Of a DNA stretch of 52,921 nt, positions 1-52,921 are shown piece after piece; positions within the stretch are counted from its first letter, which is position 1, and each line of letters starts with the position of its first letter. The stretch comes from Armatimonadota bacterium. GTDB taxonomy: Bacteria; Sysuimicrobiota; Sysuimicrobiia; Sysuimicrobiales; Sysuimicrobiaceae. The notes beneath the pieces were generated by a model, which searched no databases, was not told where the DNA came from, and saw only the letters and a list, made by a program, of their open reading frames with translations. The position numbers and the translations under genes are program-made. The DNA is taken from contig JAVKGX010000012.1 in NCBI GenBank assembly GCA_031432545.1, positions 1 through 52,921 of the forward strand, read 5' to 3'.

Positions 1-849
1 CTCGACCTCGGAGGCCATCAGTTCGTCTTCGGAGCCCACGATCACCGTGTTGGACTCGGGGTCGATCGCGACGACGTACAGCGGCTTCCCCGTGGCGACT
101 CCGAGCCCACGCCGCTGCCCGACGGTGTAGCGTCCGATCCCCTGGTGGGTTCCGAGGCGCCGGCCCTCGGTGGCGACGATCGGACCCGGACGAAGGGCCT
201 CCGGTCGGAATCGGCCGATCACATCGCTATAATGTCCACGCGGCACGAAGCAGATCTCCTGGCTGTCCGGCTTGTCCGCGACCTCCAGGTTCCACCGCCG
301 GGCGATCGACCGCGTCTGCTCTTTCGTCAGCTCCCCGACTGGCAGCAGCAGGCGACGCAGCTGTGGCTGCGTCAGCGCGTACAGCACGTAGGACTGGTCC
401 TTGCGCCGATCCCGTCCCCTCAGCAGCACCGCGCGGTCACCGTCGCGCCGGATGCGCGCGTAGTGGCCGGTGGCCAGGTAGTCCATCCCCAGCGACGACA
501 CCTTCTCGAGCAGCAGCGCGAACTTGATCGCGCGGTTGCACGACACGCACGGATTGGGCGTGCGGCCGCGCGCGTACTCGTCTGCGAACGGCGCGATCAC
601 CGCGTCCTCGAACGCCTCGCGCATGTTCAGGACGTAGTGCCGGATGCCTAGACGGCGCGCCACACCGCGCGCGTCCTCCACCGCGCCGACACCGCAGCAC
701 AAAGCGGACGCCCCGTCTTCGTCGTGCGGAACCCACGTCGGCCACAGGTTCATCGTCAGGCCCACGACCTCGTGACCCGCCTCGACCATCAGCGCCGCCG
801 CGACCGAACTGTCCACGCCGCCGCTCATCGCGACGGCGACGCGCGCCAT
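1..849 (-). CDS. mnmA: tRNA-specific 2-thiouridylase MnmA (C-terminus runs off the window)
   Basis: MnmA adenylates and then thiolates U34 of tRNAs for Lys, Glu and Gln, taking sulfur from a cysteine desulfurase relay in the cytoplasm. The 283 visible residues begin with MARVAVAMSGGVDSS, whose SGGVDSS is the PP-loop ATP site (residues 9-15). The catalytic cysteine pair is visible as C104 (CVSCNRAIKF) and C200 (DSQEICFV). The ATG at 849 has a good ribosome site (GGAGGTGAG, about 9 bases upstream). The frame is open to base 1, so the end of the protein is missing only because the window stops. It is the last gene of a minus-strand run, 84 bases after the glycosidase-like gene, and an extended -10 sequence in that gap suggests its own promoter. 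Its usual partner desulfurase gene is not next to it. Confidence 0.96.
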   Translation of the reverse strand, partial: MARVAVAMSGGVDSSVAAALMVEAGHEVVGLTMNLWPTWVPHDEDGASALCCGVGAVEDARGVARRLGIRHYVLNMREAFEDAVIAPFADEYARGRTPNPCVSCNRAIKFALLLEKVSSLGMDYLATGHYARIRRDGDRAVLLRGRDRRKDQSYVLYALTQPQLRRLLLPVGELTKEQTRSIARRWNLEVADKPDSQEICFVPRGHYSDVIGRFRPEALRPGPIVATEGRRLGTHQGIGRYTVGQRRGLGVATGKPLYVVAIDPESNTVIVGSEDELMASEVE

Positions 850-874
850 CTCCGTCTCTCACCTCCGTGGGACC

Positions 875-883
875 ATCATAGCA
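875..883 (-). promoter_or_regulatory. candidate extended -10 promoter for mnmA
   Basis: The minus strand reads TGCTATGAT, a TGn-extended -10 box, 26 bases upstream of the mnmA start codon and inside the gap after the glycosidase-like gene. No convincing -35 is present, as is common for extended -10 promoters. Read by eye only. Confidence 0.45.
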
Positions 884-933
884 GAGGCATGAGCGGCCGT
901 CGGCGCCCGGTCGGCGCAGGCACGGCGCCGGGT

Positions 934-2823
934 TCACAGCGAATCCCCCAGCAGCAACGCGGCCAGCACCGCCCCAGGCCAGGCGAACCATGCGCGTGTG
1001 CGGGGCAGGCCGGAATGCGCGTCGTAGGACTCGCACAGCAGCCCGTCGTCGAACGCCACTGCCCGCAAGCGCTGTTCTGCAGCCGCCTTGGCCGCGGCGT
1101 CTCCGGTGTCGTGCGCCACGATCCACCGCTGGATGTCGCCCAACGTCCACGGCCCGGGCGCGTGCACCGACCCCAGGCCGCCGAACGGCCCGTCGAACCA
1201 ACCGGCGTTGGCTGCGCTGTACGCGAACACGATCGTCCGGCGCCACCACACGTCGTCGGGTGCGCAGAATCCCCACCGAGCCGCGCAGGCGGTGGGCAGG
1301 TCGTTGGCGTCGTGATACCGTCGGTGCCCACCTTCGCCGTCCGTGGCGTACGCGTAGATCCCGCTGTCCCGGATGCGGAAGTGGCGTTCGACGAGCCCGC
1401 GCAGTCGGTCGGTTTCGGATAGCAGACGCTCACAGCCTGGCAGGCGGCTGAGCAGTGCGAGCGTCCGCCAGGCCAGCACGTGGGAGGAGAAGTGGTACGG
1501 CAACGACAGCGGGTCGTCGGCCGGCGTCTCCGACGTGGGAAACAACCCGAGGGCAGAGCGCATCGCCAGCAGGGCGTCCAGCGAGCGCAGCGCCTGGCGG
1601 CGGTGACGGTCCCACAGGTCGGTCTGTCCCCATTCCAGCGCCGCGCGCGCGAGTTCGAGCAGCGGATACCACTGCTGGTCGAGCTGGAACGCGCGGTCCT
1701 TCACCTCGCCGTTCGTCAGGTGGCTGCGGCCCCACAGCCCGTCGGGGCGCGCGGCCACGTCGAACAGCCAGGTCAGGTGGCGCCGCAGCGCACGGCGCGC
1801 GGTCTGCCCCAGCGGCGATCCGGAATTCCGGACGGCGAACGCGCCGAGCAAGCAGGCGACGTAGTAGGCGTCGCGGTTCCACGACAGCGGCAGCAGAACG
1901 GGATCGGTGACCAGGCAGGTGCCCTCGCCGACGTCGACTGCACAGACGTCGAGTGCGAACGCCAGGTTGCGGTGAATCCACCACCGCGCCGCGGGTTCGG
2001 TGCCGACTTCGGGTGCGCACGCGCGGCCGACGGCGTCGTGCAGCCACGCGTGCACGTCGTCTGCGGACGGAATCGCCAGCGGAGCGCGAAACTCGGTTTC
2101 CCCGAGTTCGGCCACCAGGACGTGTTCCGCACAGCCCTCGCTCAGGTCCAGGGTCACGTCCCACCGCAGGGCCACCGGAGGCATCCGTTCGCAGTCGGCG
2201 ACGCGCGGGGCCGGTCCCACCCGCGCCCATCCCGGAAGACCCGGTGCCTCCCACCACACCGCCCCCTGGACCCAGCGCACGCGGTTGCGGGCGTCGTATG
2301 GAGGGAGCGGTCCACCTTCGGTGATCTGACCGTAAGCCGCCCGCACAACCCCCAGAGTCGGCGCGAATTCCACGGTCAGTGCGGCCGGACCGTCGGGCCG
2401 GCGGGAACGGGCGTGCAACCAGCAGATCAGTCTGCCGTCCCGGACAAACGGGATCCACCACACCGCCAAGCCGTCTGCGCGCCAGCGAAACGCCGGGATC
2501 CGATGCGCCACCCATCCGCGTTCCGGACTGCCCATGCCCCGGGGGCGCACAGACAGCCCTGGCCCTGACGGGTCGCCCATGCTCCGTCGAAATGTGCGCA
2601 CGAACTCCGGATCCCTGCGCCGATCCTCGGGAAACGGGGGGAAGCCCGCGAGGTGGAACCAGCCGTGGCGGGTGTGGGGACGGTGCATCGACAGCACGCG
2701 GCCGTCGCTGCCCAACGACGCCGAGGCGGTCCCGTCGCCTGCGTCCCACGGCTTGGCGTGGCGCCCGACCGGCGGGTCCACGGGGAGGGCACCCACCGGC
2801 GCGGGGAGCCAGCCGGACATCAC
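934..2823 (-). CDS. six-hairpin glycosidase-like protein, distantly GH125 (MUG157)-like
   Basis: A 629-residue protein with no clear signal peptide. The N-terminal ~260 residues look like a beta-rich domain. The C-terminal ~350 residues resemble (alpha/alpha)6-barrel glycosidases: WNRD at 315-318, HDANDLP at 504-510, GLGSVHAPG around 549-557, and GLLCESYD followed by TRAWFAWPGA near the end. The order and spacing of the DAN, GxGSxH and ESY...WFAW elements recall family GH125 metal-independent alpha-mannosidases, but the identity is low and the catalytic residues cannot be assigned with confidence. It starts with GTG-ATG seven bases after the sugar-transporter ATPase gene and is probably co-transcribed with it, so a role in trimming an imported oligosaccharide is a reasonable inference. 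Substrate unknown; it could also be a GH15-like enzyme. Confidence 0.6.
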   Translation of the reverse strand: MMSGWLPAPVGALPVDPPVGRHAKPWDAGDGTASASLGSDGRVLSMHRPHTRHGWFHLAGFPPFPEDRRRDPEFVRTFRRSMGDPSGPGLSVRPRGMGSPERGWVAHRIPAFRWRADGLAVWWIPFVRDGRLICWLHARSRRPDGPAALTVEFAPTLGVVRAAYGQITEGGPLPPYDARNRVRWVQGAVWWEAPGLPGWARVGPAPRVADCERMPPVALRWDVTLDLSEGCAEHVLVAELGETEFRAPLAIPSADDVHAWLHDAVGRACAPEVGTEPAARWWIHRNLAFALDVCAVDVGEGTCLVTDPVLLPLSWNRDAYYVACLLGAFAVRNSGSPLGQTARRALRRHLTWLFDVAARPDGLWGRSHLTNGEVKDRAFQLDQQWYPLLELARAALEWGQTDLWDRHRRQALRSLDALLAMRSALGLFPTSETPADDPLSLPYHFSSHVLAWRTLALLSRLPGCERLLSETDRLRGLVERHFRIRDSGIYAYATDGEGGHRRYHDANDLPTACAARWGFCAPDDVWWRRTIVFAYSAANAGWFDGPFGGLGSVHAPGPWTLGDIQRWIVAHDTGDAAAKAAAEQRLRAVAFDDGLLCESYDAHSGLPRTRAWFAWPGAVLAALLLGDSL

Positions 2824-2830
2824 TGCCAGC

Positions 2831-3916
2831 TCAGGGGGACCGCGGCAGCGCCTGCTCGGTGGTCGGGTCCATGAACCGCATCCGCCCGGGTTCGGGGTTC
2901 AGGCGCACGCGCTGGCCGGGCTCGGCCGGATCTTCGGCCCCGACGGAGACCTTCAGCATCTCGTCACCGACCCGCACGGTCACCAGCTTGTGGGGCCCCA
3001 GCGGTTCGGTCACCATCACCTCCCCGGCCAGGGGCCCGTCACCGGGACGGATGTGCTCGGGGCGAACGCCGACCAAGACCTCCCGACCGCGGTAGGCCGC
3101 GACAGCCGTCCGGTAGGGCGCGGGCACAAGCAGCGAAGCGTCTCCCACCCGCACCACCGGCGTGCCATCTGCGGCGTCGACCGCCCCTCGCAGGAAGTTC
3201 ATCGGGGGGCTGCCGATGAACGAACCGACGAACACGCTCGCCGGGTCGTCGTAGATGCGAGAGGGCGTGTCGCACTGCACGATCTCGCCGTCCTTCATGA
3301 CCGCGATGCGGTCGCCCAAACTCAGCGCCTCCACCTGATCGTGCGTCACGTAGACGGTGGTCGACCGCACCTCGCGGTGCAGCCGCTTGAGTTCGGCCCG
3401 CATGTGCAGCCGCAGCAGCGCGTCGAGGTTGCTGAGCGGCTCGTCCATCAACAACACGTCGGGCCGCATCACGATCGCCCGCGCGACGGCCACCCGCTGG
3501 CGCTGGCCGCCCGACAGCTGGGCCGGGTAGCGGTCCAGCAGGCCGCCGATCTGCAGCAGTTCGGCCACCTCCTGCGCCCGGCGGCGCTGCTCGGCGGCCG
3601 GCACGCCGTGCATCCGCAGCCCGAAGACGATGTTGTCGTACACGCGCATGTGGGGGAAGACCGCATAGGACTGGAAGACCATGCCGATGCCACGCCGGCC
3701 GGGCGGCAGGTCCGTTACGTCGCGTCCGCCAATGCGCACCCGGCCGCGGTCCAATCGCTCCAGACCCGCGATGGCTCGCAGCGTGGTGGTCTTGCCGCAG
3801 CCCGAAGGGCCCAAGAAGACAACGAACTCGCCTTCCTGGATGTGCAGCGACAGGTCGCGGATCGCAGTCACGCGACCGTAGGTCTTGCGCAGTCGTTCGA
3901 GGTGGATCTCCGCCAT
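2831..3916 (-). CDS. carbohydrate ABC transporter ATP-binding protein (MalK/UgpC/MsmK type)
   Basis: This 361-residue cytoplasmic ATPase powers the adjacent MalFG-type permeases. Walker A is GPSGCGKTT (36-44), the signature is LSGGQ (134-138), Walker B is LLMDEP (155-160), and the switch histidine lies in YVTHDQ. The ~120-residue C-terminal extension with VGVRPEHI is the MOP/OB-like regulatory domain typical of MalK, UgpC and MsmK, which separates it from short ATPases. The gene lies 7 bases downstream of the second permease gene and 7 bases before the glycosidase-like gene, in the order SBP, permease, permease, ATPase, glycosidase. Full length for the family. The sugar transported is not determinable; the neighbouring GH125-like protein hints at an alpha-linked oligosaccharide. 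Confidence 0.93.
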   Translation of the reverse strand: MAEIHLERLRKTYGRVTAIRDLSLHIQEGEFVVFLGPSGCGKTTTLRAIAGLERLDRGRVRIGGRDVTDLPPGRRGIGMVFQSYAVFPHMRVYDNIVFGLRMHGVPAAEQRRRAQEVAELLQIGGLLDRYPAQLSGGQRQRVAVARAIVMRPDVLLMDEPLSNLDALLRLHMRAELKRLHREVRSTTVYVTHDQVEALSLGDRIAVMKDGEIVQCDTPSRIYDDPASVFVGSFIGSPPMNFLRGAVDAADGTPVVRVGDASLLVPAPYRTAVAAYRGREVLVGVRPEHIRPGDGPLAGEVMVTEPLGPHKLVTVRVGDEMLKVSVGAEDPAEPGQRVRLNPEPGRMRFMDPTTEQALPRSP

Positions 3917-3923
3917 GTCTGCC

Positions 3924-4733
3924 CTATCGGACCGTCACGCCCCACAGCGTCAGCAAGTAGCGCCGGATCAGGAAGATGATCACCAGGGCCGGTACGACCA
4001 TGAAGAAGCCGCCGGCGAACCGATAGTGCAGGGGCGCGCCGGCCGCGCTGATCGCGTTGATCACGAGAGCCGGCAGCGTCCGGTTGTTGAGCGTCAGGAT
4101 CGTCGCGGCGAACACCTCGTTCCACGAGAGCACGAACGTGAAGATCGCGGCGGCAGCCAAGCCCGGCAGCGCCATGGGCATCGCGATGCGCAAGAACGCC
4201 TGGAAGCGGTTGCAGCCCAGGGTCATCGCAGCCTCTTCTAGTTCGTAGGAGATGCCCACGAACACGCTGGTGACGATCACCGTGACGAAGGGGACGCTGA
4301 GCGCCGTGTGGACGATCGCCACACCGAGCAGCGTATCGTACAGTCCCCATCGGATGAACGCCACCGCGAGGGGGATGGACAGCACGGTGGCCGGAAACAT
4401 CTTCGTCGCGAGGATCGCCAGGTTGATCGTCTCCCGTCCCCGGAAGCGGTAGCGGGCGAGCGCGTATCCGGTCGGCGCGGAGATCGCGAAGGCGAGCGCG
4501 ATCGTCATTCCGGCGACCAGCACGCTGTTCCAGGTGGACTGCAGCACACCCGCCGAGCGGACGAAGAACAGCAGCGTCTCGGTGGTCAGCTGGCGCGGGA
4601 CGATCGGGCGTGGCCAGTCGTACAGGACGTCCCGCGGCGTGAACGTCGCTAGCGCGATCAAAACCAGCGGGAGCAGCACCCAGGCGGCGATCAGCACGGC
4701 GGCGCTGTAGACCCCGAACCGCCGGAACGTCAT
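3924..4733 (-). CDS. carbohydrate ABC transporter permease (MalG type)
   Basis: A 269-residue inner-membrane permease with about six hydrophobic segments and the EAA loop that contacts the ATPase (LEEAAMTLGCNRFQAFLRI). The N-terminal start chosen is MTFRRFGVYSAAV at 4733, because it overlaps the stop of the preceding permease gene in a 4-base ATGA, a sign of translational coupling, and because the family begins at this point. The reading frame stays open far upstream, but that part is antisense-like noise inside the other permease. It forms the transmembrane pore with the MalF-type partner, fed by the solute-binding protein encoded upstream. Confidence 0.92.
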   Translation of the reverse strand: MTFRRFGVYSAAVLIAAWVLLPLVLIALATFTPRDVLYDWPRPIVPRQLTTETLLFFVRSAGVLQSTWNSVLVAGMTIALAFAISAPTGYALARYRFRGRETINLAILATKMFPATVLSIPLAVAFIRWGLYDTLLGVAIVHTALSVPFVTVIVTSVFVGISYELEEAAMTLGCNRFQAFLRIAMPMALPGLAAAAIFTFVLSWNEVFAATILTLNNRTLPALVINAISAAGAPLHYRFAGGFFMVVPALVIIFLIRRYLLTLWGVTVR

Positions 4734-5629
4734 CCGCCCGCGACCTCCTCGTGCCGCGCGCGCAGCGCGCGCAGATAGACCCAGGTGATCCCGCCCGACA
4801 ACACCAGGATCAGCGTCGCGTAGGCGCTGGCGACGTTGGGGCTCCGGTACAGCGAGTACCAGAAGTACGCCTCGCCGGCCAGCACCGGCACCAGCCGCCC
4901 GGCCAGTGTGATCACCGTCGCGAACAGCTGAAAGGCGAGGATTGTCCGGATGATCAGTGCGGTCTGCAGGCTCGGGCGCAGCAACGGCAACAGGACGTGC
5001 CACAGCGTCTGCCAGGGCCGCGCTCCGAACACCTGGGCCGTCTCCAGGTAGTCCTTGGGGATCAGCTGCAGGCCTGCCACCAAGATGATCATGACGATCG
5101 CGGTGGCGCGCCACACCTCGGTCAGCACGATCGCGCCGATCAGCCACACCGGCCGCTCGTAGGTGAGGAACGTGATGGGCTGGGCAGTCAGGCCCAGCGC
5201 GTCCAAGAACGCGTTCAGGTACCCACGCTCGGTGAAGATCGACAACCAGATGAGCCCCGCCGCAAGGTCCGAGATCGCGATCGGGATCGCGCACACGTAC
5301 AGGAAGATCGAGTGACCCGGAAAACGCGTGTTCACGAGCAGCGCGATCGTCAGTCCCAGTGCGACCTGCAGCGGGATCGCGATCGCGGTGATGAGGACCG
5401 TGTAACGGATCGCCTGCCGGAAGTACAGGTCCTCCGACATTCGCCGGAAGTGCTCCAGGGTCAGCGCGCCCGACTGCGGATCCGAGACCGCCAGCCAGAT
5501 CGCCTGCGCCATCGGGTAGACGAAGAACACTGCCAGGTAGGCCGCCGTCGGCAGCACCAGCAGGTAGGGCGTCCAGTCGACGCGGCGTCCGGCGCGCTCG
5601 AGTTCCAGTGGGGCCTCAGCGACAGCCAT
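4730..5629 (-). CDS. carbohydrate ABC transporter permease (MalF type)
   Basis: A 299-residue permease. Following a short cytoplasmic N-terminus, a hydrophobic segment begins at TPYLLVLPTAAYLAVFF, and five more segments follow. The EAA-type loop is visible as YLETAQVFGARPWQTLWHV, matching the coupling-helix region of MalF-like sugar permeases. It precedes the MalG-type gene with a 4-base overlap and follows the solute-binding protein gene by 122 bases that contain a small hairpin. Such a gap between a binding-protein gene and its permeases often lets the cell make more binding protein than permease. The specific substrate cannot be read from the sequence. Confidence 0.92.
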   Translation of the reverse strand: MAVAEAPLELERAGRRVDWTPYLLVLPTAAYLAVFFVYPMAQAIWLAVSDPQSGALTLEHFRRMSEDLYFRQAIRYTVLITAIAIPLQVALGLTIALLVNTRFPGHSIFLYVCAIPIAISDLAAGLIWLSIFTERGYLNAFLDALGLTAQPITFLTYERPVWLIGAIVLTEVWRATAIVMIILVAGLQLIPKDYLETAQVFGARPWQTLWHVLLPLLRPSLQTALIIRTILAFQLFATVITLAGRLVPVLAGEAYFWYSLYRSPNVASAYATLILVLSGGITWVYLRALRARHEEVAGG

Positions 5630-5702
5630 GGGTCAGCCGCCGGTCGTCCCTCGAGAAGGACCGCGTCTGCGTGTCACGTGCCGGGTCCCCAAGTTTCCCT
5701 CC

Positions 5703-5727
5703 GGTCCAGCGGGGCCGCGGATGGACC
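5703..5727 (-). other. intercistronic hairpin between binding-protein and permease genes
   Basis: An inverted repeat GGTCCA/TGGACC with a 13-base GC-rich loop sits between the solute-binding protein and first permease genes. There is no U-run, so it is not an intrinsic terminator. Hairpins here in other ABC operons stabilise the upstream mRNA segment; that role is inferred. Confidence 0.3.
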
Positions 5728-5751
5728 CCACCCCCATCGCCGACCGCAGAC

Positions 5752-7059
5752 CTAGTCCGGCCTGCACGGACGCATCGGTGGGTCCGGCGGCGGGCACGGA
5801 GCGTTGGTCGCGCGGTACAGATCCTCCAACCTGCGGGCCTGCGTCGCCAGGGTCTGCGGGATGTCGCGCCCCTCGATGGCGATCAACCGGAAGGTGTCGA
5901 CGTAGATGGGCACGAACTCACCGGTCCGCGCCCCCAGGCCCACGGGCAGCAGCGCGGTCCGCGCGTCCGGCGCGCCCGCCTGCGCCGACACGCCGTCGGC
6001 CATGACCCTGAGCCCGCCGGTCGGGACCGCGCGCGCGGCCTCAGGGGACACCGGGAAGAACGCCACTCCCTGCAGCGTCGCGACCTGCGTCGCGGGACGC
6101 GTCAGGTACTCGATCAGCCGCGCGCCCGCGTCGGGGTTGGGCGCCACGCGGGGGATCGCCAGCCCCACGACGACCGAGAGGAACGAACGTCCCTTCGGCC
6201 CCGCCGGCGAGGGCAGCACCACGAAGTCGCCCGGCCGCTGGCGCAGCGCCGGGATCAACCGCGCGGTGTGGTCCCACCCCACCCACGCCTCGCCGGTCAG
6301 GAGCGGTTCGTGCATGAACTCCCACACGAACGACGACGGATGCGTCACACCCCACAGCCGCCGCAGGTAGCGCCACATCTCGACCGCCTCGGCGGACTTG
6401 AATCCCTTCACCTGCGAACCGGTAAACGACGGGTACGCGTAGCCGTGCAGGAACCGCCCGTACAGCCCGCGCGGCCCAACGGGGAATCCCAGCCGCCGCT
6501 GCCCGGTGGCCTGGCGGATGTTGTCGCCCCACTCCAGCAGATCGTCATAGGTCATCCGCATCGGGTTGCGGCCCGACGGGAAGTAGCGCATCGCCTCGCG
6601 GCGCGCCGCGATCAGGTAGGTCGCCTGCATCCACGGGATGAACGCCTGGATGTTTCCGATGCGGCTGACGTCGCGCAGGTCCCGGTAGAACGTGCGGTCA
6701 CCCCGCGCATCCAGCTGCCGCTGAAGGGCCGCCATGTCGCGGATGGCGTTTTCGGCCACGAAGACCGGGAAGATGCCGTGCAGCGTCCCGGTGACGTCGA
6801 TCGTGCCGCGCCCCGCCCGGGCTTCGGCCAGGACACGGTCGACGTACGGCCCCTCCGGCTCCGTGATGAAGCGCACGCCGATGCCGCTTTCCTCCGTGAA
6901 GCGGCGCAGCAGCGTGCCGCGCGCCCACTCCTGTTCTTCGACCGGCGTGAACTGGTTCGAGGTGAAGACGATCTCCTGCGCCGGCGCGCCCACGCCGGGG
7001 CTCACACCGGCCACCAGTACGACGGCGACGAGGATCGCCGACAACCTCAACACGCTCAT
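5752..7059 (-). CDS. extracellular solute-binding protein of a carbohydrate ABC transporter
   Basis: A 435-residue exported binding protein (family 1, sugar type). The first ~25 residues are a Sec signal peptide (VLRLSAILVAVVLVAGV...GVGA) with a likely signal-peptidase I site; no lipobox cysteine is seen. The mature part begins QEIVFTSNQFTPVEEQEW and continues with an N-lobe containing a TIDVTGTLHG segment like that of sugar-binding proteins. The ATG at 7059 overlaps the stop of rarA in ATGA, so translation appears coupled to a DNA-metabolism gene, odd for a transporter subunit. It leads the SBP-permease-permease-ATPase-glycosidase set. The ligand is unknown. Confidence 0.9.
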   Translation of the reverse strand: MSVLRLSAILVAVVLVAGVSPGVGAPAQEIVFTSNQFTPVEEQEWARGTLLRRFTEESGIGVRFITEPEGPYVDRVLAEARAGRGTIDVTGTLHGIFPVFVAENAIRDMAALQRQLDARGDRTFYRDLRDVSRIGNIQAFIPWMQATYLIAARREAMRYFPSGRNPMRMTYDDLLEWGDNIRQATGQRRLGFPVGPRGLYGRFLHGYAYPSFTGSQVKGFKSAEAVEMWRYLRRLWGVTHPSSFVWEFMHEPLLTGEAWVGWDHTARLIPALRQRPGDFVVLPSPAGPKGRSFLSVVVGLAIPRVAPNPDAGARLIEYLTRPATQVATLQGVAFFPVSPEAARAVPTGGLRVMADGVSAQAGAPDARTALLPVGLGARTGEFVPIYVDTFRLIAIEGRDIPQTLATQARRLEDLYRATNAPCPPPDPPMRPCRPD

Positions 7060-8468
7060 GATCCCCCCTCTCCCTTCTCAGATGTGTCGCTGTCCGAAGT
7101 ATTTGCCCTGCGGTCGGCATCTCCCTCCCCGACGCCGGCGGTCTCGTCCGAGTAGGCCTTGCGGCCACGCCACAACCTGCGCAGGCGTTCGCGCACTCCG
7201 GCTTCCTCACCGTAGCCGGTGGGCTCGTAGTAGACGCGGTCGCGGATGGCCTCCGGCACGTAGTCCTGCGGCACGAAGCCACCGGGGTGGTCGTGGGGAT
7301 ACTCGTAGCCGCGCCCCGACCCCAGCCTGCGCGCACCAGGATAAGAGGCATCGCGCAGGTGGAGCGGGACCGGCGGGGAAGGCAGGTTCTCGACGTCGGC
7401 CGCAGCCCGGTCGATCGCGCGGACGACTGCGTTGCTCTTAGGCGCGCAGGCGATGTAGATGGCAGCCTCGGCCATCGGGATGCGGGCCTCGGGAAGCCCG
7501 ACGTATTCGACCGCGTGGGCGGCGGCGGTCGCCACCAGCAGCGCCTGGGGATCGGCGAGCCCGACGTCCTCGGCGGCGTGGACGATCATCCTCCGGCAGA
7601 TGTATCGCGGGTCCTCGCCGGCGGCCAGCATCCGGGCCATCCAGTAGACCGCTGCGTCGGGATCCGATCCGCGCAGGCTCTTGATGAACGCCGAGATCAC
7701 ATCGTAGTGCTGGTCGCCGGACTTGTCGTAGCGGACGACACGGCGCTGCAGCGCGTCCGCCACCACCGCCACCGTCACCCGCCGCACCCCGTCTGCGTCG
7801 GGGGGTGTCGTCGCCACGGCCAGTTCGAGCGCGTTGAGCGCGATGCGCGCATCCCCGTTTGCGACTTCCACCAGGTGCGCGATCGCCTCCGCCGTCAGTT
7901 CGGCCCGGGCGGCCCCCAGACCCCGCTCGCGATCGGAGAGTGCGCGCTCGAGCAGGCGCGCGACGGATGCGCCCGACAGCGGCTCCAGCCGCAGGATCCG
8001 AGAACGCGAAACCAGCGTGGCGTTGACCTCGAAGAACGGGTTCTCCGTGGTGGCACCGATGAGCACGACCGTCCCGTCCTCGACGTACGGCAACAGCAGG
8101 TCCTGTTGGGCCTTGTTGAAACGGTGGATCTCGTCGATGAACAGGATCGTGCGCTGCCCGTGGAAGCGGCGCCGGTCCTCGGCCTCGCGGATCACCCGCC
8201 GCATGTCGGCCACGCCGGACGTGACCGCGTTCAGGGAGACGAAGTGCGCGCGCGTCTGCTCGGCGATGACGTGGGCCAGCGACGTCTTGCCGGTGCCCGG
8301 GGGTCCATAGAGGATGAGCGAGGTGAGGTCGTCGGATTCGATCAGTTTGCGCAGCAGTCGGCCCGGCCCCAGGATGTGCTCCTGCCCGACGAACTCCTCC
8401 AGCGTGCGCGGGCGCATCCGCGCGGCCAGCGGAGCCCTCAGATCGGTCTGCGCCTCGAACAGAGACAT
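7056..8468 (-). CDS. rarA: replication-associated recombination ATPase RarA (MgsA)
   Basis: RarA is an AAA+ ATPase related to clamp loaders that acts at stalled replication forks and interacts with SSB. The 470 residues carry Walker A GPPGTGKT (55-62), Walker B LFIDEIH (109-115), sensor 1 ATTENP, and the C-terminal tetramerisation part with YWMARML, DPRYICRR, and the RarA-typical tail HPGGFVPQDYVP. The last ~45 residues are an extra acidic/serine-rich tail. It follows aspS by 57 bases; Firmicutes such as Bacillus subtilis also keep rarA just downstream of hisS-aspS. Its stop overlaps the start of a sugar-binding protein gene. A weak TGCTATGCT in the upstream gap may give it its own promoter. 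Confidence 0.95.
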   Translation of the reverse strand: MSLFEAQTDLRAPLAARMRPRTLEEFVGQEHILGPGRLLRKLIESDDLTSLILYGPPGTGKTSLAHVIAEQTRAHFVSLNAVTSGVADMRRVIREAEDRRRFHGQRTILFIDEIHRFNKAQQDLLLPYVEDGTVVLIGATTENPFFEVNATLVSRSRILRLEPLSGASVARLLERALSDRERGLGAARAELTAEAIAHLVEVANGDARIALNALELAVATTPPDADGVRRVTVAVVADALQRRVVRYDKSGDQHYDVISAFIKSLRGSDPDAAVYWMARMLAAGEDPRYICRRMIVHAAEDVGLADPQALLVATAAAHAVEYVGLPEARIPMAEAAIYIACAPKSNAVVRAIDRAAADVENLPSPPVPLHLRDASYPGARRLGSGRGYEYPHDHPGGFVPQDYVPEAIRDRVYYEPTGYGEEAGVRERLRRLWRGRKAYSDETAGVGEGDADRRANTSDSDTSEKGEGGS

Positions 8469-8525
8469 CCCAACAGCAGCATAGCAACCGACGGCGGGTG
8501 CGGACAGCGGGCGGTCTCCAAGCCC

Positions 8526-10265
8526 CTACTCCCGGATTTGGATGTGGGCTTGGGCCAACTGTTCTTCGTCCACCTCGGAGGGCGCACCCATCATCAGATC
8601 TACGGCGCTTGCGGTCTTGGGGAACGCGATCACGTCGCGGATGGTCTCGCGGCCGGCCAACAGCATGACGAGGCGATCGAAACCGAACGCGATGCCGCCG
8701 TGCGGCGGGGCGCCGTACTGGAACGCCTCCAGCAGGAAGCCGAACCGTTCCTGGGCCTGCTGCGGGCCGATGTCCAGCAGACGGAACATTCGCTCCTGGA
8801 GTTCGCGGCGGTGGATGCGGACGCTGCCGCCGGCGATCTCGGTTCCGTTCAGCACGAGATCGTACGCTTGGGCGCGGACCCGGAGCGGATCGGTCTCGAG
8901 CAAATCCACGTCCTCGTCCATCGGCGCGGTGAACGGGTGGTGGACGGCTGCCAGCCGGCCGGCGTCGGGATCCGTTTCCAGCAGAGGGAACTCGGTGACC
9001 CAGACGTACGAGTAGGCGCCGCGGCGAATCAGGTCCAGGCGGCGTGCCAGCTCCTCGCGCACCCGGCCCAGCGCCGCCGACGCCCGGTCCGGATCGTCGG
9101 CCACCAGCAGCAGCAGATCGCCGCGGCTGGCGCCCGCCGCCGCGCACAGCGCCGCCAGCTGCCCCTCGGCGAGGTGCTTCGCCGCGGGCCCCTTGGGGCC
9201 CGATTCGGCCAGAGGCAGGGGCGCCAGCCCTCCGGCGCCCGCCCGGACGGCGGCCTGCGACAGCGCGTCCAGCATGGCACGCGGCATGCCAGCCCGCCCG
9301 GGCACGCGAATGCAGCGCACCGAAGGCGCCTCCCGGAAGGCGCGAAACTCCGTGTGCGCGACCACCTCCGTCACGTCGACGATTTCCAGTCCGTAGCGCA
9401 GATCCGGTTTGTCTGTCCCGTAACGCGCCTTCGCCTCGGCGTGGGTGAGGCGGGGGAACGGCACCGACGTCTTTACCCCCATCACCGCCTGCATCAGGTG
9501 CTGCACGAGGCGCTCGCTGAGGACCATGACGTCCTGGGGCTGCACGAACGACATCTCGATGTCGATCTGCGTGAACTCCGGCTGTCGGTCGGCGCGCAGG
9601 TCCTCGTCCCGGAAGCACCGGGCGAGCTGGAAATAGCGGTCGAACCCAGCGACCATCAGCAGTTGCTTGAGGATCTGGGGGGACTGCGGCAGGACGTAAA
9701 ACTTTCCGGGGTGCAGCCGGCTGGGCACCAGGAAGTCGCGCGCCCCCTCAGGCGTGGCCCGGATCAGGTGCGGCGTTTCGATCTCCACAAACCCCTCGGC
9801 GTCCAGGAAGTCGCGCGCCGCCTTCGCCAACCGATGGCGCAGGACCAAGTTGTGTTGCATTTCCGGACGCCGCAGATCCAGGTAGCGGTACTTCAGGCGC
9901 ACCGCTTCGTCGACCGCGTCGCCGTCGGCGATCTCGAACGGTGGGGTGCGCGCGGGGTTGAGGACTTCGACCGACACGGCACGCACCTCGACCTCGCCCG
10001 TCGGCAGCCTCGGGTTCACGGTGTTGGGCGGCCGTCGCATTACGGTTCCCCGTACCCGCACCACGTACTCGCCGCGGACGGATTGGGCAGCCGCGTGGGC
10101 TTGAGGGACTTCCGGCGCGCAGACGACCTGCACGACGCCCTGCCGGTCGCGCACGTCCAGGAAGATCAGCCCGCCCAGATCGCGGCGGCGGTGCACCCAC
10201 CCCGCGATCACGACCTCCTGCCCCACGTGGGCATTGCGCAGGTCGCCGCAGGCGTGTGTCCGCAT
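8526..10265 (-). CDS. aspS: aspartate--tRNA ligase AspRS
   Basis: A class IIb synthetase of 579 residues. Order: OB anticodon-binding domain (WVHRRRDLGG at 24-32), catalytic motif 2 CFRDEDLRADRQPEFTQ, the bacterial GAD insertion, and motif 3 GIAFGFDRLVMLLAG. A leucine at position 30 (RDLGG) is the residue usually linked with discriminating AspRS; non-discriminating enzymes usually have histidine there, so this enzyme probably charges only tRNA-Asp. The start MRTHACG at 10265 is preferred over ATG 10271 because GAGGAGG lies 6 bases before it, whereas ATG 10271 abuts it. ATG 10271 would overlap the hisS stop as ATGA. It is translated from the hisS message and shares its T-box leader. Confidence 0.97.
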   Translation of the reverse strand: MRTHACGDLRNAHVGQEVVIAGWVHRRRDLGGLIFLDVRDRQGVVQVVCAPEVPQAHAAAQSVRGEYVVRVRGTVMRRPPNTVNPRLPTGEVEVRAVSVEVLNPARTPPFEIADGDAVDEAVRLKYRYLDLRRPEMQHNLVLRHRLAKAARDFLDAEGFVEIETPHLIRATPEGARDFLVPSRLHPGKFYVLPQSPQILKQLLMVAGFDRYFQLARCFRDEDLRADRQPEFTQIDIEMSFVQPQDVMVLSERLVQHLMQAVMGVKTSVPFPRLTHAEAKARYGTDKPDLRYGLEIVDVTEVVAHTEFRAFREAPSVRCIRVPGRAGMPRAMLDALSQAAVRAGAGGLAPLPLAESGPKGPAAKHLAEGQLAALCAAAGASRGDLLLLVADDPDRASAALGRVREELARRLDLIRRGAYSYVWVTEFPLLETDPDAGRLAAVHHPFTAPMDEDVDLLETDPLRVRAQAYDLVLNGTEIAGGSVRIHRRELQERMFRLLDIGPQQAQERFGFLLEAFQYGAPPHGGIAFGFDRLVMLLAGRETIRDVIAFPKTASAVDLMMGAPSEVDEEQLAQAHIQIRE

Positions 10266-10267
10266 CG

Positions 10268-11548
10268 TCATCCTCCTCGCTCCAGGTGCCGCCGTGCTTC
10301 CGTCTGAGCCTCCTGCAACGGCACGGCCTGCTGCTCGCCGCGCTCCAGGTCCCGCAGCGTGACCTCGCCTCGCTCCACGGACGCGTCGCTGACGATCAGC
10401 GCTACCCGGGCACCGGTCTTGGAAGCGGCCCGGAGTTGGGCACTCAGGCTTCGCCCCATCAGGTCGCCCTCCGCGCTCAGACCCCCAGCCCGCAGACCGT
10501 CCAGCAGGGCGAACGCCTCCTCCTGGGCTCGCACACCGTCCGCAGCGACGTACACGTCCACGCGCCAGTCCACCGGCGGCAGCAGACCCTCCTGTTCGAG
10601 GACCATCAGCAGCCTCTCCAACCCCATCCCGAACCCCACCCCGGGCGTGGGGGGTCCTCCCAGCACCTCGGCCAGACCGTCGTAGCGGCCGCCCCCGAAC
10701 ACCGCGTTCTGCGCGCCCAACCGCCCGGAGTGGACTTCCGCCGCGGTCCGCGTGTAGTAGCCGAGTCCACGCACGATGTAGGGGTCGATCTCCGTCGGGA
10801 TCCCCAGCCTCGCAAAGTGCCGCAGCACGCCCTCGAAGTGCGCGCGACAGTCCGTGCACAGGTGGTCCAGCATCCTCGGCGCGCCCTGCGCGATCCGCTG
10901 CGTGCGTTCGACCTTGGAGTCCAAGATCCGCAGCGGGTTGGTCTGCAAGCGGCGGCGGCTGTCGTCGTCGAGTTCTTCGTAGTGGCGCTCGAAGTACTCC
11001 CGGAACCGCTGCAGGTAGCTGGGCCGGCAGCGGGGATCGCCGACGCTGTTCAACCGGACCACCACCTCCCGCAGGCCCAGACTCTGGATCGCGCGGATCG
11101 CCAGGGTGAGCACCTCGACGTCGGCCGCTGGTGTCGCCGCTCCGAGGATCTCCGCGCCGAACTGCGTGTGCTGCCGGTACCGACCAGCCTGCGGCCGGTC
11201 ATACCGGAACATCTCGGCGAAGTAGTAGAGTTTCACCGGTTGCGGCCAGGTGTGCATCCCGTGCTCGATGTAGGCCCGGACGACGCCGGCCGTGCCCTCG
11301 GGGCGAAGTGTGACGCTGCGCCCACCGCGGTCGGTGAAGGTGTACATCTCCTGGTCGACGATGTCGGTTCCCTGGCCCACGCCTTTGAGGAACACCTCCG
11401 TGTGCTCCACGAGCGGGGTGCGGATTTCCCGATACCCGAACCGGTGCGCCGTCTCGCGGCAACGAGCGATCACCTGCTGCCAGCGTTCGGACTCCGGCGG
11501 CAGGACGTCCCGCATGCCGCGCGGCGCCTGGTGCTTGGGCATCGCCAT
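10268..11548 (-). CDS. hisS: histidine--tRNA ligase HisRS
   Basis: A class IIa synthetase of about 426 residues. Motif 1 region GMRDVLPPES, motif 2 TLRPEGTAGVVRAY and FRYDRPQAGRYRQ, the histidine-binding motif RGLGYYTRT, the GGRYDGL loop, motif 3 VGFGMGLERL, and a C-terminal anticodon-binding domain are all present. I start at MAMPKHQAPRG (ATG 11548), since GAGGAGGAGG lies just upstream; a TTG at 11563 is itself part of that ribosome site, and ATG 11542 is also possible. It is the first gene after a T-box-like leader of about 300 bases and leads hisS-aspS-rarA and the sugar-transport cassette. Confidence 0.97.
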   Translation of the reverse strand: MAMPKHQAPRGMRDVLPPESERWQQVIARCRETAHRFGYREIRTPLVEHTEVFLKGVGQGTDIVDQEMYTFTDRGGRSVTLRPEGTAGVVRAYIEHGMHTWPQPVKLYYFAEMFRYDRPQAGRYRQHTQFGAEILGAATPAADVEVLTLAIRAIQSLGLREVVVRLNSVGDPRCRPSYLQRFREYFERHYEELDDDSRRRLQTNPLRILDSKVERTQRIAQGAPRMLDHLCTDCRAHFEGVLRHFARLGIPTEIDPYIVRGLGYYTRTAAEVHSGRLGAQNAVFGGGRYDGLAEVLGGPPTPGVGFGMGLERLLMVLEQEGLLPPVDWRVDVYVAADGVRAQEEAFALLDGLRAGGLSAEGDLMGRSLSAQLRAASKTGARVALIVSDASVERGEVTLRDLERGEQQAVPLQEAQTEARRHLERGG

Positions 11549-11587
11549 CGACCTCCTCCTCAAAGCGGTGGCCGGCGAGCCGTCTGG

Positions 11588-11624
11588 AAAATCAACAACG
11601 CCCCGTCCGACGAAGGACGGAGCG
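11588..11624 (-). terminator. intrinsic terminator at the end of the hisS leader
   Basis: The minus strand forms a 10-bp stem CGCTCCGTCC/GGACGGGGCG (one G-U) with loop TTCGTC, followed by TTGTTGATTTT, about 40 bases before hisS. It overlaps the end of the antiterminator half, as expected of a transcription-attenuating T-box. Confidence 0.8.
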
Positions 11625-11890
11625 CCGCTGCGCGGTGTGACCTCGATTCCGGCCGCAGTGGCTCTTCACGGATGGGCCGACGACCGATCCTCGCTCCGCT
11701 GTCACGAGCTGCCCGGCGGGCCCTGGTACCGCCTCGGATCCTTCGGCGCTCCGACCGGTGGCCGAGTGCGGCCCCGTTTTGCGGCTTGGGGGTGTCTTCG
11801 TCCGGGATCGTACCGGGGACCTCCCACCGCGCGCCCCCTCGCTGCGGCACAGCCGGCCGGACTGCTCTTCCGCTTTCGTCGCCTTGCGCG
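11591..11890 (-). promoter_or_regulatory. T-box-like leader of the hisS-aspS operon
   Basis: The ~300-base leader ends with the antiterminator-like block GGAATCGAGGTCACACCGCG (motif 11650-11631), aligning base for base with GGAATCAGGGTGGTACCGCG of the valS leader, then a terminator hairpin. T-box RNAs read uncharged tRNA: a specifier codon pairs with the anticodon and UGGN pairs with the NCCA end. Here the specifier region reads GAAGACACCCC, so GACAC (11796-11792) holds Asp GAC and His CAC overlapping, matching the two downstream genes. The NCCA-pairing bases are UCAC instead of UGGN, a departure that questions canonical function. Stem I was assigned by eye. Confidence 0.75.
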
Positions 11891-11891
11891 C

Positions 11892-11900
11892 ATTGTACCA
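11892..11900 (-). promoter_or_regulatory. candidate promoter of the hisS-aspS operon
   Basis: The minus strand reads TGGTACAAT, an extended -10 box (TACAAT 11897-11892), just upstream of the T-box leader. The -35 region is poor. The position fits a transcript starting near 11885. Confidence 0.5.
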
Positions 11901-11964
11901 CGGGCGCGGGCAGAGGGAGGACGGCGCCCGGCCCCGAACATCCCGACCAGGAGGTGAGGCCACG

Positions 11965-12666
11965 TTGCAGGCCATCATTCTCGCCGGTGGCAAGGGCGAG
12001 CGGCTGCGCCCGTTCACCGAGGACCGCCCCAAGCCGATGGTCGAGATCCTCGGCATCCCGATCCTCGGCTACCAGATTCAGTGGCTGCGCGCCCAGGACG
12101 TCACGGACATCATCATCGCCTGCGGCTACCGTCACGAGGTGATCCAGGACTACTTCGACGACGGCAGGAAGTGGGGCGTGCGGATCCGCTACTCCATCGA
12201 GCGCGATCCCCTCGGCCGCGGGGGCGCGCTCAAGCAGGCCATGGCCTACGTCGACGACAGCGTCTGCCTGGCGACCAACGGCGACGTCATCACCAACGTC
12301 CGCATCCGCAGTCTGATGACACAGCACCGAGAGTCGGGCGACGCCATCACGATCGTGCTGTCGCCATTCATCAGCCCGTACGGGATCGTGGACGTCGGCG
12401 ACGACAACAAGATCACCGGATTCCACGAGAAACCCGAGCTGCCGTACTGGATCAACGCCGGGGTGTACGCGATCAACCGCGACGTGCGCGACCTGCTTCC
12501 CGACCAGGGAGACCACGAGACCACGACGTTCCCCCAACTCGCCGAGGAACGGCGTCTGGGTGCGTTCCGGTCGCGTGCCTACTGGCGCGGCGTGGACACG
12601 ATCAAAGACCTCTCGGAGGTCACCAAGGACCTGGAGCAGCGTCTGCTGTCGGCGTTCATGGCCTGA
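11965..12666 (+). CDS. sugar-phosphate nucleotidyltransferase
   Basis: A 233-residue cytoplasmic enzyme of the NTP_transferase family that joins a nucleoside triphosphate and a sugar-1-phosphate to make a nucleotide sugar. Nucleotide-binding GGKGERLRP (8-16), PKPM (22-25), the GRGGALKQAM segment, and the metal-site NGDVI are all visible. It has no left-handed beta-helix extension, so it is the short form, similar to mannose-1-phosphate guanylyl- or glucose-1-phosphate thymidylyl/uridylyl-transferases; the sugar and base are not decidable. TTG 11965 is chosen because GAGGTGAG sits about 7 bases upstream and the family starts MQAIILAGG. It is one of only two plus-strand genes, divergent from hisS and convergent with the sugar-dehydrogenase-like gene. 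Confidence 0.88.
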   Translation: MQAIILAGGKGERLRPFTEDRPKPMVEILGIPILGYQIQWLRAQDVTDIIIACGYRHEVIQDYFDDGRKWGVRIRYSIERDPLGRGGALKQAMAYVDDSVCLATNGDVITNVRIRSLMTQHRESGDAITIVLSPFISPYGIVDVGDDNKITGFHEKPELPYWINAGVYAINRDVRDLLPDQGDHETTTFPQLAEERRLGAFRSRAYWRGVDTIKDLSEVTKDLEQRLLSAFMA

Positions 12667-12688
12667 GACGGTGGGCAGGCAGGCCAGC

Positions 12689-12718
12689 GCGCATCGGTCC
12701 GCGGTCAGACCGGTGCGC
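12689..12718. terminator. bidirectional hairpin between convergent genes
   Basis: An 11-bp inverted repeat GCGCATCGGTC/GACCGGTGCGC (one G-T pair) with an 8-base loop lies between the plus-strand nucleotidyltransferase and the minus-strand dehydrogenase-like gene, touching the latter's stop codon. No U-run follows on either strand, so it is at best a weak or factor-assisted terminator. Confidence 0.45.
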
Positions 12719-13839
12719 TACCGCGCCACCAGGCGGTAGATCGCGCCGCCGTGGTCGACGACGTAGATTTCGCCGGCTTCGTCTTCACCGAAGGAACTGA
12801 TCCGGATGGGACCGCGCAGCACCGGGTTCATCGCCCACCGCCCACCGGAGCGCTGCGTCAGCGACCAGATCTGCCCGCTGCAGTAGTCGCCGAAGAAGTA
12901 CATGCCCCGCAGCGCCGGATACCGGGTCCCGCGGTATACGTAGCCCCCGGTCACCGCACAGGCACCGTCATCGCGCGCCCCGTACTCGGCGATCGGCAAC
13001 TCCAATCCGGTGCTGTCGCACCCGGTGGGCGGTTCGAAGCACAGACTGCCCTCTATGACGTTCCATCCGTAGTTCTTGCCACGCCCGATGAGGTTGACCT
13101 CCTCGCGGCGGCCCTGCCCTACGTCCGCCAGCAACAGCCGTCCGTCGGCCCGGTCGAAGGAGAAGCGCCAGGGGTTGCGCAGCCCGTACGCCCAGATCTC
13201 CGGCATTCCCCGTCCGACGAAAGGATTGTCGGGTGGAATCCCGTAGGGCTCGCCGCCTTCGACGTCGATCCGCAGCACCTTGCCCAGCAGCGTGTCCAGA
13301 CGCTGGCCGTAGCCATGCGGATCCCCCCCGCTCCCGCCGTCGCCCGTCCCGATGTAGAGGCGACCGTCCGGACCGAACTTGTTGAGGCCGCCGTTGTGGT
13401 TCGCGTACGGCTGGTCGATCTCCAGGACGATGCGCCCGCTGGCAGGGTCGGCGACGTCCGGGTCCGCGGCGGACACCCGGTACTCGGCGACCACGGTCCG
13501 CAGCGGTCCGGATGCGGTGTAGTTGACGAAGAACCGGCCGTTGTCGCGGTAGTGCGAGTGAAACGCGACGCTGAGCAGGCCCATCTCCCCGCCCGAGGCG
13601 ACGCGCGAGACGATGTCGAGGAATACTGCAGCCGTTCCATCCCCATCCCGGATGACGCGAATCCTGCCGGGCTGCTCGACCACGAACAGCCGCCCGGAGC
13701 CGTCTCGTGCGTGTGTGAGGTAGACGGGCTGTGTAAACCCGCCGACCACCCGTTCAAGGCTCACCACCGGCGGCGCGGGCGCGCCCGAGCAGGCCGACGC
13801 CGCCGCGATCGACAGCAGCGCCGCGAGGACCGGCCTCAC
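12718..13839 (-). CDS. PQQ-dependent sugar dehydrogenase-like protein (soluble glucose dehydrogenase/sorbosone type)
   Basis: A 373-residue exported six-bladed beta-propeller. A signal peptide spans about residues 1-18, with a cysteine in AAASACSG that may be lipidated, though the -3 residue is not the usual leucine. The propeller carries family hallmarks: FTQPVYLTHARDGSGRLFVVEQPGRI-like first blade, GLLSVAFH, the NHNGG loop (the histidine is the proposed catalytic base in soluble glucose dehydrogenase), GTGDGG, GLRNPWRFSFD, and NYGWNVIEG. Family members oxidise aldoses with PQQ and calcium; many such homologues have no proven substrate. The ATG overlaps the amidase stop (ATGA), placing it last in the dtd operon. 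No PQQ biosynthesis genes are in view. Confidence 0.85.
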   Translation of the reverse strand: MRPVLAALLSIAAASACSGAPAPPVVSLERVVGGFTQPVYLTHARDGSGRLFVVEQPGRIRVIRDGDGTAAVFLDIVSRVASGGEMGLLSVAFHSHYRDNGRFFVNYTASGPLRTVVAEYRVSAADPDVADPASGRIVLEIDQPYANHNGGLNKFGPDGRLYIGTGDGGSGGDPHGYGQRLDTLLGKVLRIDVEGGEPYGIPPDNPFVGRGMPEIWAYGLRNPWRFSFDRADGRLLLADVGQGRREEVNLIGRGKNYGWNVIEGSLCFEPPTGCDSTGLELPIAEYGARDDGACAVTGGYVYRGTRYPALRGMYFFGDYCSGQIWSLTQRSGGRWAMNPVLRGPIRISSFGEDEAGEIYVVDHGGAIYRLVAR

Positions 13840-15212
13840 CGCAGCGTCGCCCCCCGTTCGGGAAGCGCGAACACGCCGCGGTGGCGTTCGTAGGCCGCGC
13901 CGACCGCCAGCACCTTCTCATCCCCCATCGGCGGTCCGACGATCTGCAGCCCCACGGGCAGCCCGCGGGCGAAGCCGCACGGCACGGACACAGCCGGTAG
14001 GCCGAGCGCGTTGAACGGATTCGTCAGACGGGTGAGCAGGGCGCGCGTGTTGTACGGCTTTCCCGCCACGTGGGTCGTCTCCTCACCGATCGGTGGAGCC
14101 GGGACCGGGACGGTCGGGCTTGCGACGACGTCAACGTGGGAGAGCACACCGTCGGTCCAGGCGGCGGTCAGCCGCCGCCTGACATCCAGCGCGCGCACGT
14201 ACCGCTCGGCCGGGATCGCCAGGCCGACCAAAAGGCGGTGGCGGACGTCTTCACCGTACGCCTGAGGATCGCGCCGCAGCTGCTGCAGGTGAGTCGAGGA
14301 CGCCTCCGTCATGAGGATCGCCGTCGCGGCCGCCGACGTCGCTTCCATCTCGGGCGGCACGAACTCCACCAGCGTCGCCCCGGCATCTTCGAGGGTCCTC
14401 AGCGCCCCCCGCACGACCCCCGCCACCTCCGCGTCAACGGCCTCCCACACGTATGCCGTCGGAACCCCGACGCGCAGACAGCGCAGGGCGTCCTGGCAGG
14501 ACGGCACCGCGCCGTCTGCAATCACCGACCACAGCGCGATCAGGTCCTGGACGGTCCTGGCCATGGGACCGACGTGGTCCAGTGAGGGCGATAGCGGGTA
14601 CACGCCCACGGTCGGCAGCCGTCCGGACGTCGGCTTCAGCCCGCAGACGCCGCACAGCGCCGCCGGGATGCGGATGGAGCCTCCGGTGTCGGTCCCGATC
14701 GACCCGTAGATGCAGCACGACGCCAGCGCCGCGGCGCTCCCTCCGCTGGAGCCGCCGGGCACCCGGGACGGATCCCAGGGGTTGCGGGCCGGGCCGTAGT
14801 GCGGGTTGTTGTTCGACACCCCGTAGGCGAACTCGTGCAGGTGCGTCCGTCCCACGAACACCGCTCCCGCGGCGCGCAGCCTGGCGGTGACCTCGGCGTC
14901 GCGATCGGCCACGACGCTCCTCCGCAGAGGTGACCCGCACGTGAACGGCGCGCCGGCCTGTGCGATCAGGTCCTTCAACGCGAACGGGACGCCGTGCAGC
15001 GGCCCGCGCGCACCGCCGGTGGCGACCTCCGCTTCGGCCCGCCGGGCGGCGTCCATGGCGCGCTCGGCGTCCACCGAGAGGAACGCGTGGATCGTCGGGT
15101 CGACTTCTTCGATGCGCCGCAGCGCTGCCTCGGTGGCCTCGACCGGCGAGACGTCTTTGCGCCGGATGCGTTCGGCCAACTCCACCAGCGACAACCGCGA
15201 CAGTTCGGTCAA
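13836..15212 (-). CDS. amidase-signature family amidase (GatA/AtzE-like)
   Basis: A 458-residue amidase-signature enzyme hydrolysing a C-N amide bond. The Ser-cisSer-Lys triad is visible as K80 (FALKDLI), S155 (VPGGSSGGS), and S179 (GTDTGGSI). The start is TTG 15212, which overlaps the preceding small gene's stop in TTGA and has GGAGGG about 7 bases upstream. GatA, AtzE and other amidases share this fold. I do not call it gatA, because no gatB is nearby and the neighbouring AspRS has the discriminating-type residue. Directly upstream is a 63-residue protein resembling the small AtzG/GatC-type subunits, suggesting a two-subunit amidase. Substrate unknown. Confidence 0.85.
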   Translation of the reverse strand: MTELSRLSLVELAERIRRKDVSPVEATEAALRRIEEVDPTIHAFLSVDAERAMDAARRAEAEVATGGARGPLHGVPFALKDLIAQAGAPFTCGSPLRRSVVADRDAEVTARLRAAGAVFVGRTHLHEFAYGVSNNNPHYGPARNPWDPSRVPGGSSGGSAAALASCCIYGSIGTDTGGSIRIPAALCGVCGLKPTSGRLPTVGVYPLSPSLDHVGPMARTVQDLIALWSVIADGAVPSCQDALRCLRVGVPTAYVWEAVDAEVAGVVRGALRTLEDAGATLVEFVPPEMEATSAAATAILMTEASSTHLQQLRRDPQAYGEDVRHRLLVGLAIPAERYVRALDVRRRLTAAWTDGVLSHVDVVASPTVPVPAPPIGEETTHVAGKPYNTRALLTRLTNPFNALGLPAVSVPCGFARGLPVGLQIVGPPMGDEKVLAVGAAYERHRGVFALPERGATLR

Positions 15213-15400
15213 CGGTCGCCCTCCGAAACGGCCTCGAGCGCAGCCAGCCGACGGAGAACCGCCCGGAGTTGATCGGCTGCCGCGGCCAAGTCCTCCTCGG
15301 TCGGACGCACCCCGTATGCGATCAAGGCGGCCCGCAGCAGGTCCCACGCGTCGGAAGCCGAAAGGGCAGTCTCGTGTCGCCCGCGGTCGTCGGAAGTCAA
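15209..15400 (-). CDS. small AtzG/GatC-like protein, putative amidase partner
   Basis: A 63-residue protein. Its C-terminal part (YGVRPTEEDLAAAADQL followed by a leucine/alanine-rich helix) looks like two helices, resembling small subunits that wrap around amidase-signature enzymes (AtzG, GatC). Identity is low and the assignment leans on context. It starts at TTG 15400, overlapping the dtd stop in TTGA with GAGGTG about 8 bases upstream, and ends in a second TTGA overlapping the amidase start. That tight packing supports a real gene translated in fixed ratio with the amidase. It could instead be an unrelated small protein. Confidence 0.6.
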   Translation of the reverse strand: MTSDDRGRHETALSASDAWDLLRAALIAYGVRPTEEDLAAAADQLRAVLRRLAALEAVSEGDR

Positions 15401-15849
15401 CGGCGCAGCACCTCGGTATCCAGCAAGATGGTGACCGGCCCGTCGTTGTGGATCTCCACCAGCATCGCCGCCCCGAACACCCCCGTCGCCACGGCAATCC
15501 CCGCCTCGCGCAGAGCGCCGTTGAAGACCTCGTACAGGTGATGGGCCTCCTCTGGCCCCGCGGCGTCCACGAAGCCCGGACGGTTGCCGTGTCGCACGTC
15601 GCCGTAGAGGGTGAACTGGGAGACCGAGAGGACCGAACCTCCCACGTCCTGCACCGAGCGGTTCATCTTCCCTTCGTCGTCGGCAAAGATGCGCAGCCTG
15701 CTCGTCTTGCGTGCCAGCAGCCTCGCGTCCTCCTCCGCATCGCCCTGCCGCACCCCAACGAGGGCGACCAAGCCCGCGCCGATCTGGGCGACCGCGCGGT
15801 CTTCGATCCAGACTGCGGCCCGTCTGACGCGCTGCACGACCGCTCGCAT
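15397..15849 (-). CDS. dtd: D-aminoacyl-tRNA deacylase Dtd
   Basis: Dtd removes D-amino acids (and glycine) mischarged onto tRNA. The 150-residue product has both defining motifs: SQFTLYGD (77-84) and the cross-subunit NDGPVT (135-140) whose Gly-cisPro excludes L-amino acids. The start is MRAVVQRV at 15849, the usual N-terminus; an upstream open stretch is overlap with the aminotransferase gene. In Bacillus-type genomes dtd directly follows relA, whereas here fabI and an aminotransferase gene sit between them. It begins 4 bases after the aminotransferase stop and heads the dtd-small protein-amidase-dehydrogenase string. Confidence 0.96.
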   Translation of the reverse strand: MRAVVQRVRRAAVWIEDRAVAQIGAGLVALVGVRQGDAEEDARLLARKTSRLRIFADDEGKMNRSVQDVGGSVLSVSQFTLYGDVRHGNRPGFVDAAGPEEAHHLYEVFNGALREAGIAVATGVFGAAMLVEIHNDGPVTILLDTEVLRR

Positions 15850-15853
15850 GCCC

Positions 15854-17026
15854 TCAGATGCGCTCCGGCAGGACCCGAAGGCGCTCGCCGGCCGAGCGCA
15901 GGGTAGACTCCCTCTTGGGGAAGGCGAACCGGATGTAGCGGCGGCCCAGGGCGGGGTCGTGGAAAAACGAGGAGCCTGGCACCGTCGCCACGCCCACCTC
16001 GCGGACGAGGTGGTGCGCGAACGCCACGTCGTCGCCGAAGCCGAACCGCTCGATGCCGGCCATGATGTAGTAGGCACCCCGCGGCACCAGCGGCCTGAAG
16101 CCGACCTCGCTCAGGATGCTCAGCAGCAGGTCGCGCTTGGCCCGGTAGGCATCCGCCATCGCTTGGTAGTAGGCGGCGGGAAACCGCAGGGCGGTGATCC
16201 CGGCCTCCTGTAGGGGGGCCGGGGCGCCGACGGTCAAAAAGTCGTGCGCCCGCCGGACGGCCATCGTGACGTCCTCGTCACGGATCGCCACCCACCCCAC
16301 CCGCCAGCCGGTGACGCTGTAAGTCTTGCTCATGGAGTTGACGGTGATCGTGCGCTCGGCCATGCCGGGCAGCGACGCGATGCTCACGTGATCCGCGCCG
16401 TCGTAGAGGATGTGCTCGTAGACCTCGTCGGTGATCGCCAGCGCGTCGTACTCGATGCACAGCTCGGAGATCCACCGCAGCTCCTCGCGGGTGAACACCT
16501 TGCCGGTGGGGTTGTGGGGGGTGTTGACGATGACCGCCTTCGTCCTCGGCCCGAACGCACCGCGCAGTTCGTCCAAATCGAACGGGCAGCCGGGCCGATC
16601 GCAATCCAAAGGCACGTAGCGCAGCGACGCACCCGACAGCACCGCATCCGGACCGTAGTTCTCGTAGAACGGCTCGAAGACGATCACCTCGTCGCCTGGG
16701 TTCACCGTCGCCAGCAGCGCCGCCATCATGCCCTCGGTCGCCCCACAGGTGACGGTGATGTGGCGGTCGGAGTCGTATTCGACCCCGTTGTAGGCGGCCA
16801 TCTTTTCCGACAGGGCGGCGCGGAAGTTGGGCGCTCCCCAGGTGATCGCGTACTGGTTCACGCCGCCGTCCAGGGCCCGTTTGGCCGCCTCCAGCAGCTC
16901 GGTCGGCGGATCGAAGTCGGGGAACCCCTGTGCGAGGTTGATTCCCCCGTGCAGGTTGTTCAGCCGGGTCATTTCCCGGATGACCGACTCCTGGAACAGC
17001 GAGACGCGCTGCGCCGTTCTGGCCAC
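15854..17026 (-). CDS. pyridoxal-phosphate class I/II aminotransferase
   Basis: A fold-type I aminotransferase of about 390 residues: QGFPDFDPP substrate loop, CGATEGMMAAL (phosphate-binding), the NTPHNPTGKVF turn, ITDEVYEHI, and the PLP lysine in SMSKTYSVTGWRVG. It is close to the kynurenine/glutamine transaminase and methionine aminotransferase group, but donor and acceptor cannot be decided. I favour GTG 17026 (product MARTAQRVSLFQESV), because GAGG lies 8 bases upstream and family members start about there; ATG 17056 is possible and lies 4 bases after the fabI stop. It separates relA-fabI from dtd. Confidence 0.9.
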   Translation of the reverse strand: MARTAQRVSLFQESVIREMTRLNNLHGGINLAQGFPDFDPPTELLEAAKRALDGGVNQYAITWGAPNFRAALSEKMAAYNGVEYDSDRHITVTCGATEGMMAALLATVNPGDEVIVFEPFYENYGPDAVLSGASLRYVPLDCDRPGCPFDLDELRGAFGPRTKAVIVNTPHNPTGKVFTREELRWISELCIEYDALAITDEVYEHILYDGADHVSIASLPGMAERTITVNSMSKTYSVTGWRVGWVAIRDEDVTMAVRRAHDFLTVGAPAPLQEAGITALRFPAAYYQAMADAYRAKRDLLLSILSEVGFRPLVPRGAYYIMAGIERFGFGDDVAFAHHLVREVGVATVPGSSFFHDPALGRRYIRFAFPKRESTLRSAGERLRVLPERI

Positions 17027-17060
17027 TCTTCGATCCTCGCGAAGCGGACCACCCATTCCC

Positions 17061-17825
17061 CTATATCCCCATCACGTGGTAGCCGGCGTCGACGAACAAC
17101 ACCTGTCCCGTCACACCGCGCGCCAGGTCGGAGCACAGCAACACCGCCGCATCCCCGACCTCCTCCTGGTCCACGGTGCGACGCAGCGGTGCCCTCTGCG
17201 CGTAGGCCTCGATGAACCCCGACAGCCCCGCCACCGCGCGCGCGGACGCCGTCTTGATGGGGCCGGCGGAGATCGCGTTCACGCGGATGCCCTTCTCCCC
17301 GAGCTCGTAGGCCAGGTAGCGCACCGACGTCTCCAGCGCAGCCTTGGCCGTGGCCATGACGTTGTAGTTCGGAAACACCCGCCCGCTGGCAGCGAACGTG
17401 AGCGTGACGATCGCGCCGCCCCGGGGCATCAACGGCTCGACGGTGCGGGCAGCCGCCACCAGGGAGTACGCGCTGACGTTGTGTGCCAGCAGGTAGCCGT
17501 CTCGGCTCGTGTCGACGAACCGCCCGCGCAGGTCTTCGGTCTTTGCGAATGCGATGCTGTGCACGAGCACGTCCACGCGCTCGACCGAGCGGCGCAACTC
17601 CTCCCGCAGCCGCTCCAGGTCCTGGTCCTGCGTCACGTCGCAGCGGATAACCACAGCATCCGACAGGTCGGCCACCAGCTTGCGCACCGTGTCCTCGTTG
17701 CGTTCTTCGCAGGTGAACACGAAGCGTGCGCCCTCGCGGAGGAAGGCCTGCGTGATCCCCCACGCGATGCTCCAACGGTTTGCGACCCCCATGACGAGCG
17801 CGTTGCGCCCGGACAGCAGACCCAT
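17061..17825 (-). CDS. fabI: enoyl-[acyl-carrier-protein] reductase [NADH] FabI
   Basis: FabI performs the last reduction of each fatty-acid elongation cycle. The 254-residue SDR protein has the FabI-type divergent nucleotide motif GVANRWSIAWG, the VLVHSIAFA strand, and catalytic Y154-x6-K161 (YNVMATAK). Where the second conserved FabI tyrosine normally occurs (LxYLG), this protein has LTFAAS, i.e. phenylalanine, as also seen in InhA. It ends HVMGI as many FabI proteins do. The gene lies between relA and an aminotransferase, 92 bases downstream of the stop side of relA. FabI within a relA-dtd neighbourhood is not the usual Firmicutes order. Confidence 0.94.
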   Translation of the reverse strand: MGLLSGRNALVMGVANRWSIAWGITQAFLREGARFVFTCEERNEDTVRKLVADLSDAVVIRCDVTQDQDLERLREELRRSVERVDVLVHSIAFAKTEDLRGRFVDTSRDGYLLAHNVSAYSLVAAARTVEPLMPRGGAIVTLTFAASGRVFPNYNVMATAKAALETSVRYLAYELGEKGIRVNAISAGPIKTASARAVAGLSGFIEAYAQRAPLRRTVDQEEVGDAAVLLCSDLARGVTGQVLFVDAGYHVMGI

Positions 17826-17917
17826 GGTCTTCCTCCTCTCGTCCGCCTCCCCCGCCGCACCGCACGCTACGCCCGTCGAAGTCGTCTCGCGCCGCCCGAC
17901 GGGGACGGTCGGCGGAG

Positions 17918-20125
17918 CTAGGCCGACACCACGCGCTCGACCCGATAGACGTCTGGCATCTTGCCGATGCGCTGCATGACGGCGGTGAGCTGGCCGACGT
18001 TGCGGATGTCCAGCGTCAGGTTGATGACACCCACCTTGTCCTTCCGCACGCGGGCGTTGACCGAGATGACGTTTGTGCGCGCGTCAGCAACGGCGGCCAG
18101 CACGTCCTTCAGCAGCCCGACGCGGTCCATCGCTTCGACCTGAACCTCCACCGGATACGTTCCGTCGGCCGACGGTTCCCACTCGACCTCGATGAGGCGC
18201 TCGGGGCGGCCGCGGAGGTAGGTGATGTTGCGGCAGTCGCGCCTGTGGATCGTGACCCCACGGCCTCGCGTGATATAGCCCACCACCGGATCTCCCGGCA
18301 GCGGCATGCAGCAGCGGGCCAGCGTCATCAGCACGTTCTCGACGCCCCGGACCCGCAGACCCCGCGGCGCCTCCGGCGCCGCTTGGGTCACCGGCGACTC
18401 CACCGCTTCCTCGGAAGCGACTCGTTCGTCGCCCTGCAGCGCCTGCACCACCTGCAGCAGCGACAGGTCGCCGTTGCCCAGCGCCGCGAGCATGTCCTCT
18501 TCGGTGGGCAGCTGCAACCGCTCGGCGGCCTGGCGCAACCGCTCCGATTTCATCAGCGACGACAGCGCACCCAGCCTCCGCAGTTCGCGCTCGAGCAGCT
18601 CACGGCCGCGCGCGATGTTCTCCTCGCGGTGCTGCTTGCGGAACCACTGCCTGATCTTGTTGCGCGCGTTGCTCGTGACGACGAACGACAGCCAGTCCCG
18701 GCTGGGCCCGGCCGACGTCTTCGAGGTGAGGATCTCGACGATGTCGCCGCTGCGCAGCCGGTGGCTGAGCGGCACCAGCCGGCCGTTCACCTTCGCACCG
18801 ACGCAGCGGTGGCCGACGTCCGTGTGGATCCGGTACGCGAAGTCCACCGGCGTTGCGCCGCTGGGGAGGTCGATCACGTCTCCCTTGGGTGTGAAGACGA
18901 AGACCTCGTTCTGGAACAGGTCGAACTTGACCGAGCGCATGAACTCCTGCGCGTCCTGCATCTCCTGGTGCCACTCCAGCAGCTGTCGGATCCAGGAGAG
19001 CTTCTCCTCGAACGCTCGGTCGCGCCCGGCCGCGCGCCCTTCCTTGTAGCGCCAGTGGGCCGCGATCCCGTACTCAGCCTCCTGGTGCATGCGGTGCGTG
19101 CGGATCTGGATCTCCAGAGGCACGCCGCGGTAGATCACCGCCGTATGCAACGACTGGTAGCCGCTGGGCTTGGGGTTGGCGATGTAGTCGTCGAACTCGC
19201 CCGGGATCGGCCGCCACAGCGAGTGGACCACGCCCAGGGCGGCGTAGCAGTCCTTCTCGTCGTCGACGATCACCCGTACGCCCAGCCGGTCGTACACCCG
19301 CGACACGCTGCGCCCCTGGTATTCGGGCCGCTGCAGTTTCCGGTACAGGCTGTAGGCGTGCTTGGGTCGCGCGGTGATGTTCTGTCGCTCCACGCGGATG
19401 CCGGCCCGGTTCAGCTCGCGGTACAGCTCGTCGCTGACGCCGCGCAGGACGTCCTCCTGCTGCGCCCGCGCCTCGGCCAGGGCCTCGGTGATCTCCTTGT
19501 AGGCTTCGGGTTCGAGGATCGCAAACGCCAGGTCCTCGAGTTCGTTCTGCAACTGGCCGATGCCCAGCCGTTTGGCCAGCGGAGCGTAGATCTCCAGGGT
19601 CTCCTGCGCCTTGCGCCGCTGGTGGTCCGCCGGCATGACGGCGATCGTGCGCAGGTTGTGCAGCCGGTCGGCGAGCTTGATGAGGATGATGCGGACGTCC
19701 GAGGCCATCGCGAGGAACATCTTTCGCAGGTTCTCGGCCTGCCGCTCCTCGCGGGTCTTCCACTGGATCTTTCCCAGTTTGGTCACCCCATCGACCAGGT
19801 TGGCGATCTCCTCGCCGAAGGTCGCACGCACCTCGTCCAGGGTGTGTCGGGTGTCCTCGGGGACGTCGTGCAGGAGGGCCGCGGCCACCGTCACGGGATC
19901 CAGCCGGAGGTCGGCGACGATCTGGGCCACCGCGACGGAGTGTAGGACGTACGGTTCACCGGACCGCCGTTGCTGGCCCTCGTGGGCCTCGGCCGCGAAC
20001 ACGTAAGCCCGGTGCAAGAGGTTGGCGTCCGCGTTGGGATGGACCTCGCGGACGCGCTCGACCAGCCGCCGCACCGGCTCGGGCAGCTCGACCTGACGCA
20101 CCGTACGCGACGCACGCGTCGCCAT
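17918..20125 (-). CDS. relA: bifunctional-looking RelA/SpoT (p)ppGpp synthetase/hydrolase
   Basis: A full-length RSH protein of 735 residues controlling the stringent response. Order: HD hydrolase domain with H62, H86-D87, E90-D91, D153, N157 all present; synthetase domain (about 250-350) with RPKHAYSLYRKLQ and GYQSLHTAV; TGS (about 405-465); helical region; CC/zinc-finger-like LARCCMPLPGD with H627 and C631; and ACT (about 655-733). Unusually, the synthetase substrate loop reads EFDD (310-313), the acidic ExDD form associated with monofunctional RelA, rather than RxKD of bifunctional enzymes. It starts 3 bases after recJ, as in the conserved recJ-relA-dtd order. Confidence 0.96.
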   Translation of the reverse strand: MATRASRTVRQVELPEPVRRLVERVREVHPNADANLLHRAYVFAAEAHEGQQRRSGEPYVLHSVAVAQIVADLRLDPVTVAAALLHDVPEDTRHTLDEVRATFGEEIANLVDGVTKLGKIQWKTREERQAENLRKMFLAMASDVRIILIKLADRLHNLRTIAVMPADHQRRKAQETLEIYAPLAKRLGIGQLQNELEDLAFAILEPEAYKEITEALAEARAQQEDVLRGVSDELYRELNRAGIRVERQNITARPKHAYSLYRKLQRPEYQGRSVSRVYDRLGVRVIVDDEKDCYAALGVVHSLWRPIPGEFDDYIANPKPSGYQSLHTAVIYRGVPLEIQIRTHRMHQEAEYGIAAHWRYKEGRAAGRDRAFEEKLSWIRQLLEWHQEMQDAQEFMRSVKFDLFQNEVFVFTPKGDVIDLPSGATPVDFAYRIHTDVGHRCVGAKVNGRLVPLSHRLRSGDIVEILTSKTSAGPSRDWLSFVVTSNARNKIRQWFRKQHREENIARGRELLERELRRLGALSSLMKSERLRQAAERLQLPTEEDMLAALGNGDLSLLQVVQALQGDERVASEEAVESPVTQAAPEAPRGLRVRGVENVLMTLARCCMPLPGDPVVGYITRGRGVTIHRRDCRNITYLRGRPERLIEVEWEPSADGTYPVEVQVEAMDRVGLLKDVLAAVADARTNVISVNARVRKDKVGVINLTLDIRNVGQLTAVMQRIGKMPDVYRVERVVSA

Positions 20126-20128
20126 ACC

Positions 20129-23100
20129 TTATCCTGCACCCGACGGCGCTCCCGAAGCAACCGAGGGCGCGGCCACCGCCTCCAGGATCTGCATCGCAGA
20201 CGCCGCCAACGACCACCGGATCCCTTCTTCCCGCGCCGCGCGGGTGCGCTCCCCTTCGGCGAACCGGATGGAGAGCCCCAGGTCCCGCCTGCCGTCCGCC
20301 TCGGGCAGGTTGACCGTCCACCCGCCGTCCACCCGCTCCCGGCTGAGGATGCCGGCCTGTTCGAGGATCTCCAGGACCGCAGGCACGAGTTCGGTCGGAT
20401 CCAAGCCCGTCGTCGTGCGGATCGCTTCGGCCAGGTCGGCGTCCGGCCAGCGCGCCGACGACCCCTTCCGCCTCAGAATCCGGTACACCGCCGCGACGGT
20501 CGCCCGTGTGGGATGCGTCGTCTGGACGGCCCTGCGCGCACGTTCGGCATCGGCCGGCCCGTACAGCAGGTGCATGGTGACCGATTCCCGACCCCTGCCC
20601 GCGGCGGCCGCCCGCAGGAGGAACCCCTCCCGGGACGGCGGGGCCAGCCAGACCAGGTGGCGGACTCCTGCGATCTCGGCCTCCTCGGGCACCGCGCCCG
20701 CGCACACCAGGCAGCGGATCTTCCCCTGCGACAGGAGACTGTACAACGTCTGGCGGATGCGGCGCGGGAGGCGGTCGTGATCGTAGGTGACCCGGTACGG
20801 TGCACGCGCGCGCAGGTTGGATGCGGTCTGGACAGCGCTGCGGGCATCCGACTCGAAGACGACGGCGCTCTCGCCTGCGGCCAGGATCCGATCGAGGATC
20901 GCCCCCCGCTCGGCGGAACCACGCCGGTCCTGGATGCGCACCCCGGTCCGTGCCTGTGTCGCGTACAGCCCCATCCACCCCTCCGGCGCTGCAGCACGCG
21001 GGTCCCACACGCACCACAGCACCGGGCCGGGGTTGCGCGCCACCACCACTTCCGGAGGAGTTGGCTCGCCGAACCCGTCGCCCACGACCGCGGCCCGCTC
21101 GGGCAGCACGACCTCGGCATCGCCACCGTGTAGGTACGCCAACGTGGTGAACACCACGTCGGTCTGACCGGAGCGCACGGCTTCCAGGGCCCGTGTCCTC
21201 TCGCGGCCGCCGACCGTGCCGTGCAGCCTCACTGCACGCACGCCCACCGAGGCCAGGCGCGGCCGCCAGCCCTCCCAGCGGGCATCGCAAACCTCGTCGG
21301 TGGGCAACAGGCACACGACGCGTTCGCCGCCGATCGCGCGTGCTGCGGCGACCAGCAACAGCGCCACCCAGGCTCCGCGGCCCGGACCCGCCACGAGCAC
21401 CGTTCGGTCCGCGTGCAAAGCGCGCGCGGCCCACTGTCGGGGCTCGGTCGATCCGAGGGGGCGATGGAGCAGGTGCAGGCCCAGCCGCTCGATCTGCTCG
21501 TCGCCACCGGCCGCCGCCAGCGCCATGCGCACCAGTTGCGGCCGTGAGGGTCCGCCGTCGGTCGCCTCTTCGATACGCTCGATCAAGACGTTGACGCCCA
21601 ACGACCGGTCCCCGCCACCGGTGACCTGGGTCACCGTCGCCCGGTACCGCGCCCCCCGATCCATCGTCGGCGCGATGCGGCCGGCCAGTACCGCCGCCAG
21701 GTAGCCGACCTGCTCACCGTCGGCACGGCGGACGCGGATGGCGTGGGGATCGTGCGGGTTGTCAGGCTCTCGTTCAAGCACCAGCGGCTCACCGGGTGCG
21801 AGCCGGCCTACCACCGCCTGGCGGTCTTCGAACGTTACGCCGACGACCTTGGTGTAGAACGAAGCCGCCTCCTCGATCCCGCGGTACGCCCCGCTCAGGT
21901 ACTCCTCGCTGCGCTCGAACAGCCGCCCGGTGAGGACGCCGGCGTCGGACAGCACGCGCTCCAGGTCGACCCCGGGCGTCTGCAGGTCCTCGAGCAAAAG
22001 GCGCGGCCCCTCCACTTCGCCCCACCGGTCGCGCTCCAGGCTGCCGGCCACGTCGACTACGGGTTCGGTGAACGCCAACACCTCCGCCAGTTCGGCACCC
22101 CGGAAGGCGAACGCGTCCAGGTAGCGCTCGCCGTCCGTCAGGCGCAGCCGCAGGTGCTCACCCCCGGCCACAGAGACCGCCACCGGACGCAGCCCCCGCA
22201 GCGCGATCACCGGACGCGGGTTCCCGGCACCGAACGGCGCCAGCGACTCCAGTTCGGCCGCCAGCGCCCCGTCGATCTCCTCCAGCCGCGCTTCGGCGTC
22301 GACCTCCACGACGGGAACCAGGTCGTCCGGGGACAGGCGCGCCCGCACGGCCCGCTCGAAGCGTTCGCGAAACGCTTCCAGGCGGTCGGCAGCGACGGTG
22401 ACCCCCGCCGCGGAAGCGTGCCCGCCGAAGCGGTCCAGCAGGTCCCGGCAGTCGTGCAGCGCTTCGACCAGGTTCAGCCCCGGCACACCCCGGGCGGACC
22501 CGCGCGCCACCTCACCTTCTACCGCCAGCAAGACCGAGGGGCGGTAGAACGTCTCCCGCACGCGCGCGGCCGCGATCCCGACCACGCCGGCGTGCCAGTC
22601 CTGCCCCCACACGACGATGCCGGCCCCTCGGTCCAGCCCGAGTTCGGTCACCGCCGCGACGGCTTCGGCCAGGACGCGGTCCTGCAACTGTTGTCGGCGC
22701 ACGTTGTACCGGTTCAGCGCGTCGGCCAGCCGGCCGGCTTCCTCGGGATCGTCCGTGAGCAGCAGGGTCAGTGCCTCGGACGCCGACTCGACCCGGCCGG
22801 AGGCGTTGATGCGGGGGGCGACCTTCCAGGCGACGTCGTCGGCGGAGACCGGACGGCGCTCGGGTGCCAGGCCCGCCGAACCTAGCAGCGCCCGGACACC
22901 GACCAGAGGCGATGCCGCGAGCCGTTCGAGGCCGGCACGGGTCAGGATCCGGTTGTCGCCGACGAGCGGCACGACGTCGGCGATCGTCGCGAGGGCGACA
23001 AGCTCGAGGAGGTCTTCCGACGGGGCCGCCCCCGTACGGCGCCGCAGCGCCCGCACCAGCATCCAGGCGAGCCCGGAAGCACAGTAGTCCGAAAACGCCG

Positions 23101-23680
23101 CCCGCCCGTCCCCACCCCCCGACCCCGATCCCCCGACCTTGGGGTCCACCACGGCGTCGGCCTCCGGCAGGACGGGGGGCGGTTCGTGATGGTCTATGAC
23201 GACGACCTCCATCCCCAGCCGCCGCGCGAGGGCGATCTCCCGGACGGCGCCGATGCCGCAGTCGACCGCGACCAACAGGCGCGTGCCGTCCTCGGCAATC
23301 GCCCGGACGGCGGACTCCGCGAGACCGTAGCCGTCGCGCATCCTGTGCGGGATGAACGTGTGCGCGTCGAAACCCAGCGCGCGCAGGCCCCGCACCAGGA
23401 TCGCAGTCGCGCACACCCCGTCCGCGTCGTAGTCTCCGTAGACCGTGATCTTGGCGCCGGCGCGCGCCGCCCTCAGCACCACCCGGGCGGCCTCCGGCAG
23501 GCCGGGTATGCGGTCCGGATCGGTAAGTTCGCCCAGCGAAGGGCTTAAGAACGCCCGGGCACACACCGGATCCCGGTACCCGCGCAGGGCGAGGACCTGC
23601 GCGGTGATGGGGGCAATGCCTAGGGCCGTTGCGAGGTGTCGGCTTTCGGGAAGGAGCGGGCTGATCCTCCAGCGTGTCAT
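20129..23680 (-). CDS. recJ: RecJ single-strand exonuclease fused to HIRAN and degenerate RecQ-like helicase domains
   Basis: A 1183-residue protein, about twice a normal RecJ. Residues 1-~565 are RecJ: DYDADG (83-88), DCGIG (140-144), DHH (163-165), DHHA1 with RINASGRV and FGGHASAAG (418-426), and an OB-like domain. Residues about 606-705 form a HIRAN domain (VVGVTFEDRQ, LEREPDNPHDPHAI, VGYL), a module that binds 3' single-strand ends in HLTF. Residues about 740-1060 read like a RecQ-type SF2 helicase whose Walker A is GPGRGAW (Lys and Ser/Thr lost) and whose DExH is GDGFG, yet a motif VI-like AAAGRGRES remains; ATP hydrolysis is improbable. The start is ATG 23680; further upstream the frame overlaps the lapA-like gene. 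The ribosome site is weak. 3 bases separate it from relA. Confidence 0.93.
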   Translation of the reverse strand: MTRWRISPLLPESRHLATALGIAPITAQVLALRGYRDPVCARAFLSPSLGELTDPDRIPGLPEAARVVLRAARAGAKITVYGDYDADGVCATAILVRGLRALGFDAHTFIPHRMRDGYGLAESAVRAIAEDGTRLLVAVDCGIGAVREIALARRLGMEVVVIDHHEPPPVLPEADAVVDPKVGGSGSGGGDGRAAFSDYCASGLAWMLVRALRRRTGAAPSEDLLELVALATIADVVPLVGDNRILTRAGLERLAASPLVGVRALLGSAGLAPERRPVSADDVAWKVAPRINASGRVESASEALTLLLTDDPEEAGRLADALNRYNVRRQQLQDRVLAEAVAAVTELGLDRGAGIVVWGQDWHAGVVGIAAARVRETFYRPSVLLAVEGEVARGSARGVPGLNLVEALHDCRDLLDRFGGHASAAGVTVAADRLEAFRERFERAVRARLSPDDLVPVVEVDAEARLEEIDGALAAELESLAPFGAGNPRPVIALRGLRPVAVSVAGGEHLRLRLTDGERYLDAFAFRGAELAEVLAFTEPVVDVAGSLERDRWGEVEGPRLLLEDLQTPGVDLERVLSDAGVLTGRLFERSEEYLSGAYRGIEEAASFYTKVVGVTFEDRQAVVGRLAPGEPLVLEREPDNPHDPHAIRVRRADGEQVGYLAAVLAGRIAPTMDRGARYRATVTQVTGGGDRSLGVNVLIERIEEATDGGPSRPQLVRMALAAAGGDEQIERLGLHLLHRPLGSTEPRQWAARALHADRTVLVAGPGRGAWVALLLVAAARAIGGERVVCLLPTDEVCDARWEGWRPRLASVGVRAVRLHGTVGGRERTRALEAVRSGQTDVVFTTLAYLHGGDAEVVLPERAAVVGDGFGEPTPPEVVVARNPGPVLWCVWDPRAAAPEGWMGLYATQARTGVRIQDRRGSAERGAILDRILAAGESAVVFESDARSAVQTASNLRARAPYRVTYDHDRLPRRIRQTLYSLLSQGKIRCLVCAGAVPEEAEIAGVRHLVWLAPPSREGFLLRAAAAGRGRESVTMHLLYGPADAERARRAVQTTHPTRATVAAVYRILRRKGSSARWPDADLAEAIRTTTGLDPTELVPAVLEILEQAGILSRERVDGGWTVNLPEADGRRDLGLSIRFAEGERTRAAREEGIRWSLAASAMQILEAVAAPSVASGAPSGAG

Positions 23681-23720
23681 CGTCAGTCGCGACGCCCGAG
23701 CCGGCGCAACCGGGACGACC

Positions 23721-24023
23721 TCATGCTCCGTGTCCGGATCCGATGCGCTGCGTATCCTCCACGGTTGCGGGCGCGGTCCGGGCGGCCGACTGCTCCAGGT
23801 GGGCCACCCGCCGACGCAACAGCACGTTGGCGACCAGCATGGGCAGCCCCGCGATCGCAGCGCCCACAAACAGCGCACCCACGATCGCCACCGGCACCGT
23901 GGTTGGGGGCAACCACCAGAAGGCCAACCGCAAGGATACCGGCGTGACGTCGTGCGCGTTGCTCAGAACGAGCAGCACCGCCAGCACGGCCAGTACGAGG
24001 AGGACGGCCAGCAACCCTCGCAT
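23721..24023 (-). CDS. LapA-domain (DUF1049) small membrane protein
   Basis: A 100-residue protein with two transmembrane helices (residues about 3-21 and 43-68) joined by a loop containing HDVTPVSLRLAFWWLP, followed by a short charged cytoplasmic tail (LLRRRVAHLEQ). This matches LapA/YciS-like proteins, which in proteobacteria take part in lipopolysaccharide assembly; in Gram-positive-like genomes the role is unknown. It precedes recJ by 40 bases and probably shares its transcript. A strong promoter ends only a few bases before the ATG, and no ribosome site is visible, hinting at a leaderless or nearly leaderless message. Confidence 0.82.
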   Translation of the reverse strand: MRGLLAVLLVLAVLAVLLVLSNAHDVTPVSLRLAFWWLPPTTVPVAIVGALFVGAAIAGLPMLVANVLLRRRVAHLEQSAARTAPATVEDTQRIGSGHGA

Positions 24024-24035
24024 CGGGTTGGCGAG

Positions 24036-24064
24036 AGTCTAGCACGATCGCCGTCGGCTGTCAG
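24036..24064 (-). promoter_or_regulatory. sigma-70-type promoter before lapA-recJ-relA
   Basis: CTGACA (24064-24059), 17-base spacer, TGC-extended TAGACT (24041-24036). The -35 overlaps a CGGCTG/CAGCCG palindrome. The predicted start is about 6 bases before the ATG of the lapA-like gene. Confidence 0.6.
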
Positions 24065-24076
24065 CCGTCGCGCCCA

Positions 24077-24697
24077 TCACCTGAGCGGTCGGGCGGCGCG
24101 CTGCTCCAGAGCGCGCACGGCTGCGCTGGCCGCCAGTGCCAGCGACGATACGGCCATCGCGCCGGTGACGATCTTGTCCCGGTGGCCCTGGGACACACCC
24201 TGGAACAGCAGCACGCCCAACCCTCCGGCGTTGATGAACGCGGCGACCGCTGCGATGGCGATCACGGCGACCACGGCGACCCGCAGCCCGGCGAGCATCA
24301 CCGGCAGACCCAGGGGGAATTCGACCCGCCAGAAGGTCTGCCAGGGGCTCATCCCCATGCCCCGCGCGGCCTCCACCACCGCCGGGTCCACCGCGTCCAG
24401 TCCCACCACGACGTTGCGCACGAGGATGATCTGCGCGTACGTCACCAGCGCGGTGACCGCGGGCAGACGGCCGAGGCCCATCAGCGGGATCAGCAATACA
24501 AACAGCGCCAGGCTCGGGACCGTGTACAGCACGCCGAGCACCGCCAGCAGCGGTCCGCGCAGACCCCGCACGCGAACCGCGGCGACGCCCAGTGGCAGGG
24601 CGATCGCCGCCGCGATGCCCAGCGACACCAGCACGAGCCAGGCGTGCTGTCCCAGCAGGGTCAGCACGACGTCCGGATGTTCCAGGGCGTAGCGCAC
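24077..24697 (-). CDS. glycine betaine/choline-type ABC transporter permease (second)
   Basis: A 206-residue permease with about five or six hydrophobic segments and the OpuB/OpuC/YehW-type coupling loop VEAARGMGMSPWQTFWRVEFP, in which the EAARGMGMS core is diagnostic of the quaternary-amine family. GTG 24697 is chosen for its GCGAGG ribosome site; it lies 22 bases after the ATPase gene stop. It pairs with the other permease (26689-27330) to form a heterodimeric channel for osmolyte uptake. The gene order permease, binding protein, ATPase, permease matches OpuC and YehZYXW systems. Confidence 0.9.
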   Translation of the reverse strand: MRYALEHPDVVLTLLGQHAWLVLVSLGIAAAIALPLGVAAVRVRGLRGPLLAVLGVLYTVPSLALFVLLIPLMGLGRLPAVTALVTYAQIILVRNVVVGLDAVDPAVVEAARGMGMSPWQTFWRVEFPLGLPVMLAGLRVAVVAVIAIAAVAAFINAGGLGVLLFQGVSQGHRDKIVTGAMAVSSLALAASAAVRALEQRAARPLR

Positions 24698-24719
24698 CGT
24701 CGCCTCGCCGAGATCCCGG

Positions 24720-25679
24720 CTACCTTCTCAGCACGTTCCGGATGTCCTCGAGCCCCACCCGCCCCACGACCACCCCGCCGTCACCGACTACGATCACGGA
24801 GGCCACGTCCGTCCGCAGGAGGACCGAGAGGGCCGAGCGCAGGTCATCGTCCGCCCTCACCGTCGCCACGTCCCCCAAGACGTCCCCGCCCCGCGCAGCG
24901 TCCCCTCGCAGGACCGACGCCACCGGCATCAGGCTGAGGTGGCGCAACACGTCGTCGCTGGCCAGCAGTTCGGCGACGAACGCGTCGCGCGGCCGGGTCA
25001 GGATTGCCAGGGGCCGGTCGTGCTGGACGATGCGGCCGTTCCGCATCACCGCAATCCGGTCGGCCAGCCGCAGCGCCTCGTCGACGTCGTGCGTCACGAA
25101 GACGATCGTCTTGCGCAGCTTCCGCTGGATGGCCCGCAGTTCGTCCTGCAGCCGCGCGCGGGTGATCGCGTCGACTGCGCCGAACGGCTCGTCCATCAGC
25201 ATGATCGCCGGATCGGCGGCCAGGGCCCGCGCCAGCCCCACCCGTTGCTGCTCCCCGCCCGACAGCTCGCGCGGACGGCGGCGGCGGTACTCGCGCGGCA
25301 GGCCGACCAGATCGAGCAACTCGTCGATCCGCGCCTCGATCCTTGCCCGGGGCCAGCCCAGCAGTTCCGGGACGACGGCGATGTTCTGCTCCACCCTCAG
25401 ATGCGGGAACAGGCCGATCTGTTGGATTACGTACCCGATGCGGCGGCGCAGCTGGGTGGGAGGTTGGGAGCGGATGTCGTCGCCGCCGATGAGGATGCGG
25501 CCGCTGTCAGGCTCGTACAGCCGGTTGATCAGCTTCAGCAGGGTCGTCTTGCCGCAGCCGGAGGGTCCCAGCAGCACCGTGAGCTCTCCGGCGTCGACGG
25601 ACAGACTGCAGTCGTCCACCGCAGGCCGGGGCGAGCCCGAAAAGCGCTTGGTGACGTGCTCGATCGCGATGGCGGTCAT
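24720..25679 (-). CDS. glycine betaine/choline-type ABC transporter ATP-binding protein
   Basis: An ATPase of about 319 residues: Walker A GPSGCGKTT (38-46), Q-loop IQQIGLFPH, signature ELSGGEQQR, Walker B IMLMDEPFGAVD, switch H in VTHDVDEA. The C-terminal ~70 residues form a CBS-like segment (VASVIVVGDGGVVVGRVGLED), as in OpuA/OpuC/ProV ATPases, where it senses ionic strength or gates activity. The start MTAIAIEHVTKRF (ATG 25679) fits the family; GTG 25721 in the same frame would add 14 residues and close the gap to the binding-protein gene. Neither start has a strong ribosome site. Confidence 0.9.
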   Translation of the reverse strand: MTAIAIEHVTKRFSGSPRPAVDDCSLSVDAGELTVLLGPSGCGKTTLLKLINRLYEPDSGRILIGGDDIRSQPPTQLRRRIGYVIQQIGLFPHLRVEQNIAVVPELLGWPRARIEARIDELLDLVGLPREYRRRRPRELSGGEQQRVGLARALAADPAIMLMDEPFGAVDAITRARLQDELRAIQRKLRKTIVFVTHDVDEALRLADRIAVMRNGRIVQHDRPLAILTRPRDAFVAELLASDDVLRHLSLMPVASVLRGDAARGGDVLGDVATVRADDDLRSALSVLLRTDVASVIVVGDGGVVVGRVGLEDIRNVLRR

Positions 25680-25743
25680 GGGTCCGCGGGGCACCGACAG
25701 CCGTCCGCCGGGACCGGTCACCGCCCACCGACCACGGCGTCGG

Positions 25744-26646
25744 CTATCGCTTCCGGATCAGTCCTCTCTCCTCCAGGAACTCGCGCGCGACGACCGCGAA
25801 CTCCCTCTTCTCAGGGCCGTCCACTCTCCAGTTCAGCTCCGCCATGATGGCGTCCGTCAAGGAGGGGGCGAGTTTGTTGAGAGCATCGGCGATCTTCGGA
25901 TATCTCTCGAGCACTTCGGCCCGCACGACCGGAGCCGCCTGGTAGACCGGGTAAAAGTTCTTGTCGTCGCGCAGCAGCACCAGCCCCAATCCGCTGATCT
26001 GCCCGTCGGTCCCGAACGCCACGACCACGTCGACCTGACCGTTGACGAGCGCCTCGTACCGCAGGCTGCCGGTGCCCAGCTGGCGGAACTCCTTGAAGCG
26101 GAATCCGCCGTATGCCTGCTGCAGCCCCTTGATCCCGTCCTCGCGCTCGGCGAACTCCGCCGGCGCACCCAGACGCAGCTCGCTCGCTCTGCGCGCGAGG
26201 TCGGAGTACGTGCGGATCTCGTACCTCTCGGACACCTCCCGCGTGGTGGCCAGCGCCTGCGTGTTGTTGAACGGTGCGGGCTCCAGCCACACCAAGTCGA
26301 ACTTCTGCCGGTATCCGTTGCGCACCGCCTCGACGACCGCCTGCGCGTTGGGCAGCGGCCGCTCCTTCAGCACGGTCAGCAACCCGGTGCTGGTGTACTC
26401 CGGATACAGGTCGATCTCACCCTTGAGCAGCGCTTCGTGCGCCACCGGCGTGCCGCCGAGGTTGAACTTCCGTTCCACCCGGAACCCTGCGTCTTCCAGC
26501 AGCAGCGCGTACATCTCCGCGAGGATGAACGCCTCGGTAAAGTCCTTCGACCCGACCCGGACCGTCGGTGCTTCCCCGCCTCGTCGGGCGCACCCGACCG
26601 CCGCCAGGACGACGCCCAACAGCAACACGAGCATGCGCGTTCGCAT
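25744..26646 (-). CDS. glycine betaine/choline/carnitine-type substrate-binding lipoprotein
   Basis: A 300-residue OpuAC-family (OsmF/OpuBC-like) binding protein. The N-terminus MRTRMLVLLLGVVLAAVGC is a lipoprotein signal with acylated C19, tethering it outside the membrane. The mature protein starts with the family pattern VRVGSKDFTEAFILAEM, then LLKGEIDLYPEYTSTGL and the hinge region FGTDGQI. Ligands in the family are quaternary amines such as glycine betaine, choline or carnitine; aromatic cage residues cannot be assigned by eye. It lies 42 bases downstream of the first permease gene in the four-gene uptake cassette. Confidence 0.9.
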   Translation of the reverse strand: MRTRMLVLLLGVVLAAVGCARRGGEAPTVRVGSKDFTEAFILAEMYALLLEDAGFRVERKFNLGGTPVAHEALLKGEIDLYPEYTSTGLLTVLKERPLPNAQAVVEAVRNGYRQKFDLVWLEPAPFNNTQALATTREVSERYEIRTYSDLARRASELRLGAPAEFAEREDGIKGLQQAYGGFRFKEFRQLGTGSLRYEALVNGQVDVVVAFGTDGQISGLGLVLLRDDKNFYPVYQAAPVVRAEVLERYPKIADALNKLAPSLTDAIMAELNWRVDGPEKREFAVVAREFLEERGLIRKR

Positions 26647-26688
26647 CAGCTCCCCCTCGTCTGACGAGTTCCATCCCCGGCCCGTCGC

Positions 26689-27330
26689 TCAGGCACTTCC
26701 GGTCGCCCACTGCAGCCACCGCTGCGTCGCCGCCAGCGTCCCCTCGGTCAGCATCGTCAACGCCGCGACGGGAACCGCACCCACGAGCATCACGGACACG
26801 TCGAACAGCGCGAACCCGCGATAGATGAAGTCCCCCAACCCGCCGCCCCCGATGAACGCTGCCAGCGTCGCGCTTGCCGTCACCTCGACGGCCGCTGTGC
26901 GGACGCCGCCGACGATGACGGGAAGCGCGAGGGGGACCTCCACCCGCCACAGGACCTGCCGCCCGTCCATCCCCATGCTCCGCGCGGCTTCGACGACGGC
27001 CCGGTCCACACTCCGAAAGCCCGCCTCGGTGTTCGCGAGGATTGGGGGGCAGGCCAGGATCGTGAGCGCGACCAGCGCCGGCAAAAAACCCAGACCCAGG
27101 TAGGGCAGCGCGAGGAACAGTGTCGCCAGACTCGGGACCACGCGCAGCCCGTTGACCAGGTGCAAGATCTGTGCGGAGAGCGGACGTCGGCGCGCCGCAT
27201 ACAGCCCCAGCGGCAAACACAGCCCACACGCGATCACCAGCGCCGTCCCGCTCAGACGCACGTGCGTTCCGACCGCCTCCCAGAAGAAGGCCTGGTTGTC
27301 CAGGGCGTAGCGATATGCGGCTTCGAGCAT
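26689..27330 (-). CDS. glycine betaine/choline-type ABC transporter permease (first)
   Basis: A 213-residue inner-membrane permease with five or six hydrophobic segments and the coupling motif VEAARSMGMDGRQVLWRVEVP, parallel to its partner permease gene. GGGLGDFIYRGF is the family's conserved C-terminal loop. The gene begins 25 bases after secF, with no clear promoter in between, so this osmolyte-uptake cassette may ride on the secDF transcript. It has been inserted between secF and the lapA/recJ genes relative to the usual Firmicutes arrangement. Confidence 0.9.
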   Translation of the reverse strand: MLEAAYRYALDNQAFFWEAVGTHVRLSGTALVIACGLCLPLGLYAARRRPLSAQILHLVNGLRVVPSLATLFLALPYLGLGFLPALVALTILACPPILANTEAGFRSVDRAVVEAARSMGMDGRQVLWRVEVPLALPVIVGGVRTAAVEVTASATLAAFIGGGGLGDFIYRGFALFDVSVMLVGAVPVAALTMLTEGTLAATQRWLQWATGSA

Positions 27331-27355
27331 CCGATGGCCGGCGGCCGGTCCTTCC

Positions 27356-28321
27356 CTACCGTCGCCGATTCCGCCGGTTCGCCGTCGCGAGTTCCCGCTG
27401 CGGCTGCGGAGCCGGCTTCGGCTGCGGCGCGGCGGACTTCCGTTCGCCCCGCAGCTGCATGTCCACCAGCAGCGGCCCGGCGACGCCGATCGACGAGTAA
27501 GCCCCGGTCAGGACCGCGACCGTGAGCCCGAACGCGAAGTCCCGGATCGTCGGGCCGCCGAAGACGTAGACCGCGCCGATCGCCAACAGCGTCGTCAGGC
27601 TCGTGTTGATGGATCGCACCAGGGACTCGAGGATGCTGCGGTTCACCAGGGTCGGAAACGGCTCCCGGGTTCGCATGTCCAGGTTTTCCCGGATGCGGTC
27701 GAACACCACGATCGTGTCGTTGATCGAATATCCGACGACGGTGAGTAGCACCGCGACGAAGCTGCTGTCGACGGTCGCACGCAGCAGCGCGTAGGCACCG
27801 ATCACCAGCAGCACGTCGTGCAGCAACGCCACGTCGGCGGCCAGCGCGAAGCGCACCGACCGGAACCGGACGGTCACGTAGGCGACCTGCAGGATCAACC
27901 CGATCGCGAGCCCGATGATCGCGATGTTCCGCAGCTCGCGTCCGATCTTGGGGCCGACGTCGTCCACGCTGAGGATCGTGAACGCCCCCGCGCCGTCGCG
28001 CACGGCGCGCAGCATCCGCGCCCGCTCGGCCTCCTCGAGGTGGCGCGTCCGAATGGAGACGTCCGCAGTGCCGGGCGTCTGCTGGATGATCGCGTCGCGC
28101 AGCCCCAGCGGGGTGAGCGCGGCCCGGACCTGTCCGGTGGTCACGCGGGAATCTTCGAAGCGCAGGTTCACCAGTGTGCCGCCGGTGAAGTCCACGCCCC
28201 AGTTCAACGCAGGACGGCCCGCGGCGACGTTGACGGCGATCGCGACGACGCCGGGCAGGACCAGGCACGCCGAGATCAAATACAGCCAGCGTCGCCGGCC
28301 GATCAGGTCCCAGGCTTTCAT
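27356..28321 (-). CDS. secF: protein translocase subunit SecF
   Basis: SecF works with SecD to pull preproteins across the membrane using the proton gradient. The 321-residue protein has TM1 (LYLISACLVLPGVVAIAVNV), the start of the periplasmic domain NWGVDFTGGTLV, the conserved GPKIGRELRN before TM2, VGYSINDTIVVFDRIREN between TM4 and TM5, and a proline/alanine-rich basic tail (QPKPAPQPQ...RRNRRR). The ATG 28321 overlaps the secD stop in ATGA. The open frame upstream of this ATG is overlap with secD. Length and order are normal. Confidence 0.96.
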   Translation of the reverse strand: MKAWDLIGRRRWLYLISACLVLPGVVAIAVNVAAGRPALNWGVDFTGGTLVNLRFEDSRVTTGQVRAALTPLGLRDAIIQQTPGTADVSIRTRHLEEAERARMLRAVRDGAGAFTILSVDDVGPKIGRELRNIAIIGLAIGLILQVAYVTVRFRSVRFALAADVALLHDVLLVIGAYALLRATVDSSFVAVLLTVVGYSINDTIVVFDRIRENLDMRTREPFPTLVNRSILESLVRSINTSLTTLLAIGAVYVFGGPTIRDFAFGLTVAVLTGAYSSIGVAGPLLVDMQLRGERKSAAPQPKPAPQPQRELATANRRNRRR

Positions 28322-29670
28322 GACGCCGCCTCCGCCGCGGTCTGCGGCAGGCGCGCCATCGTCGTCAGCGCCCGCCCCCATCCGAACCCGGCAGTGGCCT
28401 CCACCAGCCAGCGGGTCAGCAGGATCACCGTCACCATCGAGACCGAGACCCCGATCACCAGCGTGACGGCAAAACCCCGGATCGGGCCGCTGCCCAGCCA
28501 CCACAGCACGACTGCGCCCAGCAACGTCGTCACGTTCGCGTCCACGATGGTGGAGATGGCCCGTCGCCAGCCCGCATCGATCGCAGCGCGCAGCGTCTTG
28601 CCCATGCGCAACTCTTCTTTCATCTTCTCGAACACGATGACGTTGCCGTCCACGCCCAGGCCCAGGCTGAGGATCAGCCCGGCGATGCCGGGAAGGGTGA
28701 GGGTGGCACCAATCAAGGAAAAGATCGCGAGCACGGTGAGCATGTAGATCGTCAGGATCGTCGACGCGAGGACACCGGACAGGTGGTAGTACATACCCAT
28801 GAACAGCACGACGGTCGCAGCGGCGATCCAGCCGGCACGCAGGCTCTTCTCGATCGAGTCCCTCCCCAGCGTGGGCCCGACGGTCCGTTCCTCCACGACC
28901 TCCACCGGTACCGGCAGGGCTCCGCCGCGCAGCAGGATCGCGAGGTCACCGGCTTCGGCGGCGGTGAAGTTGCCTTCGATCACGCCCTCCCCGGGGATGC
29001 GGGCACGGATGACCGGGGAGGAGATCACACGGTTGTCCAGCACGATCGTCAGGTATTGCCCAATGGCCTGGGCGGTGTGCTCCTCGAACCTGCGCGCGCC
29101 CTCACCGGCGAATCGGAACCGCACGAGCCACGCGAGCTGGTTCTGGTCGAACTCCGCGCTCGCGTCGCGGAGGTCGGCTCCGGTCACGATCACCTTCTTG
29201 GGAAGATCGATCGTCCGCCCGTCGGGCAGGCGCACGCGCCGGTTGTCCGCGGTCCACTCCGCGCCCTGCGGCAGGCTCTGCGCGCCGGTGTCCACGAACT
29301 CCAGCAGGGCCGTCCGCCCGATCAGCTGCTTCGCCCGCTCGGGGTCCTGCAGGCCCGGGAACTCCACGATGATCCGGTTGTCCCCTTGTCGCTGCAGCAG
29401 CGGCTCGGCTACGCCCAGCGCGTCGATGCGGTTCTCGATGACGCGCATCGCCGCGTCCACCTTGTCCGGCGTCACCTCGATCCCGGGGGCGCTCTGCGCC
29501 TCCAGCACCAGCCGAGTACCTCCCTGCAGGTCCAGTCCCAGACGGATCTGGGGCTGGAGGGGTTGGAGCATCGGCGTCCAGCCGTCCAACCGGATCGGGC
29601 GAAAGACAACCTGGAAGGCGGTAGCGGCGATCAGCAGGATCACCAGTAGCCGAACCGGGTGGGATCGCAT
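28318..29670 (-). CDS. secD: protein translocase subunit SecD
   Basis: A 450-residue SecD with TM1 near residues 8-24, the family segment RLGLDLQGGTRLVLE, the P1 periplasmic domain, LVRFRFAGEGARRFEEHT, and the C-terminal five-helix block with GLGVDGNVIVFEKMKEE and GSGPIRGFAVTL. ATG 29670 is chosen because GGAGGAG is 7 bases upstream; the longer open frame (to 29706) includes that ribosome site. It is preceded by a leader with an extended -10 promoter and, surprisingly, a terminator-like hairpin between promoter and gene. It is followed by secF. Confidence 0.96.
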   Translation of the reverse strand: MRSHPVRLLVILLIAATAFQVVFRPIRLDGWTPMLQPLQPQIRLGLDLQGGTRLVLEAQSAPGIEVTPDKVDAAMRVIENRIDALGVAEPLLQRQGDNRIIVEFPGLQDPERAKQLIGRTALLEFVDTGAQSLPQGAEWTADNRRVRLPDGRTIDLPKKVIVTGADLRDASAEFDQNQLAWLVRFRFAGEGARRFEEHTAQAIGQYLTIVLDNRVISSPVIRARIPGEGVIEGNFTAAEAGDLAILLRGGALPVPVEVVEERTVGPTLGRDSIEKSLRAGWIAAATVVLFMGMYYHLSGVLASTILTIYMLTVLAIFSLIGATLTLPGIAGLILSLGLGVDGNVIVFEKMKEELRMGKTLRAAIDAGWRRAISTIVDANVTTLLGAVVLWWLGSGPIRGFAVTLVIGVSVSMVTVILLTRWLVEATAGFGWGRALTTMARLPQTAAEAAS

Positions 29671-29704
29671 TCGGGCTCCTCCGCGTTCGCCGTGGCCGAC
29701 GTAC

Positions 29705-29736
29705 AAAAAGACGCCTGAGGGTGGCCGACCCTCAGG
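29705..29736 (-). terminator. terminator-like hairpin upstream of secD
   Basis: On the minus strand CCTGAGGGT-CGGCC-ACCCTCAGG forms a perfect 9-bp stem (29736-29714), followed by CGTCTTTTT. It can end the beta-oxidation transcript that stops at 29775, but it also lies downstream of the secD -10 box, so it may act as an attenuator of secDF. Confidence 0.8.
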
Positions 29737-29744
29737 GCCGTTCC

Positions 29745-29753
29745 ATTATAGCA
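29745..29753 (-). promoter_or_regulatory. extended -10 promoter for secDF
   Basis: The minus strand reads TGCTATAAT, a perfect TATAAT with a TGn extension, 22 bases after the aldehyde dehydrogenase stop. No good -35 is visible. The predicted start (about 29738) is immediately before the terminator-like hairpin. Confidence 0.6.
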
Positions 29754-29774
29754 GGTGCCATCCGTTGGCGGCCG

Positions 29775-31256
29775 CTAGAGCTTCCACGGCAGAGCCGGGC
29801 GCTCCCGTGTGTTCCACAGCACGGTCTTGGTCTCTGTGTACTCGTGCAGCGTCTGCAGCCCCTGATCGCGGCCGAACCCCGACTGCTTGAACCCTCCGAA
29901 CGGAAGACCCGGGAACGCCACGAACGGCGTGTTCACCCCGACGGTGCCCGACCGGATGCGCTGCGCGAGCCGGTGTCCGCGGGCTCCGTCCGACGTCCAC
30001 ACCGTCGCGGCCAGCCCGTAGGGCACGTCGTTGGCCATCGCGACGACCTCATCCTCGGTGGAAAAGCGCAGGACCGCCAGGACCGGTCCGAAGACCTCCT
30101 CCTGGGCGACCTTCATCTCGTTGCGGACATCGGCCAGCACGGTCGGCAGGTAGAAGTTCCCGCGCTCCAGCCAGCCCTCGGTGGCGCGCGATCCTCCCAC
30201 CACGACCTCGGCACCCTCCGCGCGCGCGGCCTCTACGTAGCCGTGCACGCGCTCGAGGTGCGCCCGCGAGATCAACGACCCCATCATCGTCTTTGGGTCC
30301 AGCGGATCGCCGACCACCACACGCCGGGTCTTTTCGACCAGCATCGCGAGGAAGTCGTCGTAGACGGGCGCGGCGACGAGCAGCCGAGTGCGCGCCTCAC
30401 AGGACTGGCCGGCGCTGTAGTATGCGGCCCACACCGACCCGGCCGCCGCCGCCTCCAGGTCCGCGTCGGCGAACACGATGTTCGGAGACTTTCCGCCCAG
30501 TTCCAGCGACACGCGCTTGATCGTCCCCGCCGCCGCCGCCATCACCCGGGCGCCATTCGCCGTGCTGCCCGTGAAGGTCACCTTGTCGACCCCAGGATGT
30601 TCGACGAGCGCGCGACCGATCTCCACGTCCCCGGTGACGACGTTCACCGCGCCCGCAGGTAAACCGGCCTCCGTGCACAGCCGCGCCAGCGCCAGGGCCG
30701 TGAGCGGCGTCAGGGGCGAAGGCTTCAGTACGACGGTGTTGCCCGCCGCCAGCGCCGGCGCGATCTTCCACGCTGCCAGCATCAGCGGGTAGTTCCAGGG
30801 CACGATCGCCCCGACCACGCCTACCGGCTCCCGCACTGTGTACGCGAAGGACCCGGGGAACGGACCGCCCAGCGTCTCGCCGTAGATCTTGTTCGCAGCG
30901 CCCGCAAAGAACTCGAACGTCGCCGCTGCGACCTCGACCTCCGCCTGCGCGCTGGCGATCGCCTTGCCGACGTTGAGGGTCTCGGTGCGGGCCAGGTCGG
31001 CTCCCCTCTCGCGGATCAGGGACGCGACCCGTGCCAGGATCTGGCCGCGCTTGGCCGGCGCGGTCCTCGCCCACTCCCCCTCGAACGCTGCCCGCGCCGC
31101 ACCCGCGGCGCGATCGACTTCCTCGGCGGTGGCGAGTGCGACCTCAGCCATCACCTCGTTCGTGGACGGGTTGGTGACCTCGTAGCGTTGCGGCGTGTCC
31201 ACCTCGGCGCCCCCGATGTGCAGCGGATGGTAGGTGCGCTCGGTTGCGGTCCTCAC
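29775..31256 (-). CDS. aldehyde dehydrogenase (ALDH superfamily, betaine-aldehyde-type)
   Basis: A 493-residue NAD(P)-dependent aldehyde dehydrogenase oxidising an aldehyde to the acid. IVPWNYPLML (proton relay/NAD site), FTGSTANG (Rossmann), general-base E252 in LELGGKSPN, catalytic C286 in GQSCEART, and EEVFGPVL are all present. The start is GTG 31256, with GGGAGG 7 bases upstream; the frame is open much further upstream through the thiolase gene, but that is shadow. It is similar in length to betaine aldehyde and gamma-aminobutyraldehyde dehydrogenases, but the substrate is not assignable. Being last in the beta-oxidation run, it may supply or drain an aldehyde of that route. Confidence 0.92.
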   Translation of the reverse strand: MRTATERTYHPLHIGGAEVDTPQRYEVTNPSTNEVMAEVALATAEEVDRAAGAARAAFEGEWARTAPAKRGQILARVASLIRERGADLARTETLNVGKAIASAQAEVEVAAATFEFFAGAANKIYGETLGGPFPGSFAYTVREPVGVVGAIVPWNYPLMLAAWKIAPALAAGNTVVLKPSPLTPLTALALARLCTEAGLPAGAVNVVTGDVEIGRALVEHPGVDKVTFTGSTANGARVMAAAAGTIKRVSLELGGKSPNIVFADADLEAAAAGSVWAAYYSAGQSCEARTRLLVAAPVYDDFLAMLVEKTRRVVVGDPLDPKTMMGSLISRAHLERVHGYVEAARAEGAEVVVGGSRATEGWLERGNFYLPTVLADVRNEMKVAQEEVFGPVLAVLRFSTEDEVVAMANDVPYGLAATVWTSDGARGHRLAQRIRSGTVGVNTPFVAFPGLPFGGFKQSGFGRDQGLQTLHEYTETKTVLWNTRERPALPWKL

Positions 31257-31309
31257 GGCGTTGCCTCCCTTCGGAATCGTGGTCACCGAACGGCGGCTGG
31301 GCGCGTCGT

Positions 31310-32512
<1,203 letters not shown>

Positions 32513-32515
32513 GGG

Positions 32516-34084
32516 CTAGCCCTCGCCGCCCCCGATCTCCGAAGGCCACCGGCCCGCCAGCGCCGCCCGCCGCAGCAGCGGCGCCGTGCGGTACCGCTCC
32601 TCCCCATAATACCCGTGCAGCGCGGCGAGGATCCCCGCGACCAGCCCCACCCCGATGTCTTCGGCCCACCGGAACGGACCGCGCGGATAGTTGGTGCCCA
32701 GCCGCATCGCAGTGTCGATCTCCGCGGCAGATGCCACGCCCTCCGCGTAGGCGAACGCTGCCTCGTTCACGAGCATCGCGAGGATGCGGGCCAGGATCCC
32801 TCCGGGGGCGTCGCCCACGCGCAGCGCCGGCAGCCCCAGCGCCCACAGCGTCGCGGGAGGTTCACCGCAGCCGATCCACTCCACGACCCCGCGGTCGCGC
32901 AGCGGGGGGAGAGCGACAAAGCCGTGCACGCGCTGGGGCAACTGCGACCACGACGCGACCTCCGCGCGGCTCGCGGTCAGACAGCCGGCCAGCACCGGCA
33001 CTCCAGGATCGCCGTCGTCGACCGCTCCGATCCACTCGCGCATCGACCCGCGATCGGGTTCGACCACGAACACCGCAGCCACGCCGCGGGGCGGTTGCCC
33101 GCGCAGGGGCCGGAGGACCGCGTGCCCGCGGCCGCGCAGGTGTTCGGTCAGTTCGTCGGCCATCTCCCCTCCGCAGACCGCGTAGGGGCCCGCCGGAGCC
33201 TGCTGCGGCTCCAGCAGGGGCGGTGGCGTCCTCTGCGCGTTGCCGTACTCGTAAAAGCCCCTGCCGGTCTTGCGTCCCAGACGCCCGGAGGCGACCATGC
33301 GTCTTTGGATCGGGTGGGGTCGGTACCGCGGCTCACCGAAGAACGCTTCGTACACCGAACGCGTGACCGCGAAGTTGACGTCGATCCCGATCAGGTCCAT
33401 CAGCTCGAACGGTCCCATGCGGAACCCGCCGCCGTCGCGCACCGCGCTGTCGACGGTCGCCACGTCGGCCAGTCCCTCCCCGACGATCCGCAGGGCCTCC
33501 CCGTAGAACGGCCGCGCGACGCGGTTGACGATGAACCCGGGAGTGTCCGCGGCGACCACCGGCGTCTTTTCGATCCGCCGGCAGAAGGCGACCAAAGCCG
33601 CCACCGTCTCGTCGGACGTCGCCTCCCCGCGGACCACCTCCACCAGCGGCAGGATGTGGGCGGGGTTGAAGAAGTGCAGTCCTGCCACCCGGCCCGGACG
33701 GCGCGTGACCGCGGCCAGTTCGGTGATCGAAAGCGAGGAGGTGTTCGAGGCCAGGATGGCGTCGTCGGCCAGCGCGTCAAGGGTGCGAAAGATCTCCTGC
33801 TTGATCGCGAGGTCCTCCGGCGCGGCCTCGATGACCAGGTCGCAGCCCGCGAAGGCGTTCAGGTCCAGCGTCGGGACGATGCGCGCCCGCGCCGCATCGC
33901 GCGCCGACGCGCTGAGCCTGTTGCGGCTCACCGCGTCGTCCATCTGACGGGCGATGCGGTACAGGCCCCGGCGCAGGAACTCCTCGGTGGTGTCGTACAG
34001 GACGACGTCGCAGCCGCAGACCGCGCAGACGTGGGCGATGCCGCTGCCCATGGTCCCCGCCCCGACCACGCCGACCCGCCGCAT
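32516..34084 (-). CDS. two-domain 3-hydroxyacyl-CoA dehydrogenase (PaaH-like)
   Basis: A 522-residue NAD-dependent dehydrogenase. Residues 1-~185 form a Rossmann domain (GVVGAGTMGSGIAHV; the SNTSSLSI and HFFNPAH catalytic segments). A first helical dimerisation domain (about 187-280) contains NRVARPFYGEAL. A less conserved middle stretch leads to a second dimerisation-like domain near the C-terminus (GILARILAMLVNEAAFAYAEG, TNYPRGPFRWAE). This duplicated architecture of about 500 residues is that of PaaH (3-hydroxyadipyl-CoA dehydrogenase) and related proteins rather than the ~280-residue butyryl type. ATG 34084 fits the family start. The ribosome site is weak. Confidence 0.92.
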   Translation of the reverse strand: MRRVGVVGAGTMGSGIAHVCAVCGCDVVLYDTTEEFLRRGLYRIARQMDDAVSRNRLSASARDAARARIVPTLDLNAFAGCDLVIEAAPEDLAIKQEIFRTLDALADDAILASNTSSLSITELAAVTRRPGRVAGLHFFNPAHILPLVEVVRGEATSDETVAALVAFCRRIEKTPVVAADTPGFIVNRVARPFYGEALRIVGEGLADVATVDSAVRDGGGFRMGPFELMDLIGIDVNFAVTRSVYEAFFGEPRYRPHPIQRRMVASGRLGRKTGRGFYEYGNAQRTPPPLLEPQQAPAGPYAVCGGEMADELTEHLRGRGHAVLRPLRGQPPRGVAAVFVVEPDRGSMREWIGAVDDGDPGVPVLAGCLTASRAEVASWSQLPQRVHGFVALPPLRDRGVVEWIGCGEPPATLWALGLPALRVGDAPGGILARILAMLVNEAAFAYAEGVASAAEIDTAMRLGTNYPRGPFRWAEDIGVGLVAGILAALHGYYGEERYRTAPLLRRAALAGRWPSEIGGGEG

Positions 34085-34121
34085 CAGGTCTTCTTGACCG
34101 CTGTGCCGACGCCTGGGGGGT

Positions 34122-34907
34122 TCACCGACCGAGGTAGGAGGGCGCACGTTTGGCGAGGAAGGCCGCCACACCCTCCCGGTGATCCGACGTGCGGCCCGCG
34201 ATCTCCTGGACCATGGCTTCGTAGTCGAGGGCCGAATCCAGATCCGAGAACAGGTTGCGGTTGATGGCCCGTTTGGTGAGCGCGTACGCCCTTGTGGGAC
34301 CCCGGCTCAGCCGGCCCGCCACCTCGCGCGTCTTGGCCTCCAGCTGTGCGGGGGGCACGACCCAGTTCACGAGTCCGATGCGGGCCGCCTCGTCCGCGCT
34401 TACGGGATCGGTCAGGTAGCACATCTCGAACGCCTTGCCCAGCCCCACCAGCCGTGGCAGGAAGTACGTGCTGCCCGAATCCGGCACCAACCCCACCCGA
34501 GCGAACACCTCGATGAACGACGCCGTCTCCGAGGCGATCCGCAGGTCGGCGGCCAGGGCCAGGCTGCACCCCGCGCCCGCCGCCACGCCGTTCACCGCGG
34601 CGATCACGGGCTTTTCGATCGTGCGCAGCTTCAGGATGATCGGGTTGTAGCGTCGGCGCAGGCTGTCGACGAAGGAGAACGACTCGTCGCCGGCCCGGTC
34701 GCGGAGGTCCTGGCCCGAGCAGAACCCCTTCCCCGCGCCGGTGACCACCACGCACCGGACCGCCTTGTCGCGCTCGGCCCGCCGCAGGGCGTCCTGCACC
34801 TCGTGCGACATGCGGTCGTTGAACGCGTTGAGCACCTCCGGTCGGTTGAGCGTGACGGTCAGGACGCCGTCGCTCACCTCGTAGAGGATCGTCTCGTAGG
34901 TGGACAT
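34122..34907 (-). CDS. enoyl-CoA hydratase/isomerase (PaaG-like)
   Basis: A 261-residue crotonase-fold protein. It resembles PaaG, which isomerises ring-epoxyphenylacetyl-CoA to the oxepin: NRPEVLNAFNDRM, GKGFCSGQDLRDR, NGVAAGAGCSLALAADLRI (oxyanion hole), VGLVPDSGST, and the ending DHREGVAAFLAKRAP. The D/S at the catalytic position in LVPDSGST matches PaaG-like proteins (LIPDCGGT), not the glutamate typical of hydratases. It starts 10 bases after the next crotonase gene and precedes the dehydrogenase. An alternative is a general 2,3-enoyl-CoA isomerase. Confidence 0.88.
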   Translation of the reverse strand: MSTYETILYEVSDGVLTVTLNRPEVLNAFNDRMSHEVQDALRRAERDKAVRCVVVTGAGKGFCSGQDLRDRAGDESFSFVDSLRRRYNPIILKLRTIEKPVIAAVNGVAAGAGCSLALAADLRIASETASFIEVFARVGLVPDSGSTYFLPRLVGLGKAFEMCYLTDPVSADEAARIGLVNWVVPPAQLEAKTREVAGRLSRGPTRAYALTKRAINRNLFSDLDSALDYEAMVQEIAGRTSDHREGVAAFLAKRAPSYLGR

Positions 34908-34917
34908 CGCAGACCTC

Positions 34918-35691
34918 CTATCGCCCCCGAAACACCGGCCTGCGCTTTTCCAGAAAGGCCGCGATCCCTTCTTCCTTGTCTTCGGTCCCGAACAGCAGGT
35001 AGAACAACCGCCGCTCGTGGTCCAGCCCCACTTCCAGGGGCGTGTCGAGGGACTTCAGCACCGCCTCCTTGGCGAGGCGGACGGCCACCGGCGCCTTCGC
35101 GGCGATCTCCCGGGCCAGGGCGCGTGCCTCGTCCAGCAGCATCTCGGGCGGCACGACGCGGTTGACCAGGCCCCAATCGTACGCCTCCCGGGCCGTGAGG
35201 TGGCGGCCGGTCAGGATCAACTCCATCGCCCGGTGCTTGCCCACCGCCCTCGGCAGCCGCTGGGTCCCGCCCGCACCGGGCATGATGCCCAGGTTGATCT
35301 CGGGTTGCCCGAAGCGGGCGGTCTCCGAGGCAACGATGATGTCGCACAGCATCGCGAGTTCGTTCCCGCCGCCCAGGCAGAAGCCGCTGACCGCTGCGAC
35401 GATCGGCTTGGGGAAACGCCGGATGCGCTCCCACTGCTCGAACCGGTATTCGTGCAGCATCTGCACGGGGGTGGCGCCCGCGAATTCGTTGATGTCGGCG
35501 CCCGCGGCGAAGGCACGCTCGTCGCCGGTCAGGATCACCACACGGACGGCTTCGTCGGCGTCGAACGCCTGCAGCGCGGCGACGATCTCGTCCATCGTCT
35601 GCCGGTTGAGGGCGTTGAGCACCTTCGGCCGGTTGATCTGGATGGTGGCGACGCCGTCTGTGACGCTGGTGAGGATGTTCTCGAAGGTCAT
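34918..35691 (-). CDS. enoyl-CoA hydratase (PaaF/crotonase type)
   Basis: A 257-residue hydratase adding water to trans-2-enoyl-CoA. NRPKVLNALNRQTM, AFAAGADINEF, SGFCLGGGNELAMLCDI (oxyanion hole with the first catalytic Glu), and NLGIMPGAGGTQRLPR are the classical short-chain hydratase motifs; the usual second Glu (LG.IPG) position is inside NLGIMPG, where the family's E is replaced by M. The start is ATG 35691 with GAGGTG 5 bases upstream; the frame's upstream extension is shadow over the next gene. Likely acts with the dehydrogenase and thiolase downstream. Confidence 0.9.
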   Translation of the reverse strand: MTFENILTSVTDGVATIQINRPKVLNALNRQTMDEIVAALQAFDADEAVRVVILTGDERAFAAGADINEFAGATPVQMLHEYRFEQWERIRRFPKPIVAAVSGFCLGGGNELAMLCDIIVASETARFGQPEINLGIMPGAGGTQRLPRAVGKHRAMELILTGRHLTAREAYDWGLVNRVVPPEMLLDEARALAREIAAKAPVAVRLAKEAVLKSLDTPLEVGLDHERRLFYLLFGTEDKEEGIAAFLEKRRPVFRGR

Positions 35692-35734
35692 AGGCACCTC
35701 GCGACCCGAAGGGGAGTCGACCGACGATGAGGCC

Positions 35735-36676
35735 CTACCCGTTCGCTCCCAGCGCGGCCCCGCACATTCCGCAGAAACGGTGTTCGGCAGGCAGGGCGAC
35801 CGCGCCGCACGAAGCGCATGTCCGTGTCGGGTGGGCCAGCCTCTCGCGGAGCATCGCGTAGTCCACGGGGCGCTTGTCGTGGAACGCACGCAATCCCTCG
35901 GCGGTCTCTGCCATCCCGCTGTGCAGCGCCAGCCAGTCCCGCGCGTGGCCGACGGTGAGCCCCCACGCCAAGTCGCGCCAGAAGTTCAGTTGCTGTTTGG
36001 TGTAGCGCGTGCACTCCGGCAGCTTGTCGACGAGCTTGCCCACCAGGCGGTCCACCGCCGCGTCGAGCTCCGGGCGCGGCACCACCTCGTTCACCAGGCC
36101 CCACGCCAGCGCCTGGGCTGCGGAAATCGGCTCGCACAAGTACAGCATCTCCCGCGCGCGGCGGTCGCCGATCACCAGCGGCAGCCACTGCGTGGCCCCC
36201 CCCGCCGCCACGCTACCGCGCGCCGTCCCCACTTGCCGGATCGTGATGTCGTCGGCTGCCACCGCGAGGTCGCAGGCAATGTTGAACTCGTTGCCCCCGC
36301 CCACCACCATGCCGTTGAGCCGCGCCACCGTCGGCTTGCCCAAGTTGCGCAGCCTGTCGTGCGCTTCGATGAACGCCCCCATCCACTTCCAGTAGTCGTG
36401 CGGGCGGCTGAGGAACTGCATCTGCTCGTCCAGATCCGCGCCGGTGCAGAACGCACGGTCGCCCGCTCCCGTCAGCACGAGCACACGCACCCGGTCGTCG
36501 TAGGAGGCGTCCTCGAATGCCGCCGACATCTCCTTGAGCGTGACAAAGTCCAGCGCGTTGAGGACGTGCGGGCGGTTGATCACCACGGTGGCCCGCTCTC
36601 CGTCCTTTTCGTAGACGATGCTGCGGAAACCGAAGTCGGAGGGTGCACGGGGTCGGAAGTCGTACCGCATGCCCAT
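35735..36676 (-). CDS. crotonase-family protein with C-terminal zinc ribbon
   Basis: A 313-residue crotonase (enoyl-CoA hydratase/hydrolase fold) with an added C-terminal zinc ribbon, CASC...CGMC, in its last ~30 residues. The core has NRPHVLNALD, AFCTGADLDEQ, NGMVVGGGNEFNIACDLAVA (oxyanion hole), and RGSVAAGGATQWLP. Parts recall ring-opening hydrolases of the BamA/Oah group (FCTG..., NGM.IGGG.E..MACD), but it is shorter and the relationship is inferred. ATG 36676 has AAGGTGAG about 5 bases upstream; GTG 36685 and ATG 36670 are alternatives. The ribbon could mediate partner binding. Its substrate is not known. Confidence 0.82.
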   Translation of the reverse strand: MGMRYDFRPRAPSDFGFRSIVYEKDGERATVVINRPHVLNALDFVTLKEMSAAFEDASYDDRVRVLVLTGAGDRAFCTGADLDEQMQFLSRPHDYWKWMGAFIEAHDRLRNLGKPTVARLNGMVVGGGNEFNIACDLAVAADDITIRQVGTARGSVAAGGATQWLPLVIGDRRAREMLYLCEPISAAQALAWGLVNEVVPRPELDAAVDRLVGKLVDKLPECTRYTKQQLNFWRDLAWGLTVGHARDWLALHSGMAETAEGLRAFHDKRPVDYAMLRERLAHPTRTCASCGAVALPAEHRFCGMCGAALGANG

Positions 36677-36746
36677 CACTCTCACCTTCTTCGCACGGCG
36701 GCCAAGCCGCCGGCTCCGGCGGAACGTGAGGGCGGGCGCGGTGCGC

Positions 36747-37052
36747 TCACTCCACGACCTCCGCGGTCATCAAGACCACCAAATCCCTAGCGAAGGACAT
36801 CAGATCACGCCCCGCCGCCCGCGCCTCCGGAGAGGCCAGCGCCTCGCGCATCGCCTCCGCGTCGTCGAAGTACATCTCCGCCATCATGTAGTAGGGCGCC
36901 TGTCCTCCCATCGGGGAACCGGTGACGCGTGAGATCTCCACGCGGCGCAGGTTCGGCGTCTTGGCGTTGAGGGGGACGTGCACGTTGAAGTAGTGCTCGT
37001 CGAACGCCTTGGGATCGGACGGCGGCCGGTACAGGGCGACCAGTTTCACCAT
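36747..37052 (-). CDS. EthD-family dimeric alpha-beta barrel protein
   Basis: A 101-residue protein with the EthD/ferredoxin-like fold: MVKLVALYRPPSDPKAFDEHYFNVHVP at the N-terminus contains the YF..HVPL segment of this family, followed by MAEMYFDDAEAMREALASPE. EthD-like proteins accompany oxidative degradation operons; their biochemical function is generally unknown. The start is ATG 37052, with GGAGGG 7 bases upstream; that ribosome site lies within a perfect palindrome CCCTCCGGAGGG (37059-37070). It is the first member of the degradation set after valS and the SPOR gene. Confidence 0.85.
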   Translation of the reverse strand: MVKLVALYRPPSDPKAFDEHYFNVHVPLNAKTPNLRRVEISRVTGSPMGGQAPYYMMAEMYFDDAEAMREALASPEARAAGRDLMSFARDLVVLMTAEVVE

Positions 37053-37141
37053 CGTCTGCCCTCCGGAGGGAAGTCTGAACGGAGAGGTTCGCGATCGGAT
37101 CGCCGCGCTCCTGGCGGTGTGGGCGGTGTCTGCCGCGCACC

Positions 37142-37567
37142 TCAGCGCACCGGAAGCACGATCGCCGGGTAGCCGCGCCGCTGCAGCCGCTCGGCGGCGT
37201 GTCCAGCGAGGTCTCGGGATGCGTAGGGCCCCACGACGACGCGAAGCCACTCCCCGGGCAGGACGGTGGCCGCGAACCCCTCCCGCCGCAGCGCCGCGGC
37301 CAGCGCATCGGCATTGGAGCGGCTGCGGAACGCTCCCACCTGCACGCGATACGCGGACGCCGCTGCGGGCGGCGCGACGACCCGAGACGTCGCAGCACCC
37401 GAGCGCATCGGGGCCGCGGTCGCCGGTCGGGGCGAGGCGGGCGTCGGGGTCGGGTGGACGGCCGCCGGCGGGCCGTCGGGTGCCCCGCGCTGCGTGGACT
37501 GGAAGCCCAGGACGAACCCGGCCGCGAACAGCGCACCGAAGATCACCACCCTGAGGACCGTCGCCAC
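37142..37567 (-). CDS. SPOR-domain membrane protein
   Basis: A 141-residue protein: one N-terminal transmembrane helix (VLRVVIFGALFAAGFVLGF), a proline/alanine-rich linker (about 25-70), and a C-terminal SPOR domain (YRVQVGAFRSRSNADALAAAL through VVVGPYASRDLA). SPOR domains bind denuded peptidoglycan at division septa or spore envelopes. It starts with GTG 37567, 15 bases after valS, with a GGGGGT ribosome-site-like sequence. It is probably carried on the valS transcript; similar small SPOR proteins follow valS or folC in Gram-positive relatives. Confidence 0.88.
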   Translation of the reverse strand: MATVLRVVIFGALFAAGFVLGFQSTQRGAPDGPPAAVHPTPTPASPRPATAAPMRSGAATSRVVAPPAAASAYRVQVGAFRSRSNADALAAALRREGFAATVLPGEWLRVVVGPYASRDLAGHAAERLQRRGYPAIVLPVR

Positions 37568-37582
37568 GCGTACCCCCGGCCG

Positions 37583-40225
37583 TCAACCCGCCAGGTATCG
37601 CCGGAGTCTGTCGGCACGGCGCTGCGTCTCGGCGAGCCTCTCGCGCTCCGCGGAGACCACCTCTGCGGGCGCACGGGCCACGAACATCGGGTCTGCGAGT
37701 CTGCGTTCCAGCCGCTGGAGTTCCCGGCCGACGTCTTCGAGTTCGCTGCGCGCCCGCTCCGCCAGGGATTCGGCCTGCTCGGCGGCAAGCGGCACGTACA
37801 GTTCGACGGTCCCGACCACTCCCAAGGCGGCCGGATGGGGCCGGTCGGCGTCGGGCGACCACTTCACCTCGGCCCGCGCCAGCGCGCGCACGAAGGGGCT
37901 CGCTTCCTCCAGGACCGCGCGTTCGGCCGGCGGTGCTGCGATGTGGACCCCGATGGTGTGGTGCGGGGGCAGCCGAAGGTCGGCGCGGAGGCTGCGGATC
38001 TCCCGGATAACATCCTGCACCAGCGTTATCTGCCTGTCGACTTGCTCGTGGATCCGGCGCGGATCGGCCTGCGGCCACGGCCCCAACATCAGCGTCTCGC
38101 CCCGGTGGGGCAGCGACCGCCACACCTCCTCGGTCACGAAGGGCATGATGGGGTGCAGGAGGCGCAAGCTCTGATCCAGGACGTACCAGAGCACCCAGCG
38201 GGTCGTGGAGACGGATTGGCCCCCCGCGGCGGGCTGCTGGATCTGTACTTTGGCCATCTCCAGGTACCAGTCGCAGTACTCGCTCCACAGGAAGCGGTAC
38301 AGGCTGCGCGCGGCGTCGTCGAACCGGTAGGTCTCGTACGCGCGCGTGACCTCCTCGACGGTGCGCTGGAGGCGGCCCAGGATCCAGACGTCCGCCGCGG
38401 TGAAGCTGAGTTCCGCCGGGTTTGCCGCCGATGGGTCGGTCTCACCCAGGTTCATGTGCACGAAACGGGCCGCGTTCCAGATCTTGTTGGCGAAGTTGCG
38501 CGTGTCCGCGATCATCTTCTCTTCGAACCGCATGTCCTGCTGAGACTGCGAGCAGCGGGCGATCAGCGCGAAGCGCAGCGCGTCCGCACCGTGCCGTCCG
38601 ATCACCTCCAGCGGATCGATGCCGGTGCCCAGCGACTTGCTCATCCGGCGCCCCTGCATGTCGTGCACCGTGGGGTGGATGTACACGTCGGCAAAGGGCA
38701 CCTCACCTATGAACTCCAGGCCGAACATGATCATGCGGCACACCCACAGAAAGATGATCCCCCGGTCGGTCACGAGCAGACGCGTCGGATAGAAGTAGCG
38801 CAGATCTTCGGTGTCGCGCGGCCAACCCAGTGTGGCGAAAGGCCACAGTGCCGAGCTGAACCACGTGTCGAGCACGTCGGGATCCTGTGCCCATCCCCGG
38901 TGGTTGCAATTCCTGCAGGCGGACGGTTCGGCCTTGGATGCGATGCGCTGCCCGCACCCCTCGCACGTCCACACCGGGATCCGGTGCCCCCACCACAACT
39001 GGCGGGAGATCGTCCAGGGGCGGATGTTGTCCAGCCAGTCCAGCGCCACGCGCGTCCACCGCTCCGGATGGAAGCGGACGCGGCCCGACCGGATCGCCTC
39101 CGCCGCGCGGGCGGCCATGCCCTTGACGTCGCAGAACCACTGCTCGGTGATGTACGGCTCGATGACCGTGTGGCACCGGTCGCATCGGCCCACGCTGGTG
39201 CGGTACGGCTCCACCTTCTCGATCAACCCCAACGACGCGATGGCCTCCGCCACGCGCTCGCGGGCCTCGAAGCGGTCCAGCCCGGCGAATTCACCCGCGG
39301 CCTCGTTCATCCGGCCGTCCTCCGCGATCACCACCAGCGGCACCAACCCGTGGTCCCGCCCGATCGCGAAGTCGGTGGGGTCGTGACCGGGCGTGATCTT
39401 GAGCGCTCCGGTGCCGAACTCGGGGTCGACGCGCCGGTCAGCGATGACGGGCACCTTGCGCCCGACGATCGGCACCACCACTTCCCGTCCGATCATGTCC
39501 CGGTACCGCTCGTCCTCCGGATGCACCGCCACGGCGACGTCGGCCAGGATCGTCTCCGGCCGCTGGGTGGCGATCACCACCCCGGGCGAACCGTCCGCGC
39601 CCGAATACCGCACGTGCCACAGGTGGCTGTCGACCTCCTCGTGCTCGACCTCCAGGTCGGAGATCGCGGTGCGGCAGCGCGGACACCAGTTGACCATGTA
39701 GTCCCGGCTGCGATAGATGAGCCCCCGCTCGTACAGCCGCACGAACGCCTCCAGCACGGCGTCGGAGTATTGGGGGTCCAGGGTGAAGACCTTGCGATCC
39801 CAGTCGCAGGACAGCCCCAGGCGCTCGAGCTGCGCATAGATGATACGGCCGTACTTACCCACCCAGTCCCACACCCGCGCCTCGAACCGCTCCCGGCCCA
39901 GGTCCTCGCGCCGCAGTCCCTCGGCCGCGAGTTCCTTTTCCACGACGTTCTGGGTCGCGATGCCGGCGTGGTCCGTACCGGGTTGGTACAGGGCGTTGCG
40001 CCCCCGCATGCGCCAAAAGCGCGTCTGCACGTCCTGCAGCGTGTTGTTGAGGGCGTGTCCGATGTGCAGCTCCCCGGTCACGTTGGGCAGCGGCATCATC
40101 ACCGCCCACGGCTCGCGCGCCGCATCCGGGACCGCACGGAAGTACCCGCGCTCCCTCCACTCCTGGTACAGGCGCTGCTCGACCTGCGCCGGATCGTAGG
40201 CCTTCGGAAGTCGATCGATCGCCAC
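37583..40225 (-). CDS. valS: valine--tRNA ligase ValRS
   Basis: A class Ia synthetase of 880 residues: HIGH motif in PNVTGELHIGHALN, CP1 editing domain (TQRPETILADVAVAVHP), KMSKS in RRMSKSLGTGIDP, anticodon-binding domain, and a C-terminal coiled coil (LAERARSELEDVGRELQRLE to the end) that grips tRNA. GTG 40225 (MAIDRLPKAYD) is chosen because GGAGGGAGG lies 6 bases upstream and residues before it lie inside the leader. A zinc-binding CDRC/CEGC...CRNC pattern is present in the catalytic insertions. It is controlled by the adjacent valine T-box. Confidence 0.97.
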   Translation of the reverse strand: MAIDRLPKAYDPAQVEQRLYQEWRERGYFRAVPDAAREPWAVMMPLPNVTGELHIGHALNNTLQDVQTRFWRMRGRNALYQPGTDHAGIATQNVVEKELAAEGLRREDLGRERFEARVWDWVGKYGRIIYAQLERLGLSCDWDRKVFTLDPQYSDAVLEAFVRLYERGLIYRSRDYMVNWCPRCRTAISDLEVEHEEVDSHLWHVRYSGADGSPGVVIATQRPETILADVAVAVHPEDERYRDMIGREVVVPIVGRKVPVIADRRVDPEFGTGALKITPGHDPTDFAIGRDHGLVPLVVIAEDGRMNEAAGEFAGLDRFEARERVAEAIASLGLIEKVEPYRTSVGRCDRCHTVIEPYITEQWFCDVKGMAARAAEAIRSGRVRFHPERWTRVALDWLDNIRPWTISRQLWWGHRIPVWTCEGCGQRIASKAEPSACRNCNHRGWAQDPDVLDTWFSSALWPFATLGWPRDTEDLRYFYPTRLLVTDRGIIFLWVCRMIMFGLEFIGEVPFADVYIHPTVHDMQGRRMSKSLGTGIDPLEVIGRHGADALRFALIARCSQSQQDMRFEEKMIADTRNFANKIWNAARFVHMNLGETDPSAANPAELSFTAADVWILGRLQRTVEEVTRAYETYRFDDAARSLYRFLWSEYCDWYLEMAKVQIQQPAAGGQSVSTTRWVLWYVLDQSLRLLHPIMPFVTEEVWRSLPHRGETLMLGPWPQADPRRIHEQVDRQITLVQDVIREIRSLRADLRLPPHHTIGVHIAAPPAERAVLEEASPFVRALARAEVKWSPDADRPHPAALGVVGTVELYVPLAAEQAESLAERARSELEDVGRELQRLERRLADPMFVARAPAEVVSAERERLAETQRRADRLRRYLAG

Positions 40226-40520
40226 GTCTGCCTCCCTCCATGGGGGCAACGAACGAGCGCCGCTCCGTCCCTGGGGACGAAGCGGCGCTCCGCGGTACCA
40301 CCCTGATTCCGCCACCCGCATGGGCGCGTGCGATCGCCCGGCCGGGTCGCGGCCCTCTGTACGCTGTCACGGGCGAACCCGTCGGGCTCTGACCTGCAGC
40401 GCAGGCTGTTCCCGCCGCTCGGGGGCGACGTTCACCGGCGACCGCACAGAAGGGCTCTCAGACGCCGGCCCTTCCTCTCTCGGTGCGGTGTCCCGGCTAC
40501 TCCTCCCCGTCCTCGCCTTT
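40226..40520 (-). promoter_or_regulatory. valine T-box leader of valS
   Basis: An about 295-base leader. Stem I has the AGTA box (GGAGTAG), a GAGAGAGG motif, and specifier loop GTGAAC-GTC-GCC with valine codon GUC at 40429-40427. The antiterminator has canonical AGGGTGGTACCGCG (40304-40291), whose UGGU would pair with the ACCA end of tRNA-Val. The terminator hairpin is next. Uncharged tRNA-Val would stabilise the antiterminator and switch valS on. Confidence 0.95.
40249..40290 (-). terminator. terminator hairpin of the valS T-box
   Basis: GAGCGCCGCT...AGCGGCGCTC extends into GTCCC/GGGAC, giving about a 16-bp stem (40290-40255). It is followed by GTTCGTTGCC, a poor U-run, so termination may rely on the unusually strong stem. 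Confidence 0.8.
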
Positions 40521-42203
40521 GCCCGCATTATGGGCCACGGCGGTCGATCTTTCAACCGGCAGGCGTCCCACGTTGGGGCCCGCGACCCGAACGTCACCGC
40601 GCCGGCGCGTGACGCCCGCGCCGTCGAGGTGCTCGAGCAGCGCCAGCATGTACTTGCGCGACCCGCCCACGGTGTCGCGCGCCTGCCCCACGCCGAGGGA
40701 GCCGGCGGCCCGGCGCACGACCGCGGCGTCGAACAGGAGGCCGCGCAGCTCGACCACCTCGCCGTCGTCCATCATCATCTGCAGCACCGGCTCTGAGGCC
40801 GGCCCAAACGCGCGAAGGAGGTCGCCGCGTTCGGGGGCCTCCACCCCTGCCCCCCGAATCCGCTCCCGCACGGCCGCCCGCAGCCGCTCCTGCTCCGGGG
40901 TGGCGCGGGGAACGTGCCCGGGCGCGCGCACGAACCCCGCATCGTACTCGACCGCGTCTGCGACGAAGGTGGCGAGCGCCTCGTCGACCTGGCGGCGACC
41001 GCCGCAAGCCACTCGCCGCGCGGGATGCCCCGCCGCCAGGGCCGGACGCGGTGGTAGGCCCGCAGCGCCTCCAGCGCCCAGGCTCTCGCGGACTCCATGG
41101 CCGAGGCGGCGACCCACCCCTCGCCCGAGACCACCGCCTCGCCCCGTTCGCGCATCCTTTTGAGGACGTCGCCGACGGTCGCGGCATCCAGCGCCGCCGC
41201 GCGGGCGATCTCGGCGACGCCCAACGGCCGCACGCCAGCCTGCCGCAGCACCTCCGCCACGACGACGTCTGGCGAGCCGCTTTCCACCGCGCACAGGGAG
41301 GCGAGGACGCTCGCGTCCCCGCGCCGGTGGCGCGCTGTCCCGACGCGCAGGACTTGCCCGCCGCCCCAGGTCAGCATCGGAGACAAGCGGCGGATCACGA
41401 ACGGGTCGCCGCAGGCTGCCACGACCGGTGATTCCAGCAGGATCTGGACGGGCGCGTCCTGGCCGGCATCGAGTGAGGCGCGGTCGAGCAGCGCCACGCG
41501 ACCGATGGCTTCCGCCGTACCGGGGTAGAAGCGTACGCGTTCGAGGTGGCGCATACGCGGCACACCGGGCAGAAGGCACAGGCGTGCGTCGAGCGCGATC
41601 GCGGCCTCGTAGGCATCACGAACGACCGGTCGACGGGAAGCCGAACCGGCCCGTCCGGGTTGCGCGGGGATCCGTCCCCCAGGCTCTGTCCGAGGAGCCG
41701 CAAGAGTTCGTCCAAACCCTCGCCCGTCCGCGACGACACCGTGACCATCGGGGCCGACTCCAAGAACGTGCCCTGACGAACGCTCGCACCTCTCCCTGCA
41801 CCAGGTCCAGCCACTCGTCGTCCACGAGGTCGCACTTGGTGATCGCGACGATGCCGCAGAGGATCTGCAGGAATTGCAGGATCTCCAGGTGCTCACGGGT
41901 CTGGGGCATCACACCCTCGTCGGCGGCCACCACCAGGATCACGAGGTCGAAGCCCGCAGCCCCAGCCAGCATGTTGCGGATCAGGCGTTCGTGTCCGGGG
42001 ACGTCCACGAATCCCACGCGCAACCCGTCCGGCAGGTCGAGGTGCGCGAACCCCAGGTCGATCGTCATCCCGCGTCGCTTTTCTTCTTCCAGACGGTCGG
42101 GATCGATGCCCGTCAGCGCGCGCACCAGCGCGCTCTTGCCATGATCGATGTGGCCTGCCGTGCCAACCACGGCGGTCCGGACGACATCAGGCTGTGCGCA
42201 CAC
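40497..42203 (-). pseudogene. selB: selenocysteine-specific elongation factor SelB, frameshifted with internal deletion
   Basis: SelB delivers Sec-tRNA to UGA codons. Pieces run in order through different frames: G domain ([21 protein letters not shown]) from about 42203; shift near 41771 (VRAFVR then [14 protein letters not shown], one G missing from a GGG run); a jump near 41621-41636 from RLPVDR directly to [21 protein letters not shown], skipping EF-Tu-like domain II (about 75 residues); domain III and winged helices to about 40990; another one-base loss near 40988; then the last winged helices with the ending GVTRRRGDVRV. The last ~20 codons run into the valS promoter region. The start (GTG 42203 or 42212) is uncertain. 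The neighbouring genes are intact, so true decay is likely, but sequencing error cannot be excluded. Confidence 0.85.
40527..40555 (-). promoter_or_regulatory. sigma-70-type promoter of valS
   Basis: TTGAAA (40555-40550), 17-base spacer, CATAAT (40532-40527), directly upstream of the valine T-box. It lies within the last codons of the selB remnant. Confidence 0.8.
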
Positions 42204-42253
42204 GTCGCACACTCTCAGAGAACGCGGGTGGGGGGGGACCTCCGTTTGCGCCT

Positions 42254-43609
42254 TCAGCGGGCCGGCGCAGCCTGCCGCCCAGCGGCGACCACCGCCGCCA
42301 CGAGTTCTCCGTCCTGTTCGGGGAGCACCGAACGCAGGTCCAGCAGCACGGTGTCGTCGTGGATGCGCGACAGCACCGGTGGATCGGCGCAGCGCAGACG
42401 TGCGGACCACGCCTCGGCGTCCACGTGCGGATGCCTCACCGCCACGGCGAACGACGGCAGGGAGGCTCCGGGAAGCGAGCCGCCGCCGGACTCCGCCTCG
42501 GTCGGCAACACACGCACTTCCAACGAAGGCAACGCTGCGCTGATCTTACCCGCCACACGCTCCGCCCGAAGGCGCAGCTTCCCGGTCGAAGCCGCGAGCG
42601 TCCGGAGGATCGGGACGCGGCGCCACGCCCGATCCGGATCCAGGTACAGCCGCAGCGTCGCCTCCAGCCCCGCCAGATCGAGCTTGTCGATGCGCACCGT
42701 GCGGTACAATGGATGGGATCGAATGCGATCCACCAAATCGCGCCGCCCGAGCAGCACGCCGGCCTGGGGGCCGCCCAGCAACTTGTCCGCGCTGAACGTC
42801 ACCACGTCGGCGCCGGCCGCGACCGCCTCCGGCACCGTGGGGTTCGTAGGGCAGCCCGCGCGAGCGCAAGTCCAAGAGGCATCCGCTTCCCAGGTCGTAG
42901 CAGACCGGTACGCCGACCCGCTGCCCCAGGGCGGCCAGGTCCGGGACCGACACTTCGGACGCGAAACCCACCAGCCGGAAGTTGCTGCGGTGGACCTTGA
43001 CGAGCAGGGCCGTGTCCGGGCCGATGGCACCTTCGTAGTCGGCGAGCCGCGTGCGGTTGGTCGTGCCGACCTCGATCAGACGCGCCCCGCTGGCGCGCAT
43101 CACGTCGGGCATCCGAAACGAACTGCCGATCTCGACTTGCTCGCCGCGCGAGACGGCGGCCGCGTTGTTGTTGACGACCACCGCCGCCTGCGCACCGGTC
43201 AGCTGCGTCAGCAGGGCGGCGACGTGGTCCTGGCGCGACGCCCGGCGCCCGGTGTGCAGGTCGAGTTCCAGGTTGACCGACCCAGTCGCCCGAGCGATCG
43301 TCTCCACCGCCTCGTCGGCGAGGGGGCCCGTCCGAGGTTCGTGTGCAGCAGGACCCCGCTGGCATTGAGGACCCGCCGCAGCGACGGCCGCGTCGCCGTG
43401 CAGATCCTCCGGTCGATCTCGCGCAGCAGGAAGTCGAAGCCGACGCGGTCTGCAGCGCCAGCCAGCATTGCCTCCCGCTGCTCGTCGAAAACGCCGCGGA
43501 CGATCTCGGTCGCCAGCGCGCGCCCGATCCCCTCCAAGCGCGACCGCGCCCCGAGGGCTTCAAGCACCCGCTCGACCGAAGGCAGATCCCGCAGCGTCTG
43601 GCGCGACAT
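42254..43609 (-). pseudogene. selA: L-seryl-tRNA(Sec) selenium transferase SelA, frameshifted with internal deletion
   Basis: SelA converts Ser-tRNA(Sec) to Sec-tRNA(Sec) with PLP. From ATG 43609 (LRDLPSVERVLEALG) the N-terminal part reaches LNASGVLLHTNLGRAP, then a C5 run (43322-43326), apparently one C short, shifts the frame to TIARATGSVNLELDLHTG. An in-frame gap near 43155 joins VVVNNNAAA directly to VSRGEQVEIGSSFR, missing about 15 residues normally present. A C4 run (42839-42842), one C too many, shifts back to TVPEAVAAGADVV and the PLP-lysine segment TFSADKLLGGPQAG, continuing to the stop at 42254. Reading-frame loss plus deletion make it non-functional as read. Confidence 0.87.
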
Positions 43610-43630
43610 ACAAGACCCCGCACGATCTCA

Positions 43631-43852
43631 CTACCGGATCACGAACAGCCCCAGGGCCGCACCGACGGCCAGCGCGACGGCGAACGCGAACGCGACACCC
43701 ACCAAGTCGTGGCGGATTCGTATCATCAACGCCTGCTCGGTCTCGCGGACGATCGGCGCCGGCGCCTGACGGTTCGCCCGCAACCGCGCGCCGCACCTGC
43801 GGCAGACGATCTTACCCTGGGGGTTCTCCGTTCCGCAGCGCGCGCAACGCAT
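43631..43852 (-). CDS. membrane-anchored zinc-ribbon protein
   Basis: A 73-residue protein: N-terminal zinc ribbon with C3-x2-C6 and C17-x2-C20 (MRCARCGTENPQG...CRRCGARL), a linker, and one C-terminal transmembrane helix (VGVAFAFAVALAVGAALGLFV). ATG 43852 has GGGAGG 5 bases upstream. Zinc-ribbon-plus-TM proteins of this size are common and mostly uncharacterised. It sits between the PHP phosphoesterase and the selA remnant, 16 bases from the former. Function unknown. Confidence 0.75.
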   Translation of the reverse strand: MRCARCGTENPQGKIVCRRCGARLRANRQAPAPIVRETEQALMIRIRHDLVGVAFAFAVALAVGAALGLFVIR

Positions 43853-43868
43853 CGAAACCTCCCGGCGG

Positions 43869-44723
43869 TCAGGGACGGGGAGTCGGCCTGGACGACCCGC
43901 CGCTCACGACCCGTTCCTTCGCCTTGCGCAGTTCCTCGACGGCCTGCGGGGGCACGTACTGGCTGCCCAGCGGCGCCTTGGAACCAATTCCCGGTCCATG
44001 ATAGTCGCTGCCGCCCGTCAGCACGAGTCCCAGCCGACGGCCCAGCTCGACGAACGAGCGCGTCTGGCTGGGTGTATGCTCCGGATAGTACGCTTCGATC
44101 CCCATTAGACCCACCCCCACCAGCGCTTCGATCCGTTCCGGCTCTCCGCCCCACAGCGGGTGGGCGAGCACGGGCACGCCCGCGGCGGCGCGGATCGTCT
44201 GCACCGCCTCCTCCGGCGCGAACCTGGGCCGCTCGACATAGGCAGGACCGTGGCGTCCTATGTAGCGGTCGAACGCCTCGTCGAAGGTGGCCACGTGGCC
44301 GCGTTCCACCAGCGCCCGCGCCACGTGTGGCCGGCCGATGGCGCCGTCGGCGTACCGGACCACGTCCTCGAACGTGATGGGCACGCCCAAAGCGTTCAAC
44401 CTCCGCACCATCTCCCGGGCACGGGCCAAGCGGGCACGACGCATCCCCGACAGGAACGCTGCGAACCAGTCGGCCTCCCAGTCCACGAAGTAACCGAGGA
44501 TGTGCACCTCCGTCCCCGGCACGTCGGTGCTGAGCTCCACGCCGGGGACGACCTCGACCCCCGCGCGGGCTCCCTCGTCCAGCGCCTCGGCGACTCCCTT
44601 GACGGTGTCGTGATCGGTGATGCCGAGGACTCCCACACCCACCTGCCTGGCCAGGCGCACGAGCTCGCGCGGAGACAGCGTTCCGTCGGAGGCGGTGGTG
44701 TGCGTGTGGAGGTCGATGCGCAC
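43869..44723 (-). CDS. PHP-domain phosphoesterase (TrpH/RNase AM-like)
   Basis: A 284-residue PHP-domain protein. Metal-binding motifs are clear: DLHTHTTASDG (motif I), ITDHDTV (motif II), PGVELS (motif III), LAHPLWG (H motif), and GGSDYHG near the end. The insertion around IGRPHVARAL is typical of the YciV/TrpH group, members of which hydrolyse 3',5'-nucleoside bisphosphates and mature 5' ends of RNAs. Metal-dependent activity is expected but the physiological substrate is inferred. It follows spoVS by 45 bases in the same direction. Confidence 0.87.
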   Translation of the reverse strand: MRIDLHTHTTASDGTLSPRELVRLARQVGVGVLGITDHDTVKGVAEALDEGARAGVEVVPGVELSTDVPGTEVHILGYFVDWEADWFAAFLSGMRRARLARAREMVRRLNALGVPITFEDVVRYADGAIGRPHVARALVERGHVATFDEAFDRYIGRHGPAYVERPRFAPEEAVQTIRAAAGVPVLAHPLWGGEPERIEALVGVGLMGIEAYYPEHTPSQTRSFVELGRRLGLVLTGGSDYHGPGIGSKAPLGSQYVPPQAVEELRKAKERVVSGGSSRPTPRP

Positions 44724-44768
44724 GAGGCAGGGTGCCCAGGCAAATGGGGCAGCTTCGCAGACCGCCCG

Positions 44769-45077
44769 TCAGAGAGCGCCGCCCCGGTCTCTCGACTCCG
44801 TCCCCTGTTCCCGGCCCTTACGCGGTTCCACGAGGAAACGGATCGCGGTGCGGGCCTCGCCGTCGATCTGGACTTCCGTGAACGCCGGGATGCACACCAA
44901 GTCCATACCCGTCGGGGCCACGTAACCGCGGGCGATGGCCACGGCCTTGACGGCCTGGTTGATCGCCGCAGCGCCGATCGCCTGCATCTCCGCGCTCCCG
45001 CGCTCGCGGATCACGCTGGCCAGAGCCCCGGCCACCGCAGTGGGGTTCGACTTCGCCGAAACCCGCAGCATCTCCAT
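44769..45077 (-). CDS. spoVS: SpoVS-family DNA/RNA-binding (Alba-like) protein
   Basis: A 102-residue protein whose first ~85 residues are SpoVS: MEMLRVSAKSNPTAVAGALA, AIGAAAINQAVKAVAIARG, IPAFTEVQIDGEARTAIRF. SpoVS is a small Alba-like nucleic-acid-binding fold, required for spore coat/late sporulation in Bacillus but present also in non-sporulating Deinococcus-Thermus. The extra polar tail (EPRKGREQGTESRDR) is longer than the ~86-residue norm. ATG 45077 is preferred (GGGGTG 4 bases upstream); GTG 45083 is possible. The order rny-hypothetical-ymdB-spoVS echoes the Firmicutes rny-ymdB-spoVS cluster. Confidence 0.93.
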   Translation of the reverse strand: MEMLRVSAKSNPTAVAGALASVIRERGSAEMQAIGAAAINQAVKAVAIARGYVAPTGMDLVCIPAFTEVQIDGEARTAIRFLVEPRKGREQGTESRDRGGAL

Positions 45078-45138
45078 GCGCACCCCGGTCCGATCCTACG
45101 GCCTGCTCAGCGCCTATTCGAGGAGGGAAGCGAAAATC

Positions 45139-45912
45139 CTACTCCACCTCGTAGATCCGCCGGATGCCAGTCGCCCGTCCGTCGTCATCGACCTCGACGA
45201 GCACGGCGTTGAGTTGAACCGTACCCCTGGCCACCTCGAAGCGTGCCGGCAGCTGGGTGAGGAACCGGTCGAGGATCGCGCGCCGGTCCATGCCGATGAT
45301 GCCGTCGCGCGGACCGGTCATGCCCACGTCGGTGATGTAGGCGGTCCCGCCGGGCAGGACGCGCTCGTCCGCCGTCTGCACGTGGGTGTGCGTCCCCACG
45401 ACCGCGCTGACCAGGCCGTCCAGGTACCACCCGAGGGCGACCTTCTCACTGGTCGCCTCTGCGTGGAAGTCCACGACGACGAACGGTGTGATCTCCCGCA
45501 GCCTGGCCGCCTCCGTCCGTCCCAGCCGGAGGGGGTCGTCCAGCGGCTGCATGAAGACCCGACCCTGCAGGTTCAGCACGGCGAGCGCTGCGGATCCGGC
45601 GCGGACCACGGTGCTGCCCTGACCCGGCACGCCTGGGGGGTAGTTGGCAGGCCGCACCACGCGGGGGTTGCTGTCGAGCAGTTCGTAAGCCTCCCGCTTC
45701 TGCCAGGTGTGGTTGCCGCCGGTCAGGACGTCCACGCCCGCGGCGAAGAGTTCGGACGCCGTCTGCTTCGTGATCCCTGTCCCGCCCGCACTGTTCTCGG
45801 CGTTGGCGATGGCGAAGTCCACGCCGAGTTCTCGGCGCAGCGCGGGCACCCTGCGCTGCACCACGCGGCGGCCCGGCTTGCCGCAGACGTCGCCGACGAA
45901 CAGGATCCGCAT
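45139..45912 (-). CDS. ymdB: YmdB-family metallophosphoesterase (TIGR00282)
   Basis: A 257-residue calcineurin-like phosphodiesterase. Metal ligands are visible: D8 (GDVCG), E39-N40 (NAENSAGG), N67-H68 (GGNHTW), H150 (VDFHAEATSEK), H175 and H177 (GTHTHVQTAD). The Bacillus enzyme hydrolyses 2',3'-cyclic nucleotides and affects RNase Y-dependent transcripts, biofilm and motility. Its start overlaps the previous gene's stop by one base (TGATG). It sits two genes downstream of rny, consistent with a functional link to RNA decay. Confidence 0.94.
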   Translation of the reverse strand: MRILFVGDVCGKPGRRVVQRRVPALRRELGVDFAIANAENSAGGTGITKQTASELFAAGVDVLTGGNHTWQKREAYELLDSNPRVVRPANYPPGVPGQGSTVVRAGSAALAVLNLQGRVFMQPLDDPLRLGRTEAARLREITPFVVVDFHAEATSEKVALGWYLDGLVSAVVGTHTHVQTADERVLPGGTAYITDVGMTGPRDGIIGMDRRAILDRFLTQLPARFEVARGTVQLNAVLVEVDDDGRATGIRRIYEVE

Positions 45913-46463
45913 CAGCCGTCGCGCACGCGCCGGCCAGCGTAGTAGACCAGGACCTGGCCGCGTTCCCGTACGCCTACCACCGCGCGTGCGGGGCGGCGCT
46001 CCCGGACGTGCTCGAGTGCCCTCTGCAGATCCTCCTCGGCGGCATCCAGGTCCTCGGCCACCTCCTCGCCGGCCGCCAGGTCCGCGCCGAACGCATCGGC
46101 GACGAGGTCGCAGATCAGCTGCACTTCCTCCGCCGTCAGGTCTTCCACCGAGCGCGTGATCTCGATCCGCGTGAACTGTGGCCCCAACATCCTGCGGATC
46201 GTCACCTCGGGCGTCGGGAAGCGGCTCAGTTCGTGGAGGACTCCCACCGAGTCCTGGAGGCGGCGGCGGAACGCCGCGAAGCCCGCCGCCGAAAGCCTCC
46301 GGGACAGCAGCAACACCAACCGGACCGCCCCGGTGGCCGGATCGAACGACGCCGAGGACAGCTGCGGGAACCGGAGCAGCAAGGCCGCCAGAAAGTTGGC
46401 TCCGTCCGGCGCCTGGCGACCTCCGCCCGCCGGTGCGCCGGCACGCGGTCGGGTCATGGGCAC
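45912..46463 (-). CDS. uncharacterised protein between RNase Y and YmdB
   Basis: I do not recognise a family. The 183-residue product has a glycine/proline-rich N-terminus, then a mixed alpha-beta region (RLVLLLSRRLSAAGFAAFRRRLQDSVGVLHEL, IEITRSVEDLTAEEVQLICDLVADAFG), an acidic helix (GEEVAEDLDAAEEDLQ), and a final basic strand pair (RAVVGVRERGQVLVYYAGRR). No signal peptide, membrane helix, or cysteine pattern. It begins 16 bases after rny and its stop overlaps the ymdB start by one base, so it is translated in step with two RNA-turnover proteins. A role as adaptor or regulator of RNase Y/YmdB is only a guess. Confidence 0.8.
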   Translation of the reverse strand: MPMTRPRAGAPAGGGRQAPDGANFLAALLLRFPQLSSASFDPATGAVRLVLLLSRRLSAAGFAAFRRRLQDSVGVLHELSRFPTPEVTIRRMLGPQFTRIEITRSVEDLTAEEVQLICDLVADAFGADLAAGEEVAEDLDAAEEDLQRALEHVRERRPARAVVGVRERGQVLVYYAGRRVRDG

Positions 46464-46479
46464 AGCCGACGGGTCGGGG

Positions 46480-48009
46480 TCATCGCGCGTACTCCACGAT
46501 CCGCGTCTCCCGGAGCACCGTCACCTTGATCTGTCCGGGGTACTCGAGCTCTGACTCGATCCTGCGCGCCATGTCCTGGGCCAGCCGGTAGGCCGTGAGA
46601 TCGTCGATCTCGTTCGGCCGCACGATGACCCGGATCTCGCGGCCTGCTTGGATCGCGTACGCCTTCTCCACGCCGGGGAACGACCCCGCCAGATGCTCCA
46701 GGTTCTGCAGCCGCTTGATGTACATCTCCACGGACTCTTTGCGGGCACCCGGACGCGCACCGGAGATCGAGTCGGCGGCGGCTGTCAGGACCGCCTCGAC
46801 ATACTTCGCCTCCTCCTCTCCGTGGTGGTAGAAGATCGCGTTGATCACAGCGGGGTGCTCGTGGTAGCGGCGGGCCAGGTCGGCTCCGATCTCCGTGTGC
46901 GTGCCCTGGACCTCGTGCGTGAGCGCCTTGCCGATGTCGTGCAGCAACCCGCAGCGACGGGCCAGGGCTGCGTCCGCTCCGATCTGCAGCGCCAGCTCGC
47001 CGGCCAGCAGCGCCACCTCCACGGAGTGCTGCAGGATGTTCTGCCCGTACGACGTGCGGAACTTCAGGCGGCCCAGCAGCTTGACCAGGTCCGGGTGCAA
47101 CCCGTGTACCCCGGCCTCGAACGCGGCCCGTTCCCCTTCTTCGGCGATGCGCTCGTCCAGCTCCCGCTGGGCGCGCTCGACGGTCTCCTCGATGCGCGCC
47201 GGGTGGATGCGGCCGTCGGCCATCAGCTTCTCGAGGGCGATCTTGGCGACCTCGCGGCGGACGGGGTCGAACGATGACAGCGCGACGGCTTCAGGCGTGT
47301 CGTCGATGATGACGTCGACGCCCGTGAGGGCCTCCAGCGCGCGGATGTTGCGCCCTTCGCGTCCGATGATCCGCCCCTTCATCTCGTCGGTGGGCAGCGG
47401 GACGACCGAGACAGTCACCTCGGTCGTGTGGTCGGCCGCGGTGCGCTGGATAGCCAGCGCGAGCACGTCGCGGGCGCGGCGCTCGGCCTCCTCGCGGGTC
47501 TCCTGCTCGATCTTGCGGATGCGGGCGAGCGCGTCCTCGCGCGCCTCCGCCTCGATCTGCTGCAGGAGTTCCTCGCGCGCCTGATCGGACGTCAGCCCCG
47601 AGATGCGCTCGAGGGTCCTGCGTTGCTCGGCGATGAGAGCGGTGATCTCTTCTGCGCGCTGGGCGAGTTCTTGCTCCTGCTGCTGGATCGCGCGTTCCCT
47701 GCGCTCGATCTGCTCGGTCTTGCGGTCTAGGGCTTCCTCCCGCTGGACCAGCCGCCGCTCGAGCCGCTGGATGTCGGCACGCTGCTCGCGGATCTCGCGC
47801 TCGACCTCGCGCTTGACCCGCAGGGCCTCCTCCTTGGCCTCCAGGAGAGACTCTTTGCGTTGGGCATCCGCTTCACGGTTCGCATCATCCAGGATCCGCC
47901 GGGCCTGCTCCTCCGCCGAACGGATCTTCGCTTCCGCGACCAGCCTCCGCAGAACGTACCCGGCTGAGAAGGCCACCACTCCCACCGCGATGACCACCAA
48001 GGCGGTCAT
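46480..48009 (-). CDS. rny: ribonuclease Y
   Basis: RNase Y is the membrane-anchored endoribonuclease that starts mRNA decay in many Gram-positives. The 509 residues show an N-terminal TM helix ([16 protein letters not shown]), a long coiled coil (about 25-190, rich in E/R/Q/A heptads), a KH domain with [10 protein letters not shown] (212-221), and the HD domain with H328 and H357-D358 (LLHDIGKA). The start ATG 48009 gives the normal family N-terminus; curiously, the strong GGGAGGTGA lies about 17 bases upstream, too far, and leads only to a GTG in another frame. A promoter lies at 48067-48096, divergent from lexA. Confidence 0.96.
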
Positions 48010-48066
48010 GGCGGCGTCCGTGGCTCGTCACCTCCCTGCGATGCACTGCTGCGTCGGTTTTTCTCG

Positions 48067-48096
48067 ATTTTATCCGGGCCCCGCTGGTAGGGTCAA
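48067..48096 (-). promoter_or_regulatory. sigma-70-type promoter of rny
   Basis: TTGACC (48096-48091), 18-base spacer, TAAAAT (48072-48067), about 60 bases before the rny ATG and back-to-back with the lexA promoter. Confidence 0.7.
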
Positions 48097-48117
48097 GGAA
48101 TCCGGGCCCCTCGAAGG

Positions 48118-48129
48118 GAACAGACGTTT
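48118..48129 (+). promoter_or_regulatory. candidate LexA operator (SOS box)
   Basis: GAAC-AGAC-GTTT matches the Gram-positive LexA/DinR box GAAC-N4-GTTC with one mismatch, and abuts or overlaps the -35 of the lexA promoter. The position fits autorepression of lexA and possibly an effect on rny. Confidence 0.6.
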
Positions 48130-48156
48130 GCGTACCGAAAGTGTGTGTGGTAGCAT
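48128..48156 (+). promoter_or_regulatory. candidate lexA promoter
   Basis: TTGCGT (48128-48133), 17-base spacer, TAGCAT (48151-48156). The LexA-box candidate covers the first bases of the -35. Confidence 0.55.
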
Positions 48157-48189
48157 GCGGTCGTGTCGATTCCACTGGGAGGTTCCGTC

Positions 48190-48804
48190 ATGGGCAGAGC
48201 TCTGACCCGGCGGCAGCGGGAGATCCTCAACTACGTGGCGGAGTACACGCGGCAGCACGGCTACCCGCCGTCGGTGCGGGACATCGGAAACGCCCTGCAC
48301 CTCACGAGCAGCTCGACCGTGCACAGCCACCTCAGTGCGCTCGAGAAGAAAGGATACATCCGGCGCGACCCCAGCAAGCCGCGCGCGATCGAGATCCTCC
48401 GCGACGACGCGTCCCTGCCCCGCAAGCGGTCGGTGCTGCTGCCGGTGGTCGGCCGCGTGACAGCGGGCGAGCCGATCCTAGCAGAGCAGAACATCGAGGA
48501 TTCGTTCCTCCTGCCCGAGGAGTTCACGGGGGGCGGCGAGTGCTTCCTGCTGCGGGTCCGCGGCGAGTCGATGGTCGGCGCCGGCATCCACGACGGCGAC
48601 TACCTCGTCGTCCGCAGGCAGTCGCACGCCGACAACGGCGACATCGTCGTCGCGCGGATCGGGGACGAGGCGACCGTCAAACGCTTCTTCCGCGAGGAAG
48701 ACGCCATCCGGCTGCAACCCGAAAACCCCACGATGGAGCCGATCCGCTCCCGCGAGGTGGTCATCGAAGGAAAGGCGATCGGGCTGATCCGCCGGCTGCA
48801 CTGA
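48190..48804 (+). CDS. lexA: SOS repressor LexA
   Basis: A 204-residue LexA. N-terminal winged helix: [42 protein letters not shown]-terminal S24 peptidase domain: cleavage site A92-G93 (VTAGEPI), nucleophile S127 (RGESMVG), and general-base K164 (ATVKRFF). RecA-stimulated self-cleavage relieves repression of DNA-repair genes. ATG 48190 is chosen because GGGAGG is 7 bases upstream; GTG 48163 in frame would add 9 residues. It is transcribed divergently from rny, and a likely LexA box lies over its promoter. Confidence 0.97.
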
Positions 48805-48855
48805 CCTCCGGCGGACCGGGGCGTCGTGCCGCAGGGCCGCGGCCGTCACTCGCGT

Positions 48856-50592
48856 CTACCTGTCCTGCGCCCGTTCCTCCAAGCTGGGCGCGTCCCGGTC
48901 GTCGGACGCCGCGACGGACCGTATCTTCTCCAGGACGGCGGTGGGCGCCTCGACCTCCAGGCGGATTGAATCCGGGCCGTAGTCCTGCTGCAACACCTGA
49001 CCGAGCGCGTAGATCTCGCCCAAGAGCCCCGCGCGGCCGTACGGCACCTCCAACGTCGCCCGCGCCGTGCGCCGGGGCAGCGCCGCCCCCACGGCCTCCA
49101 GCAACCCCGCCAAGCCCTCCCTGCGCAGCGCGCTGATGGGGACGCCGCCGGTCTGCACGATCAGCGCCCGCGCCTGCTGCGGTGGGATCCGGTCGACCTT
49201 GTTGAGGGCGAGCACGATCGGCCTGTCCGTGGCGCCCAACTCGGCCAGCACTTCCTCCACGGCCCGCTTCTGCCGCGGCCAGTCGGGGTGGGCGACATCC
49301 AGGACGTGGACGAGGACGTCGGATGCGGTGATCTCCTCCAGGGTGGCCCGGAAGGCCGCGACGAGCTGGGTCGGCAACTTCTGGATGAACCCCACGGTGT
49401 CCACCACGACGGCGGGACCGCCTGCGGGCAGCTCCACACGGCGGGCCGTCGGGTCGAGCGTCGCGAACAACTTGTCCTCGACCGCCACGCCCGCATCCGT
49501 GAGGGCGTTGAGGAGGGTGGACTTGCCCGCGTTCGTGTAGCCGACCAGCGCGACGACCGGCAACTGGAACGCGCGGCGGGCGCGCCGTTGCATGCGGCGG
49601 TGGCGGGTGATCTCCTCGATGCGCACGCGCAGATCGGTGATGCGGGAACGGATGCGACGGCGGTCCGTCTCCAGCTTCGTCTCACCCGGGCCCCGCGTGC
49701 CGATCCCGCCCCCCAACCGCGACAGCAGCACACCCCTGCCGACCAGCCGCGGCAGCAGATAGGTCATCTGCGCCAGTTCCACCTGCAGGCGCCCCTCGCG
49801 CGTGCGGGCGCGGCGCGCGAAGATGTCGAGGACGAGCGCGGTGCGGTCCAGCACCTTGATGCCCAGTTCCTCCTCCAGGGTCCGCTGCTGGGCCGGGGTG
49901 AGTTCCTCGTCGAACACCACCAGGTCGGCGGCCTCCCGCTCGCAAAGGCCCCGCAACTCCTGGACCTTCCCCTTGCCGATCAACGTCGACGGGTCGGGGC
50001 GCGGCCGGCTCTGCACGACGACGTCGACGACGTCGGCGCCCGCGGTCTCGGCGAGACGGCGCAGTTCCTCCAGCGTGGCGGGCGTGGACCAGCCTTCCCT
50101 GCCGGGCACGACCAGACCCACCAGGACCGCCCGCTCCGCGCGGTGGTGGGAGGCCGGTTCGGCGGGGTCCCTCGCGTGCTGTTCGGCAGACCGAATCCGA
50201 TGCGCCGCCGCGACGTGTGCGAGCGCATCGGGTGGGATCGAACCTTCGATGTGGGCGACGCCGCCGCGGCCGCGCGAGGCGACCCACACTTCGGTGACCT
50301 CGCCGTTGCGCTGGCCGATGGTGACCAGCAGGTCCAGCCGGGCATGGTCCAGCAGCTCGAGGTCGGCGTCGGTCGGGTGGGCGTCGGGCTGGCCGTAGGT
50401 CAGCAGCAGGCGCAACCCGCAAAGGCCCCTCCCGTCGCGGCGCTGCGCGAGAGTGGCCTCCAGACCCGGCCAGTTCCGGCCCACCAGCGCGTGCACGACG
50501 CGGCCGTGCCGGGAGACAAGCACGCCAACTTCGCGGCCGGCGCGGGCGCCCAGGGCGGCCAGGCGGCGGGCCAGGTCCGGCGAGCAGGCCAT
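48856..50592 (-). CDS. hflX: ribosome-associated GTPase HflX (start probably further upstream)
   Basis: HflX splits stalled or hibernating ribosomes. From ATG 50592 the protein has 578 residues: an N-terminal extension (about 1-170), the HflX nucleotide-binding/ribosome domain (TLIGKGKVQEL, DEELTPAQQRTLE, GGGIGTRGPGETKLETD at 295-310), the G domain (GYTNAGKST at 351-359, DTVGF, NKVD), and a C-terminal domain. The frame stays open 5' of the ATG, and the residues there (IGNTRRLPPDVRTELESL) look like the conserved beginning of long HflX proteins. A ribosome site GAGGTGAG sits just before CTG codons at 50688/50682, so the true start may be CTG. Confidence 0.93.
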   Translation of the reverse strand: MACSPDLARRLAALGARAGREVGVLVSRHGRVVHALVGRNWPGLEATLAQRRDGRGLCGLRLLLTYGQPDAHPTDADLELLDHARLDLLVTIGQRNGEVTEVWVASRGRGGVAHIEGSIPPDALAHVAAAHRIRSAEQHARDPAEPASHHRAERAVLVGLVVPGREGWSTPATLEELRRLAETAGADVVDVVVQSRPRPDPSTLIGKGKVQELRGLCEREAADLVVFDEELTPAQQRTLEEELGIKVLDRTALVLDIFARRARTREGRLQVELAQMTYLLPRLVGRGVLLSRLGGGIGTRGPGETKLETDRRRIRSRITDLRVRIEEITRHRRMQRRARRAFQLPVVALVGYTNAGKSTLLNALTDAGVAVEDKLFATLDPTARRVELPAGGPAVVVDTVGFIQKLPTQLVAAFRATLEEITASDVLVHVLDVAHPDWPRQKRAVEEVLAELGATDRPIVLALNKVDRIPPQQARALIVQTGGVPISALRREGLAGLLEAVGAALPRRTARATLEVPYGRAGLLGEIYALGQVLQQDYGPDSIRLEVEAPTAVLEKIRSVAASDDRDAPSLEERAQDR

Positions 50593-50733
50593 ATCCTCGC
50601 GGACGCCTGCAGACCGCAGCGACTCCAGCTCGGTGCGGACGTCGGGCGGCAGACGGCGGGTGTTACCGATCAGGAACGGCAGACGCAGGTCTCACCTCGA
50701 GGAGCGGGGGCCGCAGGTGCGCCGCATCGTCCT

Positions 50734-51915
50734 TTACGCCAGGGCGGTCCGCAACCGCCGGACCGCCTCCGCCAGACGGTCGTCCGGGGTGGTGAGCGAA
50801 AGCCGCACGTACCGATCACCCACCTGCCCGTAGCCGATGCCGGGCGTGATCACCACGGCGCACCGGTCGAGCACGTGCTGCGCGAACGTCACGGAGTCGA
50901 ACCCCTCCGGGACTTCCGCCCACACGTAGAACGTCGCCCGCGGCGTGGGCACGCGCCATCCGGCCTCGCGCAACGCGCCCACCACGAGGTCGCGGCGTGC
51001 CGCGAACACCGACAGACTCTCGCGCAGCGGGCTGAGGGGTCCGCGCAGGGCGGCTTCGCCCGCGCGCTGCACGGCGACGAAGATCCCGCTGTCCAGGTTG
51101 GTCTTGAGCTTGGCCAGCGCGCCTACCACCTCTGAGTTCCCGCAGACGAACCCGATGCGCCATCCTGTCATGCAAAACGTCTTGCTGAGGGAGTGGAACT
51201 CTACCCCGACTTCCTTGGCGCCCTCGGCCTGCAGGAACGACGGCGGACGGTATCCGTCGTAAGCGATCTCCGAGTAGGAGTTGTCGTGCACCACGATCAG
51301 GTCGTGGTCGCGCGCGAACCGGACCACCTCCCGGAAGAACGCGACGTCGGCCGTGGCCGCGGTCGGATTGTTCGGGTAGTTCAAAAACATCAGCCCCGCC
51401 GCCCGCGCCACGTCCGTGGGGATCGCGTCCAGGTCCGGCAGGAAGCCGCGCTCGGGCCGCAGCGCAAACGCGTAGGGCACCCCGTCGGCGAGCACCGTGG
51501 CCGCGCGGTAGACGGGGTAACCAGGATCCGGCACGAGCGCGTACTCGCCCGCGTCGAGGACCGCCCACGGCAGATGCGCGATGCCCTCCTTGGATCCGAT
51601 CAGCGCCAGCACCTCCCGGTCGGGATCCAGAGCGACGCCGAACCGCTCGCCGTACCACGCGGCGACCGCCTCGCGGAACCCGCGGGTTCCGGTATACGGC
51701 GGATACTGGTGCGTCGCAGGATCGGCGGCCGCCTCCTGCAGCGCCCGCACGACGTGGCCGGGTGTGGGCAGGTCGGGATCTCCGATCGCCAGGCTGATCA
51801 CATCGACGCCTCTGCGCTGCAGTTCTTCTTTGCGCCGGTCCAGATCGGCGAACAGGTACGCCGGGATCCGCTGGAGCCGCTGCGCTTCGACCGACCGGGT
51901 GCGTCCTTCGAGCAT
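50734..51915 (-). CDS. LL-diaminopimelate-type aminotransferase (DapL-like)
   Basis: A 393-residue class I/II PLP aminotransferase. The N-terminus (LQRIPAYLFADLDRRKEELQ), ISLAIGDPDLPTP, HQYPPYTGTRGFREAVA, GSKEGIAHLPWA, LNYPNNPTAA, and the PLP lysine in EFHSLSKTFCMTGWRIGF are those of the DapL group, which makes LL-diaminopimelate for lysine and cell wall directly from tetrahydrodipicolinate. Close relatives act on other acids, so the specificity needs testing. ATG 51915 has AGGGGG upstream. It lies between miaA and hflX, a spot where Firmicutes often have an aminotransferase gene. No other dap gene is in view. Confidence 0.88.
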   Translation of the reverse strand: MLEGRTRSVEAQRLQRIPAYLFADLDRRKEELQRRGVDVISLAIGDPDLPTPGHVVRALQEAAADPATHQYPPYTGTRGFREAVAAWYGERFGVALDPDREVLALIGSKEGIAHLPWAVLDAGEYALVPDPGYPVYRAATVLADGVPYAFALRPERGFLPDLDAIPTDVARAAGLMFLNYPNNPTAATADVAFFREVVRFARDHDLIVVHDNSYSEIAYDGYRPPSFLQAEGAKEVGVEFHSLSKTFCMTGWRIGFVCGNSEVVGALAKLKTNLDSGIFVAVQRAGEAALRGPLSPLRESLSVFAARRDLVVGALREAGWRVPTPRATFYVWAEVPEGFDSVTFAQHVLDRCAVVITPGIGYGQVGDRYVRLSLTTPDDRLAEAVRRLRTALA

Positions 51916-51966
51916 GCCGTCCCCCTTCCGTCGCAGTGTGACACCTGGCCGAAGTTCCGTCCCACG

Positions 51967-52905
51967 TCAGCATACCGCGCGCATCACGCGTTCGGCGACC
52001 TCGCTCGCATCCAGCCCGTCGACCGCGATCCACCGGATGCGCGGGTCTGCGCGGAACCAGGTGAGCTGGCGCTTGGCGTACCGGCGCGTGTTGCGCCGCA
52101 GGGCGCGGATCGCGTCGTCCAGTCCCACCTCGCCCCGCAGGTGGGCGACGATCTCCTTGTACCCCAGGCCCTGCATCGCGGGAAGCGCCGGGTCCACGCC
52201 GGCTCCGAGCAGCGCGCGAACCTCGTCCACCAGCCCGGCCCGGATCTGCTCGTCCACCCGGCCGTCGATGCGCCGGTACAGGGTCGCGCGGTCCATCGTC
52301 AGACCTACCTGAACGGCCTCCGGGTCCGGCGCCCGACCCCACTGATGGCTGGCCGGCCGGCCGGTGTGGTGGCAGACCTCCAGCGCCCGGATCACCCGTC
52401 GGACGTTGGAAGGCGGAATCCGCGAGGCAGCTACCGGGTCGAGCACCTGCAACCGGCGGTACAGCACGCCGGGGTTGACCCGCTCCTCCGCCTCCCAGCG
52501 ACGCCGCAGCGCCCAGTCCGGCGGCACTTCGGGGATGTCCAGCCCGTCCACGACGGCGCGCACGTACAGGCCGGTGCCGCCCACCAGCACCGGAGTGCGC
52601 CCGCGCGCGCGGATGGCGTCAATCGCGGCACGCGCCATGCGCTGGAAGTCGCGGACGGTGAACAACTCACGCGGATCCGCCACGTCCAGCAGGTGGTGCG
52701 TGACCCGCTCGCGCATCTGCGGCGTGGGCTTGGCCGTACCGATGTCCATCCCGCAATAGACGGTACGCGAATCCGCGCACACGATTTCCCCGCCGATGCG
52801 TTCGGCCAGTTCGACGGCCGCCGCAGACTTACCGACCGCGGTGGGGCCGACGACGACAAGGATGCGCGGTCGGTGGCAGGGGGTCGGTGATCCGTCCACA
52901 CCCAT
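51967..52905 (-). CDS. miaA: tRNA dimethylallyltransferase MiaA
   Basis: MiaA transfers a dimethylallyl group to A37 of tRNAs reading UNN codons. The 312 residues include P-loop GPTAVGKS (20-27), DSRTVYCGMDIGTAKP (the aspartate is the proposed catalytic base; the usual Q is T here), GGTGLYVRA, RVIRALEV, and the tRNA-binding end GYKEIVAHLRGE and NTRRYAKRQLTWFR. ATG 52905 has GGGAGGG about 9 bases upstream at the window edge. miaA-hflX-lexA proximity is the familiar bacterial mutL-miaA-hfq-hflX neighbourhood, without hfq in between. Confidence 0.97.
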   Translation of the reverse strand: MGVDGSPTPCHRPRILVVVGPTAVGKSAAAVELAERIGGEIVCADSRTVYCGMDIGTAKPTPQMRERVTHHLLDVADPRELFTVRDFQRMARAAIDAIRARGRTPVLVGGTGLYVRAVVDGLDIPEVPPDWALRRRWEAEERVNPGVLYRRLQVLDPVAASRIPPSNVRRVIRALEVCHHTGRPASHQWGRAPDPEAVQVGLTMDRATLYRRIDGRVDEQIRAGLVDEVRALLGAGVDPALPAMQGLGYKEIVAHLRGEVGLDDAIRALRRNTRRYAKRQLTWFRADPRIRWIAVDGLDASEVAERVMRAVC

Positions 52906-52921
52906 CTTCGAACACCCTCCC

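Follow-up and report, generated by a model that had tools for sequence, protein, structure and literature searches.

One polypeptide encoded in the window, the whole 52,921-nucleotide stretch of DNA analysed here, joins an intact RecJ nuclease to a HIRAN domain and a RecQ-derived core that has no ATP site, and this architecture recurs throughout the window's order. We lean towards the view that the protein acts as a RecJ 5'–3' exonuclease whose motor-less HIRAN–RecQ module would be an anchor placing RecJ at 3'-end junctions.

A complete RecJ with a HIRAN and RecQ-type extension

The gene begins with an ATG at 23680 on the minus strand and ends with a stop codon at 20129–20131, a real open reading frame of 1183 residues. 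The features of the gene and of two nearby genes are as follows.

20129..23680, minus strand: recJ–HIRAN–dead RecQ gene, 1183 aa (open-reading-frame reading)
22985..23452, minus strand: RecJ DHH domain, aa 77–232 (Pfam)
22343..22618, minus strand: RecJ DHHA1 domain, aa 355–446, containing FGGHASAAG (Pfam)
21986..22303, minus strand: RecJ OB domain (RecJ_OB), aa 460–565 (Pfam)
21602..21862, minus strand: HIRAN domain, aa 607–693, with N641 and D644 aligned to the NPYD of HLTF (Pfam)
20996..21478, minus strand: first RecA-like lobe, RecQ type, aa ~735–895, ATP site degenerate
21368..21388, minus strand: degenerate Walker A GPGRGAW, aa 765–771 (motif alignment)
21068..21082, minus strand: degenerate motif II GDGFG, aa 867–871, replacing DEAH (motif alignment)
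20531..20953, minus strand: second RecA-like lobe, RecQ type, aa ~910–1050, motifs V and VI degenerate
20306..20512, minus strand: winged-helix-like segment, aa ~1057–1125 (model, element order H-E-H-H-E-E)
17918..20125, minus strand: relA/spoT, the next gene downstream of recJ, 3 bp apart
7056–8468, minus strand: RarA/MgsA-type AAA ATPase, ~12 kb from recJ

The window protein scores 459.8 bits against the NCBIfam recJ profile TIGR00644 over residues 23–565 (cut-off 396.9), and D83, D85, D87, D140, D163-H164-H165 and D235 (the last sitting just past the end of the DHH domain at residue 232) are found in every aligned member that covers them. Residues 1–565 make up a whole RecJ in which no catalytic residue is missing and for which 5'–3' exonuclease activity on single-stranded DNA is predicted. 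This is the same complete nuclease core, catalytic residues included, as in canonical bacterial RecJ (TIGR00644; T. thermophilus 2ZXO, D. radiodurans 5F55), whereas the ~618 extra residues that hold HIRAN and the dead RecQ core are particular to the longer form.

The HIRAN domain (PF08797) is matched at 2.5e-16, with 59.7 bits against a cut-off of 24.7, and is the sole HIRAN in the 2.19 Mb assembly. It is homologous to the HLTF domain (6e-8), and HLTF provides the nearest solved structures; unlike HLTF/Rad5 HIRAN proteins, however, the window protein has neither a RING nor an SNF2 motor and carries its HIRAN attached to a nuclease. Beyond HIRAN, Pfam gives a weak Helicase_C/DEAD signal, the RecQ-family NCBIfam signal at residues 935–1058 is weak, and the RecQ profiles TIGR00614/TIGR01389 reach 13.5 bits, below the cut-off of 219.8. 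No zinc-domain, RQC, HRDC or winged-helix match in the window protein exceeds the Pfam cut-off.

Structure prediction supports a RecQ-type fold for this region. Foldseek searches with an AlphaFold model of residues 571–1183 (pLDDT 72) retrieved Mfd, WRN, RecQ, RECQL5 and RECQL4 at ~1e-8 to 1e-10, with WRN, RecQ and RECQL5 standing among other SF2 helicases, and the full-length model ranked RecJ first and SF2/RecQ-type helicases lower. The underlying alignments, built from window sequences and related loci, were shallow (8 and 6 sequences), and the models, of moderate confidence (pLDDT 72–74, pTM 0.52), speak to the fold only and do not fix the relative placement of domains. At that level of confidence, the C-terminal module is modelled as two RecA-like lobes of the RecQ/WRN fold followed by a winged-helix-like tail, beside which Pfam places no RQC or zinc-domain match.

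Less decayed relatives match the RecQ family clearly in profile searches (L033, 2e-12; L037, 3e-48), and L037, an active homologue, also remains under the cut-off of the RecQ TIGR profiles at 164.7 bits. Because both the profile cut-off and the motifs fail, the module is not a RecQ helicase by membership, yet it is RecQ-derived. It shares with RecQ family helicases (E. coli RecQ 1OYW, WRN, RECQL5) the fold and a weak profile match, but lacks an ATP site and any zinc-domain or HRDC match and is fused to a nuclease. A preliminary description had proposed this composition for the chain, with HIRAN at about residues 606–705; profiles, motifs and model bear it out, HIRAN rising over its Pfam cut-off at 607–693, and neither an intact ATP site nor an unrelated fold emerged.

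Motor loss and selection in the window's order

In a search of 147 genomes, the architecture was found end to end in nearly all of the 42 same-order genomes, with parts seen in seven families, and at least 33 genomes have the two halves aligned within a single open frame. This conservation of the whole architecture excludes a gene-prediction artefact or chance frame. What departs from this is accounted for by contig ends that cut the gene, by two genomes of very low completeness (G006 and G040) and by one split gene; no member trimmed back to plain RecJ was found in the window's order. In the split gene (L035:2863-6323), RecJ and the dead module occupy two overlapping frames of 633 and 565 aa, representing a gene split or an assembly frameshift.

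None of the 35 scorable members of the order has the lysine of Walker A, the glutamate of motif II or the first arginine of motif VI; motif III and the GEGxN of motif V were lost together with these residues, and the substitutes vary from family to family. In several members the P-loop still shows GxGRG and motif II still holds an acidic residue. In the window protein, Walker A and motif II read as the preliminary description gave them, but its further claim that RecQ motif VI is kept does not stand: the first arginine is gone throughout the order, and the window protein has an arginine left in the second arginine column alone, a column that is R in only 3 order members. Misplacement of motifs in one divergent protein is excluded, since all scorable members agree and the flanking conserved columns hold. 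In contrast, Walker A, DExH and motifs III, V and VI are all intact in 44 of 44 aligned actinobacterial members. Judged from the sequences, an active RecQ-like helicase is the ancestor of the module, whose motor is dead in the window's order. Because the motor-less members form one group in the helicase tree (support 100/100), as do the RecJ cores of the dead members in an unrooted RecJ tree (support 100), the motor was most simply lost once, before the families of the order diverged.

The module has been kept after motor loss, evidently under purifying selection, because dN/dS is ~0.1–0.4 in both dead lobes. Across nine close pairs with synonymous divergence of ~0.3–1.35, values were 0.10–0.40 for the two lobes and 0.13–0.28 for RecJ, the lobes lying somewhat above RecJ and thus under looser constraint, and dN/dS in the dead clade exceeds that in the active clade. 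Conservation is likewise lower in the lobes (0.45–0.52) than in RecJ (0.62), whereas HIRAN, at 0.69 against 0.45–0.53 for lobes and tail, is better conserved than the rest of the extension and keeps N641 and D644, in an NPHD stretch corresponding to the HLTF NPYD, across the order. H820, Y966, H968 and P972 are invariant in the dead clade at positions where active members carry other residues, and W1078-P1079 is nearly invariant in the dead clade. Median pI is also higher in the dead than in the active clade (9.1 versus 4.9 for HIRAN; 10.3 versus 6.7 for the first lobe), a basic shift that is partly protein-wide.

The relA/spoT neighbour is common to the relatives and to the actinobacterial fusion L037. 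The rarA-like gene, which the preliminary description placed in the same neighbourhood, was rejected as an operon partner of recJ; it lies ~12 kb off, and the stretch separating the two holds unrelated genes (for an aminotransferase and an amidase, besides relA and fabI). On the other side, glycine-betaine/choline-type ABC transporter genes at 24077–27330 (minus strand) lie between secDF (27356–29706) and recJ. Compensation by a separate RecQ was also rejected, as a scan of 43 genomes from the order gave no RecQ above the curated threshold. The one strong RecQ-like protein (L187, in G021) lies within a long open frame and scores 371 bits, below the TIGR01389 cut-off; G021 is the sole order genome with a strong separate RecQ-like helicase. 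The window genome encodes RecO and a large protein with a PD-(D/E)XK domain of AddB/RecB type, so double-strand ends may be handled elsewhere.

Actinobacterial fusions and the origin of the architecture

Coriobacteria-like actinobacterial fusions share the end-to-end domain order and the ~1200-aa length of the window protein and likewise adjoin relA, but they keep all helicase motifs, and some are without HIRAN. The example L037, from Coriobacteriaceae bacterium EMTCatB1, is a 1212-aa RecJ–HIRAN–helicase in which ATGRGKS, DEAH, ATTAT, FGEGVN and GRAGRDG are present. Among 250 relatives of the L037 genome, RecJ is joined to this helicase in most of those listed, with HIRAN in many and absent in some. 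Five of them (L162, L165, L166, L177 and L178; 1107–1136 aa) combine RecJ with an active-type helicase without HIRAN, and Coriobacteriia also have HIRAN as a protein of its own (L073, L074, L076, L079, L080 and L095). With an active fusion existing in actinobacteria, the window protein reads no longer as an odd RecJ but as a RecJ–RecQ fusion whose motor was lost secondarily.

Whether HIRAN–RecQ was fused to RecJ twice, in the window's order and in actinobacteria, or once in an ancestor bears on origin only and is compatible with any of the functional readings below. Two independent fusions seem a real possibility, though we put them at somewhat under even chances. Outside the order, the top-scoring match to the RecJ core of the window protein is an un-fused RecJ (G070, 44–47% identity), and ~340 other genomes, drawn from most of the other families sampled, have no fusion among the matches listed. 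An un-fused HIRAN plus RecQ-like helicase with intact motifs also exists, in two genomes of a further family (L160:9082-11433 and L161:5343-7472); a search without a positive control found no RecJ match in these genomes (G418 and G554). Against two events, the domain order, the tail and the recJ–relA neighbourhood are common to both fused groups, and the unrooted RecJ tree is compatible with a single origin.

Proposed role of the motor-less module

In textbook accounts of the RecF pathway, RecQ and RecJ work as partners in resection, and domains of the HIRAN type are known to bind 3' ends of DNA. RecJ by itself degrades ends with a 5' tail, blunt or 3'-tailed ends needing RecQ; the two cooperate in resection, and no direct contact between them was found in Deinococcus (PMC4846377). 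Because the window protein has no helicase in cis and no separate RecQ over cut-off was found in the 43 genomes, we favour a motor-less anchor. By homology, HIRAN would capture the 3' single-strand end of a gap or of a stalled fork, the motor-less RecA lobes and winged-helix-like tail would hold the adjacent single-strand/double-strand junction, and the active RecJ site would thereby be set on the neighbouring 5' end. Gap-widening or resection by RecJ would then be targeted by DNA structure rather than coupled to unwinding in cis, with any unwinding supplied by another helicase; the actinobacterial fusion, judging by its motifs, would provide the helicase in cis. The 3'-end sensing and the possible action at remodelled forks that the preliminary description proposed would likewise follow from homology. 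Homology of HIRAN to HLTF is by itself no proof of 3'-end capture by the window protein, and some HLTF contact residues seem, on a by-eye reading, to be replaced in its HIRAN; HLTF N90/N91 is the pair mutated in a HIRAN study (PMC4666394).

A different role, which we consider unlikely but worth weighing seriously, is that the dead module serves chiefly to bind other proteins (SSB, RecO, RecA or the replisome) rather than to anchor DNA. Such a role would leave traces similar to those of an anchor. In D. radiodurans it is through its C-terminal domain that RecJ binds the SSB tail (PMC4846377), the window genome has a RecO to bind, and the dead-specific conserved residues could form a docking surface. 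The superior conservation of HIRAN within the extension nevertheless points to DNA, and Pfam marks no other known protein-binding domain there. That the domain is a decaying remnant, carried along with little or no function once the helicase was lost, is improbable. The lobes do fall below RecJ in conservation and evolve at a higher dN/dS than the active clade, and in one genome the gene is spread over two overlapping frames; yet open frames persist in seven families with dN/dS well under 1, some invariant residues are peculiar to the clade, and a member cut to plain RecJ was not found.

Least credible of all, to the point that we give it hardly any weight, is a helicase still working through an unusual nucleotide site. 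The GxGRG stretch and acidic motif II residue of several members could be read in that way, but motif III, the motif V GEGxN, the first motif VI arginine and the key residues of Walker A (K) and motif II (E) all went together, with replacements that differ by family, and we know of no SF2 helicase that works lacking all of these motifs.

For the favoured anchor, there are precedents among inactivated helicases: AddB/RecC and the UvrB-like part of Mfd are kept as the DNA- or partner-recognition part of a repair machine. These are SF1- or UvrB-derived, not RecQ-derived, and have no DHH nuclease joined to them; by analogy, the window module would work like the dead helicases of AddB/RecC but differs in its RecQ origin and its DHH nuclease. 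In the open-licence literature searched, to which the novelty of both forms is limited, we found no description of a RecJ with HIRAN, of a RecJ–RecQ fusion or of RecJ in Coriobacteriia, in keeping with the preliminary description, whose author knew of no described RecJ of such make-up.

We therefore offer, tentatively and at a little less than even odds, a broader account in which RecJ and RecQ form one polypeptide across an actinobacterial group and, in a separate phylum, turned into a nuclease guided by HIRAN and lacking a motor, a counterpart, of RecQ descent, to the dead helicase in AddB/RecC that would target RecJ to 3'-end junctions. A natural RecJ–RecQ fusion with intact motor motifs suggests that action in cis is possible and provides a single-chain enzyme for study, whereas the motor-less version may separate the unwinding by RecQ from DNA-structure targeting in the help that RecQ gives to RecJ. 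Dead helicases retained for recognition form a small set, to which the motor-less version would bring a member of RecQ origin.
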